The notes under the pieces were generated by a model. The model was given only the letters and a program-made list of their open reading frames with translations, searched no databases and was not told where the DNA came from. From contig NZ_CP089291.1 of assembly GCF_022818495.1 (NCBI RefSeq), positions 3,179,501-3,243,500 on the forward strand: a stretch of 64,000 nucleotides of DNA. Direction: 5' to 3'. A program made the position numbers and the translations under genes. Shown piece after piece: positions 1-64,000 of the stretch. Every line of letters begins with the position of its first letter. The first letter of the stretch is position 1. This stretch comes from Fodinisporobacter ferrooxydans (GTDB lineage Bacteria; Bacillota; Bacilli; Tumebacillales; MYW30-H2).

Positions 1-2
1 AA

Positions 3-569
3 GAGAAACTTGGAACAATCCTGCAAAATGTTCTGATACGAGGTCTGGAAGGATTTAAAGAAACAGATGCAAAGGCGCGTATCCAAGTTCTTTCCTATAT
101 TCGAACGGAATTGCTGCAGTTGAAAGAAAATCCCCAATTGATTGCCACATGCACGAAATGGAAAAATAGTTGGGTGGATCATTGGGATGCCGACGCAGCG
201 ATCGCAGAGCTTTTGCGAAGCTTCAAAGAAAAAGCCCGATTGTTTGTTCAAAGGGAGACATACGCGGAAGAATTTCTGGCGCCGATTTTGCAATCGCTGA
301 TCAATGCGATTCGCCAAAATGCCGATTTTGTGAATACGTGTGAGAAAGAATTGCATGAATATATTTCTCATTTTATTGAAGATCATCACGGGAAAATCGG
401 TACAATTGTGTTGGAAAATCTAAATCAATTGGACGATGATACACTGATTCAATTGATGGAAGACAAACTGGGACAGGATTTGCAATGGATACGCGTAAAT
501 GGGGCTGTATGCGGATGTTTGATCGGATTTCTAATTACAGGCTTTAAATTGGTATTAAGTGCATCGTAG
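3..569 (+). CDS. DUF445 family membrane protein, C-terminal part
   Basis: The reading frame is already open at the left edge of the window, so only about 188 C-terminal residues are visible and the start lies outside. The visible part is helical and charged. It ends with a signature typical of DUF445 (YheB-like) proteins: a segment reading DLQWIRVNGAVCG followed by a final hydrophobic helix (LIGFLITGFKLVL) that would anchor the C terminus in the membrane. The biochemical role of the family is not established. Assignment rests on the C-terminal DLQWIRxNG block and the terminal membrane helix. Confidence 0.75.
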   Translation, partial: EKLGTILQNVLIRGLEGFKETDAKARIQVLSYIRTELLQLKENPQLIATCTKWKNSWVDHWDADAAIAELLRSFKEKARLFVQRETYAEEFLAPILQSLINAIRQNADFVNTCEKELHEYISHFIEDHHGKIGTIVLENLNQLDDDTLIQLMEDKLGQDLQWIRVNGAVCGCLIGFLITGFKLVLSAS

Positions 570-666
570 ATGGGCTGATCCATTGAAACAACGATTGAAA
601 ATGATACGGATTGCATGAAATGATTGAATCAAACAAGTATTTCAAATACGCAGAACGGGTGATCCC

Positions 667-1470
667 ATGTATAAAATGATAACAATTGATATCGATGATA
701 CGTTATTGAACGATCACATGCAAATTTCGAAAGCAACCCAAACCGCTTTACAAGAAGCGGCCGAGCAGGGAGTTGTGATTACATTGGCCACTGGCCGAAT
801 GTTTGCTGCTGCTAAGCCGATCGCTGCCCGACTGGGATTGAATGTACCCATCATTACGTATCAGGGCGCGTGGATTAAACATTTACTCGATGGGACGATG
901 TTATATGAACGAAATGTTCCCCGTTCTTTGGCGGGACAAATTTTTGCTTATGCCAAAGAACAAGGATTTCATTTGCAAGTGTATTCAGAGGATCGGTTGT
1001 ATACATGGATGGAGAATGAAAAAATCAAGAAGTATTCGGAGTTTTCCAAAGTTCCCTATCATATTGAACCGGATTTTGAATCGCTAATGGAGCAGCCTTT
1101 AGCCAAAATGTTATTGTTTGAAGACCCGGACACCATTGACCGAATTGAACAAGAAGTCAGACCGATGTTTGGCAGCGACGTACATATAACGAAATCAAAA
1201 CCGTATTTCCTGGAATTTTCACATCCGGAAGCGACAAAAGGACACGCAGTCAAATACCTGGCGCAACATTATGGATGTGAGTTAAAGGAAGTGATTGCGA
1301 TTGGCGACAGTTGGAATGACCGGGAAATGATTCAAGTCGCCGGACTTGGTGTGGCAATGGGGAATGCAGTCGATGCATTGAAGGAAATCGCCGATTTTGT
1401 GACATTTACCAATAATGATGATGGTGTCAAACATGTGATCGATACGTTCATATTTGCCAATCAAGCATAG
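667..1470 (+). CDS. Cof-type HAD-IIB phosphatase
   Basis: A 267-residue haloacid dehalogenase superfamily hydrolase of the Cof (IIB cap) type, usually a cytosolic phosphatase of sugar phosphates, nucleotides or flavin phosphates. Motif I is DIDDTLL with the nucleophile D8 and acid D10. Motif II is LATGR at about residues 40-44. A conserved Lys lies in the EATKGHAVKYLA stretch, and motif IV is GDSWNDREM at about residue 213. Length and motif order fit the family well. The start ATG has only a weak upstream GGTGA as ribosome site. Neighbouring genes give no hint of the substrate, so no gene symbol is given. Confidence 0.9.
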   Translation: MYKMITIDIDDTLLNDHMQISKATQTALQEAAEQGVVITLATGRMFAAAKPIAARLGLNVPIITYQGAWIKHLLDGTMLYERNVPRSLAGQIFAYAKEQGFHLQVYSEDRLYTWMENEKIKKYSEFSKVPYHIEPDFESLMEQPLAKMLLFEDPDTIDRIEQEVRPMFGSDVHITKSKPYFLEFSHPEATKGHAVKYLAQHYGCELKEVIAIGDSWNDREMIQVAGLGVAMGNAVDALKEIADFVTFTNNDDGVKHVIDTFIFANQA

Positions 1471-1578
1471 GTGTGTGCCTAATTGCGTTTGTAATGCGAT
1501 GTGTGCATCGATTCATACGGATTCACCAAGTTAAGGTCAAGCGAGTGATCGTTATTTTTTACGCAGAGGAAGAGAAAA

Positions 1579-2340
1579 ATGGATCATATGAGTGCAGGGT
1601 TACTCGTCTTTTTAGTCATTTCAGGTTTTATTGCTTCGTTTATTGACTCGATTGTCGGCGGCGGCGGGCTCATATCCATACCTGCCTTGATGTTGACCGG
1701 TTTGCCGCCGTCCCATGTTCTTGGCACAAATAAACTCGCGTCGTCGCTATCATCCTTGACGAGTACGTTGTCCTATTTGCGTTCAGGCAAAGTGGAATTC
1801 CGACTTGTCAAATATTTATTCCCTTTATCTTTGATTGGATCCTTATTTGGCGCCTATACAGTCGGATTGGTTCCTTCGACATTTTTAAAGCCGGTCGTAC
1901 TGATCCTGCTCATTGGCGTTACCGTTTATTCCATCGTAAAAAAGGACAAAGGCAAAAAAACGGAATACCGAGGGATAACCAAAAAGATCTTGCAAATATG
2001 TGTGCCGGCAGCATTTGCCATCGGATTTTATGACGGTTTTTTTGGACCTGGCACAGGATCGTTTTTAATTATCGTGTTTTTATTTGTGGGATTTGACTAC
2101 ATTTATGCTTCCGGAAACGCGAAGGCGTTAAATTTTGCAAGCAATATCGCCGGATTGGCCATGTTTATGTTTCAGCGTTCGGTAAACTACCATTTTGGAA
2201 TCGTCATGGGCATTGCAATGATTTTGGGATCTCTGGCAGGATCCCAATTTGCGATAAAAAAAGGAGCGGCTGTTGTTCGGCCGATTTTTATCTGTGTCAC
2301 CGTTGTCTTGATCGGCAAACAGCTATGGAATATGTTCTAA
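1579..2340 (+). CDS. TauE/SafE family anion exporter
   Basis: A 253-residue integral membrane protein with about eight hydrophobic segments. Two glycine-rich repeats characterise the TauE/SafE (DUF81) family: GGGGLISIPALM near the N terminus and GFFGPGTGSF near the middle, as expected for the internally duplicated fold. Members export sulfite, sulfoacetate or related organosulfur anions, but the substrate here cannot be read from the sequence. The ATG at 1579 is preceded by GAGGAAGAG. The gene stands alone and ends before a strong intrinsic terminator. Confidence 0.85.
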   Translation: MDHMSAGLLVFLVISGFIASFIDSIVGGGGLISIPALMLTGLPPSHVLGTNKLASSLSSLTSTLSYLRSGKVEFRLVKYLFPLSLIGSLFGAYTVGLVPSTFLKPVVLILLIGVTVYSIVKKDKGKKTEYRGITKKILQICVPAAFAIGFYDGFFGPGTGSFLIIVFLFVGFDYIYASGNAKALNFASNIAGLAMFMFQRSVNYHFGIVMGIAMILGSLAGSQFAIKKGAAVVRPIFICVTVVLIGKQLWNMF

Positions 2341-2377
2341 GAGTGCATCTTCCAAGAAAAAATACAACGGATCCGGC

Positions 2378-2418
2378 AAGCGATCAGGGTTTTTCGATAA
2401 GAACCCGATCGCTTTTTT
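2378..2418 (+). terminator. intrinsic terminator after the TauE/SafE gene
   Basis: AGCGATC-A-GGGTT pairs with AACCC-GATCGCT around a short loop and is followed by TTTTTT. It lies between the convergent exporter gene and folA and reads as a terminator on the plus strand. Confidence 0.85.
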
Positions 2419-2435
2419 GCACGTTCCAGATTGCA

Positions 2436-2921
2436 TTACATACCTTTTCTTGCATACGTTTGAAAATAATAATCATAAGGATTTTTTTCATTCTTGATGC
2501 CTTTTGCCGATTCGGTCAGTTGCCATTCTTCTGTTGAAAATGCCGGGAAAAAGGTATCTCCTGCGAAATCATGATCAATGTATGTAATATACAATTGATC
2601 GGCAATCGGGAAAAACAGCTGGAAAATCTCTGCACCGCCGATCACAAACACGTCTTGCTCTTCCCATAAAGTACGCCCGTCTGCCAATGCGTGCAAAACT
2701 GTACAACCTGCCTGGCGATAGGCCTTATCCCGCGTCAGTATGACATTTTTCCGGTTCGGCAAGGGCTTGCCGATCGATTCATACGTTTTTCTGCCCATGA
2801 TTACCGTATGCCCGGTCGTAAGCTGTTTGAAGTATTTCAAATCCTCCGGCAAATGCCACGGCAAACGATTGTGAAATCCAATCACACGATGTTTGCTCAT
2901 GGCAACGACAAACGAGATCAT
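2436..2921 (-). CDS. folA: dihydrofolate reductase
   Basis: A 161-residue dihydrofolate reductase, which regenerates tetrahydrofolate with NADPH. The catalytic acid is at position 27 (LPEDLKYFK), as in the E. coli enzyme. The nucleotide-binding blocks VIMGRKTYESIG and FVIGGAEIF are intact. I start it at the ATG of MISFVVAM, which has AAGGTGG a few bases upstream. An in-frame ATG 11 codons earlier would add a non-family N terminus. No thymidylate synthase gene lies next to it, although the two are often paired in Bacilli. Confidence 0.93.
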   Translation of the reverse strand: MISFVVAMSKHRVIGFHNRLPWHLPEDLKYFKQLTTGHTVIMGRKTYESIGKPLPNRKNVILTRDKAYRQAGCTVLHALADGRTLWEEQDVFVIGGAEIFQLFFPIADQLYITYIDHDFAGDTFFPAFSTEEWQLTESAKGIKNEKNPYDYYFQTYARKGM

Positions 2922-3208
2922 AATCGTTAAACCACCTTCGTGTCCTCTTTCCATTGGATGGAGAGGTTTTTTTTAACTGTAAAGGATCTGGTGTAAGTGT
3001 GTCAAATCCATCCGTTGTTCGGCACAATAGAATAGCACATAAAGTAAAAAACGATTAAATATTGTAACGTAATTAGTCATATGTTATACTTAAATTGTGG
3101 AATGAAACCGTTTTATTACTAAATAAATAGATGAAAATGAATAAAGTGTTATTTGAAAATTGCCCTACATATCACAAGGGTAAGAGGAATGCGGGAGGTA
3201 GATTCAGG

Positions 3209-3358
3209 ATGTTGACAAATGCAAATGGAACTGAAATGGGAACAATTATTTGCCAGCATTGCCATCGAGTAGTCGAAACGTTTGAAACAGAAAAAGTGCT
3301 GACCTATTTTGGCGTATGCAAAGAAGACGATTGTGTACCGGTAGAAACTGCAGAATAA
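3209..3358 (+). CDS. SR1P-family small peptide
   Basis: A 49-residue peptide whose second half (MGTIICQHCHRVVETFETEKVL, in two blocks) follows the pattern of SR1P: MGTIxCQxC, then a stretch ending in FExEKVTT, then a second Cys pair region. In B. subtilis SR1P is encoded on the dual-function small RNA SR1 and binds GapA. The start at 3209 is chosen for GGGAGGT ten bases upstream. The ATG at 3236 would give exactly the classical SR1P length. Here the second Cys motif is C...DDC rather than CxxC. The gene is monocistronic and followed by terminator-like hairpins. Family membership is a pattern match from memory. Confidence 0.7.
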   Translation: MLTNANGTEMGTIICQHCHRVVETFETEKVLTYFGVCKEDDCVPVETAE

Positions 3359-3386
3359 CCATTGCCTGAAGCCGAAGCACTCGGCA

Positions 3387-3419
3387 AAGCAATCCGCCGT
3401 GGAGTTTTGATTGTTTTTT
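3387..3419 (+). terminator. terminator downstream of the SR1P-like gene
   Basis: AAGCAATC can pair with GATTGTTT (one G-U pair) across a 14-base loop, running into TTTTTT. The stem is modest. Confidence 0.5.
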
Positions 3420-3435
3420 GTACGAAAATAACATT

Positions 3436-3530
3436 TTCATGTGATGCGGTGGCTGAAAGGCCACATAAGTTTTGAACATCCTCTTATATCGATTTGGAAC
3501 GTTCCAGGTGGAGCTGGTCTCCACTTTTTT
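3436..3530 (+). other. structured intergenic segment ending in a terminator
   Basis: This stretch between the SR1P-like gene and the convergent ATP-grasp gene holds three hairpin-forming elements in 95 bases. They are GTGGC-TGAAA-GGCCAC, the 12-base palindrome TGGAACGTTCCA, and a clean intrinsic terminator GTGGAG-CTGGT-CTCCAC followed by TTTTTT (3508-3530). No convincing open reading frame was found. It could be the tail of an SR1-like RNA or a separate small RNA. Confidence 0.45.
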
Positions 3531-3647
3531 CGTGTGATGTATTGTAGAATGCAAACATGGCACAAGGTGAATGGTTACATGCCTATCTTCGAAGGAACGT
3601 TTTATCTGAAGGAACTTTTCATATGTGCGATATCAAGACATGCGATT

Positions 3648-4508
3648 TCAGGGCGTTTTGTTCTCATTGGCGTCAGGATCGGCAAATAACAGTTGGAACA
3701 GCCACTTCGTTTTTTGCAATTGGCGATTGTTATAGCGCTGTTGTATCAAGTTGTACATGGTCTTGTCTTCTAATTTTGCGAACAGATCATGGCTGGGGCC
3801 GCAAATCGCATCGTCCGTATTCACTTCTATCAGCCAAAGCTGGCCATTTGGATCGATTCCAAGATCGATTCCGATCTCATTGAATATACGATACGAATCG
3901 AGCAAGCGGCAGATATGAAATCCGGTCTGCTCCAAGGATTTTTTCAACCGCCTGATTTTGGGTGTTTTGTATTGCAGCACTTTTGCCGCCGCTTGTTCCA
4001 CAGGAAGTACAGATCCTTCGCTAATTTCCACGTTTGAGACGATTGCCGATGTACCCGACACGCGCACAAGAGACCCGGAATATGCCCAATTCTCATCTGT
4101 TTCCCGCTGCATGTGAACGCGAATATCGAAAGGACGTCCTTCATAAGCCACAAGGGGCGCTGCTTGTTGAACAATGCAAAATTGGTCTTGGTATGCAAGT
4201 TGCAGCGCATGATAAAGATCGGAAATCGATTCGAACATTTGTAGAGAATTTCCCTGTAGTGCCGTCTGTAAAGTCCATAGAAAGGCGTCGTTTTTTATGT
4301 CGATCCGACTGATTCCGCGACCGCCCCATGTCCCGGCAGGCTTGACATAAATGGACGGGTACCGATTGAGCATGTGTTGCAGCGCGGAGATATTGAATGG
4401 TTCGGTAACTGGAAGTTTGCAAGGGCCGATGTTTTCATCTTTTAACGCTTTATACATTTCCCATTTATTTAAAAAACCTCGCTCCGGATCTAACCAGGCT
4501 TTTGGCAT
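3648..4508 (-). CDS. YheC/YheD family ATP-grasp protein (spore coat associated)
   Basis: A 286-residue protein of the YheC/YheD family, ATP-grasp proteins found almost only in endospore formers and linked to the spore coat. Visible features are the N-terminal KWEMYKAL segment, the ATP-grasp lysine region YVKPAGTWGGRGISRID at about residues 54-70, and the metal-binding end IDLGIDPNGQLWLIEVNT near residue 220. It is somewhat shorter than longer YheC/D proteins, with only the ATP-grasp domain present. It is a single gene on the minus strand with a long AT-rich upstream region. The acceptor substrate of this family is unknown. Confidence 0.8.
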   Translation of the reverse strand: MPKAWLDPERGFLNKWEMYKALKDENIGPCKLPVTEPFNISALQHMLNRYPSIYVKPAGTWGGRGISRIDIKNDAFLWTLQTALQGNSLQMFESISDLYHALQLAYQDQFCIVQQAAPLVAYEGRPFDIRVHMQRETDENWAYSGSLVRVSGTSAIVSNVEISEGSVLPVEQAAAKVLQYKTPKIRRLKKSLEQTGFHICRLLDSYRIFNEIGIDLGIDPNGQLWLIEVNTDDAICGPSHDLFAKLEDKTMYNLIQQRYNNRQLQKTKWLFQLLFADPDANENKTP

Positions 4509-4689
4509 GAAATTGGCCTCCTAAAGAAATGTGCTCCTAAATGGTTTCCTAAAACAATCTGAATTTCCTGGATGATGTAGATGTTTTCACAGTATACAAA
4601 AATAGCCGCAGATGGCACGGCAAATGTGCATGTGCATGTGCATGTATCAACAGGGCAAAGAAAAAATAACAAACCAATAGAGAATGGTA

Positions 4690-4698
4690 TGATATAAT
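4690..4698 (+). promoter_or_regulatory. extended -10 promoter for dapH
   Basis: TGATATAAT is a perfect extended -10 element 57 bases before the dapH start. No good -35 is visible 17 bases upstream, which is normal for an extended -10 promoter. Just upstream (4624-4643) lies a short TGTGCA tandem repeat. Confidence 0.5.
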
Positions 4699-4754
4699 CA
4701 TGAATTATCGTGTATACTTACACGTGGAAAATCGGAAGGAGAGAATACCACAAA

Positions 4755-5465
4755 ATGAACCAAATGGATGCAAATCAAATTATCGAATTTATTCAAAAAA
4801 GTGAAAAGAAAACGCCTGTAAAAATACATATCAAAGGAAATTTAGCCGGCATTGATTTCGGACCTGATGCAAAATCCTTTATTACAGGAAATATTGGAGT
4901 CGTATTCGGTGACTGGAAAGTGCTGCAGCCGATCCTGAAAGAGAACCGTGACAAAATTGAAGATTATGTAGTGGAAAACGACCGCCGCAACTCAGCCATT
5001 CCATTATTGGATATGAAGGATATCCAAGCGCGGATCGAACCGGGCGCCATTATTCGCGACCAAGTGACGATCGGCAAAAATGCTGTGATCATGATGGGCG
5101 CCATGATCAACATCGGCGCAGTCATCGGCGAAGGCACCATGATCGATATGAACGCTGTAGTCGGCGGTCGCGGAACGATCGGCAAAAACTGCCACATTGG
5201 TGCAGGCGCGGTTGTCGCAGGCGTGATCGAACCACCTTCCGCAAAACCGGTCGTCGTCGAAGATGATGTCGTTGTGGGAGCCAATGCGGTGCTTTTGGAA
5301 GGTGTGCGTATAGGAAAAGGGTCTGTTGTTGCCGCAGGTGCAATCGTAATCGATGATGTGCCGGAAAATGTGGTAGTGGCAGGTGTTCCTGCGCGCATTA
5401 TCAAGACAATTGACGATAAGACAAAATCCAAAACGGAAATCAAGCAAGAATTGCGTCAACTATAA
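4755..5465 (+). CDS. dapH: tetrahydrodipicolinate N-acetyltransferase
   Basis: A 236-residue acetyltransferase that transfers acetyl from acetyl-CoA to 2,3,4,5-tetrahydrodipicolinate, the first step of the acetylase branch of diaminopimelate and lysine synthesis. The N-terminal helical domain is followed by a left-handed beta-helix of hexapeptide repeats from about residue 90 ([22 protein letters not shown] in pieces). The C-terminal [11 protein letters not shown] is typical. The start at MNQMDANQI is favoured by AAGGAGAGAA upstream and matches family length. It is followed after about 150 bases by dapL, as ykuQ-ykuR in B. subtilis. Confidence 0.93.
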
Positions 5466-5554
5466 TTTCTCTGCAGACGTTGGACTAGCCTCTACGTCGA
5501 TAGTTGGACAAACAAGCCTCCTGTTACTATCTCCAATGGTACAACAAACGCAGT

Positions 5555-5594
5555 GCGGGGATATGCGGGGATATGCAGGGATATGCAGGGATAG
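5555..5594 (+). repeat. 10-bp tandem repeat, 4 copies, between dapH and dapL
   Basis: Four consecutive units of GCRGGGATAT (two with G, two with A at the variable base; the last unit ends in G) sit directly upstream of the dapL ribosome binding site GAGAGGAGGTG. They could alter the spacing or structure of the dapL leader if copy number changes. Confidence 0.85.
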
Positions 5595-5613
5595 AGAGGA
5601 GGTGCATAGAACA

Positions 5614-6768
5614 GTGGAAAATATAGTAAATATTGAAAAACAAACGCTGGTTGATATGCGAAGACAATTGCACCAAATCCCTGAACCGGGATTTCAGGAG
5701 TTTAAAACTCAACAATTGCTGTTGGATCACATTCATCAGCTTCCACAGGATCGGCTGGAGATACGGACTTGGAAAACAGGCATTCTGGTGAAAGTCAAGG
5801 GAGTACAGCCACGTCTGTGCATCGGTTTTCGGGCCGACATGGATGGACTGCCGATCGAGGAACAGACGACATACCCATTTCGATCCCTGCATCCCGGGTT
5901 CATGCATGCTTGCGGCCACGATTTGCACATGACAATCGGATTTGGGCTTTTGCGGCATTTTGCAGAGCATCCCATTGAGCAGGACCTTTTGTTTATTTTT
6001 CAACCGGCGGAAGAAGGGCCTGGCGGTGCGTTGCCCATGCTGGAAAGTATGGAATTTCAAGCGTGGAAACCGGATCTTCTGTTCGCTTTGCACATTGCTC
6101 CCGAATATCCGGTAGGAACCATTGCTACAAAGCCTGGGATTCTGTTTGCCAATACGTCCGAATTGTTTCTTGACTTGACCGGCAAAGGTGGACATGCTGC
6201 ATTTCCGCACAAAGCAAATGACATGGTGATAGCCGCCGCCCATTTGACGACACAATTGCAGACAATCATTTCCCGCAATGTCGATCCGTTGGACGCGGCT
6301 GTCATCACGATTGGCAAAATTGAAGGGGGCAGCAAACAAAATATTATTGCCGAGCATGCGAGATTGGAAGGTACCATTCGGACGTTGTCGCTGGATTCGA
6401 TGCAACAGGTGAAAAAGCGGATTGAGGAAGTCGTGCGGGGAATCGAAGTCAGCTTTCAATGTTCGGCAGCGATCAATTACGGTTCGAATTATTGTCAAGT
6501 ATACAATCAGCCGGAGCTTACAAATGAATTTATGGAATGGGTACAAAAGGAAACGGATATCCGCTTGATTGCCTGCAAAGAAGCGATGACAGGGGAAGAT
6601 TTTGGGTATTTTCTGGAGCAGGTTCCAGGCTTTATGATTTGGCTTGGCGTCAATACACCCTATAGCCTTCATCATGCACAGATCGAACCGGATGAACAAG
6701 CCATCTCCATCGCCATTGATTTGTTTAGCCGCTATTTCGTCTGGTTGTCCAGTCGTCGGATGCGCTAG
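5614..6768 (+). CDS. dapL: N-acetyldiaminopimelate deacetylase (M20 family)
   Basis: A 384-residue M20-family metal-dependent amidohydrolase. Next to dapH it is best read as the N-acetyl-LL-diaminopimelate deacetylase that completes the acetylase branch. Visible signatures are [24 protein letters not shown] (metal ligands), [11 protein letters not shown] (catalytic and metal-ligand glutamates) and [11 protein letters not shown] near the C terminus. I chose the GTG at 5614 because GAGGAGGTG lies seven bases upstream. Upstream in-frame extension would read through the tandem repeat and the dapH end, which is not family sequence. Confidence 0.88.
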
Positions 6769-6938
6769 GTATGTGACGGAAAAGACAGGGAACAGGAACA
6801 TCGACAAAATCTGCAAGGCGAAGGGAATTTACTGCAGTATTTTGTTAGAACGAAAAAATATTTTGTCGAAAAAACAGAAAATTCCGCTGGGGAATTGTGC
6901 TTGTTGCACGTGAAAACAACAGAATGGATGGAAAAGAG

Positions 6939-6974
6939 GCCGGGGAGTCATCACATCCCCGGCTATTTGATTTG
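6939..6974 (+). terminator. terminator-like hairpin after dapL
   Basis: GCCGGGGA pairs perfectly with TCCCCGGC over a 9-base loop, followed by a T-rich TATTTGATTTG. It ends the dapH-dapL unit before the DUF2294 gene. Confidence 0.65.
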
Positions 6975-7030
6975 TTGAAAAATTGTCATAATGTGTTATC
7001 ATAGGATCATATCGATGAGAAAGTGGGAAT

Positions 7031-7396
7031 GTGTTTTTGAAATCGAAAGAAAGCGCATTTAATGAAATCATCCGAAAAGTCCGCAAAGATCTTTTTGGAA
7101 AAGGCCCGGAACGCATACGAACGGTTTTTTTGGAGAATATGGCAATCACGACGCTGTATGGGAATTTGACTCCGACGGAAAAATTTATTGCAAAGACGGC
7201 GGAAGGGGCGGAGATGATTCATGCTGCTCGCACCAAAATGATTCAGCAGATGTATAAAGAGAAAGTGCCGGAAGGTTTGGAGGAATTGATGGATGCAAAG
7301 CTGCAGCATCTGTTCTCTGACTTTCATGTGGATGATGATATGGCGGTTTCTATTTTTATTTTTGATAAATCTATTGATTCTGTAAACAACAATTGA
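7031..7396 (+). CDS. DUF2294 family protein
   Basis: A 121-residue cytosolic protein of the DUF2294 family, which is common in Bacillota and has no firmly known function. Hallmarks are the blocks RKDLFGKGPERIRTVFLENM, LYGNLTPTEKFIAKT and MIHAARTKMI, and a C-terminal LFSDFHVDDDMAVSIFIFD, all spanning the normal family length. The start is a GTG at 7031 with GAGAAAGTGGGA upstream. A TTG two codons later is a possible alternative. It is a single gene between the dap genes and the formate operon leader. Confidence 0.8.
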   Translation: MFLKSKESAFNEIIRKVRKDLFGKGPERIRTVFLENMAITTLYGNLTPTEKFIAKTAEGAEMIHAARTKMIQQMYKEKVPEGLEELMDAKLQHLFSDFHVDDDMAVSIFIFDKSIDSVNNN

Positions 7397-7442
7397 TACT
7401 ATTTTGAAGACGGATTATAGTATAGTTTCTGTTGTTTTACAA

Positions 7443-7705
7443 TCAGGCATGCTTAAGTGAGTGGTCAGACAGTGGTTAAGCAAAACCGCAAGTTGTGCGA
7501 AGTCGAAGCAAAGAGCGATTTTTGAAAAATCGGTACATCATGGCGCATGGAATGATGGCGCGGGCGTGAAGCACGCGTTTTCGCTATCAAACCAAGTTTT
7601 ACATAGTTGGATATCTGGTTGAACTTTCTATATCGATCATGTGGATAGAATTAACCAGCATGAAACGGCTCCAGGTTCGGAGTTTGTTTTATGCTGGTTT
7701 TTTTT
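7443..7705 (+). promoter_or_regulatory. candidate riboswitch/attenuator leader of the formate operon
   Basis: About 340 bases without a gene precede the formate transporter and are rich in complementary segments. GCTTAA (7451-7456) pairs with TTAAGC (7476-7481). AGCGA (7514-7518) pairs with TCGCT (7581-7585) and encloses CATCAT/ATGATG and GCGTG-AAG-CACGC, as in a multibranch junction. CTGGTT (7615-7620) plus TTCTAT (7626-7631) pairs with ATAGAA (7645-7650) plus AACCAG (7653-7658). That last AACCAG is also the left arm of the terminator at 7653-7705, so the two structures exclude each other. This is the layout of a transcriptional riboswitch or protein-controlled attenuator. I could not match the upstream domain to a known class by eye. 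Confidence 0.6.
7653..7705 (+). terminator. regulated terminator upstream of the formate transporter
   Basis: AACCAGCATGAAAC pairs with GTTTTATGCTGGTT, with an inner CTCC/GGAG stem in the loop and an uninterrupted run of T residues after it. The gene starts only about 40 bases later, so this terminator controls the operon rather than ending an upstream one. Confidence 0.85.
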
Positions 7706-7745
7706 ATATATATTCTATTTATTTTTCATTTAGGAGGAAAAGAAA

Positions 7746-8570
7746 ATGGCGTTTCATTCACCGAAAAAAATTGCGGAGTTGTCCGTGCAGGCAGGTATCA
7801 ACAAGGCCAATATGCCGTTGCCCAATCAGTTGATCCTGGGATTTTTGGCAGGAGCCTTTATTGCTTTGGGCTTTTTGCTGGATATTCGGGTTACTGCCAG
7901 TTTGCCGAAAGACTGGGGAACATTTGGGGCATTTCTCGGCGCTTCCGTCTTCCCGGTGGGACTTATGTTGGTCGTAATCGCAGGGGCAGAATTATTAACG
8001 GGAAATATGATGACATTGCCGATCGCATTATTTTCCAAACGGGTCGGAGCAAGTCAAGTCATTCAGAACTTTTTTTGGATTACAATTGCGAACTTTATTG
8101 GATCTATATTTGTAGCATATGTATTTGGCCATGTGGTGGGATTGACAGCTTCCGGTCCGTTTTTACTGAAAACGGTTGCGATTGCCAATGCAAAATTGCA
8201 TGACAGTTTTATTCAAGCATTTTTCTCGGCGATCGGCTGCAACTGGTTGGTCGCTTTGGCGGTCTGGATGGCATATGGGTCGGAAGATATCGGCGGCAAG
8301 ATTCTCGGCATCTGGTTTCCCATCATGGGCTTCGTAGCGATTGGATTCCAGCACGTGGTTGCCAACATGTTTGTCATCCCGGCTGCCATTTTTGAGGGCC
8401 ATGCGACTTGGGCCGACTATTTCAGAAATTTTGTTCCCGTATTTTTGGGAAATTTGGTCGGCGGCGGCCTGTTCGTCGCGTCTGCGTACTGGGTTACATA
8501 CATTCGTGACGGAAAATCTGCCAGCGCGGCAAGCGGCGCGCAGCAGTCAAACCAAACGACAGTCGCGTAA
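7746..8570 (+). CDS. formate/nitrite transporter family channel
   Basis: A 274-residue membrane protein of the FNT (FocA/NirC) family, pentameric channels moving formate or nitrite across the cytoplasmic membrane. Six hydrophobic segments are visible, with the family blocks FLAGAFIALGF, GAELLTGNMM and GCNWLVALAVWMA, and GFQHVVANMFVIP in the second half. The ATG is preceded by TTAGGAGGAAAAG. It is the first gene of an operon with formate dehydrogenase, so formate uptake for oxidation is the likely role. The operon is probably controlled by the attenuator-like leader upstream. Confidence 0.9.
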   Translation: MAFHSPKKIAELSVQAGINKANMPLPNQLILGFLAGAFIALGFLLDIRVTASLPKDWGTFGAFLGASVFPVGLMLVVIAGAELLTGNMMTLPIALFSKRVGASQVIQNFFWITIANFIGSIFVAYVFGHVVGLTASGPFLLKTVAIANAKLHDSFIQAFFSAIGCNWLVALAVWMAYGSEDIGGKILGIWFPIMGFVAIGFQHVVANMFVIPAAIFEGHATWADYFRNFVPVFLGNLVGGGLFVASAYWVTYIRDGKSASAASGAQQSNQTTVA

Positions 8571-8641
8571 CGGCAGGAGCCTTATATACGACAGGCGTGT
8601 AAATATAGAGAAAAGCAAAGCGCAAGGAGGGGTACATTTCG

Positions 8642-11600
8642 ATGTCTACAAAACAAGAAGAGCAAACAGTCAAGCAGGCGGTGCAGATTACCATAGACGG
8701 AAAAACGTTGGGAGCATCTTCCGAACAAAGTATTCTGGAGGCAGCTTTGCAACAAGGACTGGAAATTGCACATATTTGCTACCATCCGAATCTCGGGGCG
8801 ATTCAGTCTTGCGATACGTGTACGGTTGAAGTCGATGGAAAGCTCGTTCGTTCCTGCGCCACGAAGGTGACAGATGGAATGATGATACGGACAGATTCGC
8901 CAAGCGTCAAGGAAGCGCAACAGGTGGCAATGGATCGGATTCTGGAAAATCATTTATTGTATTGCACCGTGTGCGATAACAACAACGGCAATTGTAAAGT
9001 TCACAATACGGCTGAGCTTTTGCAAATCGAGCATCAAAACATCCCGTATCGTTCCAAAGGGTATGAAGTGGATATGAGCAATCCCTTCTATCGGTACGAT
9101 CCGGATCAGTGCATTTTGTGCGGGCGCTGTGTGGAAGCTTGTCAAGACCTGCAGGTAAATGAAACACTCTCCATCGATTGGGAAGCGGATCGTCCCCGTG
9201 TCTTGTGGGATCATGGTTCGCCGATCAATGAATCGTCCTGCGTTTCCTGCGGCCATTGTGTCACCGTTTGCCCATGCAACGCACTAATGGAAACATCCAT
9301 GCTCGGCGAAGCTGGTTTCTTGACAAAAACACAGCCGGACGTTTTGGACTCCATGATCGATTTGGTGAAACAAGTAGAGCCGGGGTATGGCGGGATCTTT
9401 GCCGTTTCCGAGATCGAGTCGGCGATGCGGGATACGCGGATACAGAAGACAAAGACCGTCTGTACATTTTGCGGCGTCGGCTGTACATTTGATGTCTGGA
9501 CAAAAGACCGCCACATTTTAAAAATCGAACCGACGCCGGAAGCGCCTGTCAACGGTATTTCCACATGTGTCAAAGGAAAATTCGGCTGGGATTTTGTCAA
9601 TAGTGAAGAACGGTTGACAACGCCGCTGATTCGGCGCGGCGATACATTTGTCGAGGCAACTTGGGAAGAAGCCTTTGACCTGATTGCAAGCAAACTTTCA
9701 CAGATCAAAGAACAGCATGGTGCAGACAGTCTAGGTTTTATCTCATCATCGAAAATCACAAATGAAGAAAACTTCCTGATGCAAAAATTGGCTCGCGGCG
9801 TTATCGGCACCAATAATGTGGACAATTGTTCCCGCTATTGCCAGTCGCCGGCGACGGATGGACTTTTTCGAACCGTCGGCTATGGCGGCGATGCCGGGTC
9901 GATTCACGACATAGCAAATGCCGGCCTGGTGATCATCGTCGGCGCAAATCCGGCCGAAGCGCACCCGGTACTGGCAACGCGTGTCAAGCGGGCACACAAA
10001 TTGCACGGACAAAAATTGGTCGTTGCCGACTTGCGGAAACATGAAATGGCGGAACGGGCAGACGTATTTGTACGCCCTGCGCCTGGCACCGACCACATCT
10101 GGCTGTCTGCGGTCGCAAAGTACATCATTGACCAAGGGTGGCAGGCAGAAGCGTTTTTACGGGAGAAAGTGAATGGGCTTGATGAATATTCCAGATTTTT
10201 GCAGACATATACCTTGGAATACGCCGAAACAATCACTGGCATCAAGCGGGAAACGCTGATGGAAATCGCCCGCATGATCCGGGATGCGGACGGTACCTGC
10301 ATCTTGTGGGCAATGGGTGTAACACAGCATTGCGGCGGCAGCGATACGAGCGCGGCGATCAGCAATTTGCTTTTGATTTCCGGCAATTATGGCCGTCCCG
10401 GTGCGGGCGCATATCCGTTGCGCGGACATAACAATGTACAAGGCGCCTGTGATTTCGGTACGCTGCCCAAGTTTTTCCCTGGATATCAACTGGTGACGGA
10501 TGAGGACGTTCGCAGCAAGTTTGAACGGGCATGGGGCACTCCGTTGTCTGACAAACCTGGCATGGATAACCATGAAATGATCGATGCGATCCATGAAGGC
10601 AAATTAAAGGGCATGTATTTGATCGGAGAAGATATGGCCTGGGTGGATTCCAATGCCAATCACGTCCATGCAGCACTTGGAAAACTGGACTTTTTTGTCG
10701 TACAGGATATTTTCTTTACAAAGACAGCGCAATTTGCCGACGTCATTCTGCCGGCCAGCCCGAGCCTGGAGAAAGAAGGCACGTTTACGAATACGGAGCG
10801 GCGCATTCAGCGGTTGTACCAAGTATTCGAGCCATTGGCTGGAAGCAAGCCGGACTGGCAAATCATTTGTGAAATCGCCAACCGGTTGGGCGGCGACTTC
10901 TCCTACCGGCATCCTGGCGAAGTGATGGAGGAAGTGGCCCGTCTTACGCCGCTGTTTGCAGGAGTATCCTATGAACGGCTGGAAGGATATAAAAGCTTGC
11001 TGTGGCCGGTAGAAGCAGACGGTACAGACACTCCGCTGTTGTATACGCAATCGTTCCATTTCCCGGACGGCAAAGCGAGACTGGCCTGCGTGGATTGGGT
11101 ACCGCCCGTGCAAATGCCGGATGAGTACGATTTGCATCTGAACAACGGACGCTTGCTGGAACATTTTCATGAAGGGAATTTGACAAATAAATCGACAGGC
11201 ATCCAGCACAAAGTGCCGGATACGTTTGTGGAAGTGTCTCCCGAACTGGCCGCAGAACGGGGAATCGTCGACGGCATGTACGTTCGGCTGGAATCTCCCT
11301 ATGGCAAGGTAAAGGTGCGGGCTGTTGTGACAGATCGGGTACATGGCAAAGAACTGTATTTGCCGATGAATTCCGTGAGTGATGAAGGAGCTGTCAATCT
11401 TTTGACAAGCAGCTTTACAGATCACATTACACATACACCGGCGTATAAGGAAACAAAAGTGAAAATGACCGTCTTGGAAGAGCGGGGAAGCCATCCCTTG
11501 CCGCGTTCCAATCCTCGCTTTGGCCGCCGGCAGCCGCAGCTCGGCATTCAAATCGAACAAAAATGGCAGCGCGCCGATTATACGCCCATTCATGATCGTT

Positions 11601-11710
11601 TCGAACCTGCAGACAGCGCGGACAAAGAAGGGCGCGCACAGACGCGCCAAAAGGAGGGGAATGAAAGTGGCAAGAGCAATTACGCATATTCACAGGCAAG
11701 CGCCAAGTAA
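8642..11710 (+). CDS. formate dehydrogenase alpha subunit, molybdopterin type
   Basis: A 1022-residue cytosolic formate dehydrogenase catalytic subunit related to B. subtilis YjgC/YrhE. In order there is an N-terminal 2Fe-2S ferredoxin domain (CYHPNLGAIQSCDTC), a His-Cys cluster domain (HLLYCTVCDNNNGNCKVHN), two 4Fe-4S motifs (CILCGRCVEACQ and CVSCGHCVTVCPC), and the catalytic domain with its own cluster (CTFCGVGC) and bis-MGD site. The metal ligand position is Cys (NCSRYCQSPATDG), so no selenocysteine is needed. The C terminus runs about 50 bases into the next gene. AAGGAGG precedes the start. No FdhD or beta subunit gene is in the window. Confidence 0.93.
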   Translation: MSTKQEEQTVKQAVQITIDGKTLGASSEQSILEAALQQGLEIAHICYHPNLGAIQSCDTCTVEVDGKLVRSCATKVTDGMMIRTDSPSVKEAQQVAMDRILENHLLYCTVCDNNNGNCKVHNTAELLQIEHQNIPYRSKGYEVDMSNPFYRYDPDQCILCGRCVEACQDLQVNETLSIDWEADRPRVLWDHGSPINESSCVSCGHCVTVCPCNALMETSMLGEAGFLTKTQPDVLDSMIDLVKQVEPGYGGIFAVSEIESAMRDTRIQKTKTVCTFCGVGCTFDVWTKDRHILKIEPTPEAPVNGISTCVKGKFGWDFVNSEERLTTPLIRRGDTFVEATWEEAFDLIASKLSQIKEQHGADSLGFISSSKITNEENFLMQKLARGVIGTNNVDNCSRYCQSPATDGLFRTVGYGGDAGSIHDIANAGLVIIVGANPAEAHPVLATRVKRAHKLHGQKLVVADLRKHEMAERADVFVRPAPGTDHIWLSAVAKYIIDQGWQAEAFLREKVNGLDEYSRFLQTYTLEYAETITGIKRETLMEIARMIRDADGTCILWAMGVTQHCGGSDTSAAISNLLLISGNYGRPGAGAYPLRGHNNVQGACDFGTLPKFFPGYQLVTDEDVRSKFERAWGTPLSDKPGMDNHEMIDAIHEGKLKGMYLIGEDMAWVDSNANHVHAALGKLDFFVVQDIFFTKTAQFADVILPASPSLEKEGTFTNTERRIQRLYQVFEPLAGSKPDWQIICEIANRLGGDFSYRHPGEVMEEVARLTPLFAGVSYERLEGYKSLLWPVEADGTDTPLLYTQSFHFPDGKARLACVDWVPPVQMPDEYDLHLNNGRLLEHFHEGNLTNKSTGIQHKVPDTFVEVSPELAAERGIVDGMYVRLESPYGKVKVRAVVTDRVHGKELYLPMNSVSDEGAVNLLTSSFTDHITHTPAYKETKVKMTVLEERGSHPLPRSNPRFGRRQPQLGIQIEQKWQRADYTPIHDRFEPADSADKEGRAQTRQKEGNESGKSNYAYSQASAK

Positions 11711-12140
11711 AGAAGCACAACGGCAGCAGTCTCTGGATCAGCTGAGTGCAGCCGTATCCGATCACGGGGATGCGCTGCTCGATACGTTGCGGCTGATTCA
11801 GTCGCTGCATGAAAGCGGCGCATTGGAAGCGGCAGCGGCACTGATCCAGGCGCGGGAGCAAGTGACGAAAATCGCTGTTGACCAATTGTCCAGACAGACT
11901 GTAACACATACGATCAGCCACGCCATGAGCGGTTTGGAAGTGCTTGGCAAGCTGGATCCGGTGCAGCTGAACCAATTGTTGACGAATGTGGTAAATGGAA
12001 TTAACCGTGCGGAAGAAACGCTGCAGCGAAAAGAAAAAATAGGGTTGTTGGATCTCTATAAAGCACTGCACGATCCAAGCATCAATCGGGCCATTGCCGT
12101 CAGCCTCGGATTCCTGCGGGGTGTCGGGGAAAATCTGTAA
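11661..12140 (+). CDS. DUF1641 family protein, formate dehydrogenase partner
   Basis: A 159-residue DUF1641 (YjgD-like) protein, a family regularly encoded directly after YjgC-type formate dehydrogenases and probably part of the complex. Typical features are the helical N terminus, the central DALLDTLRLIQSLHESGALEAAAAL stretch (in two blocks) and the terminal SINRAIAVSLGFLRGVGENL. The ATG at 11661 has AAGGAGGGGA immediately upstream and overlaps the end of the dehydrogenase gene in another frame by 50 bases, implying translational coupling. Confidence 0.85.
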   Translation: MKVARAITHIHRQAPSKEAQRQQSLDQLSAAVSDHGDALLDTLRLIQSLHESGALEAAAALIQAREQVTKIAVDQLSRQTVTHTISHAMSGLEVLGKLDPVQLNQLLTNVVNGINRAEETLQRKEKIGLLDLYKALHDPSINRAIAVSLGFLRGVGENL

Positions 12141-12180
12141 ATCTATCATAGGATCGGAAGAATATGTTTGAAACGCATGG

Positions 12181-12297
12181 AATCACATGGAATCACATGG
12201 AATCACATGGAATCACATGGAATCACATGGAATCACATGGAATCACATGGAATCACATGGAATCACATGGAATCACATGGAATCACATGGAATCACA
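12181..12297 (+). repeat. 10-bp tandem repeat array, 11 copies
   Basis: Eleven perfect copies of AATCACATGG (12181-12290) are followed by a 7-base partial copy and preceded by a degenerate copy. The unit contains no stop codon and its length is not a multiple of three, so all three forward frames stay open and give artificial repetitive reading frames (MESHGITWNH). The array lies after the formate operon and before its terminator, so it is probably in the 3' untranslated RNA. Confidence 0.97.
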
Positions 12298-12357
12298 ATA
12301 TTGCACAGGCGAAACGATCCATAAATGTGCAAGTCTTGCATCATCCGAAATACCTTT

Positions 12358-12388
12358 GAGGAGACATACAGTTCTCCTCATTTTTTTA
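12358..12388 (+). terminator. terminator of the formate operon
   Basis: GAGGAGA and TCTCCTC form a perfect 7-bp stem over an 8-base loop, followed by A then TTTTTTT. Confidence 0.85.
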
Positions 12389-12518
12389 TTGGATCCAGAA
12401 ATTGAATGCAAGCAAATGTACTACCATTCCAAAAAAACGGGCTGCCAATTGTTTCGCTTCACCGAAACGCATGAGAAGCCAAGTTTTCCTTATGCAAATC
12501 GTGAATTTTCATAGTACA

Positions 12519-12574
12519 ATGTCAAACAGGACAATACATGTCAAACAGTACAACAATGTCAAACAGTACAATAG
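12519..12574 (+). repeat. 18-19 bp imperfect tandem repeat, 3 copies, upstream of patA
   Basis: Three units of the form ATGTCAAACAGTACAAYA follow one another; the first has a G for T change and one extra base. They lie within 70 bases of the aminotransferase start, in what should be promoter or leader DNA. The rest of the 500-base gap from 12141 to 12640 contains only the 10-bp array and the terminator. Confidence 0.8.
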
Positions 12575-12640
12575 AAGTACAGGAAGAGATTTTATATTTT
12601 TATAGTGCAGATTTTTATCATACATAGAGGTGAATCAGAT

Positions 12641-13837
12641 ATGGCAGCATCGGACAGTAAGCAATTTGACATGGAACATCTTATCAATCCAAACGTTCGC
12701 AAGATTCAGATTTCCGGAATTCGCAAATTTGCAAATTTGGTGGCACAGCACCAAAATGTAATCTCCTTGACAATTGGCCAGCCGGATTTTCCAACGCCGC
12801 AGCATGTAAAAGAACGGGCAAAAACAGCGATTGATGAAAATCGTACCGGGTATACGGAGAATGCAGGATTGCTGGATGCACGCAAGGCTGCATGCCAATT
12901 TCTTTCCATCAAATATGGATTGTCCTACGATCCGAAGTCAGAAGTGATCATAACAAACGGAGCGACAGAAGCGATTGATATTGCGTTGCGTACGGTATTG
13001 GCACCCGGCGCGGAAGTTATCTTGCCTGGCCCTGTGTATCCCGGCTATGAGCCGGTGATTCGCTTGTGTGGCGCCATACCCGTATTTGTCGATACGCGAG
13101 CGGACGGTTTTAAATTGCGGGCAGAAGCAATCGAACAAGCACTGACGGAACATACGCGCTGTGTGATCTTGCCATATCCGTCAAATCCGACAGGCACTAC
13201 ACTTTCATATTCTGAACTGGAATCCATTGCGAACGTATTGCAAAACCGCAATGTGTTTGTGATTTCCGACGAAATCTACAGTGAATTGGTGTATGATGGC
13301 AGCCATGTTTCGATCGCTTCCTTCCCTTCCATGCGGGAGAAAACAATTGTAATCAACGGGTTGTCCAAATCTCATTCCATGACCGGTTGGAGAATCGGAT
13401 TGACATTTGCCCCAGAGTATATTACGCGCCATATGCTGAAGGTGCACCAATATAGTGCTACTTGTGCGTCTTCCATCAGCCAGCATGCAGCGCTTGAAGC
13501 ATTCGAAGGCGGAGTTGAAGATGCCGTGGCAATGAAAGTGGAGTATGTGCAGCGCCGCGACTATGTGTTTGAACGCCTGCAGCGGATGGGATTTGACGGG
13601 ATCAAGCCGTCCGGCGCGTTTTATCTGTTTCCGTCGATTCGACCTTTTGCGGAAAACTCCTTTGATTTTGCCGCACAATTATTGGAAAAAGCAAAAGTGG
13701 CAGTCGTGCCAGGTGCTGCTTTTTCTGAATATGGGGAAGGATATATCCGGATTTCCTATGCGTATTCCATGGAGACATTGAAGGAAGGAATGGATCGGAT
13801 CGAATATTTTTTACATGGAAACCAAACAATAGAATAA
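12641..13837 (+). CDS. patA: class I/II aminotransferase, PatA/DapX type
   Basis: A 398-residue fold-type I PLP aminotransferase. It resembles PatA, which in B. subtilis acts as the N-acetyl-diaminopimelate aminotransferase. That would fill the step between dapH and dapL found elsewhere in this window. Visible motifs are SLTIGQPDFPTP, YPSNPTG, the PLP-binding lysine in SKSHSMTGWRIG, and a C-terminal GYIRISYAYSMETLKEGM block. The ATG at 12641 is chosen for AGAGGTGAA upstream. Substrate assignment is inferred from family resemblance, since related enzymes act on aspartate, alanine or kynurenine. Confidence 0.8.
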   Translation: MAASDSKQFDMEHLINPNVRKIQISGIRKFANLVAQHQNVISLTIGQPDFPTPQHVKERAKTAIDENRTGYTENAGLLDARKAACQFLSIKYGLSYDPKSEVIITNGATEAIDIALRTVLAPGAEVILPGPVYPGYEPVIRLCGAIPVFVDTRADGFKLRAEAIEQALTEHTRCVILPYPSNPTGTTLSYSELESIANVLQNRNVFVISDEIYSELVYDGSHVSIASFPSMREKTIVINGLSKSHSMTGWRIGLTFAPEYITRHMLKVHQYSATCASSISQHAALEAFEGGVEDAVAMKVEYVQRRDYVFERLQRMGFDGIKPSGAFYLFPSIRPFAENSFDFAAQLLEKAKVAVVPGAAFSEYGEGYIRISYAYSMETLKEGMDRIEYFLHGNQTIE

Positions 13838-13864
13838 GAACGTACAGGGGGTGGTGTGCTTCAA

Positions 13865-15442
13865 ATGGCAAGCGCAAAATCACAGCAACCAAAACAGCTG
13901 AACAAAAACTCGATTATGCTCGTCATGGTACTCGGGGCGTTTGTGGCGATTTTGAATCAGACGTTGTTAAATGTAGCGATTCCGCAACTTATGGCTGATT
14001 TCAGTGTATCGGCAGATACTGTCCAATGGCTGTCTACCGCGTATATGCTGACAAACGGCGTATTAATCCCGGTGACACCATTTCTCATCGATCGGATTTC
14101 TACGCGAAAACTATTTATAACAGCCATGGTTCTTTTTACAGTCGGATCGTTCATTTGCTCACTGGCTACCAATTTTTCCATCTTATTGATCGGGCGCATT
14201 GTGCAGGCGTTTGGTGCGGGTGTTTTGATGCCGTTGATGATGACGGTGATTCTTGTCATTTATCCGCCCGAAGTGCGGGGACGCGCCATGGGAACAATTG
14301 CCATAGCGATGTTTTTCGCCCCTGCCGTTGGCCCCACATTATCCGGTTGGATTATCGAGCATTGGACATGGCGGATCTTGTTTTATGTCGGAATGCCGAT
14401 CGCAATCGCCGATATTGTCCTTGCGATGACGCTGATGCCGAATATTATGGAGCGCAAGGATCGGGATTTGGATGTATTGGGATTCATTACATCTACCATC
14501 GGTTTTGGCATGTTATTGTACGGATTCAGTGAAGCAGGCAGCAAAGGCTGGGGGGATGTAGCAGTCGTCCTTCCGATCATCATCGGAATCATCTTTATTA
14601 TCCTGTTTGCTGTGCGCGAAGTTACGGCAGATGAGCCGATGATGGATTTGAGCGTATTCAAATATAGCATATTTACCATTGCAACATTGGTGAGTTGTGT
14701 CGTGAATATGGCATTGTTTGGCGCGATGATTCTCGTTCCGATCTATCTGCAAAACATCCGCGGCTTTACACCGCTGGAATCGGGACTTCTTTTGCTGCCT
14801 GGCGCGATTATCATGGCGATCATGTCGCCCATTTCCGGCGCTTTATTTGACAGAGTGGGCGTACGTCCATTGGCGGTCATCGGCTTGATCATTACAGCGT
14901 TAACCACATGGAATTTCAGCAAATTGAGCATGGATACGACATATGGACATATCATGCTTTTATATACATTTCGCATGTTCGGAATGTCGTTTATTTCGAT
15001 GACGATCATGACAGCCGGTTTGAATCAGTTGCCTCGCTATCTGGCCAGTCATGGAACCGCAGCAGCCAATACGGCACGACAAATTGCCGCATCCCTCGGC
15101 ACGGCGTATCTGGTTTCCGTCATGTCCAATCGATCTACATTTCACTTGGCCAATTACACAGAACATATATCGGCCAGCAATCCTTTTGTATATCAATTCC
15201 TGCAGGGATTGGGACAGATGCTTTCGGCAAATTTGCAACAGCTCCCGCAAGTGGGTCAATCGTTGGCATTAAACGTCTTGTACGGGATTATGATGCAGCA
15301 ATCGACGATTGAAGGGATCAATGATGCATTTATTGTTGCAACGATTCTGACGGTTATTGCGCTGGTTCTTTCTTTCTTCTTAAGAAGAGTTCGGGCCCAA
15401 AGTGAATTGCGAACCGCCGTACCGGAGCAAAACAAGAAGTAA
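13865..15442 (+). CDS. DHA2 family drug efflux MFS transporter
   Basis: A 525-residue major facilitator protein of the DHA2 (EmrB/QacA, 14-TM) type that expels drugs or other amphiphiles by proton antiport. Motifs include LNVAIPQLMADF in the first helix region, the motif C-like block AVGPTLSGWIIEHWTWR in helix 5, and LLLPGAIIMAIMSPISGAL late in the protein. The ATG at 13865 sits ten bases after AGGGGGTGG; the GTG at 13856 is too close to that site. It follows patA by 27 bases and may be cotranscribed. The substrate is unknown and no TetR or MarR gene is adjacent. Confidence 0.87.
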   Translation: MASAKSQQPKQLNKNSIMLVMVLGAFVAILNQTLLNVAIPQLMADFSVSADTVQWLSTAYMLTNGVLIPVTPFLIDRISTRKLFITAMVLFTVGSFICSLATNFSILLIGRIVQAFGAGVLMPLMMTVILVIYPPEVRGRAMGTIAIAMFFAPAVGPTLSGWIIEHWTWRILFYVGMPIAIADIVLAMTLMPNIMERKDRDLDVLGFITSTIGFGMLLYGFSEAGSKGWGDVAVVLPIIIGIIFIILFAVREVTADEPMMDLSVFKYSIFTIATLVSCVVNMALFGAMILVPIYLQNIRGFTPLESGLLLLPGAIIMAIMSPISGALFDRVGVRPLAVIGLIITALTTWNFSKLSMDTTYGHIMLLYTFRMFGMSFISMTIMTAGLNQLPRYLASHGTAAANTARQIAASLGTAYLVSVMSNRSTFHLANYTEHISASNPFVYQFLQGLGQMLSANLQQLPQVGQSLALNVLYGIMMQQSTIEGINDAFIVATILTVIALVLSFFLRRVRAQSELRTAVPEQNKK

Positions 15443-15470
15443 ATCAGACTGGAATCGAATCAACCCGGTG

Positions 15471-15520
15471 AAATCCCCATTACGTTTGACGTGTGATGGG
15501 GATTTTTATGGATTTTTATG
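15471..15520 (+). terminator. terminator after the MFS gene, with a duplicated tail
   Basis: AAATCCCCAT pairs with ATGGGGATTT (15496-15505), followed by TTATGG. The last 10 bases of the terminator (GATTTTTATG) are present twice in tandem at 15501-15520. Confidence 0.8.
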
Positions 15521-15598
15521 GATGTGAAAATGCAGAAACGTGTAAAGGATCTTCGGCGACTCACGTATCATACAACAAAGTTCTCATAAGGACGGTGT

Positions 15599-17524
15599 GT
15601 GTTTCGTATGATAGAAAAGATCGATGCTGCGATTTCCGGGATGTCGCATGAAGCTATACAAAGGCAAGTGCCGGACGGTTCCTTTCGATTTTGTTACGAG
15701 AGCGGTCTGATGACGGATGCCTATATGATTTTCGTATTGCGCACATTGCTCATCCATGACGAAGACCTCATACAAGCATTGGCCGAGCGCATTTTGTCAC
15801 TGCAAGAACCTGCCGGTGTCTGGAAATTGTTTCATGATGAAGAAGAAGGAAATCTTTCCGCAACGTTAGAAGCATATTATGCATTATTGGCATCGGGTGT
15901 TGTAAAAGAAACGGATGAGCGCATTTCCACAGCCAGGCAGTTTATTCTAGCAAAGGGCGGAATGAACCAATGCAGTTTGATCACACAAGCAATGCTGGCA
16001 CTGACAGGCCAGTATCCATGGCCGGCGCATCTTCGCTTCCCCCTCGAATTCTTGCTGCTGCCAGCTTCCATGCCGGTGAATTTTTATGAGTTTGCCGGAT
16101 TTGCACGTGCGCACTTGCTGCCAGTGATGCTCGCAAGTGATAAAACGTTCAGTATCAAATCCACAATGACGCCTGATATTTCCTACTTGGATGTAGATTC
16201 TGCAATGGACGCAGATTCTGCAACACATCGTCACATGCGTTCTTTGCATGATCTATTGCATGCAAGCGTCGATTCTTTGCAACAGTTTTTTCAAAATCTG
16301 AAAGAGTTTCCCCAGAAATTGCACGAACATGCAGTTGCAACAGCAAAACAGTATATGCTGGAGCGAATAGAAACAGACGGTACATTTTACGGGTATGCAA
16401 GTTCTACCTATCTGCTGATTTATGCATGGCTGTCTCTTGGCTATCCAAAAGAGCATGATGTGATACGAAAAGCCATACGGGGACTGCGTACATTGGCATT
16501 TCCGGCGGGAACAACCATTCACATCCAGAACACCACATCGACGGTATGGGATACGGCACTTTTGACATATGCGCTGCAGGAAGCGGGAATGTCGGAAAGA
16601 TCCCCAATCATTCGAAATGCCGGTAGATATCTTCAATCGAGTCAGCACAATCGTCCGGGAGATTGGAAAATCCACAATCCCGACGGGAAACCGGGGGGAT
16701 GGGGTTTTTCCGATGCCAATACGATGAATCCGGATGTGGATGACACGTCAGCCGCCTTGCGTGCCATTCGCAGTCAAGGGATCATCGCTGGATCGGCAAA
16801 ACATGCCTTTGAGCGGGGAAACGGCTGGTTGATTTCCATGCAAAATGATGATGGCGGCTGGCCTGCCTTTGAAAAAAATACAGACTCTCCGATTTTGGGT
16901 TCGATTGCGGTTGATGGTACAAAAAATGTTCTAATCGATCCATCATCCGTAGATTTGACGGGAAGAACATTGGATTATCTCGGATCCATAGGACATTCAG
17001 GGAAAGAACCGATGATAGAAAAAGGGGTTCGATGGCTGTTGGCCCATCAGGAGCCTAACGGATCCTGGTACGGACGGTGGGGAGTTTGTTACATTTATGG
17101 CACATGGGCAGCTGTCACAGGTTTGCGCGCAGTCGGGGTCGATAAAAATCACCCGGCATTGCAAAAAGCATTGCGGTGGCTCCTGCATATTCAAAATGCG
17201 GACGGCGGTTGGGGCGAATCGTGCAAAAGCGATCAGGTGCGGAAGTTTGTTTCCCTCGGTTCCAGTACGCCGTCCCAAACCGCATGGGCTGTCGATGCAT
17301 TGGTCGCAATACTGGATGAGCCCGTAAATGAATTGGACAGAGGCATCCGCCGATTGACCGGATTCGCGGAACAAAACGAGAGCGACTGGCGCATCACGTA
17401 TCCAACAGGAGCGGGCTTGCCAGGAAATTTTTATACACATTATCATAGTTATCGATATATTTGGCCGATGCTTGCACTTGCTCATTATAAAAAAAAGTAT
17501 CAGTATGAAAGGAGAGCAAAGTGA
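15599..17524 (+). CDS. squalene-hopene-type triterpene cyclase
   Basis: A 641-residue terpene cyclase of the squalene-hopene cyclase family, monotopic in the membrane, making hopanoids or sesquarterpenes. The catalytic DxDD acid motif is NPDVDDTSAA. Several QW repeats are visible (QNDDGGWPAFE, QEPNGSWYGRW, QNADGGWGES), and the C-terminal GNFYTHYHSYRYIWPMLAL is typical. Length matches the family. The GTG at 15599 has AAGGA seven bases upstream. In Bacilli the family includes both squalene-hopene cyclases and tetraprenyl-beta-curcumene cyclases, and sequence reading alone does not separate them. No squalene synthesis genes are nearby. Confidence 0.88.
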   Translation: MFRMIEKIDAAISGMSHEAIQRQVPDGSFRFCYESGLMTDAYMIFVLRTLLIHDEDLIQALAERILSLQEPAGVWKLFHDEEEGNLSATLEAYYALLASGVVKETDERISTARQFILAKGGMNQCSLITQAMLALTGQYPWPAHLRFPLEFLLLPASMPVNFYEFAGFARAHLLPVMLASDKTFSIKSTMTPDISYLDVDSAMDADSATHRHMRSLHDLLHASVDSLQQFFQNLKEFPQKLHEHAVATAKQYMLERIETDGTFYGYASSTYLLIYAWLSLGYPKEHDVIRKAIRGLRTLAFPAGTTIHIQNTTSTVWDTALLTYALQEAGMSERSPIIRNAGRYLQSSQHNRPGDWKIHNPDGKPGGWGFSDANTMNPDVDDTSAALRAIRSQGIIAGSAKHAFERGNGWLISMQNDDGGWPAFEKNTDSPILGSIAVDGTKNVLIDPSSVDLTGRTLDYLGSIGHSGKEPMIEKGVRWLLAHQEPNGSWYGRWGVCYIYGTWAAVTGLRAVGVDKNHPALQKALRWLLHIQNADGGWGESCKSDQVRKFVSLGSSTPSQTAWAVDALVAILDEPVNELDRGIRRLTGFAEQNESDWRITYPTGAGLPGNFYTHYHSYRYIWPMLALAHYKKKYQYERRAK

Positions 17525-17547
17525 AATGCCTGACTCTGGAGGATCAT

Positions 17548-17880
17548 ATGAAAGTGAAAGATGCGTCTGAACGGGATATAAAGCAAATGCAGAAAGACGG
17601 AAAAAGCTTTGCCGTGTTTTTTTATACGCCATTGTGCGGAACCTGCAAAGTCGGTGAGAGAATGTTAAATATCGTACTCGAAATGCATGCAAGTCTGCCG
17701 CTGGTAAAATGCAATGTAAACTTCGCGGCAAACTTGGTGCAGACATGGCAAATCTCCAGCATTCCCTGTTTGGCGATTGTCCGGCAAGGAATTTTGTATA
17801 AAAAAGAGTATGCAATGCGTTCTGTCGACCATTTGTATCAGCGATTGCACCCTTTATTTATTATCAACCAGGCGGAGTGA
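17548..17880 (+). CDS. thioredoxin-like protein
   Basis: A 110-residue thioredoxin-fold protein with a CGTC active site in FYTPLCGTCKVGERM and a cis-Pro segment SIPCLAIVRQG. An extra Cys sits directly before the cis-Pro stretch. The ATG at 17548 follows GGAGG with six bases spacing; an in-frame GTG at 17521 overlaps the end of the cyclase gene and is less likely. It is therefore in an operon with the triterpene cyclase. The role is probably a cytosolic thiol-disulfide exchange, since no signal peptide is seen. Confidence 0.85.
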   Translation: MKVKDASERDIKQMQKDGKSFAVFFYTPLCGTCKVGERMLNIVLEMHASLPLVKCNVNFAANLVQTWQISSIPCLAIVRQGILYKKEYAMRSVDHLYQRLHPLFIINQAE

Positions 17881-17895
17881 ACTCTCCGCCTGGTT
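17866..17895. terminator. perfect 12-bp stem between convergent genes
   Basis: AACCAGGCGGAG pairs perfectly with CTCCGCCTGGTT across six bases. The left arm overlaps the last codons of the thioredoxin-like gene. Neither side has a strong T run, so termination efficiency is uncertain. Confidence 0.6.
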
Positions 17896-17924
17896 CCCCG
17901 CTGTTCAGCTTTGCTGCAACGAGT

Positions 17925-18185
17925 TTATTTTCCTTCCGATTGAATGCGGTTATACACCTGTTCCGGTGTCAGTCCGGATGCGTTTATGACAGGGCATCCG
18001 CACTGTACGGATTGCATCCCCATTAGATTCTGATCTGCACCTGAAATGACAATGGCGGAGTAGGAAGTGGAATTTGCGCTTGCATTTTGTATGGAATTCG
18101 CATCCAATGTTTCTACTTGACAACCTTGATTGCTCAAATATTCCTGCATAGGAGATAAGTTGGATTCTACACATACTTTTTTCAT
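17925..18185 (-). CDS. YkuS family (UPF0180) protein
   Basis: An 86-residue small protein of the UPF0180/YkuS family. The pattern fits: an N-terminal VCVESNLSPMQEYLSNQGCQV block, the central AIVISGADQNLMGMQ, and the C-terminal INASGLTPEQVYNRI. The function is not known. In B. subtilis ykuS follows the dapH and dapL homologues ykuQ and ykuR; here those genes lie about 12 kb away. The start is the ATG with GGGAGGAA nine bases upstream. Several cysteines (including CGCP) are unusual for the family. Confidence 0.75.
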   Translation of the reverse strand: MKKVCVESNLSPMQEYLSNQGCQVETLDANSIQNASANSTSYSAIVISGADQNLMGMQSVQCGCPVINASGLTPEQVYNRIQSEGK

Positions 18186-18259
18186 GCGACAGTTCCTCCC
18201 TTGGTCAGTCAAAGTGACGATTGTATTATGTGCGGTTGGCCAAATACTATACAAGCCGC

Positions 18260-18478
18260 TTATAAAACAGAAAAATAACCGTTTACATGTCCATCCTGGT
18301 AATCCTTAATGGAATTTTTGTATACAATGGAATTCGATTCTTTTAGAAATCGGTCAAATTCCTCTTTTGACATGGTTGCCGTCCATTTTTGGTTTGCATG
18401 TTCGTGAAACCCCCATTGATCGACATGAAGCTGCGGTATTTTTTCCAACGTTTGATTTGTTAATGACACATAGATCAC
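18260..18478 (-). CDS. small hypothetical protein
   Basis: A 72-residue acidic to neutral protein that I do not recognise. I start it at the GTG (VIYVSLTNQTLEKIPQL) because GCGGGGAATG lies just upstream on the minus strand; the frame is open further but without a convincing ribosome site. It is rich in Trp, His and Lys, with no membrane segment or Cys. It lies directly downstream of, and divergent from, the tlp gene and upstream of ykuS, so it may be the first gene of a two-gene unit with ykuS. Confidence 0.5.
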   Translation of the reverse strand: MIYVSLTNQTLEKIPQLHVDQWGFHEHANQKWTATMSKEEFDRFLKESNSIVYKNSIKDYQDGHVNGYFSVL

Positions 18479-18693
18479 GTTACATTCCCCGCTTATCTTT
18501 TGGAGTATAGTGATTCCAAACGAAATTTGCTTCCTGCTTCCTATGTGCTTTTTTCTCTTTGTAGATTGGACAATACCCGATTTCTTTATGCTGCGTGTTT
18601 TTTGCATTTCGATCCTGCATTTTCATCACATAACGAAACAGAGGTTGGTGCACAATGTAAACGCAAAACACATTGACAAGGGGGACGTTTGCG

Positions 18694-18918
18694 ATGGCAA
18701 AACCGGATGATCGTTCCGATAATGTAGAAAAACTTCAACAAATGATCGACAACACAATGGAAAATATGCGGGATACAAGGGATTATTTAAAAGCGCACAA
18801 GAGTGAAATTCGCGCAGACGAACGGACAGATCTAATCGAAAAAAATGAACGACGGGAAGAGAGCATCGAAGGATTTCGTTCTGAAATTCAAGATGAAGTA
18901 CAGGCAAGAAAACAGTAG
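18694..18918 (+). CDS. tlp: small acid-soluble spore protein Tlp
   Basis: A 74-residue highly charged protein of the Tlp family, made in the forespore. Family pattern: KPDDRSDNVEKLQQMI near the start, a helical middle, and EKNERREESIEGFRSEI near the end. The ATG at 18694 follows AAGGGGGA. Its own terminator follows. No forespore sigma-G promoter could be defined with confidence by eye. Confidence 0.88.
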   Translation: MAKPDDRSDNVEKLQQMIDNTMENMRDTRDYLKAHKSEIRADERTDLIEKNERREESIEGFRSEIQDEVQARKQ

Positions 18919-18950
18919 CACAACGAACAAATAAATAACCTGCGACATGC

Positions 18951-18977
18951 AGAGTGGCCAAAGCGCCACTCTTTTTC
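18951..18977 (+). terminator. terminator of tlp
   Basis: AGAGTGGC pairs with GCCACTCT across six bases, followed by TTTTT. Confidence 0.85.
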
Positions 18978-19196
18978 ACGTGTGGGCTGCAGTGCGGCAA
19001 ACAAGAATAACGGCAAGAGCCTGAATCGACAACAGTCGAAAACGGCAGAAAGCACAGAGCAACACAAAGCAGAACAAACTGCAGAAAAAAGAAGAAAGTC
19101 TCGCGATTACAGAGATTTTTCTGTATAATAATGATTTTGGAGAAATCACTTTATGTTTCTTGGTTTTTTACATTACACTATTGGATGTGGGTTTTC

Positions 19197-20063
19197 GTGA
19201 GTGAAACTTTACTAGATACATTAGCAAGCATTCGATTTATCGATGATTGTCTTGTACTGAATCATACCGATCCCTTATGGAATCATGCGCTGGATGAAGG
19301 AATTGCCAGCCATGTGGCGAAAAAACAGCAGCCGGCCACTGTGCGCTGCTGGCGATACCAGCGGGCGTTGATGATGGGACGGCGGGATATGCGGCTTCCC
19401 CGCATGTCCGAAGCGATTGAGTGGATCCTTGCCAAAGGCTATGATGTGGCTGTACGGCCCTGTGGCGGTGCTTGCGTGCCGCTGGATCAGGATGTTTTAA
19501 ATGTGTCTCTCATCCTTCCGGCACAGGATTATAAGGCACTTCCACTTTCTGAAGGGTTTCGTATGATGGCAAATCTTTTATCCGAATCACTCCAAAAAGT
19601 TGCGGATGTCCGCACAGGGGAAGTGGAAGGTTCGTATTGTCCAGGTGATTTCGATTTATCAGTTGATAGGATCAAGATCGCAGGCATCGCCCAACGGCGG
19701 GTGATGGGTGCTGCCATTATCCAGGCATTTCTATTGGTCAGGGGTTCCGGTGAGCAGTATTTTGATCTGATTCGCCAAATGTATGAACGTGCAGGATTGT
19801 ACGACACTATGGAGTCCCATCGCCCATTGCCGTCTTTACGGAGTGGGAGCATGGGAAGTTTGGAGGAGATCGTAAAGATAGAAATTTCACCGCAGCAAGT
19901 GACAGATCGCATCTTGCAACACCTGCAAGCAAGAGTCGGGGCAGGAAACGTATCCAGCACAAATGTCTCAACTGCAGAAATTCATGCAGCACAGATGGAA
20001 CGCCAACGGTTTCAAAGCCAATTACAGCTTGTCTGCTATTTACACGCGAATCCGAATGACTGA
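19197..20063 (+). CDS. lipL: octanoyl-[GcvH]:protein N-octanoyltransferase-like (LipL)
   Basis: A biotin/lipoate protein ligase-fold protein of about 288 residues. It resembles LipL, which moves octanoyl from GcvH to E2 subunits during lipoate synthesis in Bacilli. Conserved blocks are RPCGGACVPLDQDVLNVSL and the catalytic-cysteine segment GSYCPGDFDLSVDRIKIAGIAQRR (in two parts). The start is uncertain: the GTG at 19197 gives family length, while an in-frame ATG at 19131 would add a hydrophobic N terminus with no family counterpart. The first block has CGG where RRSGG is usual. Confidence 0.78.
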   Translation: MSETLLDTLASIRFIDDCLVLNHTDPLWNHALDEGIASHVAKKQQPATVRCWRYQRALMMGRRDMRLPRMSEAIEWILAKGYDVAVRPCGGACVPLDQDVLNVSLILPAQDYKALPLSEGFRMMANLLSESLQKVADVRTGEVEGSYCPGDFDLSVDRIKIAGIAQRRVMGAAIIQAFLLVRGSGEQYFDLIRQMYERAGLYDTMESHRPLPSLRSGSMGSLEEIVKIEISPQQVTDRILQHLQARVGAGNVSSTNVSTAEIHAAQMERQRFQSQLQLVCYLHANPND

Positions 20064-20215
20064 TCCCATGGCAAACCGATGCAAATCGCTCATTGCATGT
20101 CGCGCCAATGGTAAATCGATTGTCAAAATATGAAACCGAATGTTCATTGGGAAATATGGTACTATGAAGTGTATGGAGTGAGCATGAAATATAGAAAAAG
20201 GATGGTTCCTGTGCA

Positions 20216-22099
20216 ATGAATCAATTTGAAAGAGACGACAAAGAACAATCCGATGTCCGGGAATTTTCGATTAGCCGCTTGAATGTTTTATTTGTAATCG
20301 TATTTTTGATTTTGGTATCATTAGTCATCCGTTTGGGTTTTCTGCAATTGACAAAAGGCGCTACGTATCGTTCCCTTGCAACAGACAGCCATTTGGACCA
20401 GATGCCAATCCCGGCTCCCAGAGGGTTTATATATGACCGGAATCATCAGTTGCTCGTATCGGATAATCCGTCCTTTACATTAATGTATAGCGGCACGTTG
20501 GGGAAAGACGAACCGCAATTCAAAACGTTGGTCAACCGCATTCACAATGTCATTCCGGAAATATCCGAGGATGAAATTGGCAAGCGCATGACGGCAAATC
20601 CTTGGCTCAGTGTTACACACAGGGTGTATACGGGATTGAATGAGAAACAAGTCTCTTTTATCCGTGAGCATCAGAATGATTTTCCCGGATGCAATATTAT
20701 TGAGGAGCCGCAGCGAAATTATTTAAATGGAGATTTGGCGGGCCATGTCATTGGCTATCTGAATTCCATTCCAGGGGATAAGGCCAGTTCTTATGAGCAG
20801 CAAGGGTATCAAAAAGACGATAAAGTCGGCATGGCCGGCGTCGAGATGCAATATGAGTCCTATTTGCGGGGAAAAGATGGAAGGCTGACAGTGCAAGTCG
20901 ACAGCAACAATCATCTCGTGCATAATTTTGGCATGGACCCGGCTCCCGTTAAAGGAGATGACCTGATTCTAAATATTGACAGCGGATTGCAGCAAGCGAT
21001 GCAAGCCATATTGCAACAGTCCGTATTGGATTTGCAGAAAAAAGGAAAGCCGGCAAAGACAGCGACCGCAGTAGCCATGAATCCAAGTACGGGTGAAATC
21101 TATGCGATGGCAAGTTATCCCTACTTTAATCCGCAATGGTTCGTGGAAGGGATCGGCAAGCATATGCAGCAATGGTATGTTTCGCAAAATAACTGGGCCA
21201 TTCAGGGACTGTATCCGCCGGGCTCGACAGAAAAACCTTTAACAGCCATGGCAGCATTGCAAGATGGCGTAATTACCAAAAATACTTCGATTGACGATAG
21301 CGGCGAATTCGTTTGGGATGGCGGGCATTTCCACGACTGGGTCTTGTCCGGTCATGGAAAAGTGGATGTAGAACGGGCATTGGCAGTATCCTGCGATACG
21401 TTTTTCTATAATGTAAATTATTGGTTTGCAGGCGAGAGCGACGGACCAAAAGCACACTCCCACGTGATGGATCGATTGCGGTATTATCAGCAGGCGTTTG
21501 GGCTTGGGGTGCCGAAGACGGGGACAGGCATTGATTTGCCGTATGAAGCTTCCGGATTTTTATCCGATGGCGGCAATCCCGGCGACTTGATGTTCGCAGC
21601 CATCGGACAGGATGAAGAATTTACACCGATCTCCCTTGCCCAGTATACAAGTGCGATTGCCAACGGTGGAAAGCGCATGGAACCGCATATTGTGAAACAA
21701 ATTGTCGATGCAAACGGACATGTGGTAAAAGAGTTTCAGCCAAACGTGCTGAATACCGTTCCGGTAAGTCCGGAGAATCTCAAGATCGTGCAAGAAGGCA
21801 TGCAGCGCGTAGTCACGGACCCGGACGGTACGGCACATTATATATTCCTTGGCGCTCCCTATACGGTAGCCGGAAAAACGGGTACGGCCGAAGTCGGTAC
21901 GGTACCCAACAACAATGATACATCTGTCTTTATCGGTTATGCACCTGTGGATCATCCGCAAATCGCCATTTCTGTCGTGGTGCCGGCGGGCGGTCACAGC
22001 AGCGACAGCATCGGGCCGATTTCCAGAGGGATTTTTGATTATTATTTTCAGCACATGGCCAATCAGCAAACGGCCGCTGCTGTCCAAGGGAAACAATAA
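20216..22099 (+). CDS. penicillin-binding protein 2-type transpeptidase
   Basis: A 627-residue class B penicillin-binding protein that cross-links peptidoglycan on the outer face of the membrane. One N-terminal membrane helix is at about residues 22-45 (LNVLFVIVFLILVSLVIRL). A PBP dimerisation domain with the PRGFIYDRNHQLL block follows, then the transpeptidase domain. It carries SxxK as STEK at about residue 338, SCD as the second motif, and KTGT at about residue 557. The SxD second motif is normal for the PBP2 (MrdA) class. The gene stands alone, without rodA or mre genes. Confidence 0.88.
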   Translation: MNQFERDDKEQSDVREFSISRLNVLFVIVFLILVSLVIRLGFLQLTKGATYRSLATDSHLDQMPIPAPRGFIYDRNHQLLVSDNPSFTLMYSGTLGKDEPQFKTLVNRIHNVIPEISEDEIGKRMTANPWLSVTHRVYTGLNEKQVSFIREHQNDFPGCNIIEEPQRNYLNGDLAGHVIGYLNSIPGDKASSYEQQGYQKDDKVGMAGVEMQYESYLRGKDGRLTVQVDSNNHLVHNFGMDPAPVKGDDLILNIDSGLQQAMQAILQQSVLDLQKKGKPAKTATAVAMNPSTGEIYAMASYPYFNPQWFVEGIGKHMQQWYVSQNNWAIQGLYPPGSTEKPLTAMAALQDGVITKNTSIDDSGEFVWDGGHFHDWVLSGHGKVDVERALAVSCDTFFYNVNYWFAGESDGPKAHSHVMDRLRYYQQAFGLGVPKTGTGIDLPYEASGFLSDGGNPGDLMFAAIGQDEEFTPISLAQYTSAIANGGKRMEPHIVKQIVDANGHVVKEFQPNVLNTVPVSPENLKIVQEGMQRVVTDPDGTAHYIFLGAPYTVAGKTGTAEVGTVPNNNDTSVFIGYAPVDHPQIAISVVVPAGGHSSDSIGPISRGIFDYYFQHMANQQTAAAVQGKQ

Positions 22100-22183
22100 G
22101 CAGAAACAATCATGGGATCGGGATCGGAACCGAAAATGAAAATTGAAAATGAAACGATAAAGATCAAAAATGAAGCGAAAATG

Positions 22184-22228
22184 CAAAAGGATGGAAGAAA
22201 CGGTACAGTTTCTCCCATCCTTTTGTTT
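22184..22228. terminator. bidirectional terminator between PBP2 and the U32 peptidase
   Basis: CAAAAGGATGG plus AAGAAAC pairs with GTTTCTC plus CCATCCTTTTG around a six-base loop, with A and T tracts on both sides. It separates two convergent genes. Confidence 0.85.
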
Positions 22229-22250
22229 GCCACCTCACGACACTATATGG

Positions 22251-24827
22251 TTATTTATCCACATTGCCTACCTTGTCCAATTGACCGCGGGTTACGCCGA
22301 GCTGATTGATGGCATTCAATTGCTTCCAGACGGAACGGCCAGGGATTTCTCCGGCCAACGCCCGCTGGTACAGGCGAATGACTTCAAGCACTTTCTCGCC
22401 GGGCTCTTCCAAAAATTCAATCCGAAATCGCCGGATGCCGAGAGATCGAAACTCTTCCAGATATTCGGAACCCGATTGCTCGACTGCATGAAAAACGGTA
22501 TTGCGGCAGCCGGTATCGACCCGTACCGGATGTTCAAAGCCAACCCGGTCTTTCAGCGAGACCCGGTGTTCTTCACAAGGGCGCCCGCAATTGGTATAGT
22601 CCGTTCCTTCGCTTAAAAACGTACAGTACACACAATGCTCTGTATGGAACATCGGCATATGCTGATGAATCACCAATTCCATATGCGCCGCAGGAGAATT
22701 GCGCAACAGATCGATCATTTGCTGTACGTTCAGATCATAGGAAGGTGTTACATACTCGCAGCCGCGCTCCAAAAACAATTCGGCCGCTTTATGATTGGCG
22801 ATATTTAATGAAAAATCACCGATCAAAGGAATGCTGCAGCCATGATTGCGATACTGCCATAACGCACCTGTATTCCGTACAAGAATCGCGTCTGGACGCA
22901 AAAGTTCGATCGCTTTCAAGATCCCATGCTCGTCAGGCATCAAAATCCTCGGCGTGGCAAGTGCGATCGCTTTACCGTAGGAGCGGGCCGTTTCGACTGC
23001 CATCCGGTACTGCTTGGTAAATTCAAAATCTGCATAAATCCACTGCACATCCGTCCCGCAGGCAGCTTCCACCTGCTCTATGGTGCGGCAGAGTATGACC
23101 AACTGTGGTGTTTCGGCATACGCCCCATAGAATGGACGTTGGCGATTCAAGGAGTCATGCGATCCAGGAGCCGACTCCATGAATGGCTGTCGGGAAATGT
23201 TTGTTTCCCCACGCGGACCTGTTGACGATTTCCGTCTTTGATAGACAGGCGGCGCCTTGCGCAGCGTTTCCAGTTGTACGACAGCTTCCCGGCGCATCCG
23301 GTTCAATTCTTTGACAGGCAAGATGACATCGGAACCCAGTTGTTCCGTATCCAATTGTTCCAAATAAAAAATGGTGCCGCCCAATCTCCCCAATTGTTCT
23401 TGCAGCAGTTCCGCTGTCAAGGGCCGCTTTACCGCTTGCTCCAACGGTTGGCAAGAAGCGATGGCCACAGAATGTCCGGTCAGCCGATCTGTCCAGACGG
23501 TTTGCAGTTCCTCTCCGATATTTCCAGATACCTCGATCTGCAGGGGGAATTCGCGAAACGGTTGATCGGTCTCAAAGGTTTTACGCAGCCTGCGGTCCAG
23601 TTCCGGATCGCTCGTTTTCCAAATGCGATCCCCGATATGAATGTTCCGCAAATGGATCGCGTTGCGCCCGAACTGCAATTCATAGGTGCCTGCTTCGACT
23701 TCTCCCTCGATTTTTTGTTTCTTCCGAAAAATCTCATAGACGCGGCCGCCTTCTTCGTTTTTTGTCGGATCTCCGGCATCGAATACGATTCCGTCCCCGC
23801 GTTTTAACGGATTTTCGATCTCACACAGCACGCCCGTCGGCAAAACTTTTACGACACGTCCCAAAAACACGCCGCGGCTTTTCGGAAACGTGCCTTCCAC
23901 CAGCTGCTTGTTGTTGGTGCCCTGTAAGAATCCGTGTGTAAAGCCTCTGGAAAAGCTTTGCTGCAACTCCCGCAGTGTTTGCGCCGAGATGTTGACTGCC
24001 TTTTTCTCCATGTATTCGTCGATGGCGTGCCGGTATTTGCTGACGACGTTTGCGACATATTCGGGAGATTTCAAACGTCCTTCGATTTTGAAAGATGTCA
24101 CGCCTGCTTCGATCAGTTCCGGTATCAGGTCGATGGCTGCCAGATCTTTCGGTGAAAGCAAGTATGCGACATGGCCCATGTCTTGTTTTTCACCGTCGCA
24201 AATCAGATCATAGGGCAACCGGCAAGCTTGCGCACATTCGCCGCGGTTGGCCGAGCGTCCGCCCCAAACTTCGGAAGTCAGGCATTGGCCGGAGTAGGAT
24301 ACGCAAAGGGCGCCATGAACGAAGACTTCCAGCGGCAGCTTTGTGCGATTGCTGATCTTGGCAATCTGTTTCAGGTTGTTTTCCCGTCCGAGGACGACTC
24401 GTTCCATGCCAAATGGGCGGATGAATTCCACTGCTTCCGGAGAAGTAACAGTCATTTGCGTAGAGCCGTGAATCGGAAAATCGGGCGATAATTCGCGGAT
24501 CAGCTTGACAAGCCCCAAATCCTGAACGATCACGGCATCCACGCCGGCATCCATACATACTTCGATCAAGCGTTTCGCATCTTCCAGTTCATTTTCAAAA
24601 ATCAGGATGTTAAACGTCAAAAATCCTTTGACGCCGTACAAGTGCAAAAATGACAGGATGTCCGGCAATTCGTCTATGACAAAGTTTTTCGCTCTTGCCC
24701 TTGCATTGAATTTTTGGACGCCAAAATATACGGCATCTGCGCCATTGGCAACGGCTGCGCGAAGACATTCCCAGTTGCCGGCAGGTGCAAGCAGTTCAAC
24801 TGTATTCTGTTTGTCAATTCGTATCAT
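22251..24827 (-). CDS. U32 family peptidase, RlhA-like with DUF3656
   Basis: An 858-residue U32-family protein. The N-terminal ELLAPAGNWECLRAAVANGADAVYFG region (in blocks) and the signature EVFVHGALCVSYSGQC are clear, with conserved cysteines for an iron-sulfur cluster. A long C-terminal part includes a DUF3656-like domain and a second cysteine set (HCVYC, CGRPC). Long versions like this resemble RlhA, which hydroxylates a 23S rRNA cytidine; shorter U32 proteins such as TrhP act on tRNA. A true protease role is less likely. The gene is single, convergent with PBP2 and divergent from pcrA. Confidence 0.85.
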   Translation of the reverse strand: MIRIDKQNTVELLAPAGNWECLRAAVANGADAVYFGVQKFNARARAKNFVIDELPDILSFLHLYGVKGFLTFNILIFENELEDAKRLIEVCMDAGVDAVIVQDLGLVKLIRELSPDFPIHGSTQMTVTSPEAVEFIRPFGMERVVLGRENNLKQIAKISNRTKLPLEVFVHGALCVSYSGQCLTSEVWGGRSANRGECAQACRLPYDLICDGEKQDMGHVAYLLSPKDLAAIDLIPELIEAGVTSFKIEGRLKSPEYVANVVSKYRHAIDEYMEKKAVNISAQTLRELQQSFSRGFTHGFLQGTNNKQLVEGTFPKSRGVFLGRVVKVLPTGVLCEIENPLKRGDGIVFDAGDPTKNEEGGRVYEIFRKKQKIEGEVEAGTYELQFGRNAIHLRNIHIGDRIWKTSDPELDRRLRKTFETDQPFREFPLQIEVSGNIGEELQTVWTDRLTGHSVAIASCQPLEQAVKRPLTAELLQEQLGRLGGTIFYLEQLDTEQLGSDVILPVKELNRMRREAVVQLETLRKAPPVYQRRKSSTGPRGETNISRQPFMESAPGSHDSLNRQRPFYGAYAETPQLVILCRTIEQVEAACGTDVQWIYADFEFTKQYRMAVETARSYGKAIALATPRILMPDEHGILKAIELLRPDAILVRNTGALWQYRNHGCSIPLIGDFSLNIANHKAAELFLERGCEYVTPSYDLNVQQMIDLLRNSPAAHMELVIHQHMPMFHTEHCVYCTFLSEGTDYTNCGRPCEEHRVSLKDRVGFEHPVRVDTGCRNTVFHAVEQSGSEYLEEFRSLGIRRFRIEFLEEPGEKVLEVIRLYQRALAGEIPGRSVWKQLNAINQLGVTRGQLDKVGNVDK

Positions 24828-25158
24828 GAACCAGCTTCCTCACGATCTGTTTCTTGATTTTTTTCGATTGTTCGAACCGTGTTTTAAATTCCAATGTGGA
24901 TGGCCTAACCACATTTTGAATGTGCGCCAATCTGATTTTTACTTATTTTTCCGTTTTTTAATTTCATTGCTTACTTTGCAAATTGGCATTCTATCATTTT
25001 ACCATAAAACATGATTTTCTTGCTTGCTACCCGCTTCAAATGTTCCAAATGAAACAGGTTCCATGACTGTTTTTCCGCAAAAGAGCATCTATTGTCCTGA
25101 TACTTGAAACGTGGTATTGTTAAAATTGCATGTCCTTTCATTAGGAGGTAATTGGAAT

Positions 25159-27282
25159 TTGTTGACGGCAAATATGATTACAGATGGATTGAACCCGGAA
25201 CAGACACTTGCGGTCCGAACAACGGAAGGCCCTCTGTTAGTCCTGGCAGGCGCAGGCTCTGGAAAAACGAGCGTGTTGACAAGGCGGATCGCATATATCA
25301 TCGGAGAAAGACGGGTAGACCCCTGGAACGTATTGGCGATTACGTTTACCAATAAAGCAGCACGGGAAATGAATGAGCGGATTGTCAAATTGGTGGGAAA
25401 AAAAGCCGGTGATATATGGATCGGCACATTTCACTCCATTTGTGTGAAAATTCTGCGCAGAGAAGCTGAGCGAATCGGATATTCGCCAACGTTTACCATA
25501 TTGGACAGCGATGATCAAATGACTCTGATCAAACAAAGCATGCTGGATTTAAATTATGATTTGAAGCAATACGAGCCGGAGCTTATTCATTATAAAATAT
25601 CGCAAATGAAAAATGAACTGGAAGCGGCAGATGATGTTGCCGCGACCGCAAAACGTTCCTTGTTGGACCAGGTTGTCGCAAGTACATACCGTTTATACCA
25701 AAGGCGGCTAAAAGACTCCAATGCCTTTGATTTTGATGATCTGATCGGCAAAACGATCGAACTCTTTTCTGAACACCCGGATGTACTGCAGCAATATCAG
25801 GAAAAATTTCGTTATATACATGTCGATGAGTATCAGGATACCAATCGGGCTCAATATCAGCTGGTGCAGTTGCTGGCGCAGCGATATCGGAATATATGCG
25901 TGGTCGGCGACGCAGATCAGGCGATTTATCGCTGGCGTGGTGCGGATATCTCGAATATCTTGAATTTTGAGCGGGATTATCCGGAAGCGCAAGTAGTCAA
26001 ACTGGAACAAAATTACCGTTCGACAGAAACGATTTTACATGCCGCCAATGCGGTCATTCGACATAATTCGCAACGCAAAGAGAAGAATCTTTGGTCGGGC
26101 AATGAAAAAGGCGCAAACATCCAGATTTTTGCCGCATTGGATCAGGAAGATGAAGGATTCTATGTGGCGCAAACCATTCAAAACCATGTGCAAAATGATG
26201 GGAAGTATCAGGATTGTGCGGTTTTATACCGGGCCAATTCCCAATCCCGGGCGATTGAAGAAGCGTTTTTGCAGGCAGCCATTCCCTATCGGATTCTCGG
26301 CGGGATGACGTTCTACGACCGTCGGGAAATCAAAAATCTCATGGCCTATTTAAAAGTACTAAGCAATCCGCAAGACGAAATCTCTTTGCTGCGGATTATC
26401 AATGTACCCAAGCGATCGATCGGGGATAGCACAGTCAAACGCTTGCTGGATTATGCCCATGAGCAGGAACTGACGCTTTTGCAAGCATTGGGACATGGAG
26501 AAAAGGTCGGCTTGTCCGGACGTGCGGCACAAGCCGTACTGGAGTTTCATCGTCTGTTGGAACAATTGGCGGATATGCAGGAAGGTCTCACAGTCACAGA
26601 GTTTGTAAGTTTGGTTTTACAGCGAACCGGCTTGCGCGATCTATACCTGCATCATCCCAAAGAAGAAGAGCGCAATCGCGCAGACAACCTGGACGAATTT
26701 TTGACAGTGACCCGGTCCTTTGACAGACGTCATCCCAATCGGCGTGTCAGCGATTTTTTGGCAGAAGTATCTCTCCTTAGCGACATTGATAAAGGTTCGG
26801 ATCAGGAAGAAGCCAAAGTGCAAATGATGACACTTCATGCGTCGAAAGGTCTGGAATTTGACGTCGTGTTCATCGTCGGCTTCGAAGAGGGAATTTTTCC
26901 GCACCAGCGTTCGATGTTCGACAGCGAAGGAATTGAGGAAGAGCGGAATTTATGTTATGTGGGCATTACACGTGCACGCAAACAATTGTTTATCACATAT
27001 TGTACAGAACGAACCATTTATGGACAAATGCAGATCAACGATCCGTCCCGGTTTTTACTGGAGATTCCGGAAGATTTGACGGACCGGCATGTGTCAAATT
27101 CGATGTATGATACAAATTGGTCGATTGGGGATCGTGTACAGCATCCCAAATGGGGCATTGGTGTGATCCTGGACATTCGAAAACAGGAAGAGGAATCCGT
27201 GTTGCAAATCCAATTTCAATCGAAAATCGGCTGCCAGGACGTGCTGCCGGGTAAAATACGGCTAAAACGCGTGGATGCGTAA
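25159..27282 (+). CDS. pcrA: ATP-dependent DNA helicase PcrA
   Basis: A 707-residue UvrD/PcrA 3'-5' helicase used in repair and rolling-circle replication. Motifs in order are GAGSGKTSVL (Walker A), ITFTNKAAREM, DEYQDTN, GDADQAIYRWRGAD, LEQNYRS, LHASKGLEFD and YVGITRAR. A C-terminal domain with GDRVQHPKWGIGVI is typical of PcrA. I start at the TTG at 25159, nine bases after AGGAGGT; the first in-frame ATG (25174) is too far from that site. It is followed by greA rather than ligA. The 330-base gap before it holds the divergent promoters of pcrA and the U32 gene, and I see nothing else there. Confidence 0.92.
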   Translation: MLTANMITDGLNPEQTLAVRTTEGPLLVLAGAGSGKTSVLTRRIAYIIGERRVDPWNVLAITFTNKAAREMNERIVKLVGKKAGDIWIGTFHSICVKILRREAERIGYSPTFTILDSDDQMTLIKQSMLDLNYDLKQYEPELIHYKISQMKNELEAADDVAATAKRSLLDQVVASTYRLYQRRLKDSNAFDFDDLIGKTIELFSEHPDVLQQYQEKFRYIHVDEYQDTNRAQYQLVQLLAQRYRNICVVGDADQAIYRWRGADISNILNFERDYPEAQVVKLEQNYRSTETILHAANAVIRHNSQRKEKNLWSGNEKGANIQIFAALDQEDEGFYVAQTIQNHVQNDGKYQDCAVLYRANSQSRAIEEAFLQAAIPYRILGGMTFYDRREIKNLMAYLKVLSNPQDEISLLRIINVPKRSIGDSTVKRLLDYAHEQELTLLQALGHGEKVGLSGRAAQAVLEFHRLLEQLADMQEGLTVTEFVSLVLQRTGLRDLYLHHPKEEERNRADNLDEFLTVTRSFDRRHPNRRVSDFLAEVSLLSDIDKGSDQEEAKVQMMTLHASKGLEFDVVFIVGFEEGIFPHQRSMFDSEGIEEERNLCYVGITRARKQLFITYCTERTIYGQMQINDPSRFLLEIPEDLTDRHVSNSMYDTNWSIGDRVQHPKWGIGVILDIRKQEEESVLQIQFQSKIGCQDVLPGKIRLKRVDA

Positions 27283-27477
27283 TGTTCGCAGTTTTGACGA
27301 TTTTATTTAGGAGAAAGTCCATTGACAAATCCTGAATAGGCTGGTAAAAATTTAAGATAATGATAAGAAACTTAACAAACGAAAGAAAGCCAAAAAAATT
27401 TCTTGTCGGATTGAAGTGTAAAATTTGCTTCAATGTCCTAAGATAAGATATCGGGTTTTTGGAAAGGGGAAAAGAAA

Positions 27478-27948
27478 ATGGCGAAACAGTTTTACGTGAC
27501 ACCTGAGGGATTGAAAAAGCTCGAAGAGGAGCTGGAATATTTAAAGACGACAAAGCGTGCGGAAGTCAAAGAACGATTGAAAATTGCCCGCAGTTACGGG
27601 GATTTAAGTGAAAACAGCGAATACGAAGCGGCGAAAGATGAGCAGGGGATGGTCGAATCTCGGATTGTCATGCTGGAAAATCAACTGCGGAATGCTGTGT
27701 TAATTCGCGACGAGGATCGCGTACAAGGAATTGTGACACTTGGTTCGACTGTGACGATTCAAGAAATTCCAGAGGGAGAAGAAGAGACGTATACGATCGT
27801 TGGTCCAGCGGAAGCGGATCCCCTGGAAGGGCGTATTTCCAACGAATCCCCCATCGGTCAAAGCTTGCTCGGCAAAGTTCAGGGCGATATGATTCAGGTG
27901 CCGGCGCCTGGCGGAGAAATTCAATTTAAAATTTTGCAAGTGTCTTAG
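27478..27948 (+). CDS. greA: transcription elongation factor GreA
   Basis: A 156-residue GreA that stimulates transcript cleavage by backtracked RNA polymerase. The N-terminal coiled coil carries the acidic tip [17 protein letters not shown], and the C-terminal FKBP-like domain ends with [24 protein letters not shown]. Length is as usual. AAAGGGGAAAAGAAA precedes the ATG. The 195-base gap after pcrA suggests its own promoter. Confidence 0.95.
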
Positions 27949-28115
27949 GATTTCTTTATTTACCAATACGCAAAAACGCTTTCATTTTGATAAAAATCTC
28001 CTTGTTTGCGCATCCTATCAAATGTCTGTTTCGTCTGTTTCCAAACAGAACCAAGCGTGTCTGGTTTTGAAACAGCGTTGATGAAGGAATGTTGCAAACA
28101 AGGAGCGATGTATAG

Positions 28116-28337
28116 GTGGATTGGCAGATATCACTGGAAAGCACATTAGCAGCGAAAGGGCATGCCATGCTGCGTATTGACGGACAGCAATGGCGAGTCC
28201 AACAAGACAATCGCGGAAACATTCAATTTAACAGTGAGTATGGTCGTACAGAAACCTTTGATTCCTTTGCCCAATTGACCAATGCGATCTATTCCTGGTA
28301 TGAAGATCCCAAAATAATGGTTTTGAATTCTCATTGA
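28116..28337 (+). CDS. small hypothetical protein
   Basis: A 73-residue protein I do not recognise, with start GTG after AAGGAGCGATGTATAG. It has no membrane segment or Cys, and a Trp-rich ending (AIYSWYEDPKIM). The last codons and the stop lie inside the first unit of a 23-bp tandem duplication, so the C terminus may be recently altered. The earlier ATG at 28109 is out of frame. Coding is plausible from the ribosome site and codon pattern only. Confidence 0.5.
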   Translation: MDWQISLESTLAAKGHAMLRIDGQQWRVQQDNRGNIQFNSEYGRTETFDSFAQLTNAIYSWYEDPKIMVLNSH

Positions 28338-28362
28338 TTATGGTTATGAATTCTCATTGATG
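28317..28362 (+). repeat. 23-bp tandem duplication across a stop codon
   Basis: Two units of 23 bases, 28317-28339 and 28340-28362, both start ATGGTT and contain GAATTCTCATTGAT. They differ at two positions. The first unit carries the stop codon of the preceding small gene. Confidence 0.9.
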
Positions 28363-28411
28363 CAGGTTTTGAAAAGAAACTCAGGATTTTCAGTCCAGAC
28401 ATCCTTGTTAC

Positions 28412-28492
28412 GACAAGATAGCAGGCAGAAGACGGCAAGATGGCAGGCAGATAATGACGATAACAGGCAGATAATGACAAGATGGCAGTAAG
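28412..28492 (+). repeat. degenerate ~20-bp repeats, about four copies
   Basis: Variants of GACAAGATGGCAGGCAGAAT follow each other about four times with small insertions. Nothing else was recognised in the 28338-28622 gap except the hairpin near 28512. Confidence 0.65.
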
Positions 28493-28511
28493 AAATTGAA
28501 CGTGTAAAAAT

Positions 28512-28541
28512 GCCCGTACGTCACATAAGTGATACGGGCTT
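28512..28541. terminator. hairpin between convergent genes
   Basis: GCCCGTA pairs with TACGGGC, with an inner TCAC/GTGA. The T tract is weak on both strands, so its use as a terminator is tentative. Confidence 0.5.
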
Positions 28542-28622
28542 CTATGAGTTACGTACAATCCGGTATAAAGGATAAGGGAAGGATTGTCCTATACTCTCCT
28601 ATCTGTATTCTTCTATATTTGA

Positions 28623-29471
28623 TTACATATAGGAAAGTTGTACTTCCAGCGGCTTCCGGGAACGCAGCAAAGCGATTTCTTCCTTATAATGTCCGCCGGG
28701 AGTTTCGAGAATGAGCGGAATCCCTTGCAGAAGTTCATGATGACAAATGCGATAGATGGCTTCCGTACCGATCGATCCTGCGCCGATATTCTCATGTCGA
28801 TCTTTGTGTGAGTCAAAAGGCGTCTTGGAGTCGTTGATATGAGCGACTTTCAAACGATCCAATCCGATGATGCCATCAAATTGTTTTAAAAATCCGTCAA
28901 AATCATGTACGATGTCATATCCGGCGCTATAGTTATGGCAGGTGTCGATGCAAACTGCCATTTTCTCCTGATGCTTGACAAGAGAAAGAATCTCCGCAAT
29001 TTCTTCCAGGCGAGAACCGACTTTCGAACCATCTCCGGCCATGGTTTCCAAACATACCCAAAGATTTTCCTCACCTGTCAGTATGGAATTCAAACCCTCC
29101 GCAATCCGTTTGATTCCATAAGAAATTCCTTCACCCACATGACTGCCGGGATGCATGACAATATAGCGGAAACCCAAATAGCTGACGCGCGCAATTTCTT
29201 CCCGCAGCACTTCCACGCCATATTCCCATGTATCTTCTTTGGCGCTTGCCAAGTTGACCAAATACGATAAATGAACGACCGGGTCGGAAATCTGATGGGT
29301 TGTTTGCAAATCCAATGCTTCATCCCGGTTGAAGTCTGTAATTGGCCTTGCTTTGCCGCCGCGATTGCTGCGGGTATAGATCATATATGTATCCGCCTCA
29401 TATGCAATGGATTCCTGGACAGCGGCCAGGAGTCCGGTTTTTGCGATTGATACATTTGCACCTATTTTCAT
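28623..29471 (-). CDS. nfo: deoxyribonuclease IV (apurinic endonuclease Nfo)
   Basis: A 282-residue AP endonuclease of the Nfo family, a trinuclear zinc TIM barrel cutting at abasic sites. It starts MKIGANVSIA and shows YIVMHPGSHVG, VCLETMAGDGSKVG, VCIDTCHNYSAGYD, VAHINDSKTPFDSHKDRHENIGAG (in blocks) and a final LILETPGG, which supply the metal ligands. Length is normal. It is single on the minus strand, divergent from cotJ. Confidence 0.93.
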   Translation of the reverse strand: MKIGANVSIAKTGLLAAVQESIAYEADTYMIYTRSNRGGKARPITDFNRDEALDLQTTHQISDPVVHLSYLVNLASAKEDTWEYGVEVLREEIARVSYLGFRYIVMHPGSHVGEGISYGIKRIAEGLNSILTGEENLWVCLETMAGDGSKVGSRLEEIAEILSLVKHQEKMAVCIDTCHNYSAGYDIVHDFDGFLKQFDGIIGLDRLKVAHINDSKTPFDSHKDRHENIGAGSIGTEAIYRICHHELLQGIPLILETPGGHYKEEIALLRSRKPLEVQLSYM

Positions 29472-29667
29472 AGCTCTACCTCTTTCTTTTGCAACTCATG
29501 TCCATTTGGTCAAATTGTGTGAAATGTTTCTGGCATGTTCTCATTGCCTTTTCTGTATTATACACATTTTTCGCCCATTTTACCTTGGGCGTGTAGCCGA
29601 TTTTTCCACTTCGAATACCATAGGTATGAGCGGAATATCAAGGCACATGCCGTAAGGAGGATTTTCT

Positions 29668-29901
29668 ATGCACAAGCAGTTCCAGTTTTATGAACCCTAT
29701 GTCAGCCCATATGACCCTTGTAAACCATCGATGAAAAGCTACGTGGTACCACCCAATCAATATGTGGGATTTCAACCCTATCATTCGCAGCAGTTTGCTC
29801 CGATGGAAGCATTTCGTCATGGAACGTTATGGCCGTTGTTTTTTAGCCCATATGAGGGTGAACCACAAGTAAGGGGAGAACAAGGGGGAAAGCAAGAATG
29901 A
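29668..29901 (+). CDS. cotJA: spore coat associated protein CotJA
   Basis: A 77-residue proline-, tyrosine- and phenylalanine-rich protein, first gene of the cotJ operon. The family core is [18 protein letters not shown] and the typical [15 protein letters not shown]. The ATG follows AAGGAGGAT. It overlaps cotJB by four bases (ATGA). CotJA and CotJC interact in the spore coat of B. subtilis. Confidence 0.9.
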
Positions 29902-30158
29902 AGTCGATGCCGCAAGAGTATTATCAAAAGCTGGAAGACATTCAGGCGATTGATTTTGTTCTCGTTGAATTGACGTTATACCTTGATACACATCCGGATG
30001 ATACACAAGCGTTGCAGCAATTCAACGCATATGTTCAGCACAGCAAAATGTTGAAGCAGGAGTTTGAATCCCTGTATGGGCCTCTGCAACAGTATGGCAA
30101 CAGCTATACAGGATATCCGTGGAGTTGGAACGAACAACCCTGGCCTTGGGAAGTGTGA
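29898..30158 (+). CDS. cotJB: spore coat protein CotJB
   Basis: An 86-residue CotJB protein with the family block [28 protein letters not shown] and the C-terminal YGPLQ...WPWEV tryptophan-rich tail. It starts inside the end of cotJA. Its stop codon is created at the first unit of an 8-bp tandem repeat that fills the gap to cotJC. Confidence 0.9.
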
Positions 30159-30201
30159 AAATGTGAAAATGTGAAAATGTGAAAATGTGAAAATGTGAAA
30201 A
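30154..30201 (+). repeat. 8-bp tandem repeat, 6 copies, between cotJB and cotJC
   Basis: Six perfect copies of TGTGAAAA begin within the cotJB stop codon region and end 37 bases before the cotJC start. The array lengthens the cotJB-cotJC gap, where these genes are usually tightly spaced. Confidence 0.95.
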
Positions 30202-30238
30202 ACGATTGACATGAGGATTGCTAAAGGATGTGGGCGTT

Positions 30239-30808
30239 GTGTGGATTTATGAAAAAAAATTGCAATACCCTGTGCGTGTTGGCAAATGTGATGTGAAAAT
30301 GGCCAAATACTTAATCGAGCAATATGGCGGCGCGGATGGGGAATTGGCGGCCGCTCTGCGGTATTTGAATCAGCGGTACACCATTCCGCCAAAAGTTGTC
30401 GGGCTTTTGACGGATATCGGGACGGAAGAATTTGCCCACTTGGAAATGATCGCTACCATGGTTTATAAACTTACGAAAGATGCCACTCCGGAAGAACTGG
30501 AATGTGCCGGACTCGGAAGTCATTTTGTCGATCATGGACGGGCGCTTTACTATCACAATGCAGCGGGAGTACCGTTTACCGCAACATATATCACCGCAAA
30601 AGGTGATCCGATTGCCGACCTGTATGAAGATATTGCGGCAGAAGAGAAAGCACGGGCAACCTATCAGTGGTTGATCAACATAAGTGACGATCCGGATATC
30701 AAAGACAGCTTGAAGTTCTTGCGTGAACGGGAAATTATCCACGCACAGCGCTTCCGGGAAGCGGTTGAGTTGTTAAAGGAACATCAGGAGCAGAAAACCG
30801 TTTATTAA
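30239..30808 (+). CDS. cotJC: spore coat protein CotJC, manganese catalase-like
   Basis: A 189-residue protein of the CotJC / manganese catalase family with a ferritin-like four-helix bundle. Carboxylate and His ligand pairs appear in DIGTEEFAHLEMIATMV and DIAAEEKARATYQWL, plus REREIIHAQRF. The GTG at 30239 gives the usual N terminus WIYEKKLQYPVRV; the upstream in-frame ATG is not conserved. It is the third gene of cotJABC. Confidence 0.9.
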   Translation: MWIYEKKLQYPVRVGKCDVKMAKYLIEQYGGADGELAAALRYLNQRYTIPPKVVGLLTDIGTEEFAHLEMIATMVYKLTKDATPEELECAGLGSHFVDHGRALYYHNAAGVPFTATYITAKGDPIADLYEDIAAEEKARATYQWLINISDDPDIKDSLKFLREREIIHAQRFREAVELLKEHQEQKTVY

Positions 30809-30863
30809 GATTCACGCATAAGAAAGAAGACAAGAACAATTGTTTGAAGGATCGTTTGATCGA

Positions 30864-30904
30864 AAAACTGGTTTCTTATTCGATGGGAAACCAGTTTTTT
30901 ATTT
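30864..30904 (+). terminator. terminator of the cotJ operon
   Basis: AAAACTGGTTTC pairs perfectly with GAAACCAGTTTT, followed by TT and a T/A-rich tail. Confidence 0.9.
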
Positions 30905-31401
30905 TTAAAAGTAGACAGTAAAATTTCGAATGTCAATTACGATATTAATCGTCTGATTCCAATTTATTATAGGCTTACGTTAAGGCGCACTATTAACATC
31001 GAAGACGGGCTGATCACGGGCAGTTTAATCAACAGTGGGCTGCGCTGCTGATCTCATTCCCAAGCAAAATTGTTGCAATATTTGGAAGTTGGGAATTTCA
31101 CCAACTGTGGCATGTGAACTTATCCTGGTTATGGAACGATTTCGAATTTCGATCAAGAAGAAAACGTATTTTGCGTTTGCGCCGTACTTGTTTGCGTCTA
31201 GCGTGATCGTTACCATTTTTGCGATGTTCCACACGTACTCCTATGTTGCGTAAACAATGGATACTTTCTTCTGCTTGGTCCTAACGGATTGTGTGAAACT
31301 TTTGTATTTTGTAGTAGAATCAAATTAAGATGTGAAAATGTTGAAGCGTATTGCCACGAATCAATAATATAATTCAGCGACTAATACGAGGAGTGATTGC
31401 A
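30905..31401. other. AT-rich region without a recognised gene
   Basis: About 500 bases with a visibly lower GC content than the DNA to the left, marking the start of the accessory part of the window. A plus-strand stretch ending at 31253 encodes a hydrophobic peptide (YFAFAPYLFASSVIVTIFAMF) with no ribosome site; it could be the tail of a lost membrane protein. I see no RNA gene. Confidence 0.4.
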
Positions 31402-31590
31402 ATGTCCGTGAGCCGCGAAGAGTTACTTCGAATCGTAGAAATTTTACCAGAAGAGAAATTGCCTAAATTAGCTGAGTTGCTTGGTGTCGTTTACGAAGAG
31501 GACGATGAGGAATTGACTGAGGAAGAATTAAAGGCTTTAGAGTTGGCAGAACGGCAATACGCGGATGGCGAATATCCTATACACTTTTAG
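31402..31590 (+). CDS. probable antitoxin of a RelE/ParE-type pair
   Basis: A 62-residue acidic helical protein (MSVSREELLRIVEILPEEKLPKLAELLG, in blocks, with a run of Glu/Asp in EEDDEELTEEELKALELAE). The ATG at 31402 is preceded by GAGGAGTG. Immediately downstream is the C-terminal half of a RelE/ParE-like toxin, which makes this the likely antitoxin. I do not recognise the exact antitoxin family. Confidence 0.55.
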   Translation: MSVSREELLRIVEILPEEKLPKLAELLGVVYEEDDEELTEEELKALELAERQYADGEYPIHF

Positions 31591-31763
31591 CATTAGGTGA
31601 AAATCTGTATCATTTACCGAATATGAAAAAGTTTAAAGGTTTCACTGACGTTTTCCGATATCGTATGGGTGACTATAGAATCGTATTTCAAATCAAGGAC
31701 AAAGAGTTAGTCGTATTGGTCGTTAAGATTGGTATTTGCGGTAATGTATACAATGATTTGTAA
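31590..31763 (+). pseudogene. RelE/ParE-like toxin, N-terminal part missing
   Basis: The frame reads LGENLYHLPNMKKFKGF then FRYRMGDYRIVFQIKDKELVVLVVKIG (in blocks) and ends NVYNDL. This is the C-terminal half of a RelE/ParE fold (K-F-K-G...Y-R-x-R-x-G-D-Y-R-I-V pattern, then the V-V-x-I-G strand). About 30 N-terminal residues are missing, the frame overlaps the antitoxin end, and no start codon is available, so the toxin is probably dead. The IS element inserted just after its stop codon. Confidence 0.6.
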
Positions 31764-31771
31764 ATAATACA

Positions 31772-33229
31772 CTTGAGTCTTGCATTTTGGGCCGATTAGG
31801 CCGAAAAATGGGCACACGTATAGTGTGTTCGTAAAAACAGCAATTAGGCACTTAGTTTCAATTCGTCTAACACTTCGAAAAGAGGTCGTTGAGCTAGGGC
31901 TTGTTGATAGACGTAGGTAACGATTTGTCCGAAATATTCCTTTCGAATTCGACGTACTACGTCCCCTAACGTCATTGGATCCTGCTCAGTGGACCATTCG
32001 TTTCGTTGTAATTCAAGAAAATTGTAGACCAAGAATTGAATTGCCCAATAACGCTGAATGGCATAAAACGATTGCAATTGATATTGGTCAAAGCCTAGCA
32101 TCTCCTTAAAATATCGATATCCGGTTTCAATATTCCAGCGCACTTGATAATACCGAAGGATGGTTTCGAGATCCAACGTTTGATCTGTGCAAAGGATACA
32201 AAACGGTGTTTTGCTTGAATCGAATTCCTTTTCCCAGGAGAGCAAGACTTTAACATTTTCAACGTCTGCCAGCGGGCCTTCATATTCATATACCCAGTAC
32301 ATGTTCTGATTCCCCACGGTAACAGAGTGGAGATCGGACTGGTGAATATAATTCGTTGCAAATTCAGCAATCTGAATTCGAATGCCCGCAGGGCGGATTT
32401 TGCGATTGGTTTTAACGGCAGCAATAATGTGAAACCCTTTTGCATTACATGCATCTATGATTTTCTTGCTGGTATACCAACTATCCATTAGAACATAAAC
32501 CAACTCATCATCAGATGCTTCATAGCTTTGAATGAGTTCCAGAGCCAAATCATTTTTGCTCTTGAATGGAATTTGGTTGACATTACAGTATCCCTCACGA
32601 AAGTAGGGTCGGAAATCCCATGCGAAGGAATACCCTTCGCTAACAAGATGGGCGGTAACTAAACAATGGGACCACACACCTTTCCCTTCATCATGGGAAA
32701 AATGAAAATCAAGTGCTTCAATATGTTTGGTAGAAACATCTTTTTTACAGCTCGTATCATCGATGATCAAGAATACGATGGATCGGGTATCTCCCTTTTT
32801 AGAATGCTTACGCCTGATCTTTTCCAACAAAAACTGCATACGGCGTTTTTGCATTCGGTTTACACACCAAGGTGAGTGTTTCAAGAATTTCGTCATGCAA
32901 CTGAGATGACGATAGGAATTCGTAGAGCTTCGAATTTGTGTAATGGTTTTACGCCCTTCACACAAAATAATTCCTTGCATGATGTGAAGGAGATGGTTCC
33001 GTTGTGGCGCTGTAAATTGCAATTGCATTGCCAAAATAAACTTGACGATAGCAGAATACAAAGTTACCATGAAAGTGGACATCTCCTCTTTTGGGATTAT
33101 TTGTGTGGTAACTTATAATTTCCGCAAAAGATGACAGGTGTCCTTTATTATTTTTTCAATGCGACAAAGGTTCTAAAGATTTGACAGGCTTCGCCAAATT
33201 TCTACAGCAAAATTTTTGCAAGACTCAAG
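31772..33229 (-). mobile_element. IS4-superfamily insertion sequence with 7-bp target duplication
   Basis: A 1458-bp element bounded by 13-bp perfect inverted repeats CTTGAGTCTTGCA (31772-31784 and the complement at 33217-33229). The direct repeat TAATACA flanks it on both sides (31765-31771 and 33230-33236). It contains one transposase gene. Intact ends and an exact duplication indicate a fairly recent insertion. Confidence 0.9.
31844..33082 (-). CDS. IS4-type DDE transposase
   Basis: A 412-residue transposase. The first catalytic Asp lies in FLIIDDTSCKKD, a second in VYVLMDSWYTS, and the C-terminal IS4 signature Y-x2-R-x3-E-x6-K is visible as YQVRWNIETGYRYFK. It fills most of the IS between 31772 and 33229. 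The frame is uninterrupted, so the enzyme may be active. The exact subgroup is not settled; the 7-bp duplication fits some IS4 subgroups. Confidence 0.9.
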   Translation of the reverse strand: MSTFMVTLYSAIVKFILAMQLQFTAPQRNHLLHIMQGIILCEGRKTITQIRSSTNSYRHLSCMTKFLKHSPWCVNRMQKRRMQFLLEKIRRKHSKKGDTRSIVFLIIDDTSCKKDVSTKHIEALDFHFSHDEGKGVWSHCLVTAHLVSEGYSFAWDFRPYFREGYCNVNQIPFKSKNDLALELIQSYEASDDELVYVLMDSWYTSKKIIDACNAKGFHIIAAVKTNRKIRPAGIRIQIAEFATNYIHQSDLHSVTVGNQNMYWVYEYEGPLADVENVKVLLSWEKEFDSSKTPFCILCTDQTLDLETILRYYQVRWNIETGYRYFKEMLGFDQYQLQSFYAIQRYWAIQFLVYNFLELQRNEWSTEQDPMTLGDVVRRIRKEYFGQIVTYVYQQALAQRPLFEVLDELKLSA

Positions 33230-33392
33230 TAATACAGTAATGAATTCGAACGAGATCGTATGCGTTTGCAGGCGGTCTATTAACTTTGCACAAATTCGAG
33301 AAGGTGATTCTCGTGTGAGACTTGCGGCGAAGTTTGATTTGTCGATGAAAATACTAGGAAAATAAAAATAGAATCACGGTAGATGAATTTTT

Positions 33393-33431
33393 TACACGTC
33401 CTCTTTTCTTACTTGGAACGTGTTTTTTTTT
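33393..33431 (+). terminator. terminator-like hairpin upstream of a small secreted ORF
   Basis: ACACGT and ACGTGT pair with an inner CC/GG, and nine T residues follow. There is no complete gene directly upstream, so it may terminate a transcript interrupted by the IS insertion, or act as a leader attenuator for the following small gene. Confidence 0.5.
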
Positions 33432-33459
33432 GCCTAAAACTTGAGGAGGAATAAAGCCA

Positions 33460-33633
33460 ATGAAGAAAAGAATTTTGATTCCATTTGCCGTTCTGGCGAG
33501 TGTAGTGTTTATTGTACCCGCATTTGCCGCTGAAAACACTGCAATGTTCAAAAGCGGATTCGAATTTCGGACAGAGTTTACAACCAAACATTTTTACACC
33601 TCCGTTTATTACTTATTTTATAACATTTGTTGA
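33460..33633 (+). CDS. short secreted peptide, probably truncated
   Basis: A 57-residue frame with a strong ribosome site (GAGGAGGAATAAAGCC) and a clear signal peptide (MKKRILIPFAVLASVVFIVPAFA, cleavage likely after AFA or AFAA). The remainder (NTAMFKSGFEFRTEF...) is short and has no recognised domain. It stops within the promoter of the next operon. Most likely it is the start of a secreted protein that lost its body, but a genuine small secreted peptide cannot be excluded. Confidence 0.45.
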   Translation: MKKRILIPFAVLASVVFIVPAFAAENTAMFKSGFEFRTEFTTKHFYTSVYYLFYNIC

Positions 33634-33659
33634 CAAAATGTAAGTTTATAATTTATAGT
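33623..33659 (+). promoter_or_regulatory. promoter and candidate operator of the quinone-stress operon
   Basis: TTGACA (33630-33635) and TATAGT (33654-33659) are spaced by 18 bases. The -35 is embedded in an imperfect inverted repeat, ACATTT-N7-AAATGT, within 33623-33641, a plausible site for a MarR-type repressor. Confidence 0.5.
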
Positions 33660-33718
33660 AAACATTGTGATATACACTCACTAAATGAAAGTAAACAGAA
33701 AAAAGGAAGGTGAATATC

Positions 33719-34108
33719 GTGGGTTATGGTTTGTTGGTAATTCGATTAATCGTTGGTTTGTCGTTTGCTGGACATGGCACGCAGAAACTGTTCGGTTGGT
33801 TTGGGGGATATGGTATTAAGGGCACAGGCGGATGGCTAGAGTCCATTGGTATTAAACCTGGTGCCCTGATGGCACTCGTTGCTGGATTGGCTGAGCTCAT
33901 CGGGGGATTACTTTTCGCAGCAGGATTGTGGCTTCCATTGGCAGCGGCGTTGATCGTAATTACTATGTTGGTCGCAATTATAACGGTACATGGGAAGAAT
34001 GGTTATTGGGTTACAATGAACGGTATTGAGTATCCCTTAATTTTAATTGCGGTCGTTATTGGTGTCGCACTCATCGGACCCGGTGCGTACGCAATACACC
34101 TTGCATAA
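33719..34108 (+). CDS. DoxX family membrane protein (first copy)
   Basis: A 129-residue four-helix membrane protein of the DoxX family, with [24 protein letters not shown] near the start and [20 protein letters not shown] in the middle. I choose the GTG at 33719, seven bases after AAGGAAGG; the GTG at 33710 overlaps that site. In Bacillus the DoxX protein MhqP belongs to the MhqR regulon for quinone stress, and the neighbours here agree with such a role. The molecular activity of the family is unclear. Confidence 0.85.
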
Positions 34109-34126
34109 GGGGAAGGTTGGTACATT

Positions 34127-34783
34127 ATGAACACATCAATGGTGTATGAACTTCGACGTCCAACAAATATTGAGCCTGGAAAGAAGTATCCTGCATTGTT
34201 TGTTATGCATGGTATCGGGAGTAACGAAAAAAACATGCTTTCGCTCGTTGACGGTTTGGATGAATCTCTCTTCATCTTTAGTATCCGAGGTCATATTTCG
34301 CAGGGACCGGGTTTTGCTTACTTTACGATTCAAGGATACGGCAAACCGCACAGAGAAGTTTTCGATGACGCGATCATTCGGCTGACAGCTTTCATCAACA
34401 ATGCATGTGACAAGTACCCAATCGACTTGAACCGTTTGTATTTGCTTGGTTTTAGCCAAGGGGCGATTCTTGCAATGACACTCGGGTTGACGCTTGGGTA
34501 CCGCATTAAAGGAATCGTTGCTCTTAGCGGATACATTCCAAGCTTTGTGAAGGAAGAATACAACATACAGCCTGTTGAGGAACTATCCGTCTTTATTTCT
34601 CACGGTCAAATGGACCAGGTGTTGCCCTATGAATGGGGTCAAGCAAATGAATCATTCTTTAGCGAATTAGGTGCCAATGTTACATTTCGATCGTATCCGG
34701 AACCGCATACGGTGTCGGAGGAAAATTTGCGTGATTTTCAACAGTGGTTCATTGACGAGTTACAAAAGAATAAGGGGGTGTGA
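34127..34783 (+). CDS. alpha/beta hydrolase, phospholipase/carboxylesterase family
   Basis: A 218-residue alpha/beta hydrolase of the phospholipase/carboxylesterase family, similar in type to MhqD. The oxyanion/N-terminal block is LFVMHGIGSNE, the nucleophile elbow GFSQG appears at about residue 108, and the catalytic Asp and His are expected in FISHGQMDQVLP and EPHTVSEEN. It is cytosolic. It follows the DoxX gene by 18 bases and overlaps the next gene, forming a tight operon. Confidence 0.87.
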   Translation: MNTSMVYELRRPTNIEPGKKYPALFVMHGIGSNEKNMLSLVDGLDESLFIFSIRGHISQGPGFAYFTIQGYGKPHREVFDDAIIRLTAFINNACDKYPIDLNRLYLLGFSQGAILAMTLGLTLGYRIKGIVALSGYIPSFVKEEYNIQPVEELSVFISHGQMDQVLPYEWGQANESFFSELGANVTFRSYPEPHTVSEENLRDFQQWFIDELQKNKGV

Positions 34784-34785
34784 TT

Positions 34786-35571
34786 ATGATTCCAGCACTG
34801 TTCATTGCACACGGAGCCCCGCTTTTAGCGATTGAAGACAATAATTATACGCAGTTCTTAAGTCAATTGGGAGAGAAATTGCCGCGCCCTAGAGCTGTCA
34901 TACTGTTTTCTGCACACTGGGTTGCGGGTAAGCAAAGAGTCAGCGAAGTTAAGGAATACGACACCATTTACGATTTTGGCGGATTTCCAGATGCACTTTA
35001 CCAAATAAAATATCCTGCCAAAGGGAATCACCAAATCGCCCAACAAATTGAGAATTTCTTAACGGAGAATGGCATTCCGTTTGAGGTAGAAACGGAGCGC
35101 GGACTCGATCACGGAGCTTGGGTTGTCTTGCGCTTGCTCTATCCAAATGTGGACATTCCAGTCATCGCGATGTCTGTCAATCCTCGCCTTTCACCGGAGC
35201 AACAGTACAAAATAGGGCAGTCAATGGAGAAAATGCGAGCTGATGATGTCTTGATTATTGCCAGTGGTGGAACTGTTCACAACCTACGCGCTTTAGAGTG
35301 GCAGGAAAAGCAAATCAATGATTGGGCTCTTGAATTTGACCGGTGGTTAGAGATCCACATAAACCAATGGAATTTGGATTCATTGTATCAATACAATGCT
35401 TTGGCGCCTAACGCAAGTCTCGCCGTTCCGCCTTACGGAAATGAGCATTTTATTCCTTTGTTTTATGCAATGGGTGCTGCAGATAATCAGAGAGCGGCAA
35501 AATTGTTGCATCGGAGCTACAGATATGGATCCCTAAGTCACAGTGTATGGCAATTCGGTCAATTCAATTGA
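34786..35571 (+). CDS. LigB-type extradiol ring-cleavage dioxygenase
   Basis: A 261-residue protein of the class III (LigB/DODA, YgiD-like) extradiol dioxygenase family, which opens catecholic rings with Fe(II) or Zn. The metal ligands appear as FIAHGAP, LFSAHW and ERGLDHGAW, and later GGTVHN. The ATG at 34786 follows AAGGGGG by seven bases. In this operon it probably removes catechol or hydroquinone-like compounds. In the Bacillus MhqR regulon the dioxygenases belong to the unrelated glyoxalase-fold family, so this is a functional analogue rather than an orthologue. Confidence 0.85.
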   Translation: MIPALFIAHGAPLLAIEDNNYTQFLSQLGEKLPRPRAVILFSAHWVAGKQRVSEVKEYDTIYDFGGFPDALYQIKYPAKGNHQIAQQIENFLTENGIPFEVETERGLDHGAWVVLRLLYPNVDIPVIAMSVNPRLSPEQQYKIGQSMEKMRADDVLIIASGGTVHNLRALEWQEKQINDWALEFDRWLEIHINQWNLDSLYQYNALAPNASLAVPPYGNEHFIPLFYAMGAADNQRAAKLLHRSYRYGSLSHSVWQFGQFN

Positions 35572-35609
35572 TGGTTTAAAATTTACCTTGATGAAAGGTT
35601 GATGAAAAA

Positions 35610-35999
35610 ATGACAAATATTCGGTATGCACCGTTGGCTCTTCGTTTAATTTTAGGTATTATTTTTATTTCACATGGGTATTCAAAATTAGCAACACCGA
35701 CCGGATTTATTCAGTTTTTTACACATGTGGGTATACCAGTGCCTCATGTTGCTGTTCCAGTCATTGGTTTAATAGAGCTAATTGGCGGGATTTCATTATT
35801 ACTCGGATTTGGAATTCGAATTTTCGCATCACTTCTTGTGATCGAGATGATCGTAGCTATTCTTACTGCAAAAATAAGTATGGGTCTTGTAGGTGGTTAC
35901 GAATTTGAACTTGCTTTAATTGCTGGTTTAATTTCCTTGATTCTAAGCGGTTCGGGCGCAATTTCTATTGTTAATGGAAAAGTTAAGATCGCAGAATAA
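35610..35999 (+). CDS. DoxX family membrane protein (second copy)
   Basis: A 129-residue DoxX membrane protein with LALRLILGIIFISHGYSKLATP near the start and VIGLIELIGGISLLLGFG in the middle. It is clearly diverged from the first DoxX gene 1.9 kb upstream, so the pair is not a recent duplication. The start ATG follows AAAGGTTGATG. It is probably the fourth gene of the operon. Confidence 0.85.
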   Translation: MTNIRYAPLALRLILGIIFISHGYSKLATPTGFIQFFTHVGIPVPHVAVPVIGLIELIGGISLLLGFGIRIFASLLVIEMIVAILTAKISMGLVGGYEFELALIAGLISLILSGSGAISIVNGKVKIAE

Positions 36000-36234
36000 A
36001 CTATCTTACGAAAAAAAGTGATGGACAGAAGCAACTTTCTAAAAGGAACATCTGCGGAATCACGGAACTTTCGAAGATGGAGATTCAAACGCTAGAAGGC
36101 GTTCATCTTAAAGCGATTGAGTTATCTTTTAATGAATGAAATGAATAATAGTTGTAAACAATTGTTATGGTGGTGAAATCATGGGGATTTTAGATAAATT
36201 CTTTGGAAAATCAGCTAATAAGGAGACGATACAA

Positions 36235-36846
36235 ATGTCAAATGTGAAACTTGCGATCATTTACTACAGTTCAACCGGTACAAATTATCAAATGGCACAA
36301 TGGGCTGCAGAAGCGGCAAAAGAAGCAGGTGCGGAAGTGAAAATTTTAAAAGTACAAGAACTTGCTCCAGATGCTGCCATTGATTCCAATCCTGCTTGGA
36401 GAGCCCATGTAGATGCAACAAAAGATGTCCCGGCAGCGACACCTGACGATATTGTCTGGGCAGATGCTGTGATTTTTAGCATGCCTACACGGTTTGGAAA
36501 CCTTCCTTCCCAAATGAAACAGTTTTTAGATACATGCGGTGGAATTTGGTTCCATGGGAAAACGGTCAATAAAGTGGTAAGCGGTATGACAAGTGCACAA
36601 AATCCACATGGTGGTCAGGAGCAAACCATACTTCAACTTTATACAAGTATGTACCATTTCGGGGCTCTTGTTGTAGCACCAGGATACACAGATCAATCTC
36701 TGTTTGCGGCGGGCGGGAACCCATACGGAACAAGTGCAACAGTAGATCAAAATAATAAGTTTGTTGGAGATCCATCAGCTGCAGTGAAGCATCAAGCAAA
36801 ACGTGTGATTCAAGTAGCTGAATGGGTGAAGAAAGGACAACAATAA
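36235..36846 (+). CDS. WrbA-type NAD(P)H:quinone oxidoreductase
   Basis: A 203-residue flavodoxin-like protein of the WrbA family that reduces quinones by two electrons with FMN and NAD(P)H. The FMN-binding loop is YYSSTGTNYQMA, and PTRFGNLPSQMKQFLD and GMTSAQNPHGGQEQT are the other hallmarks. I start at MSNVKLAI (36235), with AAGGAG upstream; a second possible start at 36181 would add MGILDKFFG and also has a GGTGGTG upstream. The 180-base gap before it contains the palindromic TTGTAAACAA at about 36155, which may be an operator. Confidence 0.88.
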   Translation: MSNVKLAIIYYSSTGTNYQMAQWAAEAAKEAGAEVKILKVQELAPDAAIDSNPAWRAHVDATKDVPAATPDDIVWADAVIFSMPTRFGNLPSQMKQFLDTCGGIWFHGKTVNKVVSGMTSAQNPHGGQEQTILQLYTSMYHFGALVVAPGYTDQSLFAAGGNPYGTSATVDQNNKFVGDPSAAVKHQAKRVIQVAEWVKKGQQ

Positions 36847-36855
36847 ATCATCCAA

Positions 36856-37023
36856 AATGAGGTTGTCCCAAAAGGGTAACTCTGAATGGGTCAGTCCCAA
36901 AATATGAATATAGAAGCCTCCAAGACCACTACAAAAGTGGAGATGGGGGCTTCTTGTGCGTATAAATTATTAGCCAAAGTGGGACGCCAAAAATCTAAAA
37001 GTGGCTTTTGGGACAGCCTCATT
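36856..37023. mobile_element. 168-bp MITE-like element
   Basis: The ends are 19-bp inverted repeats, AATGAGGYTGTCCCAAAAG, with one mismatch. No transposase is encoded. Inside is a strong hairpin (AGAAGCC...GGCTTCT, 36916-36955). The right end has inserted in, or fused to, the C-terminal part of an ISL3 transposase fragment, so that fragment now reads through the inverted repeat. No clear target duplication was found. It could instead be an internally deleted IS. Confidence 0.6.
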
Positions 37024-37248
37024 ACCAAAATATGTAGTTGACAACATACACGCAAACACACGTTCTTTGTTGCATTCAAGTAAAATACGCTGTTTGTAGC
37101 AAACCGTGTTACGTGTAAAATAGTGTCGCCGTTGAAGGGCTTTAATTTTATTGTTTCGTCCTTCAACTGCCGCATTTGTAAAGCGAAGAAGATGGTAGCT
37201 CACGATCTCTTCTTTCCAATTTTCCATTGTTTTCAAGCAAGATTTCAC
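37024..37248 (-). pseudogene. ISL3-family transposase, C-terminal fragment
   Basis: The minus-strand frame reads EEIVSYHLLRFTNAAVEGRNNKIKALQRRHYFTRN (in blocks), the conserved C-terminal region of ISL3 transposases with the catalytic Glu in VEGRNNKIK. Everything upstream is missing and replaced by a fragment of an acyl-CoA dehydrogenase gene. Its end is fused to the MITE-like element. Confidence 0.8.
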
Positions 37249-37249
37249 G

Positions 37250-37435
37250 GCTGAATTTGCAGGGGTAGATATAGGACTATATGTAATGGATCACTTCTAT
37301 GAAGAATTTAAAGATGACCGTTTTGCTGCCCCACTTTTCATACGTCAACTCGTACGTGCAGGTAGATTAGGGAAAAAATCCGGTGCCGGTTTCTATGATT
37401 ACAACAAATCCGGTTTCTATGATTACAACAAATAG
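37250..37435 (+). pseudogene. 3-hydroxyacyl-CoA dehydrogenase, C-terminal fragment
   Basis: The frame reads AEFAGVDIGLYVMDHFYEEF and then LIRAG-like LVRAGRLGKKSGAGFYDYNK, the C-terminal end of 3-hydroxybutyryl-CoA dehydrogenases. Only 61 codons remain, with no start. A 24-bp unit (37385-37408 and 37409-37432) is duplicated in tandem, doubling the terminal GFYDYNK. Confidence 0.8.
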
Positions 37436-37766
37436 AGTATGTAGGAAATGTAGTTGAACTATTGAAATGTTCCTTTTTGTCGTGGAATGGATTCAAAAAT
37501 TGTTTAAACTGATTCATGGCAATGATCGAAGGAATAAACTTCGTATTTTTTTCAATTTTACTTCAGGAATTTTCCGTATTTTCATAATAAGAATTCAAAT
37601 TGACTGCAAAATTTAGTATATGCTCAAATCACTAAATCATACTAAACGTATCGAATTAATTAATCATAAAAATAAGGCAACTGTCTAAAAGGATAAATAT
37701 AGTTGGAATTGGTAAGGATAATTTTTGAAATTCGATCTCATTTTTACATACAAAGGAGAGACGATC
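37436..37766. other. AT-rich gap upstream of the germination operon
   Basis: No gene, repeat or RNA was recognised in these 331 bases. They presumably contain the forespore promoter of the ger operon, but I could not define it with confidence. Confidence 0.4.
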
Positions 37767-39329
37767 ATGCTTCAAAAACGAGCAAGGAAAAAATTAGAAA
37801 ATCGATCGTCGACAAATTTTAAAAAGGAAGATCAAAAATTCGCTCAAATTCTTTCCTTCGATTTGGAAGAAAATATAAATCTATTTCAAAATATTTATAC
37901 GGATTGTTCGGATGTAATTTTCCGTTCCTTTTTAATTGGAAATCGAATCGAAGCGGTTTTGATTTATATTGATGGACTAGCAAATCTTGAGGACCTCGAA
38001 ACGAATCTCCTTGCACCGTTAATGCAGAATATTCAGGAACAAACGGACATTGTCGATCATTTAAAGAAAAACAAAATTGCAGTGGCGTATGTACAGGAAT
38101 TTGAAACGATTGATAAAGGGATCGAATCCATTTTGAGAGGAAATCCCCTTCTTTTGTTGGAAGGTGAGAAACGTGCTCTATCTTTAGGTTTGGCCAAATG
38201 GGAAAAACGGTCGATTGAAGAACCGACCGCTGAAGGAGTGGTGCGGGGACCAAGAGATGGGTTTGTGGAAACATTAAGAGTCAATACTTCTCTTTTGCGC
38301 AGAAAAATTAAAAGTCCGGATTTGAAATTGAAATCCATGAAAATCGGCCGCTACACACAAACAGACGTTGTAATTGCTTACATTGAAGGTCTTGTAGAAC
38401 AGACACTCCTTGAAGAAGTGCAAAATCGACTGCAACGAATCGATTTGGATGGGGTATTGGAAAGTGGATATATCGAAGAATTCATTGAAGATTGCCCTTT
38501 TTCGCCATTCCCGCAAGTGATCAATACGGAACGGCCGGATGTCGTGGCTGCGAATCTCTTGGAAGGAAGGGTAGCCATCCTGATGGATGAGACCCCTTTT
38601 GTTTTAATTGCTCCTACCACATTTTTTTCGTTGCTTCAGTCTCCAGAGGACTACTATCAACGATTTCTCATTAGTACGTTGATTCGATGGCTGCGATATC
38701 TTTTCATGGGGATTTCTCTTTTACTTCCTTCTCTTTATGTGGCTATCCTTACATTTCATCAGGAGATGGTTCCCGCCAGCCTGTTAGTAAGTATCGCTGG
38801 TTCACGCGAAACCGTTCCTTTTCCGGCCCTCGTAGAAGCTCTCATTATGGAGGTTACTTTCGAAGCGTTGCGTGAAGCGGGGATCCGGTTGCCAAAACAA
38901 ATCGGATCTGCTGTTAGTATTGTAGGAGCCTTGGTCATTGGTCAAGCAGCTGTACAAGCCGGATTGGTTTCCACACCGTTGGTCATCGTGGTCGCGGTCA
39001 CTGGTATCGCCTCCTTCATGGTTCCACGTTATGTTCAAGGGACGGCATTCAGGATGATTCGTTTCCCTATTATGTTTCTTGCTGGAACGCTAGGACTGCT
39101 TGGAGTCATGTTCGGGGTGATTGCGCTTAGTATCCATTTATGCACACTCCGTTCTTTTGGCGTTCCTTATATGAGTCCTGTGGGTCCCGTGAAAATGCGT
39201 AATTGGAAAGACGTGTTAATTCGTGCGCCGTGGTGGATGATGAGCACACGTCCCCATTTAACCGGAGAATACGATCCATATCGACAATCTATCGGACAGA
39301 TGCCGAATCCATCGAGGGGAGGTGAATAA
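37767..39329 (+). CDS. gerA: GerA-family spore germination protein (A subunit)
   Basis: A 520-residue GerA/SpoVAF family membrane protein, the A subunit of a germinant receptor in the inner spore membrane. The long hydrophilic N-terminal domain (about residues 1-300) contains the typical SFLIGNRIEAVLIYIDGL and REGPVVRGPRDGF-like block (EGVVRGPRDGFVETLRVN). Five to six membrane helices follow, with PFPALVEALIMEVTFEALREAGIRLP. The ATG at 37767 has AAAGGAGAG upstream. It is followed by gerB, gerC and a small gene. Confidence 0.92.
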   Translation: MLQKRARKKLENRSSTNFKKEDQKFAQILSFDLEENINLFQNIYTDCSDVIFRSFLIGNRIEAVLIYIDGLANLEDLETNLLAPLMQNIQEQTDIVDHLKKNKIAVAYVQEFETIDKGIESILRGNPLLLLEGEKRALSLGLAKWEKRSIEEPTAEGVVRGPRDGFVETLRVNTSLLRRKIKSPDLKLKSMKIGRYTQTDVVIAYIEGLVEQTLLEEVQNRLQRIDLDGVLESGYIEEFIEDCPFSPFPQVINTERPDVVAANLLEGRVAILMDETPFVLIAPTTFFSLLQSPEDYYQRFLISTLIRWLRYLFMGISLLLPSLYVAILTFHQEMVPASLLVSIAGSRETVPFPALVEALIMEVTFEALREAGIRLPKQIGSAVSIVGALVIGQAAVQAGLVSTPLVIVVAVTGIASFMVPRYVQGTAFRMIRFPIMFLAGTLGLLGVMFGVIALSIHLCTLRSFGVPYMSPVGPVKMRNWKDVLIRAPWWMMSTRPHLTGEYDPYRQSIGQMPNPSRGGE

Positions 39330-39865
39330 AGCAGCCTACAATCTTCAAACGAGGCATCGTCCATGCCACAACTATTGGGCGGGTACTTGATACCAGGAGA
39401 TGAGTGAAATGTTGGAAAAAGGGAAGATTTCTGCTATGCAGATGGGCCTAATGATCTACCCCACGATATTAGGAACCGCTATTCTTGCCATTCCCTCGAT
39501 AATCGGTAAGCAAGCGGAACGGGATCTATGGATCTCCCCTATTTTGGCTTCGTCTACAGGGTTTCTTACTGTATATATCGCTGATCGACTAAACAAAATC
39601 TTTCCTGGTGAAACATTTATTCAATATAGCGAACATATCTTAGGCAGGGTTTTAGGAAAAATCCTTGGATTCTTTTACATGTTATTTTTTCTACAAACAA
39701 TAGGCAACATCTTACGGGAATATGCTGAGTTTACGGTAGGGACCTTTCTCCCTAAAACACCGTTGCTCGTGGTAATTGCCGGTCTCACCCTGCTCTGTGC
39801 GTTTGCGGTTCGGGGTGGGATAGAAGTATTGGGAAGATTGGCTCAAATTTATCTCCCGGTATTTA

Positions 39866-41553
39866 CATGACCTATGCAGTTCAAGTAATTAACTGGTAAT
39901 CATTCATCAGAACAATAATTTTCAATAATATTTCGAAAAAAATCACAAAAACTACTTGACTTTTAGAAATTATCACAATAATCACGAAGGATACCTTTAT
40001 TTACTAGGTATATCTTCTGGATTATAGGTGGTTTTCTAATGTCAGCGTTACAAAAACCAAGATTTAAAGAGCTCAATCATGGAGAATGTGCAGGGGCACC
40101 CATTCTTAAAAGTTTATGGGATCGTTTTGACTTTTCTCTGTTACTCACTCAATCAGGCATCATGAAACGCAGTGGAACTCCGTCATGGTTAATTTGCTTT
40201 CTCTATGTCGTTGGTATTGTTTCGAATTGTCCTTCTGTTGTTCAGATAGTGAAACTGGCCAGCAAGGATACGTTGCTTAAGGCGATGTTTCAGCCTTGGA
40301 AATTTACCCAATCTACGTTAAGCCGTTTTTTCACGAATGGCTTTGCATGGATGACATTTGGGAAAAAACGCGTCGAACGACTACAACAAGATCCCTTGAC
40401 ACAACTCACCGATGGAGATGTGATCAATCTCGATGATACTCACAGTGCGCATCCTTATGCCAAGCAACTTCCGTTTCTCAGTTGGCTCTTTGACCACTCA
40501 ATGAAAGTCTATGTATGGGCGACGAATCTTGTGGTTCTTCAGGCGGTTCTGAAAAGCGGGTTGGAGTATCCGTTGTTTTACCGTGTCTGGCATAAGCCAG
40601 AAATAAAAGGCGAAGGGATTACAAAACTAGATCTCGCTAGGCAAATGCTATTGATGCTGCGTGAATCCGTCACTTGCCACTTGTGGGTTGCGATGGATCG
40701 GTGGTACTTGTGTAAGCAGTTTTTCACATTTCTCGAAGAGAACAACTTTGATTGGGTTACCAAAGCCAAACGCAACACAATTTTATTCCGTAAAGTCATC
40801 GAACCCGGTACCCGTAGGGAACGTTTCGTGCCGCTAACTCCTGTCATGCTCATCCGTGAGGTGTTTAAGGAATTAACTCGAAAGGCAACTTCTGGGCTGG
40901 TCTCCATTTCCATTCCAGGGATTTACATGAAGCGTCCTTATGCCGCTGTCAATCGTAAAGGCAAGCAAGTGACCAAACATAAATATGTCCCAATCGCCGC
41001 TGTAGTCGCCATGCGATTAAAGGAAGATGAGCGACTCGATTCAGATAATGTAGAAACCGAAGGTGAGGATTCACCCGCCACATACAAAGGTGCGTACCTA
41101 ATTATAAGCAACCGTCATGATACTCCGAAAGAAGCTCTACAAACGTATATCAAACGCTGGAGGATCGAAGTATTCTTTCGCGCTGCCAAGCAGGAACTAG
41201 CTTTCGAAAAGTGTCATTCTGAATCTCAAGCGCATCATCATGCTCATTTCGAATTATTGTTCACTGCCGAGACCTTATTAGCTGTTGCACTTTTTGAATT
41301 GAACAAAGAAAAAACGAGTGATGATGAAGGCTACACCCACGGCGAAATGGTTCGTGGCCTCTTCCACACTCGTTGCCAGGTTCGCGTGAAGAACCACAAA
41401 GGTATTCAGCGAATCTACATTGATTGTGACACACAAGTGCAGCAATTTGCAAGACTCATTGAATTATTTTGGCCTGAGCATTACTTAATGCTTCTTTGGG
41501 CTACGCCCAAACCCGATATTTACCAGAGTTTACCTCAAACTGCATAAGTCATG
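39866..41553 (+). mobile_element. IS4-family insertion sequence inside gerB
   Basis: A 1688-bp element with ends CATGACYTATGCAGTT in inverted orientation and a flanking direct repeat GTATTTA (7 bp; it reads as 8 bp if the terminal G is assigned to the target). It contains one transposase gene in the same orientation as gerB. Confidence 0.9.
40039..41547 (+). CDS. IS4-family transposase
   Basis: A 502-residue DDE transposase. Catalytic Asp candidates lie in DGDVINLDDTHSAHP and WVAMDRWYLCKQF; the C-terminal Y-x2-R-x3-E-x6-K signature is YIKRWRIEVFFRAAK. The frame is intact. It is unrelated in sequence to the transposase at 31844-33082 beyond the superfamily motifs. Confidence 0.92.
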   Translation: MSALQKPRFKELNHGECAGAPILKSLWDRFDFSLLLTQSGIMKRSGTPSWLICFLYVVGIVSNCPSVVQIVKLASKDTLLKAMFQPWKFTQSTLSRFFTNGFAWMTFGKKRVERLQQDPLTQLTDGDVINLDDTHSAHPYAKQLPFLSWLFDHSMKVYVWATNLVVLQAVLKSGLEYPLFYRVWHKPEIKGEGITKLDLARQMLLMLRESVTCHLWVAMDRWYLCKQFFTFLEENNFDWVTKAKRNTILFRKVIEPGTRRERFVPLTPVMLIREVFKELTRKATSGLVSISIPGIYMKRPYAAVNRKGKQVTKHKYVPIAAVVAMRLKEDERLDSDNVETEGEDSPATYKGAYLIISNRHDTPKEALQTYIKRWRIEVFFRAAKQELAFEKCHSESQAHHHAHFELLFTAETLLAVALFELNKEKTSDDEGYTHGEMVRGLFHTRCQVRVKNHKGIQRIYIDCDTQVQQFARLIELFWPEHYLMLLWATPKPDIYQSLPQTA

Positions 41554-42206
41554 GTATTTATATTTCCCTTACTTATTATGGTGGTTCTTCTCCTGCGGGA
41601 CTTTGACCCAAAGAATATGTTTCCTGTTATGAGGCATGGGATCATGCTTTCCATAAAGGGAGCGGTTGTTCCAGGTTTAGGATGGTTTTCTGAATTTTTT
41701 ATCATTGCTTTTTTTTTCCCTCTCTTAACCGATCAGGAAAAAGGAAAGAAATGGGGAATGATTTCCGTTTTATCCGTTGCACTTACTATGGTAGTAACCA
41801 ATCTAACAGCTCTTTTCTTATTTGGAGGTACAATGATCAGCAGCTACCTTTATCCTGTGTTTGAGGCGTCTCGATACATCAGTATTGCCGATTTTTTTGA
41901 ACATCTCGAAGCGGTTGTAATGGTGGTTTGGGTGGCGGGAATTTTTATTAAAGTATCGGTTTTTTTTTATGTTCTCTCGTTAGGCACGGCCCAATGGCTT
42001 AACTTGTCGGACTATCGCGTAGTTGTCTTTCCATACGGGTTTCTTCTGATTCTGTTTGGTATGTGGGTAACTTCCAATATACAAGAAATGTCTCGATTTT
42101 TAGAATTGGTGAGCCCGCTGCATTCTCCACTATTTTTATTGGCAATTCCATTATGTCTTTTGTTCCTGGCCATGTTTCGGAAGGGGAGGAAGGGAGAACA
42201 ACAACG

Positions 42207-43403
42207 GTGAACCGTTATTTTTCTAAACTAATTTTGGGGAAATTTTTACATATTTTCCTTTATTTTGCTTGTTTTCCCCTACTGACGGGCTGTTGGGATC
42301 GAAAGGAAATAAATGATCTGGCTATTGTATTAACGACAGCAATTGATAAAACCGAAGATAAGATGACCGAAGTGTCCGTTCAGGTTTTACTTCCTCAAGC
42401 AGTGGGCGGTGGATTGCAGGGAGGAGGGGACAGTAAAAAAAGGCTGACCATAGTTAGATCAGCGACAGGACAAAATTTTGTAGATGCTATGTCAAAAATT
42501 CAGGGAAAAGTTCCACGTAGACTCTTCTGGGGGCAATGCAGTGCCTATATTTTCGGGGAACAAATCGCAAAAGGGGGCCTTCATAACGAAATTGATCCGC
42601 TCATTCGCCACCCGGAACCACGAAATCGGGCGTACCTGTTTGTCAGTGAAGGGAAAGCCGTGGATCTCTTGTCTGTACAAACTTCTCTGGAAGGATATTT
42701 AGGAAAAGTTCTTCGAAAACTTTCAGAAGAACAGATTGGCGTAAATGTCACATTGAAAGATTTTCAACAGATGATTACTGGAGAGGCAGGCGGAGCTGTT
42801 CTTCCCTATATTAAAACGGCACCTTTTAAAAACGAAGAAAGCGTCGGCTCGCTTTTAGGAACTGCCATTTTTAAACGAGATAGGATGGTTGGAGAAATTA
42901 ATGAAAAAGTGACGAGAGGAGTCCTGTGGCTTAGAAATGAAGTTGAAGCCAAATCCGTGACTGTGAAATTTCCTGACGGAGACGAAAGTATATCGATGAA
43001 TCCGGTTTTAATACATACAGTTCTGATTCCTAAAATAGAAAATGAAAAATGGAAAATAAAAGTAAGAATTGAAGCTGAAGGAAAGATTGTACAAAATGCA
43101 ACCCATTTGGATATTATGAATCCGGATGTTAACAAGATAATTCAAAAAAAATTCTCTAAAGTTATCAAAAACCGGATCAATCAAGCTTTGGACCAGGTTC
43201 AGAAAAGGATGAAAACAGACGTTTTTCGCTTTGCCGAAACATTTGAACGCAAATATCCAGGCAAGTGGGATCATGTGAAAGATCGATGGGACGAGATCTT
43301 CCCTCGAGTGGAAGTATCCTTTGATCTCAAAACATACGTGCGGGGACTTGGATTAACGACGAGATCTGCTGGTCTGCCTGAGCGAGAGGTGAGAAAGAAA
43401 TGA
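42207..43403 (+). CDS. gerC: Ger(x)C family germination lipoprotein (C subunit)
   Basis: A 398-residue lipoprotein, third subunit of a germinant receptor. A GTG start at 42207 overlaps the gerB stop codon (GTGA). It is followed by a signal sequence with lipobox LLTGC and then the family-typical CWDRKEINDLAIVL. Later blocks RRLFWGQCSAYIFGEQIAKGG and LDQVQKRMKTDVFRFAETFERKYP fit Ger(x)C. The upstream in-frame ATG codons lie within gerB and are unlikely. Translation depends on gerB by coupling, so the IS in gerB may also reduce GerC. Confidence 0.92.
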   Translation: MNRYFSKLILGKFLHIFLYFACFPLLTGCWDRKEINDLAIVLTTAIDKTEDKMTEVSVQVLLPQAVGGGLQGGGDSKKRLTIVRSATGQNFVDAMSKIQGKVPRRLFWGQCSAYIFGEQIAKGGLHNEIDPLIRHPEPRNRAYLFVSEGKAVDLLSVQTSLEGYLGKVLRKLSEEQIGVNVTLKDFQQMITGEAGGAVLPYIKTAPFKNEESVGSLLGTAIFKRDRMVGEINEKVTRGVLWLRNEVEAKSVTVKFPDGDESISMNPVLIHTVLIPKIENEKWKIKVRIEAEGKIVQNATHLDIMNPDVNKIIQKKFSKVIKNRINQALDQVQKRMKTDVFRFAETFERKYPGKWDHVKDRWDEIFPRVEVSFDLKTYVRGLGLTTRSAGLPEREVRKK

Positions 43404-43627
43404 AGATAGGATCCGTTGTTGGCATTACGGTCTTTGTATGTCTGATGGCTCTCTTTCAATGGCCTAAAATGGATCAACATCCTAAAAAGGATAAAATCGC
43501 CTTTGTTACTTTAACAGCGATTGGATGGATTCTCGCTTTGCTTCTCATCTACTTTCCAGATATGCCTGGTCCTAACAAGATGGTTGGGGCTATTTTTAAA
43601 CCGCTGGAGTGGTTAATACCAAAATAA
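43400..43627 (+). CDS. small membrane protein at the end of the ger operon
   Basis: A 75-residue protein with two predicted membrane helices (VVGITVFVCLMALFQ and IAFVTLTAIGWILALLLIYF) and a C-terminal PGPNKMVGAIFKPLEWLIPK. It overlaps the gerC end by four bases (ATGA), so it is cotranslated. Small two-helix proteins of this sort occur beside some ger operons, such as the D subunits. I do not recognise it at family level. Confidence 0.7.
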   Translation: MKIGSVVGITVFVCLMALFQWPKMDQHPKKDKIAFVTLTAIGWILALLLIYFPDMPGPNKMVGAIFKPLEWLIPK

Positions 43628-44106
43628 GAAAGTGATCTTGGTTGGATGTTAATCTGAAAATTAAACAGTCAGCAAAAAACTAGTAAATATTTTTTATTGA
43701 CAATCTAAAGCGTTTACATTTTAATAATAATTATAAGAGAACATTGTTCACTAAAAATATAAAATTTTAAAAGCCGTATTTGTATTGTATGGGGACGGGT
43801 CAATTTAATTAAATTAACATTTGGTAATATCTAACTGCTTATAAACTAGGTAGATGTGATATTGCGCGCATTTTTTAAGAGAGGGGTGAACTGCTTTCAT
43901 TTCGAACAAATTGAAAATATCTATTGATCATGTCTTGAAAATTATGAATATGAATCGGAGGGATCAGGAGCATTTAATAGAAGGCAAATATAGTGATTCG
44001 GCGTATCAGCAGCTCAAAAAATATATGTGTAGAAAAGAGTTTTTTTAAAAGAAAAGTTAAGTATTAGGGGTATTGGGTAAATTAGAAACAGGCGGGGGTT
44101 GAATAA
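43628..44106. other. intergenic region with a possible promoter and cre-like box
   Basis: TTGACA (43697-43702) and TTTAAT (43720-43725) with 17-base spacing look like a promoter for the MFS gene. The complement of 43705-43718, TGTAAACGCTTTAG, matches 12 of 14 positions of a CcpA cre box and covers the spacer. A 45-codon frame at 43911-44048 begins with TTG and reads MNRRDQEHLIEGKYSDSAYQQL; it has GAGGGG far upstream and no recognised relatives. Confidence 0.4.
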
Positions 44107-45342
44107 ATGGAAATGTCCAAAAAATATGATATAAAGTTGGTATGGTTTATTTTCTTTATTTTAGGATTCGTTATGCTTGACCGTTTGGCAATTACATTCC
44201 TTTTTCCCATCATTGCTCCGATTTTGCACCTTAACAATACGGAAATTGGACAAATTATGATGTGGATGACATTGGCCTTTGACGTCTCGGCGGTATTAAT
44301 CAGTTCACTTTCAGATAAATCCGGATACAGGAAGCGTTGGTTGATTCCATTTGTTTTCGCAACGGCTATTTTTTCAGGTATGTCAGCATTTGCTGTTTCA
44401 TTCGGTTCTATGTTGGTATTGCGCGTTTTGAATGGTTTTGGTGAGGGACCGACATATCCGCTAAGTGCAAGCATGATTATGGCGGAATCCTCCCCAGAAC
44501 GGGTAGGGCGGAATATTGGGTTCGCACAAAGCGGAGTAGGACTTATTGGACTCGCACTTGCTCCGTTGGTAGTTACACAATTGGCAGTTCATACAAATTG
44601 GCGTGTCGCATTTTTGTTGACTTGTGTTCCTACATTAATTATGGGATTGATATTAATCAAATATACCCGTGAGATTCACTTCCAAAAGTCCGATTCTAAC
44701 GGAACGAACTTCAGTACATTTATTGAAGCGCTAAAATATCGCAATGTTTTAGTAAGCGTTTTCGTTTCGGTTTGCTTAATGATAGCACTTTGGGTGATGA
44801 ATATATTCGCTCCTCTATTTTTGACAAAAGTTGACCATTTGACAGAAGCACAAATGGGATATGTGATGGGAATCATGGGGTTGGGTGCATTCGCTTGGGG
44901 ATTCCTTGTTCCACTCATTTCTGATTATTGGGGACGAAAACCAACACTGGTATTGTTCTCTTTCCTATCAGTTTTTCCACCTATCATTATGTATTTCTAT
45001 CATGGCGGATGGGTGAATTTGGCGATTATAGCTTTTTTCTTAAACGTTGTTCAAGGTGTGTTTCCATTATTTATGAATATCATACCTATGGAGACTGTTC
45101 CAGAGCGTCTTGCAGCAACTGCAAGCGCGCTAAGCATGGGAGTTGGAGAGGTAATTGGGGCTGCGGTGACTCCAGCAGTTGCTGGTGTGCTGGCTGATCA
45201 CTTTGGATTGCCTATTGTTATGTTTGTTGCAGCTGCCGGACCCCTGCTTGCAACGATCGTTGGGTTTGCGTTAATTGAAACACGACAAAGAACAAGTAAA
45301 GAAAATCTTTTGTCGAATCAAAATAGCGATATAGTTTTTTAA
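44107..45342 (+). CDS. MFS transporter, probably for an aromatic acid
   Basis: A 411-residue 12-helix major facilitator transporter. Motif A-like loops are LSDKSGYRKRWLIP and LISDYWGRKP, and the helix 4-5 stretch is VLNGFGEGPTYPLSASMIMAESSPERVGR, which resembles anion:cation symporters that carry aromatic acids. It lies beside the IclR regulator and the 3-hydroxybenzoate/gentisate genes, so uptake of 3-hydroxybenzoate or gentisate is the likely role. GGCGGGGGTTG precedes the ATG. Confidence 0.85.
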   Translation: MEMSKKYDIKLVWFIFFILGFVMLDRLAITFLFPIIAPILHLNNTEIGQIMMWMTLAFDVSAVLISSLSDKSGYRKRWLIPFVFATAIFSGMSAFAVSFGSMLVLRVLNGFGEGPTYPLSASMIMAESSPERVGRNIGFAQSGVGLIGLALAPLVVTQLAVHTNWRVAFLLTCVPTLIMGLILIKYTREIHFQKSDSNGTNFSTFIEALKYRNVLVSVFVSVCLMIALWVMNIFAPLFLTKVDHLTEAQMGYVMGIMGLGAFAWGFLVPLISDYWGRKPTLVLFSFLSVFPPIIMYFYHGGWVNLAIIAFFLNVVQGVFPLFMNIIPMETVPERLAATASALSMGVGEVIGAAVTPAVAGVLADHFGLPIVMFVAAAGPLLATIVGFALIETRQRTSKENLLSNQNSDIVF

Positions 45343-45360
45343 ACAATCGTTGCTTTGATT

Positions 45361-45396
45361 CAGGCTGGTGGGAAACATACCAAACCAGCCTTTTTG
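45361..45396 (+). terminator. terminator after the MFS gene
   Basis: AGGCTGGT pairs with ACCAGCCT, followed by TTTTT. Confidence 0.85.
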
Positions 45397-45624
45397 TATT
45401 TCGTATTTAATTTTGGGCTTGATCATACTTTTCCAAATTTCTGATTATAGGATTGCCAAAGATATCGAATCGCATTTAAGCATTCCTTGTTTGACATATG
45501 GTTACTCACTTGGATACAATTCGAAATATAAAGAATTCGAAAGATAAAGTAAATCTCATGTTATAAAATAGATGGTTACTCGAATTTCCATATATAATAT
45601 AAATGTTTTGGAGATGTTTTAAAA

Positions 45625-46398
45625 GTGGATGGAATAAAAAAAGGAACAGGTATTCAATCGCTTCAAATTGGATTGTCGATTGTAGAATTGGTGGCTAGTC
45701 AAGGACGGCCCATGACGTTTACAGATATTTGCGAAATGACACAGATAACAAAAAGTAATTTATATAAGTACTTAAACACTTTAACGAATATGGGTATTTT
45801 ATATCGTGATAAATTTGGTGGTTTATATACTCTCGGCAATAAATTAATTGAATATGGTATGGCTGCGGTAAGCCAGGAAAATGTGTTAGAGCGTGTAGAA
45901 CCATATTTATATGAAATTAATCGGGAGTGTAAGGAGACAGTTTTATTATCCTTCTGGACACCGAATGGACCAATTGTTGTAAAATTACTCACTAGCAATC
46001 ATATTTTGAATATTGGAGCGCAAATCGGAACGTATTTACCCATTTATTCTGCGACCGGAAAAGTGTATGCAGCCTTTAAGAATTGTGTGCAGATCCATGA
46101 ATGGAAAGAAAAAGAACTCCAAGAAATTCCTGGAGAACAAAGGCAAGACTTGGAGAAAGAGTTGGACAGAATAAAAAAAGAACGGATTTCATTTGCGATA
46201 GAACCACTTGTTCCTTCCGTTTCTTCCGTTGCAGTGCCTATCTTAAATTTTAAACAAGAATTATTATGTGTTATCACTTTAGTTGGATTTTCAGATTCCT
46301 TAGATTTCCAGGTGGATAATGAAAAAATTAAATATTTATTGGATAGTAGTCAGGAAATTTCGAGTATTTTTGGAAGTACTAATGTTAATAAAGAATAA
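45625..46398 (+). CDS. IclR family transcriptional regulator
   Basis: A 257-residue IclR-type regulator. The N-terminal winged helix-turn-helix is TFTDICEMTQITKSNLYKYLNTLTNMGILYRD (in blocks, about residues 32-65). A GAF-like effector-binding domain follows, with YLPIYSATGKVYAAF. It starts with GTG, with GGAGATG upstream. IclR proteins often control catabolism of aromatic acids, and its place between the transporter and the gentisate genes suggests it senses 3-hydroxybenzoate or gentisate. Confidence 0.87.
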   Translation: MDGIKKGTGIQSLQIGLSIVELVASQGRPMTFTDICEMTQITKSNLYKYLNTLTNMGILYRDKFGGLYTLGNKLIEYGMAAVSQENVLERVEPYLYEINRECKETVLLSFWTPNGPIVVKLLTSNHILNIGAQIGTYLPIYSATGKVYAAFKNCVQIHEWKEKELQEIPGEQRQDLEKELDRIKKERISFAIEPLVPSVSSVAVPILNFKQELLCVITLVGFSDSLDFQVDNEKIKYLLDSSQEISSIFGSTNVNKE

Positions 46399-46562
46399 TT
46401 CGGTTATCAATTTAGCTCATACGTATGAGACAATAGCAGCACAACGTACATTTTAAAAACCAACGACTCACCTATGCGTGTCTGAGAGTTTTGATTGTTG
46501 GGGTTGAATGATCAATTGATCTAGCTTCAGTAAATCATCAAAAAGGGAATTATCAGAAGAAT

Positions 46563-46586
46563 CGCTCGCCAAGAAAATAGCGAGCG
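46563..46586. terminator. hairpin between the convergent IclR and hydroxylase genes
   Basis: CGCTCGC pairs perfectly with GCGAGCG over ten bases. On the minus strand it is followed by ATTCTTCT, so it may end the gentisate operon. Confidence 0.5.
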
Positions 46587-46617
46587 TATAAAAAATATAT
46601 GAATAGTTTCCTGGATT

Positions 46618-47826
46618 TTAGTGAACCGGCAGGGCGTCTCCGTTGTAGCGATAGGAGTACAGCCAATTTACATAATGAGTGTCTTGGGAATCTCGATTTT
46701 CCATGATTGAATTCCGCAAAAGGATTGCTGTCGGATCCACAGCGTGGATAATTTCACCCCATGTGCGGGCGCTGCGTTGTACGCTTGTTGCACGTGCCAT
46801 TCGCTTCTGTTGATATGCCGAAAAAGCGGTTCCGAAGTCATCGCCGTGCTCGTGAAGAGAATCCGACAAGCAAGCTGCATCCTCGATAGCCTGACAACCA
46901 CCTTGAGCCAGATATTGCAGCATCGGATGTGCGGCGTCTCCGAGCAATGCGACACGCCCCGACGTCCAGTTGTTGATCGGTTCGCGGTCGTACATTGGCC
47001 AACGACGCTGACGTGATATGAAGCTGACTGCATGGCGCACAGGATCACAGCATTTCCCAAAATGTTCGTCAATCTCGTCTGGTGTTCCCCAATCATCGGA
47101 GTCTTCTTTGTATCGAAAACTTTTAAAGACGATTACCTGATTATAAAGCTCACCACGACGCACCGGGTATTGAACCAGGTGCAGGTTTGGGCCGATCCAC
47201 ATTAGAACGTCATCCATATCGGTACCTGCTGTGCCAGATACTTCTTCCATTGAAATGGTGCCACGATACGCTACATACTGGGAGGGGACAGTTTGATCGT
47301 TACTGAATAATTTACGAGTGATTGAATGCAGTCCGTCAGCTCCAATTACTGCATCCGCAACATAGGCTGTTCCATCATGTAAAGTTACCCGAGCTTTCTT
47401 CCCTAAATTTTCTACTTTTTCTACGGCTTGGTTCGTCAGAACGGTAATTTTTTCATTATCCTTGCAGGCTTCATACAACACTTGTTGTAAATCAGCACGG
47501 TGCAGCACGATGTATGGGTAACCGTACTTTTTAAGGAAGGAACCGCCCAAATCAAGAGCACTAAGCTCTTTTCCGGTCATAGCATCCATCAACACCAAAC
47601 GTTTCGGAAATACTGCAAGTTCGGATAGTTTATCCATCACGCCAAAGCGAGATAAAACGGATGTTGCATTAGGTGACAATTGAATGCCTGCACCAACTTC
47701 ACGGATTTCTGGTGCCTGCTCCAAAACATAAACAGAACGTCCTGATTCAGCAACTCCCAGCGCTGCTGTGAGGCCGCCAATACCGCCGCCAACGATTAAA
47801 AATGGAATTTCTTTTATATTTGACAT
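46618..47826 (-). CDS. 3-hydroxybenzoate 6-hydroxylase-like flavoprotein
   Basis: A 402-residue class A FAD monooxygenase. The FAD dinucleotide-binding motif is VGGGIGGLTAALGVAE near the N terminus. The NAD(P)H/FAD DG motif is VIGADGLHS, and the GD motif is VALLGDAAHPMLQYLAQGG. The central MWIGPNLHLVQYPVRRGELYNQV is characteristic of 3-hydroxybenzoate 6-hydroxylases, which make gentisate; salicylate hydroxylases are close relatives. The gentisate dioxygenase gene directly upstream in the same operon supports the assignment. Confidence 0.82.
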   Translation of the reverse strand: MSNIKEIPFLIVGGGIGGLTAALGVAESGRSVYVLEQAPEIREVGAGIQLSPNATSVLSRFGVMDKLSELAVFPKRLVLMDAMTGKELSALDLGGSFLKKYGYPYIVLHRADLQQVLYEACKDNEKITVLTNQAVEKVENLGKKARVTLHDGTAYVADAVIGADGLHSITRKLFSNDQTVPSQYVAYRGTISMEEVSGTAGTDMDDVLMWIGPNLHLVQYPVRRGELYNQVIVFKSFRYKEDSDDWGTPDEIDEHFGKCCDPVRHAVSFISRQRRWPMYDREPINNWTSGRVALLGDAAHPMLQYLAQGGCQAIEDAACLSDSLHEHGDDFGTAFSAYQQKRMARATSVQRSARTWGEIIHAVDPTAILLRNSIMENRDSQDTHYVNWLYSYRYNGDALPVH

Positions 47827-47969
47827 TCTTAAAACTCCTCTCTACTGATCTAAAAACTATATCAATCAGATTTTTTATAGTTGTATTCTTCCTAAAACGC
47901 TTTCTCATGGTTTGAATTTGCAAGATTTACTCTACAAGAGATTGTCTCAGAATGGATAACATCTACAAC

Positions 47970-49082
47970 TTACGGTAGAAGTGGTTTGAATTCATCTGTA
48001 ATCTCTTGATGGCCTTGATTTTTTTCATAATCTTCTTCTCGTTGTACACTGAATTTTTCCATAATAGGCAAATCACTTACAGAAAATAAAAAAGAATCTT
48101 CTGTGGCAATATGCTCATGCCAAGCCCAGTTTGGTACGACGAAGTAATCTCCTTTGGACCAATCAAAACGAACGCCATTAATTACGGAGCAACCAGAACC
48201 TTCGAAGACTTGATAGATGACGGAATAAGTATGTCGATGTGCCTTGGAATGGAACCCTTTCGGAATTTTTTGCATCCAAGCGGCAATATTCGGATTTGCC
48301 GTTTTCCCATTCGACGGGTTGATATACTCTATGGCATAACCGTCATAAGGGTCTGGTTCATACTGGCTGAGTCCATGGATTGCAGCCAAGGTTTGAGACC
48401 ATTTGTAAGAACCAAGTGGAGCGATCTTCGGATAACGATCCGAAATTGGACGAACCATTCCGCCTGCATAACGTTGTGAAGAATAGTTATCCGGAACTTT
48501 CGGTTGTTCTATTTTTTCCGGATAATGTTCAAAAAATGTCCCGCCAATCGAATACAATGTCGGAATATCCAAAGCATCCATCCAAATCATCGGCTCGGCA
48601 CCTAAATGTGCATGACCGTGCCAGAGTCCTCCTGGAGTAATCAGATAGTCTCCTTCCTCCATAAATATCCGTTCTCCTTGGACGATGGTATACGCTCCTG
48701 AACCATTTGTAATAAAACGAAGAGCGCTTTGGGTATGGCGATGGGATGGTGCTGTTTCTCCCGGCAATATTAACTGGACAGCGGCATAAAGAGTTTGTGT
48801 AGTAGAAGCCCATCCCCATGGTTCACGGTGTTTTAGGCCAGGGTTTTGCAAGTAAATAGCCCTTCTTTCTCCTCCACGATCAGGAGTGAAAATTTCACGT
48901 GCCTCCATCAGTTTGGTGTGAAGGGTTTTCCATTTCCATAAATAAGCCACAGCTTGTGGTTTTGGTTCGTGTGGCATCAATTCCGGGATTGCATGCCATA
49001 GCGGTCCTAGATGGTACTTTTCAATCTCTCTATTAAATTCTTTTACAATTTGGCTGTGGAAAAACTCCATTTTTTCTGCCAT
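47970..49082 (-). CDS. gentisate 1,2-dioxygenase
   Basis: A 370-residue double-cupin protein, a Fe(II) enzyme opening gentisate to maleylpyruvate. N-terminal cupin ligands are in APSHRHTQSALRFI and GLWHGHAHLG; the second cupin has KAHRHTYSVIYQVFEG and NWAWHEHIA. The block REPWGWASTTQTLYAAVQLILPGE is typical of gentisate dioxygenases. Length is normal. It is the second gene from the 3' end of the minus-strand operon. Confidence 0.9.
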   Translation of the reverse strand: MAEKMEFFHSQIVKEFNREIEKYHLGPLWHAIPELMPHEPKPQAVAYLWKWKTLHTKLMEAREIFTPDRGGERRAIYLQNPGLKHREPWGWASTTQTLYAAVQLILPGETAPSHRHTQSALRFITNGSGAYTIVQGERIFMEEGDYLITPGGLWHGHAHLGAEPMIWMDALDIPTLYSIGGTFFEHYPEKIEQPKVPDNYSSQRYAGGMVRPISDRYPKIAPLGSYKWSQTLAAIHGLSQYEPDPYDGYAIEYINPSNGKTANPNIAAWMQKIPKGFHSKAHRHTYSVIYQVFEGSGCSVINGVRFDWSKGDYFVVPNWAWHEHIATEDSFLFSVSDLPIMEKFSVQREEDYEKNQGHQEITDEFKPLLP

Positions 49083-49105
49083 TCGGCATCACCTCGTTTA
49101 TTGTA

Positions 49106-49594
49106 TTAATGAATCTCACGAAATTGTTGGATGTTTCGATTGATTTGCTGCAGATGTTTGCCAAGATGTTCAATTATAAGATGGTCTACAATAAATTCCA
49201 TAGGCTTTGTTCCAAAACGCGGGTTGCGGCTTGGAGATTCGATTTTTAAAGCCTCCTCACGAAGAGATCCGAGAACATCTTGGACTTGCTTTTTGGAATT
49301 TTCGAGTTCCTGTATTACATCGTGAATTGAACGCTGATCTGTCTGAGCTACTGCAGCCAGTCGGCCCTCATGTTGTAAACCACGGCCCCATTCTGTACCT
49401 GGCATGTTCACAACCTGTTGAATTTCATGTAACCAGTAGGGGGTAGCCTCATTGATGTGGCATAATATCTGCATAATTGACCAGACATCCGCATCTGGTT
49501 TCCAACGGATCAAATCTTCAGGCAATTCTTTTGTAACGCGAATGATTTGGTCTATGCGTTCCTGTATCTGTTTGATTTCCTCTTGGCAGTTCAT
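49106..49594 (-). CDS. DinB-fold metalloprotein, candidate maleylpyruvate isomerase
   Basis: A 162-residue DinB-fold four-helix protein. The metal-binding His triad is visible as H46 (LCHINEA) and the H-x3-H pair H143/H147 (IEHLGKHLQQ). DinB-fold enzymes include the mycothiol-dependent maleylpyruvate isomerase of Actinobacteria and bacillithiol-dependent transferases of Bacilli. The gene sits exactly where gentisate clusters carry the isomerase, between gentisate dioxygenase and the fumarylpyruvate hydrolase. A bacillithiol-dependent maleylpyruvate isomerase is therefore a good hypothesis but is not shown. It is separated from its neighbours by 23 and 2 bases, within one operon. Confidence 0.7.
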   Translation of the reverse strand: MNCQEEIKQIQERIDQIIRVTKELPEDLIRWKPDADVWSIMQILCHINEATPYWLHEIQQVVNMPGTEWGRGLQHEGRLAAVAQTDQRSIHDVIQELENSKKQVQDVLGSLREEALKIESPSRNPRFGTKPMEFIVDHLIIEHLGKHLQQINRNIQQFREIH

Positions 49595-49596
49595 GA

Positions 49597-50541
49597 TTAC
49601 TCCCCCAGGTCGACTTTTTTTATGCGATTTTCCAATACTCCAATGCGATCGATTTCAATACGAACCACATCTCCGTCTTTCAAGAATACCTGTGGATCCC
49701 GAGCAACTCCTACGCCGCCTGGTGTCCCTGTCAAGATTACATCACCTGGTTCAAGTGTCATCAGATTTGAAAGAAATTCAACCAAATATTGGACGGTAAA
49801 AACAAGATTCCGTGTATTGGAATGTTGGCGTTCCTCGCCATTTACGGTTAATACAACCTCAAGTCCCGACGGATCTGAAATCTCATCCGCAGTTACCAGC
49901 CATGGACCCATTGGCGCACTTCCTTCTACAGTTTTTCCTTGCAACCATTGAATGGTTCTTCTTTGGATGTCTCTGTATGTGACGTCATTGACAATCGTAT
50001 AACCAGCCACGTACTCTAAAGCGTTTTCTTGGCTTACATTTCTTGCCCGTTTACCGATAACAAATGCAAATTCTGCCTCATAGTCCAACTGTTCCGAGAC
50101 CGGAAAATGTGGTACATCATCCTGAGGTCCCAGAATCGTATTGCTGAACTTGGCAAATACTACGGGATACGGTGGTAGTTCTCGTTTCATTTCAAGAATA
50201 TGCTCGCGATAGTTGTGTCCCACACATATCATTTTGGCCGGATTTAAGACAGGTGCGTCTATTTTCACATCCGATACCTGATGGACAACTTTATATTGAA
50301 AAGGCTCGGTATTTTGCTTAACAAATTCGATCGCATGTTTTGCCAAATTCATGCTCTGTTCTCCACCTTGCAAGAACTCCACCATATTCGCCGGAACATA
50401 TGCTTCCGCAATTTGTTGCGCACGAATTTGTCCCTCTGCTTCTAACATGGAACGACAAGCCAGATTTAAATCTATGATCGTATCGTCTATGACGCTTCCA
50501 ATTCTGGTATTCCCATCGTAACGAAAACTCACTAGCTTCAT
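49597..50541 (-). CDS. fumarylacetoacetate hydrolase family, probable fumarylpyruvate hydrolase
   Basis: A 314-residue FAH-family hydrolase. Signatures are ICVGHNYREH, the metal-binding DYEAEFAFVIGKRARNV, VNDVTYRDIQRR, and GDVILTGTPGGVG. In the gentisate pathway it would split fumarylpyruvate to fumarate and pyruvate. Related FAH proteins use acylpyruvates or oxaloacetate, so the assignment rests on the operon. GGAGAT lies upstream of the ATG. Confidence 0.85.
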   Translation of the reverse strand: MKLVSFRYDGNTRIGSVIDDTIIDLNLACRSMLEAEGQIRAQQIAEAYVPANMVEFLQGGEQSMNLAKHAIEFVKQNTEPFQYKVVHQVSDVKIDAPVLNPAKMICVGHNYREHILEMKRELPPYPVVFAKFSNTILGPQDDVPHFPVSEQLDYEAEFAFVIGKRARNVSQENALEYVAGYTIVNDVTYRDIQRRTIQWLQGKTVEGSAPMGPWLVTADEISDPSGLEVVLTVNGEERQHSNTRNLVFTVQYLVEFLSNLMTLEPGDVILTGTPGGVGVARDPQVFLKDGDVVRIEIDRIGVLENRIKKVDLGE

Positions 50542-50655
50542 ATTTTTATCTCCTTTTAACTTAGAAGTAGGAAAATGAATGAAGTACTGCGAAATCGATA
50601 GCTTTTTTGAAGGATACTTCCAATGTATTGTCTGATTCCGCTTTCAGATTTCAAA

Positions 50656-50910
50656 TTACTTAACATTCCATTCCTTTACCTTATAGATACATGTATTTTC
50701 CATAAACATTGGATCATTTTCAGCCAGTTTAACAGCCTCTTCTAATGAGTTGGCCTGAAGGATGTATGCGCCGCCTGTTTGATCCGTGAATCCACCAGCT
50801 GCAACTAAAATATCTTGTTCACGCAATTGTTGTATATATCGCAGATGGTTTGGGATAGATTCACCAGTAAACTGTGGTTGACGCTCGATGAATACAAGAA
50901 ATTTTTTCAT
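50656..50910 (-). CDS. YCII-related protein
   Basis: An 84-residue YciI-like dimeric alpha/beta protein. The hallmark blocks are VFIERQPQFTGE near the start, DILVAAGGFTDQTGGAYILQANSLEEAVKLAENDPMF (in blocks) and a C-terminal YKVKEW. The family has the fold of muconolactone isomerase and a His-Asp pair in some members; function is mostly unknown. It is the first gene of the minus-strand gentisate operon downstream of the AraC regulator. Confidence 0.82.
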   Translation of the reverse strand: MKKFLVFIERQPQFTGESIPNHLRYIQQLREQDILVAAGGFTDQTGGAYILQANSLEEAVKLAENDPMFMENTCIYKVKEWNVK

Positions 50911-51046
50911 TTTATCACCTCAAGTTCTGTTTATAATAATAGTTGATATTGTTCACTATTTATATAAATATTAAATATCGAAAAAGAAACTTTGTCAATA
51001 TACTAAGATGATAATATTTATTGTTAAAATATCTTCACCACACCAC

Positions 51047-52273
51047 TTAATGATTTGCATTTCTATATTCGGTCGGTGTGATACCTTCTATTTTTTTGAA
51101 GATGCGGGTAAAATATCCGGCATCATCAAAACCTACATAACCCGCTATCTCATCAATTGATGTATAGTCTGTTTTTAAAATCAGTTTTGCTTCTTCAATT
51201 CGCTTTTTTTGAAGAAATTCAGTAATCGTCATTCCGGTTTCTTTCTTAAATTGTCTCGATAAATGCGCCGGATGTACGAAACAATATTCTGCCAGATGCT
51301 TTAAATCGAATGGTTTGCTATAATGAACATCCAAAAAGCGGACCGCTTTTTGGATCAAAGAAGAGTAACCGGAAATCGCATGCGTTTTCACTAAATCGCA
51401 GTACTCATGGCACATGATCATTCTCATCCTATCCAGAGAATCAATGCTATCGATACGTTCAATCTGAATTGCGAACTTCTCAGAAATATGATGTAGGTAA
51501 AAAGGATGAACTTTGCCATTCCTCGCTGCAATCCGCAGAAGTGTATTCAAAATGATTAATCCATTTTTCATTACTCGTACTGGTTGGCCTGGAAGACGTT
51601 CCGAAAAATCAAATAAATTTCCGAACATTGACAAAGATTGCTCTAACTTTGCTTTTTTGCCCAACTCAACAGCATGCATGATTTCGTTCTCTATCTTGTA
51701 TCGCAAGTCAATTAAATCCGTATACTCCTCATCCACCTGTTGCAAAATTCCATGATGATGTGTTGCTTTAACACGCTTCGAGGTATTTTTTTCCGCATCT
51801 TGGGAATGCAAAGGAGCTTCACGGAGTGTTCGAACCGTATAAAGGACATTTGCAATGCTTTTAATTTTTGAATTGCTGATCAGTTTTAATCCTCGCAAGA
51901 ACTCTTCAAATATAATCATCTTCTTTTCATCAATCTTGTAAGTTTCTTTAAGTTTCTGCGTATCAGGTGTTTGTTTTAAAAAAGGGCCGATAACGAAAAG
52001 TTTGATATCTCCCTCAACTACTTCAACCAAATTTGCCAAATAAGACAGCCCAAACTCGTTCGTATATATGCAGCAATGGTTCAAATGCTGTTCCGCTTCT
52101 ACCCGAAGGACCGAGAAATCTTTTTTCTGAAATTCAAATAAAAAATCTGGAAAAGGATTGCGTTCTAATTCTAATAGGATCGAGCCATCATGTTCCATTA
52201 CGGACATGTTGATATCGATCAAATAAAAAATAGTTGCACTTACAGATTCTATATGGAAAGAGTGATCAGTCAT
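51047..52273 (-). CDS. AraC family transcriptional regulator
   Basis: A 408-residue regulator with a long N-terminal sensory region and a C-terminal AraC DNA-binding domain. The latter has two helix-turn-helix units: HLAEYCFVHPAHLSRQFKKETG and IDEIAGYVGFDDAGYFTRIFKK, followed by GITPTEYR. I start it at MTDHSFHI, which has AGAAGGGG upstream; the frame extends 14 codons further. It may control the gentisate operon together with the IclR regulator, or the aldehyde dehydrogenase operon on its other side. Confidence 0.85.
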   Translation of the reverse strand: MTDHSFHIESVSATIFYLIDINMSVMEHDGSILLELERNPFPDFLFEFQKKDFSVLRVEAEQHLNHCCIYTNEFGLSYLANLVEVVEGDIKLFVIGPFLKQTPDTQKLKETYKIDEKKMIIFEEFLRGLKLISNSKIKSIANVLYTVRTLREAPLHSQDAEKNTSKRVKATHHHGILQQVDEEYTDLIDLRYKIENEIMHAVELGKKAKLEQSLSMFGNLFDFSERLPGQPVRVMKNGLIILNTLLRIAARNGKVHPFYLHHISEKFAIQIERIDSIDSLDRMRMIMCHEYCDLVKTHAISGYSSLIQKAVRFLDVHYSKPFDLKHLAEYCFVHPAHLSRQFKKETGMTITEFLQKKRIEEAKLILKTDYTSIDEIAGYVGFDDAGYFTRIFKKIEGITPTEYRNANH

Positions 52274-52413
52274 TTTCAAACCCCTTCTAATGTTAATGGA
52301 ATCCTTGTAAAGCAAATATCATCCTTTTTTATTTCAGGATGATACGAGTATAATCATTTCCGGAAACGAATTCAATAACATTCAAAAATGAAAATTTAAG
52401 GAGGCAAAGCAAA

Positions 52414-52603
52414 ATGAAAACGTATGGCGACAAAAGATGAAATGGTTGATTTCGCAATTGCATATGAGCCGATATTTGCACAAGCCAGTTTGTTCTCAAC
52501 GGGGACGACAGGCTTGCGCATTATGGAAAATTTTGGTATTGAACAGGTTCTTACGTTGCCCACGGTATTTTGTCATATTTATAACAATAAAATCGTTATA
52601 TAA
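52414..52603 (+). pseudogene. methylglyoxal synthase fragment
   Basis: The strong ribosome site AAGGAGGCAAAGC precedes an ATG whose frame stops after eight codons. A second frame, from 52424, reads [17 protein letters not shown] and [17 protein letters not shown], matching the N-terminal third of MgsA (K-x2-M-V-x-F-x-x-A-Y, then ATGTTGL). The catalytic Asp region downstream is missing and the frame ends at 52603. A deletion and a frameshift have destroyed the gene. Confidence 0.7.
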
Positions 52604-52770
52604 AACAATTCATGTAATGTTTTGGTGGAAGCTAAATCAGCCTATTCCAGGTTTCTAATAACTTGCCAAATTCGATATGCCCAACCTAATCTAAGGAAAC
52701 GTTGGCTTCTGAAGAGACTGTTTTCGTATGAATGAAGATGTTCGTATGTTTGTAAAAGTTGGCTGCGGAT
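52604..52770. other. unassigned gap before the first aryl-CoA promoter
   Basis: No gene recognised. It contains a direct repeat of TTCGTATG (around 52724-52750) and scattered stops in all frames; probably remnants of lost genes. Confidence 0.3.
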
Positions 52771-52774
52771 AGTA

Positions 52775-52837
52775 TTGACATATATCTATGATAATATTAT
52801 ATTACATATATATTAATAATAATTATTAAAATGTAAT
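52775..52837 (+). promoter_or_regulatory. promoter P1 with palindromic operator (aldehyde dehydrogenase operon)
   Basis: TTGACA (52775-52780), 17 bases, TATATT (52798-52803). Just after the -10 lies ATTACAT (52801-52807) with its inverted partner ATGTAAT (52831-52837), enclosing the odd-length palindrome TTAATAAT-A-ATTATTAA (52813-52829). The same -35, spacing and -10, and the same ATTACA/TGTAAT frame, occur at 60533-60595 before paaA, so the two operons probably share a repressor. Confidence 0.7.
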
Positions 52838-52860
52838 AAATAGAAAAGGAGGCATTAGTA

Positions 52861-53031
52861 TTTCAATCCTAGATCAATTGGATATGAGGTACATATGCAA
52901 TGGATCTAGCGTAATCAAGCGAACTTGCCGCCAGACCGATAAAGAATGTACAGGGGGATTTTTAAATGTTATAAGCAAACGCTTACAGTTAAACGAATGG
53001 AAATTGGCTGATGGCACGCGGCGGTAAAGTG
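52861..53031 (+). other. degenerate leader, possible relic of a duplicated paaA 5' end
   Basis: After AAAAGGAGGC the frame has no standard start codon. The 15-mer AAGCAAACGCTTACA at 52973-52987 also occurs in paaA at 60735-60749, 198 versus 202 bases after the respective TTGACA. The 18 bases before it are also partly alike. The segment also contains a 12-of-14 match to a cre box (52974-52987). No intact gene. Confidence 0.35.
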
Positions 53032-53261
53032 TACGCAAAGCGATGCATTTGTGCAGCGGATTTTGCGTGCATGAATATCGCAAATTTCTCTTCATCGATC
53101 CAAGATTGCCTGAAGAGGTACTGCCAAGTGACTGGATTGGAGAGGAAGCGAGGTCATTCTTTCGAAAGTATCATCAATTTTTATCTCCGCTTGCTGAAAA
53201 GTTCTTTTATCGTAATTTGGTCGTCATGAATGAAGATGAGGAAGGGGCTATGGTACCTTGA
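53032..53261 (+). pseudogene. PaaX-like repressor, C-terminal fragment
   Basis: The frame reads EYRKFLFIDPRLPEEVLPSDWIGEEARSFFRKYHQFLSPLAEKFF (in blocks). This is the conserved C-terminal end of PaaX-family repressors: F-x-x-x-DPxLPxELLPxDWxGxxAxxLFxxYHxLL. About 70 of roughly 290 residues remain; the winged-helix N-terminal domain and CoA-binding middle are gone. Its stop overlaps the TTG start of the aldehyde dehydrogenase, so an intact gene was once cotranscribed with it. Confidence 0.72.
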
Positions 53262-54736
53262 AGAAAATCTATCAACTTTTTATAAATGGAGAATTTGTCA
53301 ACAGCAGCAATGGCGCCTTCTTTGATACGTATAACCCGGCAACTGGTGCAGTGATTGCACAAGTTGCCAAAGGGACAAAGGAAGATGTTGACAAGGCAGT
53401 TGCAGCAGCACGCCAAGCATTCGAACAAGGGTCTTGGCCGAAAATGAACGGGGCAAAAAGAGCTCGTGTATTGAATGAAGTGGCCAGAATCATGCGGAAC
53501 AGACTCGATGAAATTATCGAGCTTGAAGTTTTGAATAGCGGCAAAACCGTTGCGACCGCAAAAGGTCAGATTGTACAGGCAATTGAAGATTTTGAGTTTT
53601 ATGCATCGGCGACCGTTACATTGGGCGGGCAAACCGTTCCAATGCCGAATGGATTCTTTACGTATACACTCAAAGAGCCTTTGGGGGTTTGTGGTCAGAT
53701 CATTCCCTGGAATTATCCGTTCATGATGGCCGCATGGAAGATTGCACCGGCATTGGCAGCAGGTTGTACGGTTGTCTTGAAGCCGGCAAGCAATACGCCG
53801 ATCACCGCGCTAGTCCTTGCAGAAATTTGCCATGAAGCGGGTGTGCCGGCTGGTGTTGTAAACGTTATAACCGGCAGTGGCGCGGAAATCGGGCCGTACA
53901 TCAGTGACCATCCGGGCATCGATAAAATAGCTTTTACGGGTGAAACAGCGACCGGGAAAGAAATCATGGCGCGAGCGGCCCAGACCATTAAGAGAGTAAC
54001 ATTGGAGCTGGGCGGCAAATCTGCAAATATTATATTTGATGATGCAGACATTGATGCAGCGGTAGACGGTTCTCTGCATGGAATTTATTACAATACGGGG
54101 CAGTCTTGTGAAGCGCGTTCCCGCTTGTTTGTGCATGAGAACATTTACGATGAATTTATGGGGAAATTTTTAGATAAAGTGAGCCGTATCAAAGTTGGCG
54201 ATCCATTCGACAGTTCTGTGCATATAGGTGCGATCGTTTCCAAAGCACAGGAACAGGTCATTGATCAGTATGTAAAAATCGCGGAAGAAGAGGGAGCAGA
54301 AGTCTTGTATGGCGGCAAACGTCCAGAGGGTCCTGATTTTGAAAACGGATACTGGTATATGCCGACAGTGATTGCGAACGTTACAAACAACATGCGTGTG
54401 GCCCAGGAAGAAATTTTTGGACCTGTTGTAGTTGTCATGAAGTTTCATGATGAAGATGATGTGGTTCGACAGGCGAACGATTCCATTTATGGTCTGGCTG
54501 GAGCTGTTTGGACGCGCGACCATGCCAAAGCATATCGCGTGTCTGCAGCGATTCGTGCCGGAATTGTCATGGTTAACTCGCCCATTTCCGCTTTTCCGGG
54601 TGTCGCGTTTGGCGGCTACAAACAATCCGGTTTTGGCAGAGAATTGGCGCTCGAAACCCTGAATTTATACACGGAAACCAAAAGTGTTGTCTCGTATGTG
54701 GGCAAACGTCCGTTAAATCTGCTAGGTGTGAAGTAG
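53258..54736 (+). CDS. aldehyde dehydrogenase, possibly for phenylacetaldehyde
   Basis: A 492-residue NAD(P)-dependent aldehyde dehydrogenase. Motifs are IIPWNYPFMMAAWKIAPALAAG, VTLELGGKSANI (general base Glu), the nucleophile Cys in YYNTGQSCEARSR, and EEIFGPVV. It starts with TTG at 53258, eleven bases after GAGGAAGGGG. It is the first intact gene of the operon behind promoter P1, with an aryl-CoA ligase downstream, so oxidation of an aromatic aldehyde to the acid is likely. The substrate is inferred from context only. Confidence 0.88.
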   Translation: MKKIYQLFINGEFVNSSNGAFFDTYNPATGAVIAQVAKGTKEDVDKAVAAARQAFEQGSWPKMNGAKRARVLNEVARIMRNRLDEIIELEVLNSGKTVATAKGQIVQAIEDFEFYASATVTLGGQTVPMPNGFFTYTLKEPLGVCGQIIPWNYPFMMAAWKIAPALAAGCTVVLKPASNTPITALVLAEICHEAGVPAGVVNVITGSGAEIGPYISDHPGIDKIAFTGETATGKEIMARAAQTIKRVTLELGGKSANIIFDDADIDAAVDGSLHGIYYNTGQSCEARSRLFVHENIYDEFMGKFLDKVSRIKVGDPFDSSVHIGAIVSKAQEQVIDQYVKIAEEEGAEVLYGGKRPEGPDFENGYWYMPTVIANVTNNMRVAQEEIFGPVVVVMKFHDEDDVVRQANDSIYGLAGAVWTRDHAKAYRVSAAIRAGIVMVNSPISAFPGVAFGGYKQSGFGRELALETLNLYTETKSVVSYVGKRPLNLLGVK

Positions 54737-54802
54737 AAGAAGATGCTCGTGCCTAACCTAAGGTACTCAGGTTGATTTTTGATACAAGCATAAAATGACC
54801 AA

Positions 54803-55623
54803 GGAGGGCTTTTGCCATGACTGCAACAGTACAAACAATGAAGAGTGTAACATTGAAAAAGGAAAATGGGATTGCGGAAATCCATTTGAATGTGAACAAA
54901 ACAAACGCCTACGATTTTGATGTATACCGGGAACTGAATACAGCGATCGATGACATTCGTTTGGATAATGAGATTCATGTTGCCATTCTGATGAGCGACG
55001 TGCCGAAGTTTTTCTCGGTAGGCGCCAATATCAACTTTTTGAAGTCTGCGGAACCGCGCTATAAGACTCAATTTTGCCTCTTTTGCAATGAGACGCTTGA
55101 TAAAATTGCACGTTCCCCCAAAATTTTCATTGCCATGCTGGAGGGGCACACAGTGGGTGGCGGTTTGGAAATGGCGATGGCTTGCGACCTTCGTTTTGCA
55201 GGCGATGGCGACTATAAGATTGGTCTGCCGGAAGTGACATTGGGCGTATTGGCAGGAACTGGCGGAACACAGCGGATGGCCCGTCTGATTGGCTATTCCA
55301 AAGCGCTGGATCTGTGCATCACAGGGGATACGCTGTCGCCAAAAGAAGCAAAAGAATGCGGGTTGGTTGACCGTTTGTATGCATTGGATGAAGTGCGGGA
55401 ACAGACATTTGCCTATGCGCGCAAGTTGGTGGAAGGGCCGACGTATGCGGTTTCCAATATCAAACTGTCGATCATGAACGGCAAGGAAATGCCGCTGAAT
55501 GTTGCCGTGCGATATGAAGGGGAATTGCAGAACCTGTTATTCCGTTCGCAGGATGCCAAAGAAGGCTTGAGTGCATTCCTGGAAAAACGCCAAGCTGAAT
55601 TTCAAGGCTTATAATAGATTCAT
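54803..55623 (+). repeat. 821-bp direct repeat, copy 1
   Basis: Starts in the ribosome site (GGAGGG) of the first enoyl-CoA hydratase gene and ends nine bases after its stop. Copy 2 at 63084-63904 is identical apart from about four synonymous changes in the coding part and one base after the stop. Confidence 0.97.
54817..55614 (+). CDS. enoyl-CoA hydratase/isomerase (copy 1)
   Basis: A 265-residue crotonase-fold enzyme. The oxyanion-hole blocks are FFSVGANINFLK and LEGHTVGGGLEMAMACDLRFA, and GLPEVTLGVLAGTGGTQRMARLIG carries a Glu-Gly catalytic region. Substrates are expected to be enoyl-CoA or ring-opened acyl-CoA intermediates (PaaF/PaaG-like roles). The protein is identical to that of the copy at 63098. 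It lies in the operon aldehyde dehydrogenase, hydratase, CoA ligase, thiolase. Confidence 0.9.
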   Translation: MTATVQTMKSVTLKKENGIAEIHLNVNKTNAYDFDVYRELNTAIDDIRLDNEIHVAILMSDVPKFFSVGANINFLKSAEPRYKTQFCLFCNETLDKIARSPKIFIAMLEGHTVGGGLEMAMACDLRFAGDGDYKIGLPEVTLGVLAGTGGTQRMARLIGYSKALDLCITGDTLSPKEAKECGLVDRLYALDEVREQTFAYARKLVEGPTYAVSNIKLSIMNGKEMPLNVAVRYEGELQNLLFRSQDAKEGLSAFLEKRQAEFQGL

Positions 55624-55669
55624 ACACACAGGGTCAATCAATGGGGAATGACCAAAAGGGGAGAGAGCA

Positions 55670-57232
55670 TTGGATTGTTTAGGTGTGAAAGATCGGTACA
55701 ATGCTGCGTATCAATTTATTGAACAAAACGTAGAAAGAGGCTTGGGGAATAAGACAGCAATATATTATAATAATGAAACGTACACATACCAAATGCTTAG
55801 GGATCTCATGAATCAGTTTGGAAATGCATTAAAGTCGCTAGAGATAGAATTGGAGAACAGGATTCTGCTTGTATTGGACGATACGCCGGATTTTGCCATC
55901 GCCTTTTTTGGCGCGATCAAGATGGGAGTGATACCAATTCCCGTAAATCCCAGGCTGCAGCCGTATGAATACGAGTATTTTTTGAATAACAGCCGTTCCA
56001 AAGCACTTGTCATAGAAAAACACATTTGGGAAAAAATATCATTTTTGAGAAACCGCTTTCTATTCCTGAAGCATGTGATTGTGGTGGACAATCAAGGGAC
56101 ATACCCTGACTGTCTTGATTTTCAAGAACTGCTCAGCAAAGAAAGATCAGAGCTTGAATTTACCATAACGGAATGCGATGATGCCGGTTTTTGGCTGTAT
56201 ACATCCGGCAGCACCGGGCTGCCTAAAGGTGTGATTCACCTTCAACAAGATATGGAGGTTGCACTCAATTGTTATGCCAAGGGTGTCTTGAATATCAATG
56301 AGCAGGATATTACGTTTTCCGCATCAAAGCTGTATTTTGCATATGGACTCGGAGGCGGACTCTATTTCTCGCTTGGCATCGGCGGATCCACTATATTGAT
56401 GAGGGAAAACCCATTGCCGGAGAAAATTTTTGAGCATATTGAAACATATCGTCCCACTATATTTTTTGGAGTCCCTACATTATATGCAGCAATGCTTCGA
56501 ATTGCCGAGAATTCGCAACGAAAATTCGATTTGTCTTCCTTACGAGTTTGTGTTTCAGCAGGTGAAGCGCTTCCGGAATTGTTTTACAAGAAGTTTAAAG
56601 ATGCGTTTCATGTTGATATACTGGATGGCATCGGATCAACGGAAGCCACACACATCTACATTTCAAATCGTTTCGGAAAGATCCGCCCCGGCAGTACGGG
56701 TTTGGCGGTCGATGGATATGAAATCAAAATTGTAGATGAAGCGGGTAAACCAGTACCGCCGAATGTTCCGGGAGATCTTTTGCTGAAGGGAGACAGTCTC
56801 GCATGGGGATATTGGAACATTCATGAAACCAGCAAAAAGAAATTCATGGGTGAGTGGTATAATACGGGTGATAAATATTATCAGGATCAGGATGGATTTT
56901 ACTGGTATTGCGGCAGATCGGATGATATGTTGAAAAATGGCGGCATTTGGGTATCGCCAATTGAAGTTGAGAATGCGCTTCTTCACCATGAAGCAATCCT
57001 GGAAGCAGCCGTTGTAGGAGAAGAGGATGGGGATGGACTGACCAAGCCTGTTGCATATATTGTTTTGGATGAAAGCGCTTTAAGACCGGATGAGGCAGAA
57101 CTCCGCGCATTCGTAAAACAACAACTTGATGCGTATAAATGTCCGAAACGTTTCGTGTTTGTTGACTCATTGCCCAAAACAGCCAGTGGAAAAATCCAGC
57201 GTTTTAAGTTAAGAAGCTTTGTCCAGGCATAA
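55670..57232 (+). CDS. benzoate-CoA ligase family protein
   Basis: A 520-residue AMP-forming acyl-CoA synthetase of the benzoate-CoA ligase type. The P-loop is YTSGSTGLPKG, followed by SKLYFAYGLGGGLYFSLGIGGS and GIGSTEATHIYISN, which together resemble benzoate- and aryl-CoA ligases rather than PaaK. YNTGDKYYQDQDGFYWYCGRSDDMLKNGGIWVSPIEVE (in blocks) and the final lysine in PKTASGKIQRFKLR complete the fold. The start is TTG, after AAGGGGAGAGA. It would convert benzoate or a related aromatic acid to its CoA thioester. Confidence 0.88.
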   Translation: MDCLGVKDRYNAAYQFIEQNVERGLGNKTAIYYNNETYTYQMLRDLMNQFGNALKSLEIELENRILLVLDDTPDFAIAFFGAIKMGVIPIPVNPRLQPYEYEYFLNNSRSKALVIEKHIWEKISFLRNRFLFLKHVIVVDNQGTYPDCLDFQELLSKERSELEFTITECDDAGFWLYTSGSTGLPKGVIHLQQDMEVALNCYAKGVLNINEQDITFSASKLYFAYGLGGGLYFSLGIGGSTILMRENPLPEKIFEHIETYRPTIFFGVPTLYAAMLRIAENSQRKFDLSSLRVCVSAGEALPELFYKKFKDAFHVDILDGIGSTEATHIYISNRFGKIRPGSTGLAVDGYEIKIVDEAGKPVPPNVPGDLLLKGDSLAWGYWNIHETSKKKFMGEWYNTGDKYYQDQDGFYWYCGRSDDMLKNGGIWVSPIEVENALLHHEAILEAAVVGEEDGDGLTKPVAYIVLDESALRPDEAELRAFVKQQLDAYKCPKRFVFVDSLPKTASGKIQRFKLRSFVQA

Positions 57233-57341
57233 ATGGCATCCTATGATCCGAAACGTGTGCCCATATAGGTCTATCGTATGAATATTAGAAAAAAATGACT
57301 GTTCGCATGTTTGATTCAGAAACCAGAAGGCCGACTCGTGT

Positions 57342-57366
57342 GCCGGACAGCCGGCGTCTTTTTTTA
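57342..57366 (+). terminator. terminator after the CoA ligase gene
   Basis: GCCGG pairs with CCGGC over four bases, followed by GTC and seven or more T residues. It separates the ligase from the thiolase, which must then have its own promoter or depend on read-through. Confidence 0.65.
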
Positions 57367-57476
57367 CTTGATACAGCAAATGAAGAAATACGTACCATTC
57401 ATACAGAATCGGTTTAGCCAGTGAATGGAATCGGTTTCAACAAGATCGTGGACATGTTATATGGGGGTGAGTGCCA

Positions 57477-58685
57477 ATGGAAAATGTATGGCTGGTAGAA
57501 TATGTCCGTACACCGATTGGCAGGCAAAGTGGCGCTTTGAAACGGGTGCGTCCGGATGACTTGGCTGCCTTAGTGGTGGGTGAGGTAGTACGGCGTGCGG
57601 GTGTAGACCCTGGAAATGTAGATGAGGTTTTTATGGGATGTGCGAATCAGGCCGGTGAGGATAATCGCAACGTTGCGCGAATGGCGCTTCTGTTGGCAGG
57701 GTTTCCGGAATACGTTCCAGGTGTAACGGTCAATCGTTTATGCGCATCCGGCTTGGAAGCGGTCAACCAGGCTGCCAGAGCGATTGCTTTGGGGGAAATT
57801 CAAATAGCGGTTGCCGGTGGGGTCGAAAGTATGACAAGAGCGCCGCTGGTATTCCAGAAACCAGAAATTGAATACGTTCGCGGCAATCAACAGATGTGGG
57901 ATACTGCGCTGGGGTGGCGTATGGGGAACCCGCAGTTTCCATATCCACTCGAAAGTATGGGTGAAACAGCGGAGAATGTCGCGAAACAATTTGGAATTTC
58001 CAGGGAGCACCAGGATGAGTTTGCGTATTACAGTCAACAAAAAGCGAAACAGGCACGAACAGCCGGGATTTTTGCAGAAGAAATTGTACCTGTTGTTGTA
58101 AAGGATAAGAAAAGCGAATTCACAGTTTTCGAGGATGAGCATCTCCGCCCGGATACAACGATCGAGTCGCTGGCAAAGTTGCGTCCAGTGTTTCGGGAAA
58201 ATGGAACCGTGACAGCCGGAAATTCTTCCGGCATTAATGATGGTGCAGCAGCGCTCTTGCTGGTTTCCGAACACAAAGGCCGTGAATTGGGATTGAAACC
58301 GCTTGCCCGCTATGTCGTTTCTGCATCATATGGGGTGAGTCCGCGAGTTATGGGTCTGGGGCCTATTTTTGCTGCTCAAAAAGCCCTGAAATTGGCAAAC
58401 CTCGCAATGGATCAAATCGGATGTGTTGAACTCAACGAGGCGTTTGCATCACAATCGATCGCATGCATACAGGAGTTGGGCTTGGATCCTGCCAAAGTCA
58501 ATCCAAATGGGGGAGCCATTGCTTTAGGTCACCCGCTGGGATGCTCCGGTGCCAGAATTCTCGGCACATTGGCACGCCAACTGCAGCGTACGAAAAGCCG
58601 GTATGGACTTGCAACATTGTGCGTGGGGGTCGGCCAGGGCGTTGCGACGATCATCGAACGCGTACCAGATGCTTCGTACAATTAG
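57477..58685 (+). CDS. thiolase, PaaJ/acetyl-CoA acyltransferase type
   Basis: A 402-residue thiolase. The acyl-accepting Cys is in [17 protein letters not shown]; the base His is in [17 protein letters not shown]; and the second Cys is in [12 protein letters not shown]. In an aryl-CoA cluster it would act as a 3-oxoadipyl-CoA thiolase (PaaJ-like), yielding acetyl-CoA. The ATG at 57477 follows GGGGGTGA; an in-frame GTG at 57471 abuts that site. Confidence 0.9.
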
Positions 58686-58770
58686 GAAACCATGCACTAT
58701 TGCATATATTTGTTTGATACCGGATTGGCAAATTACCTTGGGGAATAGGGATGATAGAATGAGGAGCAGC

Positions 58771-59084
58771 ATGGCAGAGATCAAAACGACAATTGCAAAA
58801 GATGTTGCCGTTACAGCTATTCCAATTTCCACACCGTCTTGCATGGCTTAATCGAGCATAGACTGAACAGAATTGAACAAAAAACCGAAAAAATTTGCGA
58901 ATTGCTTAGACATGGACCATATAGTCCGATGCAATTATGTGAGCTCTTGTACCCTGAAAAATTTAAAACAGAGTTTGCCTTGGTTGCATCAGAACTGATG
59001 GGGCTATTGGATTATATGGAAGAGCAAGGAAAAGTTGCAATAGATGAAATGGACGATCGATATATTTGCAGAATTGCAAAATAA
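58771..59084 (+). pseudogene. MBL-fold hydrolase with large internal deletion
   Basis: An ATG after GAGGAGCAGC begins AEIKTTIAKDVAVTAIPIST, typical of the first strand of metallo-beta-lactamase-fold hydrolases. After about 26 codons it hits a stop. In another frame the sequence continues HRLNRIEQKTEKICELLRHG and ...LASELMGLLDYMEEQGKVAI-like residues, the C-terminal winged-helix domain of the same family. The whole catalytic HxHxDH domain is missing. The join is a deletion with a frameshift. Confidence 0.7.
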
Positions 59085-59150
59085 GGGAATGATAACAAAA
59101 TTTTAAAGCTAAAAAATGAATGAGTCATTTTATATTTCGGAGAGGATACG

Positions 59151-60158
59151 ATGATCAAACGGAAAAATGTCGGAATTTTAGCGACTGGTTCATATGTTCC
59201 TGATACAGTGTTAACAAATTATGAGTTAGAAAACATGGTAGATACATCAAATGATTGGATCGTAACGCGAACAGGCATTCAAGAAAGAAGAATCGCGGCA
59301 AACGATCAAGCATCCTCCGATTTGGCATATGAAGCTTCCGTACAGGCGTTGAAAAAAGCCGGCATTCGCGGTGCAGATTTAGACATGATCATTGTTGCGA
59401 CTGTGACGCCCGACACAACATTTCCTTCCACCGCTAACATTCTGCAATATCGCTTGGGAGCGAAAAAGGCCGCATCTTTTGATCTGGCGGCAGCTTGTTC
59501 GGGATTTCTCTACGGAATTACAACAGCTGCTCAATTTCTTGAAAATGGACGGTATCGCTACGTTCTGGTGGTAGGTGTTGAGTGTTTATCAAAAGTGGTT
59601 GACTGGAGTGACCGCAACACTTGCATCTTATTCGGCGATGGCGCCGGTGCTGCCCTTTTAGGTTGTGTGGAAGAAGGGTATGGGTTTCAATCATTCGAAC
59701 TTGGTTCGGATGGCAGCGGCGGCCATCTCTTATCGGTCCCTGCAGGCGGATCCAGACTTCCGGCCAGTATGGAAACAGTTGCAAATAAACAGCATTATAT
59801 TCAAATGGCAGGTTCTGATGTATTTAAATTTGCAGTGCGAGTGATGGAAAGTTCATCATTGACGGTTATTGAAAAGGCCGGCTTGACAAAAGAAGCTATC
59901 GATTTTCTCGTGCCGCATCAGGCAAATATCCGGATTATAGATGCTGCAGTCAAACGGCTAGGCATTTCGCCGGATAAAGTGGCAGTCAATTTAAATCGTT
60001 ATGGAAATATGTCTTCTGCTTCGATTCCTGTTGCACTTGATGAACTTGTGGAATCCAAGCGGGTGCATGCAGGAGATTATTTATTATTTGTAGGGTTTGG
60101 CGGCGGACTTACTTGGGGCGCCTCAATTTTGCGTTGGAACACGACGGAGCAGGAGTAG
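59151..60158 (+). CDS. fabH: beta-ketoacyl-ACP synthase III (FabH)
   Basis: A 335-residue KAS III that condenses a primer acyl-CoA with malonyl-ACP to begin fatty acid synthesis. The catalytic triad is Cys116 (AAACSGFLYG), His256 (VPHQANIRII) and Asn286 (LNRYGNMSSAS). Length is normal. GGAGAGGAT precedes the ATG. It lies between the thiolase and paaA, an unusual place. A role in priming with branched or cyclic acyl-CoA is possible. Confidence 0.9.
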   Translation: MIKRKNVGILATGSYVPDTVLTNYELENMVDTSNDWIVTRTGIQERRIAANDQASSDLAYEASVQALKKAGIRGADLDMIIVATVTPDTTFPSTANILQYRLGAKKAASFDLAAACSGFLYGITTAAQFLENGRYRYVLVVGVECLSKVVDWSDRNTCILFGDGAGAALLGCVEEGYGFQSFELGSDGSGGHLLSVPAGGSRLPASMETVANKQHYIQMAGSDVFKFAVRVMESSSLTVIEKAGLTKEAIDFLVPHQANIRIIDAAVKRLGISPDKVAVNLNRYGNMSSASIPVALDELVESKRVHAGDYLLFVGFGGGLTWGASILRWNTTEQE

Positions 60159-60199
60159 CTTTTTTGGCTAATGCGATACAAAAGCGAGATTCAAAAACA

Positions 60200-60245
60200 T
60201 GCATAGCCTTCTCCCAGTCAAGCGGAGATGGCTATGTTTCTTTGT
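60200..60245 (+). terminator. terminator of fabH
   Basis: CATAGCC and CTCC pair with GGAG and GGCTATG (60202-60236), then TTTCTTTG. From 60246 to 60532 I see no gene. Confidence 0.75.
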
Positions 60246-60532
60246 GTTCAGGAAATATTTTGTTTCGCATGTATATCACATCTGAACTACAAGACGCCGA
60301 ATTATAACCAAAATACATTTCATTAAAAATAAAATGTAATATATTTACGTATTCAATTATCGATCGTTGAACCCGTTTTTTTAGTAAAACAGGCACCGTT
60401 CCAATAAGTGGTGTTTGATGAGCGGAGTTATTCTGTTTGCTGCTTGGCTCAATCGATCAATTCGATCGTGCAAGCTACGATGTTAGAGAACTGAGTTGCT
60501 GATTTTGATTTTATAAAATATAACAACAAGTA

Positions 60533-60595
60533 TTGACATGTAACTTTAATCATATTATATTACATATATAATTATAATTATTAAAAAATTGTAAT
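60533..60595 (+). promoter_or_regulatory. promoter P2 with palindromic operator (paaA operon)
   Basis: TTGACA (60533-60538), 17 bases, TATATT (60556-60561), then ATTACA (60559-60564) and TGTAAT (60590-60595) in inverted orientation around the perfect palindrome TAATTATAATTA (60569-60580). It mirrors promoter P1 at 52775-52837. A repressor bound here would block the start of transcription. Confidence 0.7.
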
Positions 60596-60614
60596 ATGAA
60601 AGGGGATGCCGATC

Positions 60615-61574
60615 ATGGCAGACAATGGACAATTCGCTGCTGAAGAAAAAACACAGAAATTGGTCGAGAGGATTGCAAAAGGTTTTATTGTTGAAACGAT
60701 GGATGACATGGATGAAGGTTATTTAAAAGCTTTAAAGCAAACGCTTACAATAACGGGTGATACGGAACTGCTGAGTGTTCCACCGCTGCTTACAGTATAT
60801 AAGAACGCGCCCACATTGAACCGGAAAATTACCGCACTGGCCGTAATACAAGATGAAATCGCACATGCGCACGTCGCATATACACTGCTGGAAGATTTGG
60901 GTGTGGATACAACAGATTTGCTGTATTTTCGGTCACCTGAGAAATGGAAGAATCCATATGCATTTGATTACAAATTAAATAATTTTGTGGAGCTTGGCGT
61001 CTTCAATGCTTTTTATGACCGGGCCGGATATACGCTCTTGGAAGATGTAGGGGAACACACATCGTTTGGTCCCTGGAAACGTGCGCTAGTGAAGGTGGGG
61101 AAAGAGGAACTTTTCCATTTGCGCAATGGTGAATCAATCATGAAAGAAGCGATGAAGAATCCTGAAACCAGGGTACAGGTAGAAGCAGCTGTCAACTGGA
61201 TGTTCTTGATGGCACTCGAGTTTTTTGGAGTAGCGGATGAACTGAAATCGCGTACAGCTCAATTGGATTATAAATTGAAGGGCAAATCGAATGATGAATT
61301 GCGTCAGGTATGGTTAAGCAAGTGTGTGCCGTTTTGCGAGTCAATTGGAGTGAAGGTTCCGGCACATTATGACGAAGAAGCGGGCAAATACGTCATTGAT
61401 GTTGCGTTTCCGGCCAAGCTTGATAAAGAGCAAAGAAAATGGCTGGTTGACCAGCCGGATACATGGGAGAACGTAATCAAGCGTTTCAAGGAACGGGGAC
61501 CGGAAAATCAAGAATTTGTGGAAAGGGTTCGGAAAGGGTATCATGACTATCAAAAAATGCGCGAAGTCTCTTGA
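60615..61574 (+). CDS. paaA: PaaA-type diiron oxygenase subunit of an aryl-CoA epoxidase
   Basis: A 319-residue protein of the phenylacetic acid catabolic (PaaA/PaaC) family, the catalytic diiron subunit that epoxidises an aryl-CoA ring. Two E-x2-H iron-binding motifs are visible: VIQDEIAHAHVAY at about residues 86-91 and GKEELFHLRNGES near 163. It differs from E. coli PaaA around the active site (for example DEIAHAH in place of DEAGHGL), so the substrate may not be phenylacetyl-CoA. I start at the ATG at 60615, ten bases after AAAGGGG; the ATG at 60606 is too close. Confidence 0.85.
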   Translation: MADNGQFAAEEKTQKLVERIAKGFIVETMDDMDEGYLKALKQTLTITGDTELLSVPPLLTVYKNAPTLNRKITALAVIQDEIAHAHVAYTLLEDLGVDTTDLLYFRSPEKWKNPYAFDYKLNNFVELGVFNAFYDRAGYTLLEDVGEHTSFGPWKRALVKVGKEELFHLRNGESIMKEAMKNPETRVQVEAAVNWMFLMALEFFGVADELKSRTAQLDYKLKGKSNDELRQVWLSKCVPFCESIGVKVPAHYDEEAGKYVIDVAFPAKLDKEQRKWLVDQPDTWENVIKRFKERGPENQEFVERVRKGYHDYQKMREVS

Positions 61575-61592
61575 GAGAGGAGCAGGGGATTT

Positions 61593-61916
61593 ATGTGTGA
61601 GCCAAACGAAATAAGCCGCTATTGGGAAGCGTTGAAAGAAGTGGTGGATCCTGAATTCCCAATCTCGGTCGTCGATATGGGATTGATCACGGATATAAAA
61701 AAGCAGGAGAATGACAGTATTGATGTATGGATGACATTTACATCAACTGCGTGCGCGTGTATGGACTGGATTCAGGAGGATATCAAAGCAAGGCTTTTGC
61801 AAGAGCCGGATGTTGCAGGTGTAAATATTCAGGTTACGTGGGATAAAGCCTGGACGCATGAACGGCTGACTGAGAAAGGACGCAACATTTTACACAATTG
61901 GGGGGTGACTGTTTAG
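61593..61916 (+). CDS. paaD: PaaD-type DUF59 protein lacking the zinc-ribbon domain
   Basis: A 107-residue MIP18/DUF59 protein corresponding to the N-terminal domain of PaaD, thought to help assemble or mature the epoxidase. The family pattern is clear: VVDPEFPISVVDMGLITDI, WMTFTSTACACMDWIQEDI and VTWDKAWTHERLTEKGR. It ends with NWGVTV exactly where PaaD continues into a Cys-rich zinc ribbon. That ribbon is encoded separately at 62781-62948. AGAGAGGAGCAGG lies upstream of the ATG. Confidence 0.85.
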   Translation: MCEPNEISRYWEALKEVVDPEFPISVVDMGLITDIKKQENDSIDVWMTFTSTACACMDWIQEDIKARLLQEPDVAGVNIQVTWDKAWTHERLTEKGRNILHNWGVTV

Positions 61917-61918
61917 AT

Positions 61919-62155
61919 ATGGAGCAGCAAAAAAACCATATTTATGAAGTGTTTACACGCAGCCAACGAGGGGATGTATTGGCGCATATCGGTACCGTTG
62001 AAGCGCCGACAGATGAGCTCGCCAAATTATATGCGACAGTCATTTATGATGAAGAAACGTGGGCAGAAATGTGCGTCGTTCGCAAAGATGATTTGCACTG
62101 GGTCGTTCGGATCGAAGGTTTATTTGCTAAGGAAGGTGGCAAAGTCCATGCATGA
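61919..62155 (+). CDS. paaB: PaaB-type subunit of the epoxidase
   Basis: A 78-residue PaaB-like protein, a small structural subunit that bridges PaaA-PaaC units. Family pattern: YEVFTRSQRGDVLAHIGTVEAPTDELAKLYA. The ATG at 61919 lies two bases after the paaD-type gene ends, with GGGGGGTGACT upstream. It is shorter than the roughly 95-residue E. coli PaaB, missing part of the C terminus. Confidence 0.85.
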   Translation: MEQQKNHIYEVFTRSQRGDVLAHIGTVEAPTDELAKLYATVIYDEETWAEMCVVRKDDLHWVVRIEGLFAKEGGKVHA

Positions 62156-62762
62156 TGTTAAATTGGGGATTGTAGATGTAATTGAAGCGATTGCTGATAA
62201 TAAGTTTTTGCTGGGTGATCAGCTTGTTGAAATCGGGTTCAGCGGCCCGGATTTACGTGCCTCACTGGCAGCGATTGCATTGGCACAGTCGGAATTGGGG
62301 CATGCCCGGCATCTCTATAATTGGTCGTTTGCATTACAGAATATCGATAGAGAAGTAACGGAACAAACAGGCAATGGATTTCAGCAAATTGCGCAAATTG
62401 GCAACTGGGTTGAGTTGATGACTTGGCTGTATACGGTAAATGTTGCTGCAAAAATTGTTTTGGCCGCGTTGTATGAATCAGAAGATCCTGATGTTGCAAA
62501 GAGAGTTCCAAAAATGCTGCGTGAATTGGACGAACCGATCACATTTGGTCGTGAATGGTGCACGGTATTTACAAATGAAAGCGGTTCGATTCCGAAAGTT
62601 TTTTCCGAGACATTCGGGGAAGCAAATGCACAAATTGAAAAATGGTTGGAAGCGGTCGAACATTCAGAAGCACTCAAACAGGCGCACTATCTGAAAAGCC
62701 AACGTTTAACACAGCAATATCGGGAGTCTGTAAAGAAATTCGACCTTGTCATTACAAGCTAA
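62148..62762 (+). CDS. paaC: PaaC-type structural subunit of the epoxidase
   Basis: A 204-residue ferritin-like protein of the PaaA/PaaC family, the non-catalytic partner of PaaA. It shows LLGDQLVEIGFSGPDLRASLAAIALAQSELGHARHLYNW (in blocks), with the E-L-G-H-A-R signature, and a later RELDEPITFGREW. It is clearly shorter than E. coli PaaC (about 250). The ATG at 62148 follows AAGGAAGGTGG and overlaps the paaB end by eight bases. The longer frame upstream is an artefact in paaB. Confidence 0.82.
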   Translation: MHDVKLGIVDVIEAIADNKFLLGDQLVEIGFSGPDLRASLAAIALAQSELGHARHLYNWSFALQNIDREVTEQTGNGFQQIAQIGNWVELMTWLYTVNVAAKIVLAALYESEDPDVAKRVPKMLRELDEPITFGREWCTVFTNESGSIPKVFSETFGEANAQIEKWLEAVEHSEALKQAHYLKSQRLTQQYRESVKKFDLVITS

Positions 62763-62780
62763 ACGAATGGACTGATCCGG

Positions 62781-62948
62781 ATGATAAGAATAAAAGAAGA
62801 AATAAAAAAAGAAGAACATGTTGTCGTTTGTCCCTTTTGTCAATCGGAACAGGTTCATCGCATCTCGGGCTTTGGGAGAGCCCAATTGGTAGAGCAACTT
62901 CGCTGTTCCGACTGCAAAAGTGTGTTTGAGCGCATCAAGTGGCAATAG
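62781..62948 (+). CDS. separate PaaD zinc-ribbon protein
   Basis: A 55-residue protein with a C-x2-C...C-x2-C pattern at C17, C20, C42 and C45 (VCPFCQSEQVH, then LRCSDCKSVFERIK). It matches the C-terminal zinc-ribbon of PaaD (CPxC...FGS...L-x-C-x-x-C-x-x-x-F-D-Y). In this operon it stands after paaC, away from the DUF59 part of PaaD at 61593-61916. No good ribosome site precedes the ATG, so translation may be coupled to paaC, which ends 18 bases earlier. Confidence 0.72.
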   Translation: MIRIKEEIKKEEHVVVCPFCQSEQVHRISGFGRAQLVEQLRCSDCKSVFERIKWQ

Positions 62949-63083
62949 TGTCGCAATCATGCAACAGCCCACATTACGGATTCACAGGTCCGATTGGGGT
63001 CTTGCGAACAATATGAACCACACAACCCAATGCGTTGATTCATTATAAAACTACAGTCTAAAGATTGCAACAAACATATTTGG

Positions 63084-63904
63084 GGAGGGCTTTTGCCATG
63101 ACAGCAACAGTACAAACAATGAAGAGTGTAACATTGAAAAAGGAAAATGGGATTGCGGAAATCCATTTGAATGTGAACAAAACAAACGCGTACGATTTTG
63201 ATGTATACCGGGAACTGAATACAGCGATCGATGACATTCGTTTGGATAATGAGATTCATGTTGCCATTCTGATGAGCGACGTGCCGAAGTTTTTCTCGGT
63301 AGGCGCCAATATCAACTTTTTGAAGTCTGCGGAACCGCGCTATAAGACACAATTTTGCCTCTTTTGCAATGAGACGCTTGATAAAATTGCACGTTCCCCC
63401 AAAATTTTCATTGCCATGCTGGAGGGACACACAGTGGGTGGCGGTTTGGAAATGGCGATGGCTTGCGACCTTCGTTTTGCAGGCGATGGCGACTATAAGA
63501 TTGGTCTGCCGGAAGTGACATTGGGCGTATTGGCAGGAACTGGCGGAACACAGCGGATGGCCCGTCTGATTGGCTATTCCAAAGCGCTGGATCTGTGCAT
63601 CACAGGGGATACGCTGTCGCCAAAAGAAGCAAAAGAATGCGGGTTGGTTGACCGTTTGTATGCATTGGATGAAGTGCGGGAACAGACATTTGCCTATGCG
63701 CGCAAGTTGGTGGAAGGGCCGACGTATGCGGTTTCCAATATCAAACTGTCGATCATGAACGGCAAGGAAATGCCGCTGAATGTTGCCGTGCGATATGAAG
63801 GGGAATTGCAGAACCTGTTATTCCGTTCGCAGGATGCCAAAGAAGGCTTGAGTGCATTCCTGGAAAAACGCCAAGCTGAATTTCAAGGCTTATAATCGAT
63901 TCAT
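63084..63904 (+). repeat. 821-bp direct repeat, copy 2
   Basis: Second copy of the repeat at 54803-55623, 8281 bases further along and in the same orientation. Flanking sequences differ completely on both sides. Confidence 0.97.
63098..63895 (+). CDS. enoyl-CoA hydratase/isomerase (copy 2)
   Basis: A 265-residue crotonase-fold protein identical in amino acids to the copy at 54817-55614, so the same motifs apply. I start at the ATG after GGGGAGGG, as in copy 1; the frame is open 11 codons further upstream, but that part is not shared with copy 1. It follows the paaADBC genes by about 150 bases and probably belongs to that operon. Confidence 0.9.
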   Translation: MTATVQTMKSVTLKKENGIAEIHLNVNKTNAYDFDVYRELNTAIDDIRLDNEIHVAILMSDVPKFFSVGANINFLKSAEPRYKTQFCLFCNETLDKIARSPKIFIAMLEGHTVGGGLEMAMACDLRFAGDGDYKIGLPEVTLGVLAGTGGTQRMARLIGYSKALDLCITGDTLSPKEAKECGLVDRLYALDEVREQTFAYARKLVEGPTYAVSNIKLSIMNGKEMPLNVAVRYEGELQNLLFRSQDAKEGLSAFLEKRQAEFQGL

Positions 63905-63914
63905 CGGGTCATAT

Positions 63915-63953
63915 AAAGATGCAATATCGAAATGTTCTCGATATTGCATCTTT
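63915..63953 (+). terminator. terminator after the second hydratase
   Basis: AAAGATGCAATATCGA pairs perfectly (16 bp) with TCGATATTGCATCTTT over a seven-base loop. The T tract is short, but the stem is very strong. The window ends 47 bases later. Confidence 0.85.
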
Positions 63954-64000
63954 GCCTTAGAACCTATTGCCTTATGAATTGAAAAAAGGGTCCTGAAGAA

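Follow-up and report, generated by a model that had tools for sequence, protein, structure and literature searches.

Attenuator leaders are a known kind of regulatory system, and the closest described counterpart of the leader analysed here is that of Bacillus subtilis yrhE (forC2). In the accessible part of the source report, this leader is an uncharacterised RNA that co-precipitates with Hfq, with a peak of 139 nt, listed as a new sRNA or the yrhE leader region and showing the highest enrichment ratio in Table 2 (PMC3574147). It stands in the same place and before the same type of gene, between yrhF, the mpsC homologue, and yrhE; however, that part of the report describes no structure, terminator or mechanism for it (PMC3574147), and its homology to the family described below is presumed. 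The yrhEFG genes are up-regulated on cytoplasmic acidification in B. subtilis (PMC2788229), and forCE2 expression is reported to follow growth phase and ResED, not formate (PMC8808070).

Several better known systems resemble the leader in part. T-box leaders likewise choose between a terminator and an antiterminator with a conserved bulge, but the bulge consensus of the present family is not UGGN in most members, and a T-box assignment was rejected on this ground and because Rfam gives no match at the gathering threshold or in E-value scans. The BglG/LicT and ANTAR systems use a protein-bound hairpin that overlaps a terminator, as a protein-dependent mechanism would require here. The best Rfam match for the family loci, however, is to bglG-cis-reg, and its 31.3 bits fall short of the gathering score of 80; ANTAR elements were dismissed because the loops, inspected by eye, did not consistently form hexaloops with A1 and G4. 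The Moco, THF and ZTP (pfl) riboswitches are linked to molybdenum or one-carbon metabolism, and none of them has an Rfam match in the window (the whole 64,000-nucleotide stretch of Fodinisporobacter ferrooxydans DNA analysed here) or in the family loci. More generally, Rfam yields no match at curated thresholds in the window, nothing credible at E-values up to 10 for positions 7380-7760, and no family match for the family loci at gathering or permissive thresholds. No description of the leader family was found in the openly available journal literature, and it appears to be undescribed in both the literature and the RNA library searched.

The leader occupies the 349-base gap between mpsC and a formate/nitrite transporter (FNT) gene, in the order mpsC, gap, FNT, ForC/FdhA-type formate dehydrogenase; all leader and gene features described for this locus are on the + strand. 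The mpsC gene (DUF2294, YrhF-like; 7031..7396; Pfam PF10057, E 1.4e-32) lies directly upstream of the leader. It is followed by the FNT gene (7746..8570; PF01226, E 1.7e-78) and the molybdopterin formate dehydrogenase gene, identified by its Pfam domains (8642..11710). A possible leader promoter, TTGATA-17-TATAGT (7393..7421), matches the consensus at 10 of 12 positions; promoter-like sites in the leader region are no more numerous than in shuffles, so the evidence for it is weak. A preliminary description of this DNA had proposed an unassigned attenuator- or riboswitch-like leader tied to the formate genes, and this proposal holds in part. The attenuator reading stands: Rfam lists no known class at 7380-7760, and related leaders precede formate genes in other Bacilli; a riboswitch is one of the possible mechanisms discussed below. 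The segment 7542-7707 is probably a diverged copy of an Rfam-absent family of Bacilli leader RNAs, which would regulate the genes for ForC-type formate dehydrogenase and FNT through transcription attenuation.

The layout of hairpins in the window copy is that of a transcription attenuator that terminates by default. None of 200 dinucleotide shuffles folds as stably as the leader (z -3.7). An intrinsic terminator, AACCAGCATGAAAC...GTTTTATGCTGGTT plus T8 (7653..7705), reaches -28 kcal/mol on its own. Folds and pair probabilities identify an antiterminator (7602..7668) in which ATCTGGTT (7613-7620) pairs with AACCAG-C-AT (7653-7661), around an inner hairpin of TCTATAT (7627-7633) and ATGTGGA (7639-7645), and in which CATAGTTGG (7602-7610) can serve as an alternative 5’ arm to CCAGCATG (7655-7662). 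Upstream, fold and model alignment place a 5’ hairpin (7553..7589; P1/P2 of the family, where the equivalent helix covaries) that pairs TGATGGCG (7553-7560) with CGCTATCA (7582-7589) and, internally, GGGCGTG with CACGCGT. A possible anti-antiterminator (7587..7622), identified by complementarity alone, would join TCAAACCA (7587-7594) to TGGTTGA (7616-7622), a position equivalent to helix P3 of the family.

The antiterminator and terminator states are mutually exclusive. Nascent-chain pair probabilities put the antiterminator pair C7615-G7658 at 0.95-0.99 in transcripts ending at 7662-7690; when the transcript ends at 7698, this pair drops to 5e-5 and the terminator (7653-7699) stands at 0.997. 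The growing transcripts thus bear out the earlier claim that the terminator arm AACCAG is shared with an antiterminator in mutually exclusive stems. The arms named for that antiterminator are all present (AACCAG 7653-7658, CTGGTT 7615-7620, TTCTAT 7626-7631, ATAGAA 7645-7650). Of the two pairings proposed, CTGGTT with AACCAG stands, but TTCTAT with ATAGAA gives way to the better inner stem of TCTATAT and ATGTGGA. Leader-peptide attenuation was also considered and set aside: the leader in the window is overlapped by ORFs of 22-53 aa, but inspection of relatives by eye shows no reading frame that is conserved.

Part of the gap is of different origin. A DNA search with the whole leader matched only repeat copies in the organism’s own genome (~7450-7510), and this search detected the repeat in none of 60 relatives. 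It belongs to a dispersed, MITE-like element 155 bp long and bounded by terminal inverted repeats. At least 40 copies were scored in the genome (the best 40 of 207 first-look candidates), and the element perhaps numbers about 200 there. Of 30 copies, 26 carry an exact 5-bp target duplication (TNNNA), where shuffled pairing would give 3.8, and the element has no match in plasmid records. The left terminal sequence of the element is present at 7457..7511, outside the conserved leader, with ~82% identity to the genome copies over ~55 bases (E 1e-8 to 8e-7). No right end was found at the expected distance, and the right half aligns no better than shuffles; thus, 7457-7511 is a truncated relic. This match to the element’s left end is what could suggest that the structured leader in its entirety arose from a transposon, as an array of hairpins. 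That origin is scarcely credible: the similarity stops near 7511, beyond which the leader bases show no alignment to the element; a leader family present in other genomes matches 7542-7707; and the repeat was found in none of the 60 relatives. The relic also redraws the upstream domain of about 170 bases envisaged in the preliminary description, since ~55 nt of its supposed aptamer are transposon sequence and the part homologous to other leaders is 7542-7707. The complementary arms listed for that domain all exist (GCTTAA 7451-7456/TTAAGC 7476-7481, AGCGA 7514-7518/TCGCT 7581-7585, CATCAT 7536-7541/ATGATG 7552-7557, GCGTG 7564-7568/CACGC 7572-7576). They do not form one domain, however: GCGTG/CACGC sits in the 7553-7589 family hairpin, whereas GCTTAA/TTAAGC falls at the end of and inside the relic.

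When FNT loci from other Bacilli were searched with the entire leader, as DNA or as a profile, no clear leader-length match emerged; the family was uncovered by spotting similar terminators by eye and then building models. Near-identical terminators precede FNT in eight Neobacillus-type loci, whose leaders align over 160-170 bases, and several of the loci of this type and of relatives that carry a leader before FNT have a second, homologous one before FdhA. The seed leaders stood before FNT or FdhA, and models R1 and R2 were built without the window’s genome. Among 399 Bacilli genomes, R1 detects full-length leaders in 30, with formate dehydrogenase nearly always the next gene. A phylum-wide search gave matches in 4 of 398 genomes, and the one match outside Bacilli is short and terminator-only. 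Among 44 model-found loci inspected, 38 directly precede a ForC-type formate dehydrogenase, two, from different genomes of a single genus, stand before a TRIC/UPF0126 membrane protein that has genes for molybdate transport and the molybdenum cofactor as neighbors, and one precedes a PsiE-like protein; the remaining loci are marginal or terminator-only. The short terminator-only matches in genomes G222 and G432 and the marginal match in G008 were left out as members. Gene order in two genomes of the window’s order (G001 and G009) is mpsC-leader-forC, and in G191 it is mpsC-leader-FNT, as in the window. The family supplies the homologous leaders that the preliminary description had suggested collecting upstream of FNT-FdhA operons in related Bacilli: they are conserved, and their 5’ hairpin and terminator covary.

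Family leaders carry a 5’ hairpin that varies in sequence, followed by an antiterminator whose core is invariant and then a terminator. Covariation is strong in the 5’ hairpin and is also evident in the terminator. In a MAFFT alignment of 15 leaders, 36 cells change on both sides of a pair, versus 16 in shuffles and at most 13 with partners slid. Across 40 members, changes on both sides occur at 27 of 38 pairs (156 cells, versus 50 shuffled and at most 46 slid); this alignment was fitted to the model and is therefore biased in its favor. The arm AUGGCGGG is complementary to the terminator 5’ arm CCCACCAU, and the two are paired in 83% of cells versus ~40% when slid; this antiterminator pairing is a conserved feature of the family, though too invariant for covariation beyond shuffles. 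The core, within the antiterminator, combines GGA and a bulge with a GUAY...UGC hairpin, and a U-G wobble in this hairpin is kept in 37 of 40 members. The 5’ hairpin is apparently absent from some members that precede formate dehydrogenase, including those of the window’s order, which points to the antiterminator core as the probable sensing element of the family.

Comparison of the window copy with these models supports common descent. First, 7542..7707 matches R2 over the full length of the model at 36.1 bits, and it scores 26.1 bits with R1. Second, the match is specific on the scale of the whole genome. R2 gives two significant matches in 4.86 Mb, the window copy (E 2.3e-4) and a second leader at C1:537718-537892 (43.7 bits) that keeps the conserved core, and no other site exceeds 21 bits; E-values are rough because calibration was short. 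The second leader lies in a locus (C1 532000-541500) ordered fdhD (divergent)-mpsC-leader-forC-forE-psiE (PsiE-like). A third formate dehydrogenase/FNT pair in the genome (C1 1107500-1114500, divergent, with ~130 bases between the genes) has no leader match. Third, the window leader has the placement typical of the family, directly upstream of FNT and near mpsC; its terminator contains CATGAAACGG and TTTTATG, which are common to family terminators, and the terminator 5’ arm can also pair upstream, as in the family. A pattern search for the core, GGA-NUGG-...-GUAY...UGC, found it absent from the window copy. Scored against a model lacking the terminator, the copy obtains 4.3 bits (E 0.48), which leaves its homology resting mainly on the terminator, the full-length fit and position. 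This model also misses the intact leader elsewhere in the genome, however, and therefore has poor sensitivity at this distance. The window attenuator shares descent with the family and its sensing core is diverged or lost; given the replaced core and the low score without the terminator, it is termed a divergent relative and not a full functional member. With the most conserved core gone, its response may differ from that of its relatives or be absent altogether.

These structures suggest how the leader would work. During transcription the 5’ hairpin would form first and the antiterminator second. Once 7690-7699 has been made, the stronger terminator would be expected to reclaim the antiterminator 3’ arm AACCAG and halt transcription ahead of FNT-FdhA. 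From the invariant letters in the family antiterminator, we infer that a signal stabilises this hairpin and turns the genes on; the window copy, with its replaced core, could still respond in this way. A simpler account is that the hairpin at 7653-7705 is an ordinary mpsC terminator and the antiterminator pairing a by-product. In the window the terminator does lie 3’ of mpsC, with weak promoter evidence between them, and the core is degenerate. This account is nonetheless improbable: several relatives have mpsC in divergent orientation or at another place, and leader and terminator still stand before formate dehydrogenase, the leader match is specific across the whole genome, and antiterminator occupancy stays at 95-99% until the terminator is complete. 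Attenuation by a leader of the formate dehydrogenase family remains the preferred reading.

The leader occurs almost only before formate genes, and the signal is thus directly testable, as either a formate/molybdenum-cofactor sensor or a target of MpsC/YrhF. It is possible, if short of probable, that the family works by protein-dependent antitermination, in which an RNA-binding protein, possibly MpsC/YrhF, binds and stabilises the conserved antiterminator hairpin. MpsC (PF10057) is encoded in all 26 leader-positive genomes searched, whereas only 9 encode it among the 16 FNT-positive genomes in which no leader was detected; the two sets are not independent in descent. In leader-positive genomes mpsC usually adjoins the leader or shares its gene cluster, and the small conserved hairpin with an internal loop and invariant U-G wobble resembles protein-bound antiterminators. 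However, the structure model of MpsC is of low confidence (pLDDT 57) and establishes no RNA-binding fold, a PDB search found no solved relative, and MpsC may be a mere partner of formate dehydrogenase. A formate or molybdenum-cofactor signal is equally possible, and a direct ligand riboswitch, with formate or a molybdenum-cofactor-related molecule as the ligand of the antiterminator core, is entertained with the same reserve. This would be consistent with the near-exclusive link of family leaders to formate dehydrogenase and FNT, with the position of two exceptions in a molybdenum-cofactor/molybdate-transport gene cluster, and with the response of B. subtilis yrhEFG to cytoplasmic acidification (PMC2788229). 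On the other hand, the conserved core is small and is missing from the window copy, Rfam scans assign neither Moco, THF nor any other class, and the B. subtilis forCE genes are seemingly not expressed under formate induction conditions (PMC8808070). A more specific proposal, which we regard as rather unlikely, makes the family a new class of riboswitch that would sense formate, or the cofactor state of formate dehydrogenase, and in response turn on the transport and oxidation of formate in Bacilli; the window copy would then have been re-tuned with a new core.

The family represents a shared, testable RNA control element, not in Rfam, for formate dehydrogenase and FNT genes across several Bacilli families. 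It may also account for the B. subtilis yrhE leader, reported as strongly Hfq-enriched in the accessible part of PMC3574147.

A few minor observations concern other loci. The marginal match in G008 (E 0.04) precedes an MFS carboxylate transporter whose best NCBIfam assignment is L-lactate transporter, and the G191 genome carries a family leader before a PsiE-like gene that is followed by an ApbC/Mrp gene. Seven Paenibacillus FNT loci have in common a hairpin without an Rfam match, TTCGCCGTG...GTTTCGTTCCCCCGA...CACGGCGAA, located 3’ of FNT. In the window itself, positions 12176-12297 hold 12.2 copies of a perfect 10-base tandem repeat, CATGGAATCA.
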